Shown one piece after another: positions 1 through 21,881 of a stretch of DNA of 21,881 bases (position 1 is its first letter; each line of letters begins with the position of its first letter). Made by a program: the position numbers and the translations under genes. Where the stretch lies: the IMG/VR virus record IMGVR_UViG_3300032323_001577, positions 1 through 21,881 of that record. One strand, given 5' to 3'. Source of the stretch: a virus. Under the pieces are notes generated by a model that saw only the letters and a list, made by a program, of their open reading frames with translations, was not told the DNA's origin and did not search any database.

Positions 1-318
1 CCCGCAACCGCCCACCTGGGGGACGTGAACGACCCCAAGAATTCTGAACTCCGGGGACTGCTCATGCCCCTATCCCTCTGGGCGATGCATCGACAAATCG
101 CCGTTGTGCTCGTCACCCACGTCAACAAACCCCAGGCTGGCAAGGTCGAGGCGATGGCCCGCGTAGTCGGATCCGTCGCCTGGGTCAACGCAGTCCGGGC
201 CGCCGTCATGTTCGCCCGCGACCCGAACGACAAGACGCGGCGGGGCGGGGCGAGGCATGGCTTGGCGAGGCGGGGCGCGGCACGGCACGGCAGGCGTGGC
301 GTGGCGAGGCGTGGCTAG
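1..318 (+). CDS. RepA-like AAA_25 ATPase/helicase, 5' partial, C-terminus replaced by repeat array
   Basis: The frame is open from base 1, so the gene starts outside the window. The first ~80 visible residues match the second half of the RepA/AAA_25 (DnaB/KaiC-like) ATPase core: a segment just after Walker B (ATAHLGDVNDPKNSELRGLL), a beta strand ending in VVLVTHVNK, and VVGSVAWVNAVRAAVMFARDP. Known members act as hexameric replicative helicases or helicase-like ATPases. In them this region continues into a further strand that packs on the core. Here the frame instead runs from position 239 into GGCNN pentamers, giving an Arg/Gly/Ala tail, and stops at 316-318. No later frame in or after the array recovers the missing C-terminus. 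The gene is therefore either a truncated product with a low-complexity tail or a relic. The family call is good; functionality is doubtful. Confidence 0.7.
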   Translation, partial: PATAHLGDVNDPKNSELRGLLMPLSLWAMHRQIAVVLVTHVNKPQAGKVEAMARVVGSVAWVNAVRAAVMFARDPNDKTRRGGARHGLARRGAARHGRRGVARRG

Positions 319-665
319 GCACGACGAGGCGTGGCAGGCACGGCGGGACAGGGCACGGCATGGCCCGGCGGGGCGTGGCAAGGCAGGCACGGCTAGGTCT
401 GGCGAGGCGTGGCATGGCGCGGCAAGGCAGGCAAGGCGTGGCTAGGCGAGGCGGGGCGAGGCGAGGCGTGGCAGGCGAGACGAGGCTAGGCACGACGCGG
501 TCGGGCGAGGCAAGGCAAGGCAGGCAAGGCAAGGCATGGTCAGGCATGGCGGGGTCCGGCATGGCGAGGCAGGCATGGCGAGGTACGGCAGGGCGCGACA
601 AGGCGTGGCAATGCAGGCACGGAATGGCATGGCGTGGTATGGCGAGACGGGGCGACGCCCCGGCA
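239..665 (+). repeat. GGCNN pentamer array with 44/49-nt higher-order period
   Basis: The + strand can be divided completely into pentamers of form GGCNN (mostly GGC, then purine, then any base), interrupted by GGCA tetramers. Reading by hand, the blocks ending in a tetramer are 239-292 (54 nt), 293-336 (44), 337-385 (49), 386-429 (44), 430-473 (44), 474-522 (49), 523-571 (49), 572-615 (44, ending TGCA) and 616-665 (about 50, ending CGCCCC then GGCA). About 77 pentamers are present; 13 deviate from GGC. A period of 5 is not a coding period, and the open frames on both strands are repetitive consequences of it. The spacing of GG pairs by three bases also allows two-layer G-quadruplexes in the + strand or its RNA. 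Function is unknown to me. Confidence 0.93.
649..661 (+). other. small GC hairpin at the array's right edge
   Basis: GGGGC, loop GAC, GCCCC forms a 5-bp stem where the array ends. It introduces the only run of C residues on the + strand here. It sits 23 nt before the next start codon and has no T tract, so it is not a canonical terminator. It could be an array boundary or chance. Confidence 0.4.
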
Positions 666-684
666 ACCAATAGGGAGAAAAGTT

Positions 685-1068
685 ATGGTCAATGAACTCA
701 TACAAGAGCTGCGCTCATACCCAGCGCACTACGTGGCGGCCCACAAGGCTGCCGACGCACTGGATAAGGCGGAGAAGAATCGTAGCCACATGCACTACTA
801 CGCATGTCGTCTTGAGGACGAGCTTGTGAAGGCTCAACTGGAGATCGAACGCTTGCGCGAACACATCGCGGAACAGCAGCTCGACATCGTGACGCTGGGG
901 CAGGAGGTCGGGAGGCTGCGAGAGGTGCTGACACCTTTTGCCAAGACTGCTGATGCTTTGGACATAGAGGGGTGGGGTGAGGGCAGCGTTGAAGGCTCAC
1001 TTGCGGAGATTACGGCGGATCACTGCCGCAAAGCCCGCGCCGCCCTTGGAGAGGAGAAGAAGGGATGA
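685..1068 (+). CDS. Ea22-like coiled-coil phage protein
   Basis: A 127-aa protein of unknown function. The start is ATG 685, preceded by GGGAG at 673-677; an upstream in-frame ATG at 634 lies in the repeat array and is rejected. Residues ~35-85 are heptad-rich (ELVKAQLEIERLREHIAEQQ), predicting a coiled coil. The C-terminal part, LREVLTPFAKTADALDIEGW followed by an acidic/Gly stretch and an Arg/Ala-rich helix, is a pattern common to small early proteins of many phages (Ea22-like). Its stop overlaps the next start by 4 nt (ATGA), so the two are translationally coupled and probably related. No catalytic motif is visible. Confidence 0.8.
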   Translation: MVNELIQELRSYPAHYVAAHKAADALDKAEKNRSHMHYYACRLEDELVKAQLEIERLREHIAEQQLDIVTLGQEVGRLREVLTPFAKTADALDIEGWGEGSVEGSLAEITADHCRKARAALGEEKKG

Positions 1069-1472
1069 GCGACATCGTAGAGCGGCTGCGTAATCTGGAA
1101 CAATGGATACGCAATCCAGAAGGCCAGAACTTCACCCTGAACTCTGATCTGTTCGACGAAGCCGCAGACGAAATCGAACGCCTGCGCGCCGAAGTAGAAC
1201 AGCAGGCGCGCCTGAACAGTATGGGCGTGGAACGTGAGTTTGCGGCGGAGGCTGAAATCAAACGGCTTCAAAAAGCTCTGGCAACCTACGCATGTCGCTG
1301 CGGTGATTGCGAGTGCTACGTTGACGAATTTGTTCCGTCCTGCGGGCGATCTGCACGCGAAGCTCTCGGTCTTATACTAAACGCCAACAACCTGAACTAC
1401 GCGCAGGAGATCGCGAGCAAGGCCCTCTCTGAACAGGACGCATCGCCATGCCCGACAAATACAATCAAATAG
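1065..1472 (+). CDS. Ea22-like coiled-coil phage protein with Cys cluster
   Basis: A 135-aa protein of unknown function, coupled to the preceding gene by an ATGA overlap. The N-terminus (MSDIVERLRNLEQWIR) and the DLFDEAADEIERLRAEVEQQ segment are typical of phage early coiled-coil proteins. Residues ~86-103 carry a Cys cluster (CRCGDCECYVDEFVPSC) that might bind a metal; this is inference. The C-terminus overlaps the next gene by 25 nt. Together with the preceding gene it looks like a pair of diverged accessory early proteins. Confidence 0.8.
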   Translation: MSDIVERLRNLEQWIRNPEGQNFTLNSDLFDEAADEIERLRAEVEQQARLNSMGVEREFAAEAEIKRLQKALATYACRCGDCECYVDEFVPSCGRSAREALGLILNANNLNYAQEIASKALSEQDASPCPTNTIK

Positions 1473-1645
1473 GCGTCCACTGCCCACACTGTCACGACAC
1501 GCGCAGCGGCGTGGTTATGACGCGCTCGCATGACGGGAAGACGTTCCGCCGGCGAAAGTGCAAGAGCTGCGAGATCATGTTTACGACTGTCGAGCAGTAC
1601 GTGAGCGGCAACATGAAGGCAGCAGTTAGTCAGGAGACGAAGTAA
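1448..1645 (+). CDS. NrdR-like zinc-ribbon protein
   Basis: A 65-aa protein with CPHC near the N-terminus and CKSC about 25 residues later, with RRRKCKSCEIMFTTVE between and after. This closely resembles the N-terminal zinc ribbon of NrdR, the repressor of ribonucleotide reductase genes, which binds DNA through that ribbon. The ATP-cone domain of NrdR is absent, so nucleotide sensing as in NrdR is not expected. It may be a small DNA- or RNA-binding regulator. The start is ATG 1448 with only a weak AGGAC upstream. It overlaps the previous gene by 25 nt, and its stop TAA runs directly into the next ATG. Confidence 0.75.
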   Translation: MPDKYNQIGVHCPHCHDTRSGVVMTRSHDGKTFRRRKCKSCEIMFTTVEQYVSGNMKAAVSQETK

Positions 1646-2659
1646 ATGGCCCCCATTCCGCCGCCGAAGAATGACATCGTGCTGTTGATCGACAAGGCGC
1701 ACGAAGACAAGCCTGATCGCCCGCGTCCGCATCTTGGCGCATCTATGCTCGGGCATGCGTGCGACCGCTGGATCTGGCTGTCGTTCCGTTGGGCGGTGCG
1801 AGAGAAGTTCTCAGGCCGCATGCTGCGCCTGTTCCGGCGAGGGCACGCCGAAGAGGCGATGATTATGAAAGACCTCGCCCTTGCGGGTATCGACTTTTCC
1901 AAACGGCAGGCGAACGTGAGCTTTGGATCGCACGTCTCCGGCAGCGCCGACGCCATCATCGAGGGCGGCGTTCCCGAGGCTCCGCAGACCCGCCACATCG
2001 CCGAATTCAAAACGCACAACAAAAAGAGCTTCGACGCGCTGGAGAAGGAAGGCGTATTAAAAGCCAAGCCCGAACACTGGGGCCAGATGCAGATTTACAT
2101 GGCGGGAACCTTCATCGAGCGCGCCCTGTATGTGGCGGTCTGCAAGGATGATGACCGCTACTACATCGAGCGCGTCAAGTTCGACAAGGAGGCCGCCGAG
2201 AAGCTGATCGCACGCGGCAAGCGACTGGCCCTGACAGACGAACTTCCGCCCGGACTATCTATCGATCCGACGTGGTATCAGTGCCGGTTCTGCCCAGCGC
2301 ATAGCTTCTGCCACGAGAAGCAGCCGACGCAACACGTCAACTGCCGCACCTGCGCGCACTCGACCCCGAAGGAGGACTCGACGTGGAAGTGCGAGCGCTT
2401 CGACGCTGAGGGAATACCGTTTGAGTATCAGTTGAAAGGCTGCGACGCGCACGTCCTGCATCCGGACATGGTGCCGTGGAACGCCAAGCTGGGCGAGCCT
2501 GACGAGTGGTCGCTGACCTATATCATCAACGGCAAGCTGGTCGTGAACGGCAAGACCGGCTTCGCGTCCACCGAAATCGTCGCCAACCCAGAGGGCTGCG
2601 CCAGTAACGTGGTGAGCGAGATCAAGAAGCTGTGGCCAGATGCAAAGGTGGTGAAATGA
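1646..2659 (+). CDS. Cas4/AddB-like PD-(D/E)XK exonuclease with Fe-S cysteines
   Basis: A 337-aa predicted nuclease. Visible motifs are an N-terminal Cys39 in LGHACDRWIW, Asp102 (GSADAI), the E120-F-K122 core, a QxxxY motif at Q147-Y151, and C213-x2-C216-x5-C222. Cys39 plus the three late cysteines match the four 4Fe-4S ligands of Cas4 and AddB-type nucleases. A second set (C233, C236, C249, C266) suggests an extra zinc site, and ~60 C-terminal residues are unassigned. Such phage nucleases process DNA ends in recombination or replication. The start follows AGGAG and abuts the previous stop (TAAATG). The stop overlaps the helicase start by 4 nt, so nuclease and helicase are made together and may act together, as in AddAB-like end resection (inference). 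Confidence 0.85.
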   Translation: MAPIPPPKNDIVLLIDKAHEDKPDRPRPHLGASMLGHACDRWIWLSFRWAVREKFSGRMLRLFRRGHAEEAMIMKDLALAGIDFSKRQANVSFGSHVSGSADAIIEGGVPEAPQTRHIAEFKTHNKKSFDALEKEGVLKAKPEHWGQMQIYMAGTFIERALYVAVCKDDDRYYIERVKFDKEAAEKLIARGKRLALTDELPPGLSIDPTWYQCRFCPAHSFCHEKQPTQHVNCRTCAHSTPKEDSTWKCERFDAEGIPFEYQLKGCDAHVLHPDMVPWNAKLGEPDEWSLTYIINGKLVVNGKTGFASTEIVANPEGCASNVVSEIKKLWPDAKVVK

Positions 2660-4269
2660 ATCTCCGTGGTTACCAGCAGCGCGTCATAGACGAACTCTAC
2701 GCTTGGTTTGAGGCCGGCAACGGGGGCAACCCGTGCCTCGTGCTTCCGACTGGCGCAGGCAAGAGCCACATCATCGCCGCCCTGTGCAAGGGAGCGCTCC
2801 AGACCTACCCCGAGACGCGCATCTTGATGCTGACGCACGTCAAGGAACTGATCGAGCAGAACTCCGAAAAGATGCTCCAGCACTGGCCCGGCGCTCCGCT
2901 GGGCGTGTTCTCCGCCAGCCTGCGGCGCAAGGATCTGGAGGAGCCGATAACATTCGCGGGCATCCAGTCCATTCGTGATCGGGCCTCGGAAGTCGGCCAC
3001 ATTGATCTGGTGATTATCGACGAGTGCCACCTCGTGTCCCACAAGAACGAGGGCGGTTACCGAAAACTGATCCGGGAGCTGACCGACATCAACCCGCGAC
3101 TGCGCGTCGTGGGGCTCACCGCCACGCCGTACCGGCTAGGCCACGGATTCATCACCGACGAGCCTGCGCTGTTCCATGCCCTGCTGGACTCGGTCAGCAT
3201 CGAGGAGCTGATCTACAAGGGCTTCCTCGCCAAGCTGCGGAGCAAAACCACTGAGAACAAGCTGGACGTGTCCAAGGTCCACCAGCGCGGCGGTGACTTC
3301 ATTGAATCCGAGTTGCAGGCCGCCGTGGACAAAAAGCTCACCAACGAAGCCGTGGTGCGCGAGGTCATCGAGCGTGCCGGCGACCGCAAGGCGTGGCTGT
3401 TCTTCTGCACCGGCGTCAAGCACGCCAACAACATGGCGCAGATACTTCGTGACTGCGGCATTGAGGCCCAGTGCGTGACCGGCAAGACGCCCAAGGCGGA
3501 GCGCGAGCAGATCCTGAACGACTTCAAGGCCGGCAAGATACAAGCGCTCACCAACGCCAACGTCCTGACGACCGGCTTTGACTACCCGGACATCGACCTG
3601 ATCGCCATGGTGCGCCCCACCATGAGCCCCAGCCTGTACGTGCAGATGGCGGGCCGTGGCATGCGACCAAAGTCGCACACAGACCACTGCCTCATTCTAG
3701 ACTTTGCGGGCGTCGTGGAGACGCACGGCCCCATCACCGCCGTCAGGCCACCCAAAAAGAAGGGGGAGGCGTCTGGCGAGCCTCCTGTGAAGGTCTGCGA
3801 GGAGTGCGGCGAGCTTTGCCACCCCAGCGCGAAGGTCTGCCCGTCGTGCGGCACGCCATTCCCGGCCCCGCCGCCGAAGAAGTGGAAGCTGTCCGACATT
3901 GACATCATGGGGATTGAGGGGTCGGTCCTGAACGTGTCGGCGTGGCGCTGGCGCAAGCACATCAGTCGGGCGAGCGGCAAGGAAATGCTCGCTGTGACGT
4001 ACTACGGCGCTCTGTCGGATCCGCCCGTGACGGAGTACCTCACAATCGGGTACGATGGGTACGCGGGAGACAAGGCGGCGAAGCAGTTGCGCTCTTTGGC
4101 TCGTAGCGCAAAAGTGCTTACCATTGAAGTGTCCCTGAATTTGCGACCTCTTGACTCCATCGTCACAGACATGAATGCTGGCCGGCCACCAAAGCAGATT
4201 GAATATCGCCTCGATGGGAAGTATTTTCGCGTGATTAAGAGGGAGTGGAATGTCGCAGAAACCGTCTGA
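2656..4269 (+). CDS. SF2 DEAD/DEAH-type DNA helicase with zinc ribbon
   Basis: A 537-aa superfamily 2 helicase. Motif I is PTGAGKS (~31-37), motif II DECH (122-125) and motif III TATPYR (~152-157). Motif VI is in QMAGRGMRP (~326-334). A four-Cys ribbon (CEEC then CPSC, ~379-400) follows the two RecA-like domains, and the last ~135 residues form an unassigned tail that is common in phage helicases of this class. Expected role: ATP-driven unwinding or remodelling of DNA in replication or recombination. The start ATG 2656 overlaps the nuclease stop (ATGA); an in-frame start 24 nt upstream is less likely. The next gene starts 20 nt before its stop. Confidence 0.92.
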   Translation: MNLRGYQQRVIDELYAWFEAGNGGNPCLVLPTGAGKSHIIAALCKGALQTYPETRILMLTHVKELIEQNSEKMLQHWPGAPLGVFSASLRRKDLEEPITFAGIQSIRDRASEVGHIDLVIIDECHLVSHKNEGGYRKLIRELTDINPRLRVVGLTATPYRLGHGFITDEPALFHALLDSVSIEELIYKGFLAKLRSKTTENKLDVSKVHQRGGDFIESELQAAVDKKLTNEAVVREVIERAGDRKAWLFFCTGVKHANNMAQILRDCGIEAQCVTGKTPKAEREQILNDFKAGKIQALTNANVLTTGFDYPDIDLIAMVRPTMSPSLYVQMAGRGMRPKSHTDHCLILDFAGVVETHGPITAVRPPKKKGEASGEPPVKVCEECGELCHPSAKVCPSCGTPFPAPPPKKWKLSDIDIMGIEGSVLNVSAWRWRKHISRASGKEMLAVTYYGALSDPPVTEYLTIGYDGYAGDKAAKQLRSLARSAKVLTIEVSLNLRPLDSIVTDMNAGRPPKQIEYRLDGKYFRVIKREWNVAETV

Positions 4270-4447
4270 GCCTGACTTCGTCGTCGCGTGGCGCGAGTGG
4301 ACCCAGAAGGGTCCGCCGCGCTGTTGCCATACATGCGAGAACTACAGCCTGAAGGGCGAGTGCATCGTGTTTAACATGACGCCCCCGCCCGAATTTGCTG
4401 CAACAACAGACGCCTGCGAGAAGTGGACGCAGGAGATGCCGTTTTGA
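4250..4447 (+). CDS. small Cys-rich phage protein
   Basis: A 65-aa protein, start ATG 4250 after a good AGAGGGAG. It has C-C-x2-C near residue 25, then another Cys at ~37 (GEC) and a final one in DACEKWTQEMPF. The order RCCHTCENY, GEC, PPPEFA, CEKW recurs in small phage proteins encoded near helicase and nuclease genes. Four to five Cys suggest a zinc-binding fold. Function is unknown. It overlaps the helicase end by 20 nt and the next gene by 4 nt. Confidence 0.75.
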   Translation: MSQKPSEPDFVVAWREWTQKGPPRCCHTCENYSLKGECIVFNMTPPPEFAATTDACEKWTQEMPF

Positions 4448-4767
4448 GCGAGCATCTTGAGCAGCGTGAGTTCGTCTCGTGGTTCCGCAAGAACCACCCC
4501 GGCGTGCGGATCTTCGCCATTCCCAATGGCGGAGCCCGATCACCGGCCACAGCCGCCCGCTTGAAGGCGGAGGGCGCGACAGCCGGCGTGCCGGACCTGC
4601 TCATCCCGGCTTGGATGGTGTGGATCGAGATGAAGCGCGTAGACGGAGGCACTCTGAGCCAGAAGCAAAAGGACTGGCGAGAGTACCTGACCTCAATCGG
4701 CCAGACAGTGATTGTGGCGCACGGGCAGGAAGACGCGAAGGCTCAGTTAACGTCCCTGCGTCGCTGA
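4444..4767 (+). CDS. VRR-NUC domain nuclease
   Basis: A 107-aa VRR-NUC protein, a PD-(D/E)XK-type nuclease seen alone in phages and fused in FAN1. Visible core: IPNGGARS, an AGVPDLLIP motif with D51, IEMK with E62 and K64, and Q76 in QKQKDW. A role in resolving branched DNA or replication intermediates is plausible. The TTG start at 4444 is chosen because AGGAG (4431-4435) lies 8 nt upstream and it overlaps the previous stop by 4 nt. A GTG at 4423 is in frame but has a poor ribosome site. Its 3' end overlaps the convergent HTH gene by 25 nt. Confidence 0.88.
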   Translation: MSEHLEQREFVSWFRKNHPGVRIFAIPNGGARSPATAARLKAEGATAGVPDLLIPAWMVWIEMKRVDGGTLSQKQKDWREYLTSIGQTVIVAHGQEDAKAQLTSLRR

Positions 4768-4940
4768 TTGTCCATCTTGTGGTACTGGTCCCAGCGGATC
4801 CGCCCGTCTGACTTCAGGACAATTGGCAAGCGCCACTTGTAGGGGACTTGCCCGCGCTGCCGCCACTTAGCGGTGGCGTACTTCGTCACCCCAAGCTCAT
4901 GAGCGATCTGCTCAATCAAGTCCCAGTTCACAACAGACAT
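4743..4940 (-). CDS. small Cro-like helix-turn-helix regulator
   Basis: A 65-aa protein, the only leftward gene in the left arm. Residues ~8-35 (LIEQIAHELGVTKYATAKWR) read as a helix-turn-helix of the small Cro/carph-isopro type, followed by a basic C-terminus. The start is ATG 4940 with AAGGGG 8 nt upstream on the minus strand. It is divergent from the 5068 gene across a region with two palindromic operators, one of which lies in the spacer of this gene's own putative promoter. It is therefore probably autoregulated and controls the rightward promoter as well (inference). It may govern lytic/lysogenic choice or early timing; no partner repressor is visible in the window. Confidence 0.8.
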   Translation of the reverse strand: MSVVNWDLIEQIAHELGVTKYATAKWRQRGQVPYKWRLPIVLKSDGRIRWDQYHKMDNQRRRDVN

Positions 4941-4962
4941 GCGTCACCCCTTATCTGACGGG

Positions 4963-4991
4963 AAACTAAGACAAATTGTCTGTGTGGTCAA
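4963..4991 (-). promoter_or_regulatory. putative leftward sigma70-type promoter for the HTH gene
   Basis: On the minus strand, TTGACC (4986-4991) is followed 17 nt later by TAGTTT (4963-4968). The -35 is good and the -10 weak (3/6). The first operator palindrome fills the spacer, as expected for repression by occlusion. The HTH start is 22 nt downstream of the -10. Confidence 0.5.
4970..4980. promoter_or_regulatory. operator-like palindrome O1
   Basis: GACAAATTGTC is an odd-centred inverted repeat, perfect about the central base, and extends to AGACAAATTGTCT at 4969-4981. It lies between the -35 and -10 of the leftward promoter. A close copy is centred 28 bp away. Confidence 0.7.
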
Positions 4992-4997
4992 TTGCGA

Positions 4998-5008
4998 GAC
5001 ATTTTGTC
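4998..5008. promoter_or_regulatory. operator-like palindrome O2
   Basis: GACATTTTGTC has the same GACA/TGTC arms and the same 11-bp span as O1. It ends 1 nt before the rightward -35 element, a position suited to either repression or activation. Confidence 0.65.
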
Positions 5009-5009
5009 C

Positions 5010-5039
5010 TTGACGCTCTCGCAAGCCGGCAGGTATGAT
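5010..5039 (+). promoter_or_regulatory. rightward sigma70-type promoter
   Basis: TTGACG (5010-5015), an 18-nt spacer and TATGAT (5034-5039) make a near-consensus sigma70 promoter. It is followed by AAGGAG at 5057-5062 and ATG 5068. It probably drives the 5068-7733 transcript. Confidence 0.75.
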
Positions 5040-5067
5040 CCGTTCACTCTCGAATTAAGGAGATGAG

Positions 5068-5322
5068 ATGAAGTTTCTTTTGACCATGCACATGCCGTCG
5101 AACCAAGGTAAGCCAGTCCACCAGATTACGTGTGAAATAAAGGGTATCAACTCAATTGATGAGTTCTACTTTCTTTTGCACAAGCACGACTACATCATGG
5201 TGAGTGAATACTACTACGATGCGGAAGATCGTTTTCAGTCTGCTGGGAAGTACAAGTTTCGCGGCACTAGCATCATAAACTGTTCTTTCATCGGCAAGAT
5301 CCGCGTGCTTGAGGAGAGATAG
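5068..5322 (+). CDS. small hypothetical early protein
   Basis: An 84-aa protein I do not recognise. It is the first gene of the rightward transcript, with AAGGAG 5 nt before the ATG. The sequence is mixed alpha/beta, rich in aromatics (EFYFLLHKHDYIMVSEYYYD), with no Cys motif, signal or membrane segment. Codon use is more AT-rich than its neighbours, as is common for phage moron-like or early host-takeover genes. Function cannot be assigned. Its position next to the HTH switch suggests early expression. Confidence 0.75.
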   Translation: MKFLLTMHMPSNQGKPVHQITCEIKGINSIDEFYFLLHKHDYIMVSEYYYDAEDRFQSAGKYKFRGTSIINCSFIGKIRVLEER

Positions 5323-5323
5323 A

Positions 5324-5635
5324 ATGGATCCGCACAGAGCACTGAAAGAATGCGCTGACCTGATCGGTGAGCGCGGAGAAGACTACGGCGGGATTGAGGA
5401 CAACTTCACCAAGATCGCCATCATCGCCTCGCTGGCGACCGGGCGCATGGTCACGGCCTATGATGTCACCATGATCCTTGTAGCCACGAAGCTCGCGCGC
5501 ATGTCCGGCAACCGAGACAAGCGCGACAACTATCTGGACGCCATCAACTACTTAGCTTTTGCATCGGAGATGAGATATGGGGCCGCTGACAGCAATGGAT
5601 CTTCTACTGTCCCTCCCGCTGGAGGGAGCGAGTAA
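5324..5635 (+). CDS. DUF6378 domain protein
   Basis: A 103-aa protein. GERGEDYGGIEDNFTKIA, TAYDVTMILVATKLAR and the DNYLDAINYLAFA segment are the conserved blocks of the DUF6378 family, small acidic phage proteins of unknown function found near nucleotide-metabolism genes. The start is ATG 5324 with GAGGAGA (5311-5317); a TTG at 5309 would lie inside the previous gene and lacks its own ribosome site. The last ~15 residues (Ser/Gly/Pro-rich) overlap the next gene by 59 nt and are probably unstructured. Confidence 0.82.
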   Translation: MDPHRALKECADLIGERGEDYGGIEDNFTKIAIIASLATGRMVTAYDVTMILVATKLARMSGNRDKRDNYLDAINYLAFASEMRYGAADSNGSSTVPPAGGSE

Positions 5636-5807
5636 CGAGCCCTGCCACCTTGCCAACCCCGAGCTGTGGGAGGCGTGGTGCTCGGTGATGGAGCGCCCGC
5701 ACGAAAATCCGACAGATGTCTGGTCTGAGTACGATGTGGCGATCTCAACAGAAACGATGCTCCGCCAGTACATTCGCGACCGGGTAATAGGGAAGCGATC
5801 TGAATGA
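5577..5807 (+). CDS. small hypothetical phage protein
   Basis: A 76-aa acidic, Trp-containing protein not recognised. The start is ATG 5577 with GGAGA 6 nt upstream; an in-frame ATG at 5595 is an alternative that would shorten the unusual 59-nt overlap with the DUF6378 gene. Its stop overlaps the next start by 4 nt. No motif or membrane segment is visible. Confidence 0.65.
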   Translation: MGPLTAMDLLLSLPLEGASNEPCHLANPELWEAWCSVMERPHENPTDVWSEYDVAISTETMLRQYIRDRVIGKRSE

Positions 5808-6253
5808 ACGCTCAAGAGTTGATTGCGCACTATGCGGCAGTCAAAAACCGCATAGCGCCAAGAGATGCGCGTGCTGTTTCAATCAAGATACCGCCAAAGA
5901 TTGAAATAGACCCTCTGGAGAAAGAGAGGCGCAGGATTGCGCTTCTGACCTACGGCATGCCGGTTATCGCGCCTGACGTGAGATACTCAATCGTTTCGAT
6001 GTTGCTGGCGTACAATGTTTCTTGGTTCGCCGTAATAGGGAAGGGACGCCGACATCGCATCTGCATGTGCAGGAGAGCGATAACTTGGGTTCTGTACCTG
6101 CGGGGCTGGTCGCACCCGAAGATCGGCAAGTTTATGCAGTGCGACCACTCCAGTTCTGTGTATGCGGTCCACAAGGCCAACTCGTGGGCGTACACGAACA
6201 ACAAGAGGCTACAAGGGAAGGTCAGGCATGATCCTAGTTCCAAGAATACTTAG
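5804..6253 (+). CDS. stand-alone DnaA domain IV-like DNA-binding protein
   Basis: A 149-aa protein whose residues ~83-130 resemble the C-terminal DNA-binding domain of DnaA (domain IV): RRAITWVLYLRGWSHPKIGK followed by CDHSSSVYAVHK. The latter is the DHT(T/S)V-type signature that contacts DnaA boxes. The AAA+ and domain I parts are absent; the first ~80 residues are unassigned. It could bind host or phage DnaA-box-like sites to seed phage replication, or compete with host DnaA (inference). It starts with an ATGA overlap and its end overlaps the dCTP deaminase gene by 26 nt. Confidence 0.82.
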   Translation: MNAQELIAHYAAVKNRIAPRDARAVSIKIPPKIEIDPLEKERRRIALLTYGMPVIAPDVRYSIVSMLLAYNVSWFAVIGKGRRHRICMCRRAITWVLYLRGWSHPKIGKFMQCDHSSSVYAVHKANSWAYTNNKRLQGKVRHDPSSKNT

Positions 6254-6689
6254 AGAGGCAGGGATTATTGATCCGTTCTCAGAGAGGGCGGTGGCGAATG
6301 GCATGACATACGGCCTCGGACCCGCAGGGTATGACGTGAGGATAGCGGAGCGCATTTTATTGAGGCCGGGGGCGTTTGCGCTGGCGTCAACGGTGGAGCG
6401 CTTCACCATGCATGACGACGTTATCGGCTTCGTTCACGACAAATCGACGTGGGCACGCCAAGGTCTCGCCGTGCAGAACACCGTGATCGAGCCCGGATGG
6501 CAGGGCTGGTTAACATTAGAGTTAACTAACCACGGCTACAGCGAGATCATGATCGAGTCTGGATCGCCCATCGCTCAGGTAATCTTTCACCTTCTGTCTG
6601 AACCGACAGAGCTGCCCTACAGGGGCAAATATCAGAACCAACAACGTGGCGCACAAACAGCGAGGTTTGAAGATGGCGAAGATTGCTAA
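6228..6689 (+). CDS. dcd: dCTP deaminase (Dcd/DUT superfamily)
   Basis: A 153-aa trimeric dUTPase-fold protein. GYDVRI (~34-39), KSTWARQGL with S73 and R77, EPGWQGWLTLEL with E98, and the C-terminal GKYQNQ loop match dCTP deaminase. The Ser, Arg and Glu correspond to the catalytic residues of the E. coli enzyme. It would convert dCTP to dUTP, feeding dTMP synthesis for phage DNA; a bifunctional deaminase/dUTPase is possible. At 153 aa it is somewhat shorter than the bacterial enzyme (~190). ATG 6228 with GGGAAGG upstream is preferred over an in-frame ATG at 6162, which lies deep in the previous gene. Confidence 0.88.
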   Translation: MILVPRILREAGIIDPFSERAVANGMTYGLGPAGYDVRIAERILLRPGAFALASTVERFTMHDDVIGFVHDKSTWARQGLAVQNTVIEPGWQGWLTLELTNHGYSEIMIESGSPIAQVIFHLLSEPTELPYRGKYQNQQRGAQTARFEDGEDC

Positions 6690-6864
6690 AGTTGGCCGCC
6701 CAAAAAAGAACATCAACAAGCAAAAAATCATCTCAATATCCAAGGATAATGTTGATAGGCTTGATGAAATCCGAACGAACATCAAGGAATCGATGGGGCT
6801 TGATCTTTCGTACAACTCTGCTTTGACTATAGCGTTGAGGGTGTACGGATCCAAACAGAAGTGA
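6673..6864 (+). CDS. small basic DNA-binding-like protein (GRPKK motif, possible RHH)
   Basis: A 63-aa Lys-rich protein. The N-terminal AKVGRPKKNINKQK contains a GRP core as in AT-hooks. The following strand KIISISKD and two helices could form a ribbon-helix-helix, which would bind DNA as a dimer. The start ATG 6673 has a weak GAGG; an upstream in-frame GTG at 6646 is possible. It overlaps the dCTP deaminase gene by 17 nt. Role unknown; a small transcription regulator is plausible. Confidence 0.65.
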   Translation: MAKIAKVGRPKKNINKQKIISISKDNVDRLDEIRTNIKESMGLDLSYNSALTIALRVYGSKQK

Positions 6865-7049
6865 GGACACCGTGCATCGGCGTTTGCAGGCTAGACCCTG
6901 CAAACGTCTGTATCGAGTGTGGACGATCTATTGCGGGAAGGAGCAAGCATGAAGCCAGTCTCCCTGCGCCAGCACCGGGGCAACTACAGCCCGGAGAAGA
7001 GACGCCAGAAGGCCATCGCTGGCGCGGCGAAGAGCAAGATCCTGAATGA
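6861..7049 (+). CDS. DUF1289 family protein with aberrant C-terminus
   Basis: A 62-aa product starting at GTG 6861, overlapping the preceding stop by 4 nt (GTGA). The N-terminus TPCIGVCRLDPANVCIECGR is the hallmark of DUF1289, small proteobacterial proteins with a conserved four-Cys motif of unknown function. After CGRSIAG the usual EI..W continuation is missing. The remaining ~38 residues are Pro/Glu/Arg-rich and lie antiphase to the next gene for 101 nt. Either the family domain was truncated by the downstream gene or the tail is overprinted. A perfect 10-bp stem-loop lies inside it. Confidence 0.7.
   Translation: MRTPCIGVCRLDPANVCIECGRSIAGRSKHEASLPAPAPGQLQPGEETPEGHRWRGEEQDPE
6881..6906. 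repeat. 10-bp perfect inverted repeat within the DUF1289 gene
   Basis: CGTTTGCAGG (6881-6890), loop CTAGAC, CCTGCAAACG (6897-6906). In RNA the stem extends by a G-U and a G-C pair (6879-6908). No T tract follows. It lies 42 nt before the next start codon, so it may be an RNA structure or a dyad operator. Confidence 0.7.
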
Positions 7050-7122
7050 CGTAAAGCCAGTGACGCTGGCTGAGGTGAAGTCTCTAACTCTTGAAGAGAT
7101 AGAGAAGAAGTACGGCAAGTGA
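6949..7122 (+). CDS. small hypothetical basic phage protein
   Basis: A 57-aa protein with an excellent GGAAGGAG 5-6 nt before ATG 6949. The sequence is Lys/Ala/Glu-rich (SPEKRRQKAIAGAAKSKILN, then LAEVKSLTLEEIEKKYGK) and predicted helical. Composition is that of a real phage gene, whereas the overlapping DUF1289 tail looks like its shadow. Function unknown. Confidence 0.65.
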   Translation: MKPVSLRQHRGNYSPEKRRQKAIAGAAKSKILNDVKPVTLAEVKSLTLEEIEKKYGK

Positions 7123-7187
7123 GAAAGCATTTTTCGTCAACCGCAGTGCCTATGGAGTGAATGGTCCTGCCAGCAACAGGAGTTAGC

Positions 7188-7733
7188 ATGCGAGCGCTTA
7201 TCGTGATTGTGGCCCTCTTGGCGTCTTCAGCGTCAGCATTTGCAGAAATGTCCTCTGCCGAGTTCTTTGCGCGTGACAGGTCGGGAAACTGGAGTGAAAG
7301 CCACACCCAGACCGCCACACCAGCCCCCGCAGCGCGGGGCGAAGTGCAGAAGATCGTCGCCCGGCAGGCGGCGCAAAAGCTGGGTCCACAGTGGGTGGAT
7401 ACCGCCCTACGCATAGCTAAATTGGAAAGCGGGTTTAACTGCCGCGCCACCGGCCCATCCACCCGCCACGGGCGTGCGAGGGGCGTGATGCAGGTCATGC
7501 CGGGGTCCGCGAGAGGGCTGGGGTACAACCCCTCTAGGCTCCACGAGTGCGAGTATGGCGTGGCCGCCGGAATTTCTCATATGGAGATGTGCATCAGGCA
7601 CGGCGTCCGCACGACACAGGAAATGGCTCGGTGCCATGTGGCGGGCGTCGGTGGATGGAACAAGAAGCTCAATCGCAACGCCGAGCGGTACAAGCAGCGT
7701 TATGCGGCTATGATTACAGCGAGAAGGATGTAA
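7188..7733 (+). CDS. secreted SLT-family lytic transglycosylase
   Basis: A 181-aa protein. Residues 1-19 form a signal peptide (Arg, then LIVIVALLASSASAFA), so it is exported to the periplasm. The SLT fold is marked by the catalytic Glu80 in AKLESGFN, GVMQVMPGSARGLG (99-112) and AGVGGWNKK near the C-terminus. Four Cys outside the catalytic motifs may form disulfides. It would cleave peptidoglycan glycans, either as a Sec-dependent endolysin or to aid infection. The start is ATG 7188 with AGGAG nearby; the in-frame ATG at 7161 would spoil the signal peptide. It ends the rightward transcript. Confidence 0.85.
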   Translation: MRALIVIVALLASSASAFAEMSSAEFFARDRSGNWSESHTQTATPAPAARGEVQKIVARQAAQKLGPQWVDTALRIAKLESGFNCRATGPSTRHGRARGVMQVMPGSARGLGYNPSRLHECEYGVAAGISHMEMCIRHGVRTTQEMARCHVAGVGGWNKKLNRNAERYKQRYAAMITARRM

Positions 7734-7743
7734 ACTCGCAGAT

Positions 7744-7761
7744 CTTCGGCGCGAGCCGAAG
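7744..7761 (+). other. GNRA-loop hairpin after the transglycosylase gene
   Basis: CTTCGGC, loop GCGA, GCCGAAG: a 7-bp stem capped by a GNRA tetraloop, 10 nt after the stop codon. No T tract follows. It may protect the 3' end of the RNA. Confidence 0.5.
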
Positions 7762-7798
7762 GGTATCGGGATGTTCTCGGTGCCTTATTCGCAGGCGC

Positions 7799-7818
7799 TA
7801 ATCAGCCTCTTCTGATTA
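7799..7818. other. AT-rich hairpin in the convergent intergenic region
   Basis: TAATCAG (7799-7805) and CTGATTA (7812-7818) form a 7-bp stem with a 6-nt loop. No T tract on either strand. Confidence 0.45.
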
Positions 7819-7842
7819 ACCCTGTCTGTGTCCCTGACTTGG

Positions 7843-7869
7843 CCCCCGGCTTGTCACCGGGGGTCTTTT
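7843..7869 (+). terminator. rho-independent terminator of the rightward transcript
   Basis: CCCCCGG (7843-7849), loop CTTGTCA, CCGGGGG (7857-7863), then TCTTTT. The stem is perfect and followed by a U-rich tract on the + strand only. It ends 2 nt before the stop codon of the convergent tail-fibre gene. Confidence 0.88.
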
Positions 7870-7871
7870 CG

Positions 7872-8750
7872 TTAGTAAGCGCCGCGCATGATGTACGCGA
7901 GAGCATAATACGGAACGAGATTGGCATTCGTGCCACTGCTTCCCACTGTTGCGTTGGCGACTGTGATGCCCGTTGTCTCTGAGCTTGTGTTGTAGAAGGC
8001 TCCAGAGCCAGTATAGTTGCGGAATCTCTCACCACTGCCGGACGCGTTCATCTGCTGTATGAACTCCATCTTATGATTATGGCCCGGATCCGTGACGCTC
8101 GCCGCGTGAGTGTGGCTAACAACGATGGCGTCCTTGCTGCCTCCCGTCTGCGTCAGGCTGCCTGTAATGTTGGTGCTGGCGACACCACCGTTGTCCTGCC
8201 TCGCACCGATAACAAACCGGTCACGCAGATCTGGCGTGCTGTTGGAGCCGTCGCATAAAAACCAACCAGACGGGATGGTGGCGATTGAGCCCGACCACAT
8301 AACAATACCGCCAACGGGGAAAACATTTACTGTTTTAGAAAAGGTTACATTTGTTCCGTCGGAGAAGAAGGTCTCTGTGCTTCCCTGTGGGATAACCACG
8401 GAAGATCCGCCGCCGGACACGGGAGAAATCGTGACCGTGAAGGCACCGATCGTCGAGTTACGAACGATCCACTGGCCAGCGACGATGCCTGTCGCGGCGG
8501 CATTGAGCGGCAGAGTAAAGATTGCGTTGGAGGCGAGAGTGCCCTGAAGGATTATGATAAGATTTTGAGTCTCGGTGATAGTCAGGTTCGTCGTGCCGCC
8601 AGTCGTGGACTTCGACAGGACGCCGCCAAACCCTCTGTCAATGATGTCCCAATCAGCGTTAATCGGGCCAGACCAGCCCGTCGGGTTGGCGGCGTAGTCG
8701 TTGTAGCCGGGCTTCTCAATGTTCTTGTTCGTGGTGAAAGAACTGGCCAT
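7872..8750 (-). CDS. tail fibre protein with phage tail collar domain
   Basis: A 292-aa protein, last in the structural transcript. The N-terminal ~45 residues (GYNDYAANPTGWSGPINADW) resemble fibre attachment regions. The middle is Ser/Thr/Gly-rich beta structure. Residues ~145-185 (VGGIVMWSGSIATIPSGWFL then CDG and PDLRDRFVIGA) are a tail collar domain. HTH at 213-215 and HNH at 224-226 (HxH pairs) are the metal-binding pattern found in trimeric fibre tips. It should bind the host surface. The minus-strand GAGGGGG 5 nt upstream supports ATG 8750 and overlaps the previous stop. Confidence 0.87.
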   Translation of the reverse strand: MASSFTTNKNIEKPGYNDYAANPTGWSGPINADWDIIDRGFGGVLSKSTTGGTTNLTITETQNLIIILQGTLASNAIFTLPLNAAATGIVAGQWIVRNSTIGAFTVTISPVSGGGSSVVIPQGSTETFFSDGTNVTFSKTVNVFPVGGIVMWSGSIATIPSGWFLCDGSNSTPDLRDRFVIGARQDNGGVASTNITGSLTQTGGSKDAIVVSHTHAASVTDPGHNHKMEFIQQMNASGSGERFRNYTGSGAFYNTSSETTGITVANATVGSSGTNANLVPYYALAYIMRGAY

Positions 8751-8760
8751 TTAAGCCCCC

Positions 8761-11133
8761 TCAGATGTGCTTGTTGGCAACTTCAAGCGCCTTGGCGACG
8801 GTGTCGTCGTGCTCGTTAAGGAGCTTCTCGGTGCTGGATGTTACATGATTTTTCGCCGTCTTGGCGAGTTCGCGAAGGTTCACCGCGCCGCCTGTCGCTC
8901 GGGCGGGGCGCTGCTGCTCTCGCTCCATATTGCGAACATGCTGGTCGTAAGCCGTCGCCAGTGTGGTGTTCATGCGATTGAACACGCGCCGGGCGACTGC
9001 GTTTTCCTCGACCAGTCGAGCCAACTGAGCCACCTGACTGGGCTCGTTTGAGAGCACCATAGGCATCATGGCGTTGGCGACACGGCGATCCGCCGCCGCG
9101 TACATGCCTTTTCCAGCAGCTCCGATGCCTGCGGCGATCAGTGCCTTTGTGATTGTCTCCGGCGGAAGGGCCGCCTGCATCTGGATGATGTTGGGGAGGT
9201 TGTCCACCGCCGCAGCGGTCAGTCCAGCGGTAACACCAACCGTCCCGGCGGTGGGGCCACCAGTAGCAGGGCGCATTTGCGGGAGGCGGCGAAGAACGTC
9301 CTCCGCTATCACAGATCCTGCGATCTGGTAATACCGGTCATCGCCAAGAACAGTGCGCATGTCGCGCTGGAAATTTCTATCGTTGCGGAACTTATTGGCT
9401 AGGGGGCCAATGTTTCCACTCATAGCCCTCTGCGAGATGGCGTGAGCCACACCAACGCGCAGGGCCTCCTGATTTTCAGGAGGCATTGACTGAAACTCGC
9501 GCTTCACATCCCCGCGCTTAAACGGGTTCTGCTGCGCCGAGAAAAGAGACTGGGCGAAGTTGAAGCCGGCCTCTGGCGCGCTTTCCCCCTGAAACGTCCT
9601 GCGGCTCACGCCTAGAGCCGTCTCGTACTCCGGAACGACACGATAGATCCTCTGTCGAAGCTCGTTGCGGATCTTTAAATGTTCGCTTGCAAGATCATTG
9701 AGGCCCTTGCGCTTAGCCTCTTCAATCATATCCCCGAATTTTTGATCAACCTTGTGCCAATAGCTCAAATTGCCATCGATAACTTGCGCAGGGCGTCCGG
9801 AAGAGCCCTGTTGCATCCGCAACCCTTGCGGCGTTTGAACAATCTTGCTCTCAACGGCTGGGACGGCAGAAATCTCCTGAAACGGCTTGATGTTGAAGCT
9901 GGTCAGTCCTTCAGCGGAAACATTCGCCTCTTTCATTGCCTCCTGCATGGAGCGCGTGCGCATCAGGTCGCGCAAGATGTCGCTCGGAATGTTATCCGCA
10001 ACCGGATTGGCGCGAGCGAGGCCGAACACGATGTCTCGGGTGATATTGCCCTGTTCACGCTTAAATTGCGTAAACGCATCCGCATCCACAGGTCGGCCAA
10101 CCGCAGACGCGACAGTTTGATCAACCCTGTCGCCTGCTTGGCCAGCACGCTCCGCCATATCGGCATTGAACTGGGCGAGGCGCGTCTGGTTAAGAGACGA
10201 AGTCCCGGCCTTTTTCTGAATCAGGAGCATGGTCTCTGGACCCGCCATGTCTGTCAGAGTGACAGGGCGGCCCTCATTGATCGCCTGCCGAACCTGCTCC
10301 GGCGTCATGCGCAACTGGCCTTTGCTCTGGTCTCGCAAAAGAGCGTCAGCAATCTCGTCACGGGCGGTGGCCGCCGGCAAAAGCGTGTTGGCGGCCTTGG
10401 CCCCAGCGAACCCGCCGCCAAGAGCCGATACGAGCCGCCAGAAAGGCTCGTTCTCTTGCCCCTTCGTAATCTGCCCAGCGGTTTCTCCAGCCGCTCCGGC
10501 GGCTGCGCCAGTCAGCACACGGCCAGCCATAGTACGGACGCCTCCGGGAAGGCCCGTGACGCCGCCCATGACGGCCTCTTCCGCCACCTTGCCGTAGGGC
10601 GTCTCCGGCTCACGAGCCAGCAAAGGCAACTGCGTTCCGAACAGCTCCGGGCGAGCCTTCAGCTCTTCCCGTGTCCCTTTGAACGTCGGTTGGCCTGAGT
10701 AGGGGGACACGCTCCCAGCCCTCTGCTCAGGTGTCAGCTCAAGACCAAAGAGCGGAGCCTCGCGACGCTTCTGCGCCTCGGCAGGCGAAATAATATCCGC
10801 CTTTTCCATGCCGCTGTAGAAAAGATTTCGCCCCAGTGTGGGGAGATCGTAACCGACCGTGCGCTCAACACTGCCGGCTGCTCCGCGCATGAGGGAGGGA
10901 ACCGAGCGCCCGGCCTCGGCGAGCATGCTCATGCCTATATCGCCAAAAGTAGACTTTGTCTGTTCGAGCTTTTGCTCTGGCGTGGAGGGCGGAGCAGGTG
11001 GTTCAGGGTCCGTAAACTGAAGTGTCCCCTCAATGATACCCGTTGCCGGCTGCGACTGCTCTCGGCGTGGTGCAGCATCGATGAACTCAAGAGGCCCGCT
11101 GATGAGCTGCGCCATCTGCATTTTATCAGCCAC
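8761..11133 (-). CDS. putative internal virion (ejection) protein
   Basis: A 790-aa protein. The start is set at GTG 11133, which has AAGGAG 7 nt upstream and overlaps the previous stop by 8 nt; the frame is open further upstream without such a site. The N-terminus is Pro-rich. Ala/Gly-rich stretches (VLTGAAAGAAGETAG and a later VTAGLTAAAV) may be membrane-active. Most of the rest is helical with charged repeats. The C-terminus RPARATGGAVNLRELAKTAK, ending in DDTVAKALEVANKHI, recurs in large phage proteins of alphaproteobacteria. Size, helicity and position between a hydrolase-bearing virion protein and the fibre suggest a protein ejected with the DNA. No enzymatic motif was found. Confidence 0.7.
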   Translation of the reverse strand: MADKMQMAQLISGPLEFIDAAPRREQSQPATGIIEGTLQFTDPEPPAPPSTPEQKLEQTKSTFGDIGMSMLAEAGRSVPSLMRGAAGSVERTVGYDLPTLGRNLFYSGMEKADIISPAEAQKRREAPLFGLELTPEQRAGSVSPYSGQPTFKGTREELKARPELFGTQLPLLAREPETPYGKVAEEAVMGGVTGLPGGVRTMAGRVLTGAAAGAAGETAGQITKGQENEPFWRLVSALGGGFAGAKAANTLLPAATARDEIADALLRDQSKGQLRMTPEQVRQAINEGRPVTLTDMAGPETMLLIQKKAGTSSLNQTRLAQFNADMAERAGQAGDRVDQTVASAVGRPVDADAFTQFKREQGNITRDIVFGLARANPVADNIPSDILRDLMRTRSMQEAMKEANVSAEGLTSFNIKPFQEISAVPAVESKIVQTPQGLRMQQGSSGRPAQVIDGNLSYWHKVDQKFGDMIEEAKRKGLNDLASEHLKIRNELRQRIYRVVPEYETALGVSRRTFQGESAPEAGFNFAQSLFSAQQNPFKRGDVKREFQSMPPENQEALRVGVAHAISQRAMSGNIGPLANKFRNDRNFQRDMRTVLGDDRYYQIAGSVIAEDVLRRLPQMRPATGGPTAGTVGVTAGLTAAAVDNLPNIIQMQAALPPETITKALIAAGIGAAGKGMYAAADRRVANAMMPMVLSNEPSQVAQLARLVEENAVARRVFNRMNTTLATAYDQHVRNMEREQQRPARATGGAVNLRELAKTAKNHVTSSTEKLLNEHDDTVAKALEVANKHI

Positions 11134-14100
11134 GGGCGGACTCCTTTTCGCGACGAAGCTGCTGCACCCTAGCCGGGTCAATGCCGAAATAGCGCAGGCT
11201 GTTTGCTCCAAACTGATCAGCAAACTGCAATATCTGATTTGCCGGAAGCTGAGCAGCGTTCTTCGCTATATACTCAAATGCTGTCATTGGTTGGCCACCA
11301 GCAGTTCTTGTGCCGGGGATCAGCTTATTCATCATGGTTTCAAGGTTCTTGCGGTCCTCCGCAAAGAATGCCTCGCCATAGCGGCGGTCAAACTCTTGGT
11401 TGGCCTCTTGGCCAGTCAAGCGAGCGTAGTCAGAGAATACGCCACGCTCTCCGCCCGGAGCCGTAGATCCCGCCTCAATCCACTGCGAGAACCAGCGGTC
11501 CTTGTCGATGTTACGCTGCGTGTCAGTAAGAACCTTGGCGAGGATTTTACGCTGACCTTCCGGCGCGTTTCTCAGGCTGACAAGGCTCTTGGCCATTTCT
11601 TCGAGCGCTGCAACAGCGCGCTGCCCGGCCTCGGAGGTGGTCTGGTCGCGAAGCTTTTTGATCTCTTTCTCAGCGCTTTCGCGCGAGGCGAGAATTTCAG
11701 GGTCAATGACCGCCCCAATCCGACCAGTGGCAACCTCGACGAGGTTGTTCATCGCGGCGATATACGGCCCTATGGCCTGCGTGAAGGGGCCGCTCGTGCC
11801 GAGGCTCTGCCCACGAGGCAGAGAAAGGATCGTTGCCGTCAGGGGCAGGGTAGCCTGAATGACGCCCTGAGAGGCCGTAGCCGCCGCCCTCTGGGGCTGA
11901 AAGAAGTCGCTCTTCCTGCGGTCCTCAAGGGACTGGCGGCCTTCAAGCGAAACCCGACGCGCCAGCTCAAATGCGCTGGTGCGATCTTCCGGGGAAAGCT
12001 CAACGGCTGTTGGAATGCCGCTTGGGCGAGTTGCGCCGGCCTCCGAGGGCACTGGCCTGCCCGGCTGCTCTGTAGTGGTAGCCGGGGGCGCGGGTCCGCC
12101 AGCAGGAGGCTGCTGCGTGCCGGTGGCTCCAGCCGCAACCGATGGAGCTGCCTGCTTGCGATACGTCGGCTCGATTGACTCCAAATACTCCCTGAAGCGC
12201 GGATCAACCGGCGGGCGCTTGTCGCGGGGAAGCGAGAAGTAGTCCGCAAAGCCCATGGTGCCGTAGCTGCCATCCGGCTTGAGGAAGCGAACCATGCCGC
12301 GACCGGCGTACTCAAAGAACGCCTTCTGGGAGATGTCGGCCATCTGGGCCTCAGTCCGCGCCCGGCTCTCGCCCATCTCCTGCTGTTGCTTCTGGAGGGC
12401 GGTGTAGGCCCCTGTGCCGCCCACCAAGCCCTCGCCAACCGCGCTGGCAAGATAGGGCGACCGAGAAGACAGCATTGAACCAATGCCGGCGAGAACAGGA
12501 ACCACGAAGTTCTCAGAGGTTAGCGCCTTCTGTGTCGGCGTTCCCTCACCCTCCATGCCAAACGCTCGGCGGGCGAGCGTCAGGAACGGCGCGGAGGCCG
12601 GGTCCATCGGGCCGCGACCGGGGCCAGCGACGCCGGGCGTCACGCGCTCGGCAACGACGCCGGTGGGGCTGGATGCCCGCACGACCCCAGCGGGACGCGC
12701 GCCACCGACATCAACGCCGCGAACAATTCGCGTCGGCCCGAAGTCAGTGTACTCGCGATCCTTCGCCCACGAGGGGACGGGCTCGCGGTCGCCACGATCT
12801 CGCGCCAATTGAGCCTGAGCTGCGGGGGCATAAAAATGCAACGCCCCGCCAGTGATGTCCTCGCCACCCCGCGCAGCAGTAAGAGCGTCGCGCGCCATCT
12901 GGAAGCGGGGGCTGTCGGCTGCGTATCTCATTGGATAGTTTGGCGCTTCCGGGTTCGACCATGGCTCAAACTGCTGAGGAGCCTGAACTACGCCCCTATA
13001 TGCATCGCCCCACCGACCAGAGGCGCGACGGTTCTCAATCACATGAGCAATCGCTCGCGCCTCTTCAGGATTGCCGCCGCTCATCTCTGCTGCAATCGTC
13101 CTGATGGCGTAGTCTTCGTCAGACATGCCGTCGTTGGCCGGAGACCCACCAGACTGATAGCCCTGTCGAGGCGCAAGGCCAGCCGCCACGTCGGTGGCGC
13201 GCTTGTAATCGACCATCTTGAGGCCACCGAGCCCGGCGACCGCGTCGCCATGGCCATTGTGCTCCAGATCCTGCGCCATGAGGCCGAGCTGGGTCTTGGG
13301 CGAGCCCTTCATGTTGTAGCGATAGATCGGCTGGCCGTCGTAAAGTTCGCCGACCGGCTCGATGTTGTCCTTCATGCGGGCGTCAGACATCGAGAAAATG
13401 GTCGCGCCAATTTTGGCGAGGTTCGCAATGTCGCTAAGCCCGCTACCACCAGAGCTGGAGGGCAAGGATGCAGGCTTCAGCAGCTCATGCTTCTGCTCAT
13501 CAGGCTCGCCAATCTTCTGCAATGGGTCTTCGCCCATGTCGCCGGTGGCGTAAGGCAGCGCGCCGCCCATGGCGTAATCATTTCGCATCAGGCCGCCGCG
13601 ATAGGCGGGTCTTCCGAGTTGATCTAGGTCGAGCGAAGGATCGCGACCAATAGACTCGACCGCGCCGGGAAGGTTCATGGGGCTAGACGCTCGGGAGGCT
13701 TCTGCGCCACCAAGACCAGAGACGAATTTTCGCGCGCCGGAAAACGCTTCCTTGCCTGTCTTAGCAAGACCCGCAATCTTCGATCCCGTATCAAGAGCCT
13801 CGCTGAACCCAGACGGACGCTGCGCAGGCAAGCCGCCAGCCGTAACGAGCTTCGGCTGCGCAACCTGCGACTGCGGAATGTAGCCAGCCGCGCCGACACC
13901 ACCAGAGCCAAGCCCCTGACCGCCCTTGCCGCCATAGAACGCAAGCGGCTGGCCGATGGCGGCCAAGATGGCCTGCATATCTGCGGGAGCAACTATGGCC
14001 CCACCAGAAGCGTATGCGCCAGAGCGACTAACGAGGCCGCCCATAGAGTTCATATCGACCACTTTGTGGCCATTCACGTCACCAACGAGACCGGGGGCGC

Positions 14101-15073
14101 GCTCCTCGATGTCCTGTGCCATGGGGCCGACGCGCTTGGGCGGCATCGGGCGGCCCTCACGCTCGGCAGCCTCAACGTCCGCCGTGTAGTCGTAGGCGTA
14201 CAGACCATCTCCGAGGGGCTGGATGTTGGTCTTTTCGCGCTCGTCCGAGAAGAACGGAGCGGGCTGCGTTGTGGTGGTCGTAGAACCAGACAGAGCGCCC
14301 GTACCCATGGCAATGTTCGCGAGGAACTGCGCGACTTGGAACGGATACCCGCGCTCCTGAAGGAACTGGTTGTAGAGAGCCTGAAGACCGGCCTGCTGCG
14401 TCTGCTGCTCGGCAGTGCCTGCGCCAAGCTGGGCCTGCGCGCCGGCCAATGCCGCCTGCTGCCCCTGAGCGCCGAGGCCGCCGAGCTGCTGGCCGGCAGC
14501 CAACTGGCGCTGGAGATCCTGCGCGAGGACGTTCTGCTGGCCCATCGCCGTCTGAACGCCCTGCTGATAACCCTGCATCATCAGCGGCGAGATAGCCTGC
14601 GCCGTGGCAAGGTTCTGCTGACCCTGAAGTTGGGCGCGCTGAATGCCCGCCCGGTCGCCACCAAACGCTCCGGCCTTGATCGCCTCGGCCTGCTGCTGGG
14701 CAAGCTGCTGCCCCTGCTGCTGCTGAAGACCCGCCAGCGTGGAGCCGACGACCGACTGCGTGAACGGGTTCTGATAGTAGCCGATCTGCTGCTGCGTCAG
14801 CGGCCCGACACCCTGAGCGCCACCAAGCGTAAGCCCGGCGGCGGTCTGGAAGTACGGCTGGGTCATCCCAGCCGCCTGATTGATGTTTTGAATAGCTGAC
14901 TGCTGCGTCTGTGTCAGCGGCGCAACGAATGCGCTGGGGTCTTGACTGTAAGCCTGAAAAGGCTGCGCGGCAGCGGTTTCCGCTCGCGTGTTAACGGCGT
15001 TGTAACGCGCCATAACCTCTGGCGGGATCTGAACCTGCTGGGTAGCTGTTTGGGTCTTTCCGCCGCCGCTCAT
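11126..15073 (-). CDS. 1315-aa virion fusion: Q-rich coiled coil, two S74 chaperone modules, SleB-like cell wall hydrolase
   Basis: Domain order: residues ~90-250 are Gln/Ala-rich (QQQ runs), predicted coiled coil. At ~276-345 is a peptidase S74-like intramolecular chaperone module (SDEREKTNI, later PMAQDIEE). At ~351-520 is a Gly-rich linker. At ~563-625 is a second S74 module (SDARMKDNI, LMAQDLEH). At ~648-786 is a SleB/CwlJ-like hydrolase with AEMSGGNPEEARAIAHVIENR-type sequence and likely catalytic Glu663. Residues ~790-1315 are helical and Pro-rich. S74 domains normally sit at the C-terminus of fibres and cleave themselves off; here both are internal. The hydrolase may open the wall during injection, as T7 gp16 does with another enzyme. 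GAGGGG 5 nt before ATG 15073 supports the start. Confidence 0.85.
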   Translation of the reverse strand: MSGGGKTQTATQQVQIPPEVMARYNAVNTRAETAAAQPFQAYSQDPSAFVAPLTQTQQSAIQNINQAAGMTQPYFQTAAGLTLGGAQGVGPLTQQQIGYYQNPFTQSVVGSTLAGLQQQQGQQLAQQQAEAIKAGAFGGDRAGIQRAQLQGQQNLATAQAISPLMMQGYQQGVQTAMGQQNVLAQDLQRQLAAGQQLGGLGAQGQQAALAGAQAQLGAGTAEQQTQQAGLQALYNQFLQERGYPFQVAQFLANIAMGTGALSGSTTTTTQPAPFFSDEREKTNIQPLGDGLYAYDYTADVEAAEREGRPMPPKRVGPMAQDIEERAPGLVGDVNGHKVVDMNSMGGLVSRSGAYASGGAIVAPADMQAILAAIGQPLAFYGGKGGQGLGSGGVGAAGYIPQSQVAQPKLVTAGGLPAQRPSGFSEALDTGSKIAGLAKTGKEAFSGARKFVSGLGGAEASRASSPMNLPGAVESIGRDPSLDLDQLGRPAYRGGLMRNDYAMGGALPYATGDMGEDPLQKIGEPDEQKHELLKPASLPSSSGGSGLSDIANLAKIGATIFSMSDARMKDNIEPVGELYDGQPIYRYNMKGSPKTQLGLMAQDLEHNGHGDAVAGLGGLKMVDYKRATDVAAGLAPRQGYQSGGSPANDGMSDEDYAIRTIAAEMSGGNPEEARAIAHVIENRRASGRWGDAYRGVVQAPQQFEPWSNPEAPNYPMRYAADSPRFQMARDALTAARGGEDITGGALHFYAPAAQAQLARDRGDREPVPSWAKDREYTDFGPTRIVRGVDVGGARPAGVVRASSPTGVVAERVTPGVAGPGRGPMDPASAPFLTLARRAFGMEGEGTPTQKALTSENFVVPVLAGIGSMLSSRSPYLASAVGEGLVGGTGAYTALQKQQQEMGESRARTEAQMADISQKAFFEYAGRGMVRFLKPDGSYGTMGFADYFSLPRDKRPPVDPRFREYLESIEPTYRKQAAPSVAAGATGTQQPPAGGPAPPATTTEQPGRPVPSEAGATRPSGIPTAVELSPEDRTSAFELARRVSLEGRQSLEDRRKSDFFQPQRAAATASQGVIQATLPLTATILSLPRGQSLGTSGPFTQAIGPYIAAMNNLVEVATGRIGAVIDPEILASRESAEKEIKKLRDQTTSEAGQRAVAALEEMAKSLVSLRNAPEGQRKILAKVLTDTQRNIDKDRWFSQWIEAGSTAPGGERGVFSDYARLTGQEANQEFDRRYGEAFFAEDRKNLETMMNKLIPGTRTAGGQPMTAFEYIAKNAAQLPANQILQFADQFGANSLRYFGIDPARVQQLRREKESARG

Positions 15074-15087
15074 ATTAGCCCCTCTGC

Positions 15088-15579
15088 TTACTCAGCCGCC
15101 TCGCGCCACTGGCCCGTCCGAACGCCGTACAAAAAATAAGCCCCAGAAGCTTTGCCGAAGATCCGCTCATACATCCGGATCTTCCCTTCTGTCCGATGAT
15201 TGGAAAGGACGCCAATAGTTAGCGGAATCCCCAACTCATCGGCCACCTTCTTCCCAAATTCACAGAGCTTTCTAGCTCTCCCGCCTTTGACGGCTCGAAA
15301 ATCTGGGTGAATAAAAACGGCACGCTCCTCAAGTATTGCCTCGTCACTATACCATATGTTGCCAATCCGCAAAAGAATGGCCCCCTGTGGCTTCTGCCCC
15401 GGAACGCCGACGATCCCTACGATCCCCTTGTCTCGATTGAGGGCCGGCCAGATCTCAGCCAACAGGCGCTCCGGATTCGGTTGTACGAAGCCGTTTTCGT
15501 TACATGCAGCAAGCGCCAGATCCATGATGTCGTACACATCTTCTGGTGTGCCCACCCAAACTTTCAGTTCGTTGGCCAT
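15088..15579 (-). CDS. GNAT-like N-acyltransferase in the structural operon
   Basis: A 163-aa protein. A GNAT-like order is visible: an N-terminal helix (DVYDIMDLALAACNENG), a beta hairpin (GAILLRIGNIWYSDEAILEE), VFIHPDFRAVKGGRARKLCE (the acetyl-CoA-binding R/Q-x-x-G-x-G/A region) and a final LGVLSNHR/MYERIFGKASGAYFLYG block. Similar proteins are common beside phage tail and internal virion genes. A substrate is not predictable; modification of a virion or host protein is possible. The start at ATG 15579 has AAGGGGAG close upstream; an in-frame ATG 27 nt earlier overlaps the preceding gene. Confidence 0.75.
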   Translation of the reverse strand: MANELKVWVGTPEDVYDIMDLALAACNENGFVQPNPERLLAEIWPALNRDKGIVGIVGVPGQKPQGAILLRIGNIWYSDEAILEERAVFIHPDFRAVKGGRARKLCEFGKKVADELGIPLTIGVLSNHRTEGKIRMYERIFGKASGAYFLYGVRTGQWREAAE

Positions 15580-15598
15580 AGTGCTCCCCTTACTTGCC

Positions 15599-16150
15599 TC
15601 AGTCACGGCGAGGCCCCGGCAGTTTCTTGAGCGTACTAATGGTTTCCGCTCGGGTCTGCTTCACCCACTGGTCGAGCGCCCTGTGGCCGGCGTCCATATC
15701 GCCACCACCAGCCCAAGCAACCTCGTCCGGCGTCAGGACATACTCGCCGCCAGCCGCGACAATAGCGACAGGCTCCCCTACAGATCCGCCCTCGGCATAC
15801 GCCCCGGCTGGCGCTTTGTTAAACATCGTCTTGACGGTCCGGAACCCCGCCATCGTGTTTCCCTCGCCAAGCGCGGAAACGATGTCTGCGGGGATCACAT
15901 ACGAGCCAGACGGGACATGCATGGGCAGGTGGTCTGTGCGCCCAGCAACCGGGGAGTGAATCGGCCCGACGTGCAGCTTTGAGGCGGTGGGTGTCTGCGG
16001 CTTCGGGGGAGACATGCCACCCATAGCACGAGCCTCCCGCGCGGTCTTCAGGGCGATGGCTATCGCTTGCTTCTGGGGGCGACCAGAGTGAACCAGCTCT
16101 GAAATGTTGGAGCTGACCGTCTTCTGAGATGAACCCTTCTTGAGCGGCAT
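15599..16150 (-). CDS. conserved virion-associated protein of unknown function
   Basis: A 183-aa protein. The N-terminus MPLKKGSSQKTVSSNISELV and the following HSGRPQKQAIAIAL are a widely shared small-protein module. The middle has GRTDHLPMHVPSGSYVIPAD and GEGNTMAGF, and the end VVAAGGEYVLTP-like and LKKLPGPRRD. Proteins with this layout occur next to tail genes of alphaproteobacterial podovirus-like phages. Two xGG motifs (AMGGM ~42-46, AEGGS ~119-123) match those in the two larger virion proteins nearby. Role unknown, perhaps an assembly or ejection accessory. AGGGG precedes ATG 16150. Confidence 0.75.
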   Translation of the reverse strand: MPLKKGSSQKTVSSNISELVHSGRPQKQAIAIALKTAREARAMGGMSPPKPQTPTASKLHVGPIHSPVAGRTDHLPMHVPSGSYVIPADIVSALGEGNTMAGFRTVKTMFNKAPAGAYAEGGSVGEPVAIVAAGGEYVLTPDEVAWAGGGDMDAGHRALDQWVKQTRAETISTLKKLPGPRRD

Positions 16151-16153
16151 CTC

Positions 16154-16507
16154 TTACCCCTGCGAATATGTGACGTTGATTGACTGCCCCGTGCCCGGAG
16201 CGATGACCAAGCCGTTGGTGAAAACCATGTTTGCTGCGTAAACGCCGACCGTGGTGGGCGTAGCGACAAGGGCGTTTGCTGCCGTGCCTCCGGAGGGCGT
16301 GCCGGCGTTATGGATTAGACCATTCGCGCTGCCGGCCACAACGACCGAGAACGAGATCAAGCGACCGCTACCAGCAAGAATGAGGGTGGAAGATGTGACG
16401 GTCGCCGAAGTAACGGTCGGGTTCAGAGCGGAAAGCGCCTGAAATATGTTGTTAATGGCGACAACGCCATTCTTTTGAGTGGTGAGGATGTCTCCAAGCG
16501 ACGCCAT
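16154..16507 (-). CDS. small beta-rich virion protein
   Basis: A 117-aa Thr/Ala/Gly/Val-rich protein beginning MASLGDILTTQKNGVVAINN. The rest alternates hydrophobic and small residues (VTSSTLILAGSGRLISFSVV, ending GTGQSINVTYSQG), suggesting a beta-sandwich. Proteins with this start recur in structural modules of alphaproteobacterial phages. A decoration or tail-associated role is possible; unproven. The start overlaps the nozzle stop by one base (TAATG), and GAGGATGG lies upstream inside the nozzle gene. Confidence 0.72.
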   Translation of the reverse strand: MASLGDILTTQKNGVVAINNIFQALSALNPTVTSATVTSSTLILAGSGRLISFSVVVAGSANGLIHNAGTPSGGTAANALVATPTTVGVYAANMVFTNGLVIAPGTGQSINVTYSQG

Positions 16508-19026
16508 TAGTATTTTCCATCCTCTTGGAAGCGATACCTGATGTTTCCAAGACGCCAGAACGACCCGATGTCGTTGCTTTCGACCTTAATCGAAACGAGG
16601 CGGCCACGGAAACGAGGCGTCAAGAACGTGGTCGCCTGCGTCATGAGGAACGGCCCGTACTGGAGGGGCGTCTGTCCGGCGTAGTCGGCCACGAAGAACG
16701 TCAGTTGAACCTGCGCGTTCTGCGTTCCGTCGTAGTACCCCCACTTCATGTCCGGCCATATCTGGTCAATGAACATCTTCACGTTCGCTTCCGTCAGGAC
16801 GAAGTAGCCCGTCTGGAAGCTTGCGTTGATGGCCTGACCGTCTGCGTCCGTCGATGTCTCGTGCTGGTAGATGAACTGGTCGGGAGCAGCGCCAATCGGA
16901 GGGCCAAGAACGCTCTCGTTAATCCAAGCCGTCCGGGCGAGCGTTCCGAAGTCCCACTGGTCAAGGAGAAAGTTGTACTTGACGTAGTGGCTGACCTCGC
17001 CGCCGTTTGATTTGGTCGGATAGAACCACGAGATCTCGCCAAAGCGGGAATTGGGCGCAACGCGGATCTTGTTAAGAGCCTCCGGGCTCGTGTCCAGATC
17101 TTGGAAAATAACGTCCCAAACAGGGCAGCGGATAGGCTCAACGCCACCGCCGGCAAGCCGGAAAAACTGGCTCTGGCCCATCCAGTAGACCACGCCATTC
17201 ACTGATGTGGCGGCCTTGCGCCCGATCAGGCCGCAGCCCGTGCCGATTTCGTTGAACTGGTAAATGTAGGGAGGCCCAACGTACTGCATCGCCCAGATGG
17301 CGAGGTCCGTCCAGATCAGGCCCTGCTGTGGACCCTGAATGCCCTGAATGATGCGAGAGCCCTTGGGTATCCGGTAGCTGCCGGCCTGATTGGTGACCAG
17401 CCCGACCCACGAGTTGTAGTTGGCGACATCGCACCAGCGAATAAGGAGTGCATCTTTTACGCCGTTGAACGTGCTGCCATAAGCAATGATCTGCTGCTGC
17501 GGCATCGCCACAAAGACGCCCTCATTGATCTGAGGCGCTTCTGGAATGACGGTCGCTATGGGGTTATTGGCTGACGGAGACCACTCATAAATTGGCCCAT
17601 CCAGAGGCGACGCAATCAGCGTCTCGCCCCAGTTATCAAGAGACCAGTCGGTTATGTTTGTTATCGGCGTGCCTGTTCCAGAGGCGGGCGGAATGCCAGA
17701 GCCGTAGCCGCCAGTTCCATAGCCGCCGACGCCGTAACCGGAGTTGATTGGAAGAGGCCCAACACCGTTGAAATAGACTAATTCGGCGAGGTTGTTGTTT
17801 TCTCGCACAACGCTGACGAAAATTGTTCCGGCAACAGTCTGAGCGCCAGTCGTTGCGTTGGCGTAAGAGACACTGCCCGCCGAGGATCGAGTGACCGTGT
17901 AGGTGCCGTTGTAACCGCCCGGCGTCACGCCAGCCACGACAATCGTGCTGCCGACAGGGACCGTGTACGTCGAAGCGAAGGTCAGAGTTGCGACAGACCC
18001 CGTGCCAGACGCTGTGAGCGTTGGCGTCGTGATCGCGGAGTTCGCGGCTTGAATAGTGAAGATGTTGGCCGGAGAACCGCTGTCCAGAGACTGAACCAGA
18101 TAGTTGCCTTCGATAGTTACGCCGCCAGCAACGACAGGAATCAGGACAGGGAACGTGTCGCCGACTTGTAGGCCATGATTATTAAGCGTGACCTTAACTA
18201 CGGCTGATCCATTGGTGAATTCAAACGACGGAACAGCGCCTCCACCGGATACGGTCGATGTTGCGTATGCCGGATTGCCCAGAACATCGCGCGCCTGAAT
18301 GGAATACTGGTTCGCCGAGATCGGAGTGACGCGGTATAGACCAAAAAGGATCAGGCCACCAACGCTCACCTGTGTCTTGATGTCAACGACATCAAAAGCG
18401 TCCAGAGCGCTGCCCGCGTCATCGATGATAACGGTCGAGCTACCCGTCGTTGTGCTGAACGACACGGGGACGCCCTGCGCGCTGACAATCGTGCCACCGC
18501 TTACGTATGCGCCCGGATCAGGCGCTTTTGCGTACGAGATACTTCCCGATCCGCCAGCAGTCAGAACATACGTCCCGTCGTACCCGGATGGGCTAACGCC
18601 GCTCACGACGACAGTAGTTCCCGGCTGAAACGGAAACGAGGTCGAGAAGGTCAATGTCGCGACACCGCCCGACCACGACGCGCCGGTCACAGTGATGGAC
18701 GTTGACGCCGTTGTCGTCTGAGGCGTGATTGTCTTAGCGCCACTACCGCCGCCGGGCTCGGCGATGATTGCGGATAAAGACTGCGTTGCCCCGACAGCCA
18801 GCCATGAATTGGAGTTGATGTCTTCCCACGCCCACAGGGCTCGAATGGTCGATCCGATCTGGTTAGGAAAGAATTTCGTCCAGCCGCCGAGCTTCTGAAC
18901 CAGCCCGCCGAGCGTGCGGTCAGAAATGAACCGCACAAAGCTGGTCGTCGAGATCGCGGCCTCGTTGAGGGCCGGGGTCTTGTTCTGGTCAACGCCGGGG
19001 ATGAGGCGCAAGGAATTATGGGGCAT
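16507..19026 (-). CDS. tail nozzle / tail tube B-like protein with inserted repeat domains
   Basis: An 839-aa structural protein. Residues 1-90 (LRLIPGVDQNKTPALNEAAI, later GGWTKFF) and ~455-839 (WSLDNWGETLIASP, SRIIQGIQGPQQGLIWTD, VVYWMGQSQFFRLAGG) fit the beta-propeller-like nozzle or DNA-stabilisation proteins of podoviruses (P22 gp10/T7 gp12 role). Between them are four inserted repeats in A-B-B'-A' order: A 122-182, B ~188-245, B' ~268-327, A' 345-405. Next comes a GYGVGGYGTGGYGSG linker. It should assemble under the adaptor ring to form the distal tail. GGAGGATG before ATG 19026 lies within the end of the HNH gene. Confidence 0.8.
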   Translation of the reverse strand: MPHNSLRLIPGVDQNKTPALNEAAISTTSFVRFISDRTLGGLVQKLGGWTKFFPNQIGSTIRALWAWEDINSNSWLAVGATQSLSAIIAEPGGGSGAKTITPQTTTASTSITVTGASWSGGVATLTFSTSFPFQPGTTVVVSGVSPSGYDGTYVLTAGGSGSISYAKAPDPGAYVSGGTIVSAQGVPVSFSTTTGSSTVIIDDAGSALDAFDVVDIKTQVSVGGLILFGLYRVTPISANQYSIQARDVLGNPAYATSTVSGGGAVPSFEFTNGSAVVKVTLNNHGLQVGDTFPVLIPVVAGGVTIEGNYLVQSLDSGSPANIFTIQAANSAITTPTLTASGTGSVATLTFASTYTVPVGSTIVVAGVTPGGYNGTYTVTRSSAGSVSYANATTGAQTVAGTIFVSVVRENNNLAELVYFNGVGPLPINSGYGVGGYGTGGYGSGIPPASGTGTPITNITDWSLDNWGETLIASPLDGPIYEWSPSANNPIATVIPEAPQINEGVFVAMPQQQIIAYGSTFNGVKDALLIRWCDVANYNSWVGLVTNQAGSYRIPKGSRIIQGIQGPQQGLIWTDLAIWAMQYVGPPYIYQFNEIGTGCGLIGRKAATSVNGVVYWMGQSQFFRLAGGGVEPIRCPVWDVIFQDLDTSPEALNKIRVAPNSRFGEISWFYPTKSNGGEVSHYVKYNFLLDQWDFGTLARTAWINESVLGPPIGAAPDQFIYQHETSTDADGQAINASFQTGYFVLTEANVKMFIDQIWPDMKWGYYDGTQNAQVQLTFFVADYAGQTPLQYGPFLMTQATTFLTPRFRGRLVSIKVESNDIGSFWRLGNIRYRFQEDGKY

Positions 19027-19029
19027 GCA

Positions 19030-19698
19030 TCATCCTCCCCATGCCAAGTGAGCCTCATTCGCGGGAAGGCGAGCGCCCTTGCTCAAGTTTTCGGTTGCTC
19101 TAAGCACTTGAAGATTCCACGGAACGTGAAGGCCACTGAACCCACCACCCTTTAGCGGATGGATGTGGTCCACATGATGCTTTACACCAGTTTGCGTGGT
19201 GAGGGCAGCCGCCACATCGTACATCTCTTGGATCTGAGCCTGCTCAATCGCTGATAGCCATGAGGGCGTCGCGCACATCTTTGCGCTCCTGCGTTTCGCA
19301 GACTTTGCCGTATATGCCGTCTTGTTCTTGGAGTAATTGCTTTTGCAGTATAGTCTGGTTTTGTCTCTGTTGATTTTTCCCCACGCGGAAACTCTTTCAA
19401 TTATTTCATCCCTCTTAAGAGCGTAATAGACCTTTCGTTCCTGCAAAGTTTTATCTTTGTTTGACCAATACCGCTCACGATCTCGAAGCAAAACATGCTC
19501 CCTGTTTTTTCTTTTGTACTCTTCTCTACGAGCCAAATCTTTTTCAGGGTTGTTTTTTGCCCAGATCATAGCCTTTTCGCTATCACATGGTTTACAATTG
19601 TAATGAAGGCCGTCTTTTCTTGATCGATTGCGCGAAAACTCGGCAGCAGACTTCTCTGCTTTGCATATGCGACATACTTTTGTTGCCACACCTGACAT
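19030..19698 (-). CDS. free-standing HNH endonuclease, AT-rich insertion
   Basis: A 222-aa protein. Residues 9-12 (CRIC) and a later NCKPC make the N-terminal zinc finger of phage HNH proteins. A long Lys/Arg/Asn-rich middle follows. The C-terminal core has HHVDHIHPLKGGG, then GLHVPWNLQVL and ENLSKG, with the conserved His-Asp-His. Such genes encode homing endonucleases that cut near their own insertion site. It sits between tail adaptor and nozzle genes, which are normally adjacent. It is strikingly AT-rich and Lys-rich compared with both, so it was probably acquired separately. The start ATG 19698 follows the adaptor stop directly (TAATATG) with little ribosome site. The frame is open further upstream but inside the adaptor gene. 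Confidence 0.87.
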   Translation of the reverse strand: MSGVATKVCRICKAEKSAAEFSRNRSRKDGLHYNCKPCDSEKAMIWAKNNPEKDLARREEYKRKNREHVLLRDRERYWSNKDKTLQERKVYYALKRDEIIERVSAWGKINRDKTRLYCKSNYSKNKTAYTAKSAKRRSAKMCATPSWLSAIEQAQIQEMYDVAAALTTQTGVKHHVDHIHPLKGGGFSGLHVPWNLQVLRATENLSKGARLPANEAHLAWGG

Positions 19699-19699
19699 A

Positions 19700-20413
19700 T
19701 TAGCGACTCGGAGTTGCAATAGGCGACGGGGATTGGGACGACCAAGCTGATGATTCGTAACGCTTCCTCGCCTCTTCGACGGCTGCACCCTTCAGCAGAC
19801 CCTGATACTGGCTCTCGTAAGTGATCGCCATCTGAGGATCATCGTTCGCGCGCCCAAAGTTACGCTGGTACGCTGAGATGTAGACCATCGACGCCATTAC
19901 GAAGAGATCGGGCAGATATTGACTGATAAACGTCGTCGGGGTGCTGACCGACAGCGACGCCGGCCTGAAGGTGCCGGTAATCTCGACGCGGTACGCCTGA
20001 TCCGGGAACGGGCCGAGCAAGAACACGTTATCGTTGAAGGCGCAGTAGTATTTGGGCAGTCCAGCAGCGCTCGGCGTCCCGTACACCGCATCAAGAAACT
20101 CCTTCGTCGTCGGTAGGAGCGCGTTTCTGGTGCCGGCGTCAGGATTCACTGTGCCAGCAGGAGAAATCACATTGATCTGGTCAGTGACGACGAATGTGCC
20201 CACGGGGACGGTGATCTGTCGGCTGCCAACGACGCAGGTCTGAGTGCTGTTCGTGGTGGAGGTGAACAGGAAGTCCAAGTCGCGGTACATCCGCAACTCG
20301 GCGTAATCAATCATCATGGGCAGGATGGTCAGAAAATTGGGATCTGACTCCTCGACGACCGCCATCGTCGCGATCTGCGACTTGTAAGTTGTGTAGGTTA
20401 AGCCTGTCGTCAT
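19700..20413 (-). CDS. tail adaptor protein (SU10 adaptor / tail tube A-like)
   Basis: A 237-aa protein. TYTTYKSQIATMAVVEESDP, then FLTILPMMIDYAELRMYRDL near the N-terminus, a beta insertion (GSRQITVPVGTFVVTD) and a helical C-terminal part (LPDLFVMASMVYISAYQRNF, then MAITYESQYQGLLKGA) match the phage adaptor family. These proteins form the ring between portal and nozzle, T7 gp11-like in role. ATG 20413 is preceded by GGCGGGATCACC, a weak ribosome site. A 93-nt gap upstream contains a strong stem-loop. The C-terminal Ser/Pro tail runs to the HNH gene. Confidence 0.85.
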   Translation of the reverse strand: MTTGLTYTTYKSQIATMAVVEESDPNFLTILPMMIDYAELRMYRDLDFLFTSTTNSTQTCVVGSRQITVPVGTFVVTDQINVISPAGTVNPDAGTRNALLPTTKEFLDAVYGTPSAAGLPKYYCAFNDNVFLLGPFPDQAYRVEITGTFRPASLSVSTPTTFISQYLPDLFVMASMVYISAYQRNFGRANDDPQMAITYESQYQGLLKGAAVEEARKRYESSAWSSQSPSPIATPSR

Positions 20414-20469
20414 GGTGATCCCGCCGATTTTGCTGGACTTTACACGATTTCGGCTACTTGCGCCACGTC

Positions 20470-20498
20470 GCCCTTGTGGTCGTTAAAACCACAAGGGC
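20470..20498. other. 11-bp stem-loop between lysis and tail genes
   Basis: GCCCTTGTGGT (20470-20480), loop CGTTAAA, ACCACAAGGGC (20488-20498). The perfect stem lies 8 nt beyond the muramidase stop on the minus strand. No T tract follows on either strand, so it is not a canonical intrinsic terminator. It may be an RNA-processing or 3'-protection element, or an attenuating structure. Confidence 0.7.
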
Positions 20499-20506
20499 TG
20501 ATTGGC

Positions 20507-21106
20507 TTAGTCGCAGGCGAACTTTTTATAAGCAGCAGCGAGCTTCGTGTCGTAGGCGTTCTTTGCGTAGCCCGGACCATTGTAACCGCGAGCAAACTTC
20601 GCCCAGTCCTTTTTTTTCAGCTCATCCTGAAGGCCGGCAGACCGGATAAAGGACGCCATCTGACGAAGCTGGTTAGCTTCCGACGCGCAGGCTTGCTCAA
20701 CCATTTCCTCGACCGAGGCGCAGCCCGCCATCTTGAAGTTAGAGCCCATGATCTGACCCAGACCCCATGAGGTGGACAGTAGGGCCGCCTCCTTCTCAAT
20801 GGCGCAGGCGCGCTCGATCTCTGCGTAGACCGCATCTGACCCCTTCGGATAGGGCTTTTCGCCCCACTTGGGGTAGGCCAGCCCAGCGGACACCGCCTGC
20901 GCCAGAAGCGCCGGAGTGTCCTTTAGATGCTTGTGGAAGTGGTGCCGCTCGAACAGGGCCTTGGGCCGACCTGCTCTGTCGAAGCCAGACCCCGCAGCTT
21001 CCACGGCGATCACTGCGCGGAACGCGGCTGCTTCGACACCCAAGTCGGCAGCGATCTGGTCGATGTCCTCGTCCGTTACCTTTGCGGCTGCGCCTTTGAA
21101 ATTCAT
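20507..21106 (-). CDS. N-acetylmuramidase endolysin
   Basis: A 199-aa protein of the N-acetylmuramidase family (PF11860/DUF3380 type). Blocks: FRAVIAVEAAGSGFDRAGRP with likely catalytic Glu36, LFERHHFHKHL, then SWGLGQIMGSNFKMAGCASV and FARGYNGPGYAKNAYDTKLA. It should cleave peptidoglycan between N-acetylmuramic acid and N-acetylglucosamine. No signal peptide or membrane segment is present, so export relies on the holin just upstream, with which it overlaps by 4 nt. A GAGGGG 8-9 nt upstream of ATG 21106 supports the start. Confidence 0.9.
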   Translation of the reverse strand: MNFKGAAAKVTDEDIDQIAADLGVEAAAFRAVIAVEAAGSGFDRAGRPKALFERHHFHKHLKDTPALLAQAVSAGLAYPKWGEKPYPKGSDAVYAEIERACAIEKEAALLSTSWGLGQIMGSNFKMAGCASVEEMVEQACASEANQLRQMASFIRSAGLQDELKKKDWAKFARGYNGPGYAKNAYDTKLAAAYKKFACD

Positions 21107-21627
21107 CTTCCGTCCCCTCTAGCAAGAGCTTCCGTCTTGGCTTTTGAGCCAGCAGACGACCCGAAGTAGTAAGCGATGATGCCGGTGAACGCCGTCTGTA
21201 GCGCGCCAAGCATGAGAAGCAGGGCCTCGTTACCGTTCTTCGGAACGCCGTAGACGAACATCCAGAACAGGATGCCGAAGAACCCGACTGTGATAGACCC
21301 AGCCAAAACCTTCGGGGTGTGATCGCCTGTCAGGATCTCACGATTACGAGCGCTGTCTCGATCTGCGGATGAAATGCGCTCAAGGTCGATTTCTAGTTCC
21401 GCCATCTTCACCTTGAAATCGGCGTCAATCCTCTTGACCTCGGCGAGCTGGTCCGGCGTGGCGTTCTTTAGCGCCTCCGCAATGTCCTCCTCAGACCCCG
21501 CCTCGTTCCCAAGCAGGACATTCGACAAGGTCTTAACGGCGAGACCCGCCAGCGGGCCACCCAGTGCGGTCGCAAGAGTTGGCGCTACTTGGCCCAGCAA
21601 TGGGCCTACTGCTTTCATGATGTCCAT
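21103..21627 (-). CDS. 3-TM-type phage holin
   Basis: A 174-aa protein. An N-terminal hydrophobic/amphipathic stretch (~9-39) is followed by a charged helical segment containing the SSADRDSARNREI block typical of this holin family. Two clear membrane spans follow, at ~108-128 (VLAGSITVGFFGILFWMFVY) and ~133-157. The layout is that of the holin of 3TMs family found in phages and gene transfer agents. It would form inner-membrane holes timing release of the muramidase. GAGGGGG precedes ATG 21627; an alternative Met4 is possible and could matter for dual-start control. Confidence 0.85.
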   Translation of the reverse strand: MDIMKAVGPLLGQVAPTLATALGGPLAGLAVKTLSNVLLGNEAGSEEDIAEALKNATPDQLAEVKRIDADFKVKMAELEIDLERISSADRDSARNREILTGDHTPKVLAGSITVGFFGILFWMFVYGVPKNGNEALLLMLGALQTAFTGIIAYYFGSSAGSKAKTEALARGDGR

Positions 21628-21637
21628 TTAAACCCCC

Positions 21638-21881
21638 TCACTTCCTCTGCTCTAGCATGTACAGGCGCTTGTCGAGATCTGATCGAACGCGCTCCATGTC
21701 AAACCGAATTGCGGCGCGTGCCGCAGCAGCGTCCGCCGCCATGTCCAGCCGGCTCTTGTCGATTGCGGCCATCGACCGCTCGCGGTCCAAGGTCATCGCC
21801 GCACGGGCTAAAGCAGCGTCGCGCTCAACCCTGTCGATCTTGTCGCTCAATTGCTCGCGGATCTGAGCCATATCAATCGTC
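21638..21881 (-). CDS. coiled-coil small protein, possibly 5' partial
   Basis: 77 aa from ATG 21871 to the stop at 21638, just upstream of the holin. It is a single charged helix (QLSDKIDRVERDAALARAAM, later IRFDMERVRSDLDKRLYMLE) with no membrane segment or lipobox. The frame is open to the window edge and no ribosome site is visible in the last 10 nt, so the true start may lie outside. Position beside the holin would fit a spanin partner or lysis accessory, but the absence of a membrane anchor in the visible part argues for caution. Confidence 0.65.
   Translation of the reverse strand, partial: TIDMAQIREQLSDKIDRVERDAALARAAMTLDRERSMAAIDKSRLDMAADAAAARAAIRFDMERVRSDLDKRLYMLEQRK

Follow-up and report, generated by a model that had tools for sequence, protein, structure and literature searches.

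A punctuated GGCNN pentamer array in a viral genome fragment as a probable guide-RNA cassette of the VIPR type

An array of GGCNN pentamers lies close to the left end of a viral contig (IMG/VR record IMGVR_UViG_3300032323_001577; 'the window' hereafter denotes the whole analysed stretch of 21,881 nt) and raises the question of why a repeat with freely varying NN positions should have its register reset every few dozen nucleotides. Our analysis suggests that the array very probably encodes, between tetramer separators, VIPR guide RNAs (vrRNAs) with which the protein Vipr reads NNxNNxNN. VIPR (Viral Interference Programmable Repeat), a phage-encoded relative of CRISPR, was described in a preprint of April 2026 (PMC13142463; bioRxiv 2026.04.26.720920), and since its vrRNAs consist of alternating GGY and NN, the view of a previous, sequence-only reading, which knew of no described element with this layout, is not supported. 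The system comprises a RAMP protein and vrRNAs with 9–16 repeats each, the NN of which read double-stranded DNA with a 1-nt skip falling on codon wobble positions; it is used between competing phages, six kinds of vap accessory are listed for it, and RNA expression, the 1-nt-skip rule and repression were shown for phages other than the present one (PMC13142463). The class itself is thus already described, and what is new here is the evidence that the resets delimit guides.

Segmentation of positions 239–658 yields 77 pentamers and eight tetramers, in agreement with the roughly 77 GGCNN units and the 44/49-nt period noticed earlier. The pentamer triplets are GGC (62), GGT (6), GAC (6) and others (3). 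The tetramers had all been taken for GGCA, which is correct for seven of them (at 289, 333, 382, 426, 470, 519 and 568), whereas the eighth (at 612) is TGCA. They are spaced by 44, 49, 44, 44, 49, 49 and 44 nt, that is, by 9, 10, 9, 9, 10, 10 and 9 units, and the first block measures 54 nt if its GGCA is included. Not one of 200,000 random placements kept the units within a range of 1, and the coefficient of variation of the spacing is likewise smaller than for random placements (p<=5e-5). All seven GGC tetramers are GGCA, while base 4 of the pentamers varies (G 35, A 30, C 7, T 5). Exact (GGCNN)x6 occurs 14 times on the forward strand of the window and neither on the reverse strand nor in a backward control. 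The NN dinucleotides are hypervariable (14 kinds), and the segmentation bears out that their content differs from block to block. Between resets the blocks have 8–10 units (8 in five of the nine), and a period of 44 nt (70% matches) is also detected by TRF. The features are as follows, the limits of the putative guide blocks being drawn by the reset rule:

1–238, plus strand: C-terminal part of an AAA_25-like (RepA-type) ATPase gene (weak Pfam hit), cut off at the array
239–658, plus strand: probable VIPR-type GGCNN guide array; 77 pentamers in nine blocks with eight tetramers between them
239–288, plus strand: putative guide block 1, NN = GG GG GA AT TT GA GG GC AC AC
289–292, plus strand: separator GGCA, reset 1 (this and the following separators from the segmentation)
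293–332, plus strand: putative guide block 2, NN = GT GT GA GT TA AC GA GT; its leading 7 are common to block 9 of contig L140
333–336, plus strand: separator GGCA, reset 2
337–381, plus strand: putative guide block 3, NN = AC GG AG AC AT CC GG GT AA
382–385, plus strand: separator GGCA, reset 3
386–425, plus strand: putative guide block 4, NN = AC TA CT GA GT AT GC AA
426–429, plus strand: separator GGCA, reset 4
430–469, plus strand: putative guide block 5, NN = AA GT TA GA GG GA GA GT
470–473, plus strand: separator GGCA, reset 5
474–518, plus strand: putative guide block 6, NN = GA GA TA AC GC CG GA AA AA
519–522, plus strand: separator GGCA, reset 6
523–567, plus strand: putative guide block 7, NN = AA AA AT CA AT GG CC AT GA; its leading 7 are common to L140 block 13
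568–571, plus strand: separator GGCA, reset 7
572–611, plus strand: putative guide block 8, NN = AT GA AC AG GC AA GT AA
612–615, plus strand: separator TGCA, reset 8
616–655, plus strand: putative guide block 9 (last), almost the same as the final block of L140
648–662, plus strand: array-closing hairpin CGGGGC-GAC-GCCCCG; a hairpin stands at the equivalent site in array-less relatives
685–1068, plus strand: downstream ORF, function unknown; in relatives, this site is likewise followed by a homologue

Rfam covariance models, including those for hammerhead and other ribozymes, gave no match in positions 1–1500 up to E=0.5.

Arrays of this kind are widespread. A scan of IMG/VR with the pattern (GGCNN)x9 matched at least 120 contigs; a BLAST search of the array against phage records returned nothing, probably owing to the low-complexity filter, and the literature on pentanucleotide repeats in phages yielded nothing relevant. 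Most of the arrays are flanked by genes of one and the same orientation, and their GGC is on the mRNA strand; many possess a reset of their own, be it GGCA, GGCT, GGCG, CGCA, GGAACNN (as in L094) or GGTTCNN (as in L082). In L114, for example, the resets are GGCT, spaced by 44 nt once and then by 49 nt six times. Of 26 arrays that have five or more resets, 14 are spaced more regularly than expected by chance (p<0.01; Fisher p=3e-32), and the mean spacing differs between arrays, from about 9 to about 18 units. Within arrays, the NN beside resets are more alike (0.23 and 0.155) than those elsewhere (0.081), and the separator is therefore a short conserved element. Some arrays contain visibly duplicated blocks. 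Some very long arrays, which exceed 100 pentamers, contain at most a few regular resets (L005, 6311–7021; L027; L102), so that punctuation is not universal.

These arrays are connected with VIPR through a neighbouring gene. A family of ~200-residue proteins is encoded at 86 of the 120 listed array loci within the fetched stretch and, counting two contigs that carry it outside this stretch, at 88 of the 120; in 84 of the 86 it is on the array strand, and the median distance between array and gene is 73 nt. The family corresponds to phrog_4652, of unknown function, and its profile matches PDB entry 36pp_D, 'SUSP1 Vipr protein', with E=2.3e-39. Its AlphaFold model (pLDDT 92.5) matches Csm3/Cas7 RAMP structures, Csm3 being the best. 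A second family, phrog_15946, which is a candidate vap, occurs at 26 listed array loci and always together with Vipr; its model has no match in the PDB. Vipr adjoins GGYNN arrays in Felix O1-type phages, in DSL-LC04, in Cyanophage Cy-LDV1, in cluster-F mycobacteriophages and in Gordonia phages. For 32 of the 120 listed array contigs (e.g., L007 with 105 kb, L062, L066 and L092) no recognisable Vipr is present in the DNA examined, and these may represent orphan arrays, arrays whose Vipr has diverged, or GGC runs that are of a different nature.

Two further observations concern individual phages. In L165 (Quico), L136 (Donkeykong), L163, L164, L167, L139 and L166, Vipr stands next to punctuated GGYNN arrays, the content of which differs among close relatives, and these Viprs of cluster-F and Gordonia phages are annotated merely as hypothetical proteins. 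The lower-GC phages DSL-LC04 and Felixounavirus HY02 carry GGTNN-rich arrays (L137, 5690–5960; L138, 3360–3560 and 4740–4815), which lie on both sides of vipr, upstream as well as downstream, amid short sequences that are themselves repeated.

If NN pairs are read with a skip, they should look like codon positions 1 and 2. Indeed, when the window's own genes serve as the reference, a model of codon positions 1–2 describes the NN of the window better than an all-frame mixture does (+31 bits), with the next frame reaching +6; the same test yields +39 bits for L140, and the codon-position-1/2 frame is favoured in 36 of 53 pooled loci. The codon-like composition is support that is separate from any target search, with the formal reservation that a bias of other cause could have the same purine-first profile. 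For the window's own blocks, the searches found no target. Blocks 1, 3 and 6 have no exact skip-1 target in viral_contigs, nor does block 1 have one in genome_contigs. Block 7 matches exactly, with skip 1, in two low-GC contigs (L159, 414–439, and L160, 5239–5264, minus strand); the two matches are one and the same sequence and lie in codon frame (KKIHIGPID) within a 323-codon ORF, at a chance expectation of ~1. Scanning the blocks of the window and of L140 against the genomes of relatives revealed no excess, exact searches with two Donkeykong blocks revealed nothing beyond chance, and an all-against-all search in 1.2 Mb of unrelated contigs gave a signal not above that of shuffles.

A target was found for one reset-bounded block when 24 blocks were compared with a few actinobacteriophage genomes. 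The block AA TT AT TT TT AT GC CC TC AT of Quico, which has GGCA at both ends, scores 19/20 against the tape-measure gene of Che8 (10431–10460, minus strand) when read with skip 1. In this match (i) the skipped base is the wobble base, (ii) there is no extension past either reset, (iii) the runner-up among 2.96 million positions scores 16, and (iv) shuffling the units of the block 1,500 times never gives a score above 17 in the same phage set. In the phages Wachhund, Squirty and Minnie this site recurs with variation at skip bases only, while the genome of Quico itself and that of Tweety score 14/20. As a rough estimate, the probability of such a target arising by chance over all tests is ~0.002.

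The way in which arrays differ between relatives points in the same direction. L140, an independent contig encoding a Cas4-like protein 97% identical to that of the window, carries a homologous GGCNN/GGCA array, so that the window array as such is no product of an assembly error. Blocks 2, 3, 7 and 9 of the window recur there, whole or in part, among differing blocks, and others have been lost, gained or replaced. Likewise, the arrays of the cluster-F phages Donkeykong, Brocalys, Zizzle and Gorge differ by whole inter-GGCA blocks while neighbouring blocks are nearly identical. The expectation of the sequence-only reading that related phages would retain the spacing of the resets despite varying NN is thus borne out by L140, by the mycobacteriophages and by many unrelated phages. 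Because blocks are shared with L140, because cluster-F arrays differ by whole blocks, and because the Quico target is bounded by its resets, we consider it most likely that the resets delimit guides of 8–10 NN.

The array would accordingly be understood as follows. It would be transcribed with GGCNN in the RNA; Vipr, as a Csm3/Cas7-like RAMP protein, would hold one GGC per unit; and successive NN pairs would read double-stranded DNA as NNxNNxNN, with the skipped base normally at a codon wobble position. GGCA and TGCA, as short separators, would interrupt the pentamer register from one guide to the next, and GGCA may mark where guide RNAs end or get cut. The array would then be a compact multi-guide cassette, the guides of which come and go as whole blocks and are probably aimed at competing phages. 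The proposal of the sequence-only reading that a protein filament or RNA structure constrains the spacing fares well in one respect, since the linked protein is a RAMP, of a class that assembles on guide RNA, and less well in another, since NN, given its codon-like composition and the target identified for an array of this type, appears to be information rather than noise around a spacing device. Several findings speak against VIPR, namely the lack of a recognisable Vipr on 32 of the 120 listed contigs, a single target for the 24 blocks that were compared with a small set of actinobacteriophage genomes, own guides for which the search gave nothing beyond the chance-level match of block 7, and blocks of 8 NN that fall slightly under the reported 9–16 repeats.

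A possible further point against VIPR is that neither vipr nor vap is present in the 21.9-kb window, the record of which starts 238 nt before the array (family phrog_15946 being the only vap kind sought), or in 14 relatives, including two contigs of 55–57 kb that also lack the array; the distantly related phage DSL-LC04 does encode Vipr. Presumably, Vipr would come from a gene in the portion of the phage genome that the record lacks, or be provided in trans. Alternatively, the array could be a former VIPR array, now without Vipr and decaying. This is improbable, albeit worth keeping in mind: some GGC units have indeed drifted to GAC or GGA, and relatives without the array are common, but few units have drifted in this way, GGT falls within GGY, and the blocks of the L140 array have turned over.

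The surroundings of the array are those of recombination and replication genes, including a helicase and a Cas4-like gene that belongs to a phage exonuclease family; a host search by way of this exonuclease led to scattered metagenome bins only. In the array-less relative L141, an SSB-like gene lies directly upstream of the corresponding hairpin. The reading frame of the AAA_25-like gene extends over positions 1–318 of the window and stops at TAG (316–318), and its homologue in L162 runs ~140 residues past the point of truncation. Either the gene was truncated by a genuine insertion or there is a chimeric join at the left edge of the array, and it is the junction of 1–238 with the array alone that could be chimeric. 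Far from the array, an ORF with HNH-like motifs (19030–19788, minus strand; CRICKAEK...HVDHIHPLKGGG) sits in a low-GC (0.45–0.50) patch between virion genes and looks like an inserted homing endonuclease.

The neighbourhood of recombination and replication genes, together with a pentamer spacing with two free bases that resembles TRAP sites, would suit an RNA- or DNA-binding platform for some other ring- or filament-forming protein (like (G/U)AGNN for TRAP, or ssDNA for an annealing protein), with resets reflecting ring size and no guide function. We regard this as quite unlikely, since the linked protein is Vipr rather than TRAP or an annealing protein, the reset spacing is not constant among arrays, and NN holds codon-like information. 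Still less credible is a neutral pentanucleotide microsatellite grown by slippage, in which GGCA would go back to one-base deletions inherited within a longer, duplicated unit. The 44-nt period detected by TRF and the block duplications seen in some other arrays would fit such an origin, yet GGC is retained while NN is hypervariable and codon-like, and the idea is contradicted by the linkage of arrays to one protein family in unrelated phages and by the matching target of the Quico block; the earlier claim that simple slippage is insufficient is therefore upheld. That the array is coding, whether as a low-complexity extension at the end of the AAA gene or as a 154-residue minus-strand ORF (206–670), can be practically dismissed, since the long open frames on both strands follow from the GGCNN composition, the plus-strand frame ends ~27 residues inside the array, the tetramers shift the frame at each block, and arrays elsewhere are intergenic.

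VIPR was described only months ago, and most array architectures are unexplored. Resets that act as guide boundaries would provide a rule for reading the guides of many phages from sequence alone. Cultured mycobacteriophages and Gordonia phages are added here as carriers of arrays, and the predicted conflict between Quico and Che8 is testable in a standard laboratory host. Going further, one might speculate, with considerable doubt, that short separators which are out of register by one base (GGCA, GGCT, CGCA, or the longer GGAACNN and GGTTCNN) are a general VIPR punctuation, each ending one Vipr filament and one guide, that arrays evolve by whole guides much as CRISPR arrays do by spacers, and that some phages, perhaps including this one, carry vipr-less cassettes served by the Vipr of another element.

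Comparison with known systems places the array as follows. TRAP sites consist of a (G/U)AG trinucleotide followed by two free bases in ~11 repeats; TRAP reads the trinucleotide and ignores NN, whereas the triplet of the window array is GGY, and no TRAP gene is linked to arrays of this type. TIGR-Tas (PMC12045711) likewise features phage-encoded tandem guide arrays targeting DNA, but its protein is Tas, and the accessible part of its description contains no pentamer code. With the RAMP effectors of Class 1 CRISPR systems (Csm3/Cas7) there is common ground in a RAMP on a guide RNA, multiple guides per array and guide turnover; unlike CRISPR, the window array has no palindromic repeat, and its specificity is spread over NN pairs instead of residing in a contiguous spacer. 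Consistently, TRF and gene scans of the window revealed pentamers only, and no CRISPR direct repeats, contiguous spacers or cas effector genes. As to VIPR itself, the window fragment differs in having no vipr or vap, and its putative guides of 8–10 NN follow each other head to tail with a tetramer between them, whereas the vrRNAs of SUSP1 are about 100 nt long with a structured 3' tail (PMC13142463), the only comparable structure seen in the window array being its terminal hairpin at 648–662; the 'staggered arrays' of that preprint (S18, PMC13142463), as far as its accessible part describes them, may be the same layout. In the remaining traits the array closely resembles VIPR: it is intergenic and co-directional, it consists of alternating GGY/NN pentamers with hypervariable NN, arrays of its type are linked elsewhere to Vipr, and the separator-type array of Quico has a target with a 1-nt skip.

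Follow-up and report, generated by a model that had tools for sequence, protein, structure and literature searches.

The Ser-Lys dyad of the S74 domain, or intramolecular chaperone (ICA), is known from earlier work (excerpts of PMC8326128, PMC3742443 and PMC10769870). In the characterised S74/ICA domains, a C-terminal coiled coil drives trimerisation and matters for cleavage, as described in the available parts of PMC8326128 and PMC3742443. An internal S74 domain that cuts is a known case in the eukaryotic protein MYRF, and mutation of the MYRF leucine zipper blocks the cutting, according to the excerpted text of PMC3742443. The packaging and ordering of ejection proteins in short-tailed phages are poorly understood, and the word S74 occurs 0 times in the accessible part of a review on podovirus ejection proteins (PMC8954989). 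Searches of an open literature collection listed no paper that describes S74 modules within ejection proteins.

The window analysed here is a stretch of 21,881 nucleotides (positions 1 to 21,881 of IMG/VR virus record IMGVR_UViG_3300032323_001577), and positions are given in window coordinates. An open ORF on the minus strand (11126..15073) encodes a protein of 1315 residues (138.6 kDa). An earlier note on this DNA had described the ORF as one virion protein with two internal S74 modules and a hydrolase, which is borne out by the ORF and the Pfam matches. As read from the sequence, this one ORF encodes an N-terminal ejection-protein unit that ends in a mini-S74 module; a linker leads to another mini-S74 module, and behind it lie a peptidoglycan-hydrolase cassette and the C-terminal module. 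On the minus strand, the Q-rich and mostly helical N-part (residues 1–275) lies at 14249..15073, module 1 (S74-1, residues 276–345) at 14039..14248, the linker (residues 346–562), largely disordered by prediction, at 13388..14038, and module 2 (S74-2, residues 563–631) at 13181..13387. Counted on the plus strand, the Ser276 codon ends at 14248 and the Ser563 codon at 13387, exactly where the note had placed them. The chain continues for 968 residues downstream of S74-1 and 684 downstream of S74-2, so neither module is C-terminal. As the note had claimed, both copies start with Ser-Asp (SDEREK in S74-1, SDARMK in S74-2), are diverged (32% identical) and are followed by GG, at residues 345–346 behind S74-1 and within [FY]xxGG motifs at residues 354 and 639. 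The junction motif behind S74-2 covers residues 639–643 (13145..13159, minus strand), and extra copies are found at residue 354 (14000-14014, minus strand) and residue 500 (13562-13576, minus strand).

The upstream gene (15088..15606, minus strand; phrog_1249 acetyltransferase, E 9e-4) encodes an acetyltransferase-like protein and sits where Sulfitobacter phage phiGT1 has its acetyltransferase-like 'head assembly protein'; the same gene order around it is found in L010, L012 and L013. The downstream gene (8761..11223, minus strand; phrog_5880) encodes a second large putative internal virion protein, and a large ORF is also present at this position in L001–L005. Its listed start overlaps the 1315-aa ORF, and the true start is probably near 11120. 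In phiGT1 and Ochrobactrum phage OH, the acetyltransferase-like gene is followed by the S74 protein, then by a wall hydrolase or internal virion protein, and then by a further internal virion protein. Other phages carry separate ejection genes at the place that the single fused ORF takes in the window. The next gene after stand-alone relatives matched SLT or CHAP in 3 of 10 tested, one match being slightly under the cut-off. The PHROG family phrog_4287, 'DNA ejection protein', matches residues 4–345 of the 1315-aa protein (E 8.5e-18), which thus shows both the operon position and the PHROG match of podovirus ejection proteins. Because of the gene order and the PHROG matches, it is taken as an ejection (internal virion) protein and not a fibre. 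The weak helical fold matches that the N-part gave include a T7 portal-tail chain, but its Z of 7.5 was shared by unrelated chains.

Pfam Peptidase_S74 matched the protein twice (whole-protein E 1.8e-12, 47.8 bits versus a cut-off of 22). The dyad residues lie within an SDxxxK motif and are Ser276/Lys281 in S74-1 and Ser563/Lys568 in S74-2. In the relatives, counted after removal of identical proteins (105 to 94; the earlier listing contained same-contig repeats), SDxxxK was present in 121 of 121 modules, and most other positions were variable. When a profile without the motif was used, SDxxxK preceded all 138 domains found, and it preceded 175/175 modules in N-part proteins, pooled from 273 sources with identical proteins removed and with two of the scans using N-part patterns only. 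The motif-less profile rules out the dyad as chance or profile artefact. Both modules carry the dyad and appear able to cut themselves.

A profile of 92 modules matched solved S74 domains (3gud, E 3.9e-6; 6f45, 2.6e-5; MYRF 7dc3, 8.9e-5). In structure models, built from subsets of 27 and 92 sequences with phage-record rows left out, the pLDDT was mostly 80–87 for S74-1, 80–93 for S74-2 in the long model (mean 72 when modelled alone) and mostly under 50 for the linker. MYRF was the top VIA match of the S74-2 model, with a Z of only 3.9 (next match 2.4). Foldseek with S74-2 alone gave no significant match and no S74 among the best 50 matches listed, and the fold search with the 660-residue model gave no S74 among the matches listed, which the helical N-part dominated. 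When the full-length protein was compared with PDB sequences by phmmer, the only match was weak and spurious.

In the S74-2 model, the core is followed by an 8-residue helix and then disorder, and there is no alpha4 trimerising coil. Terminal modules of the relatives have just 5–20 residues beyond the conserved Val in 24 of 25 cases, and S74 ORFs elsewhere in the relatives' genomes end in a longer stretch. The window modules have neither the C-terminal trimerising coiled coil nor the C-terminal location of a canonical ICA, and are of a coil-less type, here called mini-S74. This type is new, with SDxxxK before all 175 modules found in N-part proteins. Because the C-terminal coil is missing, oligomerisation for cutting would need the helical N-part or a capsid-internal core.

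The N-part also occurs in relatives as a stand-alone gene, alone or with a terminal S74. Among complete stand-alone genes, the module is terminal in 34 and absent in 37, and no S74 in another frame was hidden within 1.5 kb behind the 37 S74-less genes. The statement of the earlier note that S74 usually sits at the extreme C-terminus holds for these stand-alone relatives, but MYRF cuts from an internal position (excerpt of PMC3742443). Module comparisons across relatives support the Ser as a genuine edge of the module. In 27 of the 37 S74-less genes, the chain stops at most 4 residues from the would-be catalytic Ser position, so a chain ending near the Ser is a natural gene product. A stop codon at this position would likewise be expected from mere gain or loss of the S74 domain at its boundary. 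A module that is terminal or absent, with gene ends clustering at the Ser position, is a new observation for stand-alone relatives. Two features of the window's type are new as well: its N-part gene is fused to a hydrolase cassette plus C-terminal module, and this cassette is exchanged behind S74-2. The pieces expected by the note match separate genes in part: the N-part exists alone or with terminal S74, and the C-terminal module is a gene of its own (536 aa) in L033/L035.

The Hydrolase_2 (SleB-like) domain (residues 672–757; 12803..13060, minus strand) was matched by Pfam with E 1.9e-12 (48.1 bits versus a cut-off of 27), phrog_15649 endolysin matches residues 647–796, and the domain is a putative peptidoglycan hydrolase of the cell wall. 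About 520–560 residues remain C-terminal to it, in line with the ~530 of the note. The C-terminal module (residues 800–1315; 11129..12676, minus strand) matched no Pfam or PHROG family, its profile retrieved no PDB sequence with an E below 0.02, and hhalign detected no relation to neighbour genes of OH, phiGT1 and ppBeUSDA76-2. The hydrolase cassette is exchanged directly behind S74-2; it is SleB-like in the window and L001 and GH108 in L003, and none was recognised in L002 and L004.

The close relatives L001–L004 retain both S74 modules. In five pairwise comparisons, the dN/dS of S74-2 was 0.025–0.069, versus 0.25–0.34 for the linker in the four that allowed computation; the linker is the fastest evolving stretch between close relatives. 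The retention of both modules and the low dN/dS of S74-2 relative to the linker indicate that the two-module layout is not chance. In a module tree of only 70 columns with many weak forks, S74-1 fell into a supported 22-row set including 12 terminal modules from stand-alone genes; S74-2 was placed elsewhere. A recent local duplication was rejected for the window lineage, since the two modules group apart.

With moderate confidence, we read the protein as a fused and mosaic ejection or pilot protein from a short-tailed phage, and self-cutting before Ser276 and Ser563 as probable. The chain would first fold and oligomerise. Each mini-S74 would then cut before its own Ser through the Ser-Lys dyad (F275|S276 and M562|S563), giving products of ~28.6, 29.1 and 80.9 kDa. 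The three pieces would be packaged and later ejected, and the hydrolase would then open the wall for DNA passage. We more tentatively propose the wider scheme, a self-processing ejection polyprotein with two coil-less mini-S74 modules and three ejected proteins, in which stand-alone ejection proteins may also use the module as an optional assembly tag that releases itself and is gained or lost at the scissile Ser.

The mini-S74 modules could instead be folded assembly domains of one uncut ejection protein, having lost cutting because the trimerising coil is gone. The missing coil after the modules and the cutting block in MYRF zipper mutants (excerpt of PMC3742443) would fit such a role. So would the finding that, of 88 complete fused relatives sharing this N-type, 13 have no S74 yet are still fused, which indicates that cutting is not needed everywhere. 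However, a non-cutting domain should lose its Ser occasionally, and the dyad is invariant in 175/175 modules despite a mean column identity of 38%. We consider an uncut protein unlikely, though a serious alternative. Much less probable is that S74-2 persists chiefly as conserved sequence at which phages exchange wall-hydrolase cassettes. The cassette does differ right behind S74-2 among close relatives (SleB-like, GH108 or none recognised), and the dS of S74-2 is low (0.21–0.44), the lowest among modules in two of the five comparisons. But its dN/dS shows selection on the protein itself, and such a recombination joint leaves the invariant dyad unexplained.

Cleavage by a different protease at the [FY]xxGG motifs is also improbable, slightly more so than the joint; the S74 modules would then do no more than mark where modules end. 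These motifs are 2.8-fold enriched (165 versus 59 in shuffled sequences), and 50 of 65 internal S74 modules have one at most 30 residues behind them. But the motifs sit in Gly-rich linkers and may be hinges, and a search of 15 possibly incomplete records from relatives found no S78 prohead protease. An ordinary tail fibre or spike bearing a chaperone domain is the least probable reading. Databases label the stand-alone relatives 'tail fiber domain-containing protein'; however, the gene has the acetyltransferase-like gene on one side and another internal virion protein on the other, the model has a helical N-part and no beta-rich fibre, and the coil-ended S74 ORFs are located elsewhere in the relatives' genomes.

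If the modules of this ejection protein do cut, a built-in protease would split a DNA-delivery machine and time its assembly, and the S74 mechanism would work mid-chain and without a coiled coil. Cutting or not, the family offers natural controls in siblings that have the module or lack it, the difference falling precisely at the catalytic Ser.

Compared with known systems, the window modules share the profile match and the Ser-Lys dyad with the S74/ICA domains of endosialidase endoNF and the phage neck appendage (3GW6, 3gud). Those domains form the C-terminus of trimeric tail proteins, with a coiled coil as their last element, whereas the window modules are internal, doubled and coil-less. 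The transcription factor MYRF (7dc3) likewise has an internal self-cutting S74 with a long chain behind it, but it has a coil and one module and is no virion protein. Podovirus ejection proteins (T7 gp14-16 and P22 homologues), as covered in the accessible part of PMC8954989, have the genome position and a mosaic wall-hydrolase domain in common with the window protein; they are encoded by separate genes and not by one fused ORF. The stand-alone S74 proteins phiGT1 gene 17 and OH p40 have a mini-S74 at the end and the same operon position, but their single module is terminal and the hydrolase is in a separate gene, whereas in the window two modules are internal and the hydrolase is fused. The 'internal virion protein D' of MW202675 (Manatee Spring) combines an N-part, an internal S74 and additional parts within a single ORF like the window protein, but it has one S74 only, with a different part behind it.

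An uninterrupted ORF of 1315 codons lies on the minus strand of the window (15073–11126). Its product, the fused protein, carries two Peptidase_S74 modules and one Hydrolase_2 domain, each above the curated Pfam cut-off. S74-1 (residues 276–345) and S74-2 (residues 563–631) both start with S-D-x-x-x-K, and the module coordinates in the earlier note (14248–14039 and 13387–13199, minus strand) agree with Ser276 and Ser563. The S74 literature gives SDxxxK as the catalytic motif (PMC10769870) and places the dyad at Ser911/Lys916 in endoNF and Ser587/Lys592 in the eukaryotic factor MYRF (PMC8326128). The Ser, Asp and Lys were invariant in all 121 modules; a profile lacking the motif found 138 domains, every one with SDxxxK ahead of it, and SDxxxK preceded 175/175 modules in the pooled N-part proteins. 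A 92-module profile matched the solved S74 domains 3gud, 6f45 and 7dc3. dN/dS was 0.025–0.069 for S74-2 (five comparisons), 0–0.254 for S74-1 and 0.25–0.34 for the linker where computable. The architecture and the Ser-Lys dyad are well supported.

The minus-strand order in the window is muramidase, SU10-type adaptor, large structural protein, small proteins, acetyltransferase-like protein, fused ORF, 820-aa ORF and collar fibre. The window's order of acetyltransferase-like gene, S74 protein and internal virion proteins is also annotated in Sulfitobacter phage phiGT1 and found in Ochrobactrum phage OH, and Manatee Spring phage has the window's gene order, its protein being fused, 1185 aa long and named 'internal virion protein D'. 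Residues 4–345 of the fused protein are matched by PHROG 4287 ('DNA ejection protein'). Given this gene order and match, the fused protein belongs to the ejection-position proteins rather than to the fibres, and we infer that it is packaged and ejected.

Besides the fused one, the window encodes two more wall enzymes, an SLT (7161–7733, plus strand) and an N-acetylmuramidase (20507–21106, minus strand). The ORF at 19030–19788 (minus strand) has Cys pairs, overlaps the adjoining structural genes and gave no Pfam match; we take it to resemble a small endonuclease. A G-rich tandem repeat of GGCGA units and a 44-base unit occupies 239–619. In front of the repeat lies what looks like the end of a RecA-like ORF, and the numerous ORFs on both strands around it look spurious.

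Of the 94 distinct S74 proteins in the first set of relatives, 23 were cut by contig ends; the complete ones had a terminal module in 25 cases, a single internal module in 26 and two internal modules in 20. In the complete proteins, 1–22 or 551–1761 residues follow the last module, with none between. When all loci were pooled, including two added N-part-only scans and with identical proteins counted once, 52 complete proteins of the window's type (AFGGDR, fused genes) had a single internal module, 23 had two, 13 had no module and none had a terminal one; another 50 of this type were cut. The stand-alone type (AFGGSR, separate genes) comprised 34 with a terminal module, 37 without, 3 with an internal one and 7 cut.

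Close relatives were obtained by scans of viral contigs. Locus L001 has the window's architecture at about 89% identity, L003 has GH108 in place of the hydrolase, and L002 and L004 have both S74 modules but lack a recognised hydrolase. Between the window and L002, the N-part (262/274) and S74-2 (77/78) are nearly identical, whereas the hydrolase region is almost entirely gap and the C-part matches at just 157/461 positions, which indicates that the chain, as read from this alignment, was re-assorted directly after S74-2. Of 54 complete fused proteins, 46 have S74 and 8 lack it; across all 54, the middle part matches SLT in 10 cases, Hydrolase_2 in 2, and Phage_lysozyme2, GH108, SLT_3 and Phage_lysozyme once each; no hydrolase was recognised in the middle part of the rest. 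In L033/L035 the C-module is encoded separately, by a gene of 536 aa that follows a fused protein of 1535 aa (L033–L035 look like a single phage sampled in three metagenomes). Ten stand-alone relatives were tested for the gene that comes next; in 3 of them it matched SLT or CHAP, the match in L007 being slightly below the cut-off. No sequence relation was found between the C-module and the genes of OH, phiGT1 or ppBeUSDA76-2.

Of the 37 complete S74-less stand-alone genes, 27 have their stop codon within 4 residues of the Ser place and 30 have it within 10; the other seven stop further off (-64 to +29). The siblings with a stop at the Ser place belong to the L233–L303 stand-alone genes, and the 1.5 kb downstream of each of the 37 gave no S74 in any frame. 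A chain ending close to the scissile bond is thus a natural product. Such stops fit a self-releasing tag, and they also fit plain domain gain or loss at a domain edge. Judged by sequence, self-cutting by the modules of the fused protein is somewhat likely; cuts at both sites would give pieces of 28.6, 29.1 and 80.9 kDa (computed). Across 46 complete fused proteins, the motif [FY]xxGG is present in 165 copies versus 59 expected from shuffling (2.8-fold). It lies no more than 30 residues behind 50 of the 65 internal S74 modules, and no N-part or S74 module of the 46 contains it. The copies in the fused protein lie at 14000–14014, 13562–13576 and 13145–13159 (minus strand). Its positions in the window and the 46 relatives, at the joints behind S74 modules and in linkers, may mark a hinge, a processing site or a relic of module joining.

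The model of residues 1–660 had a mean pLDDT of 58, with values of about 80–93 along the larger part of both modules and mostly below 50 in the linker; S74-2 modelled alone had a mean of 72. For the S74-2 model, MYRF was the best VIA match (Z 3.9, next 2.4), and Foldseek gave no significant match. The models lend weak support to the predicted S74 fold, and the sequence profiles carry the case. Past the conserved Val, 24 of 25 terminal modules have 5–20 residues and the remaining one 27, and an 8-residue helix followed by disorder is modelled behind S74-2. Because the coil after this Val is missing, these mini-S74 modules belong to the S74 sequence family outside the canonical intramolecular-chaperone class. 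The relatives' genomes have an additional S74 in a separate ORF of 330–460 aa (G001:C1:22462-22617 in the L001 genome; L123, L124, L127, L132). In the latter four this ORF has a longer helix-like end, so a single phage can have both S74 kinds.

No paper on S74 modules inside ejection proteins was found in the library searched. MYRF is a precedent in principle for self-cutting by an internal S74. According to PMC8326128 and PMC3742443, a coil at the equivalent place is the main driver of MYRF trimerisation, and leucine-zipper mutation leads to defective processing. In MYRF this coil follows the S74 core, whereas in the mini-S74 modules it is absent.
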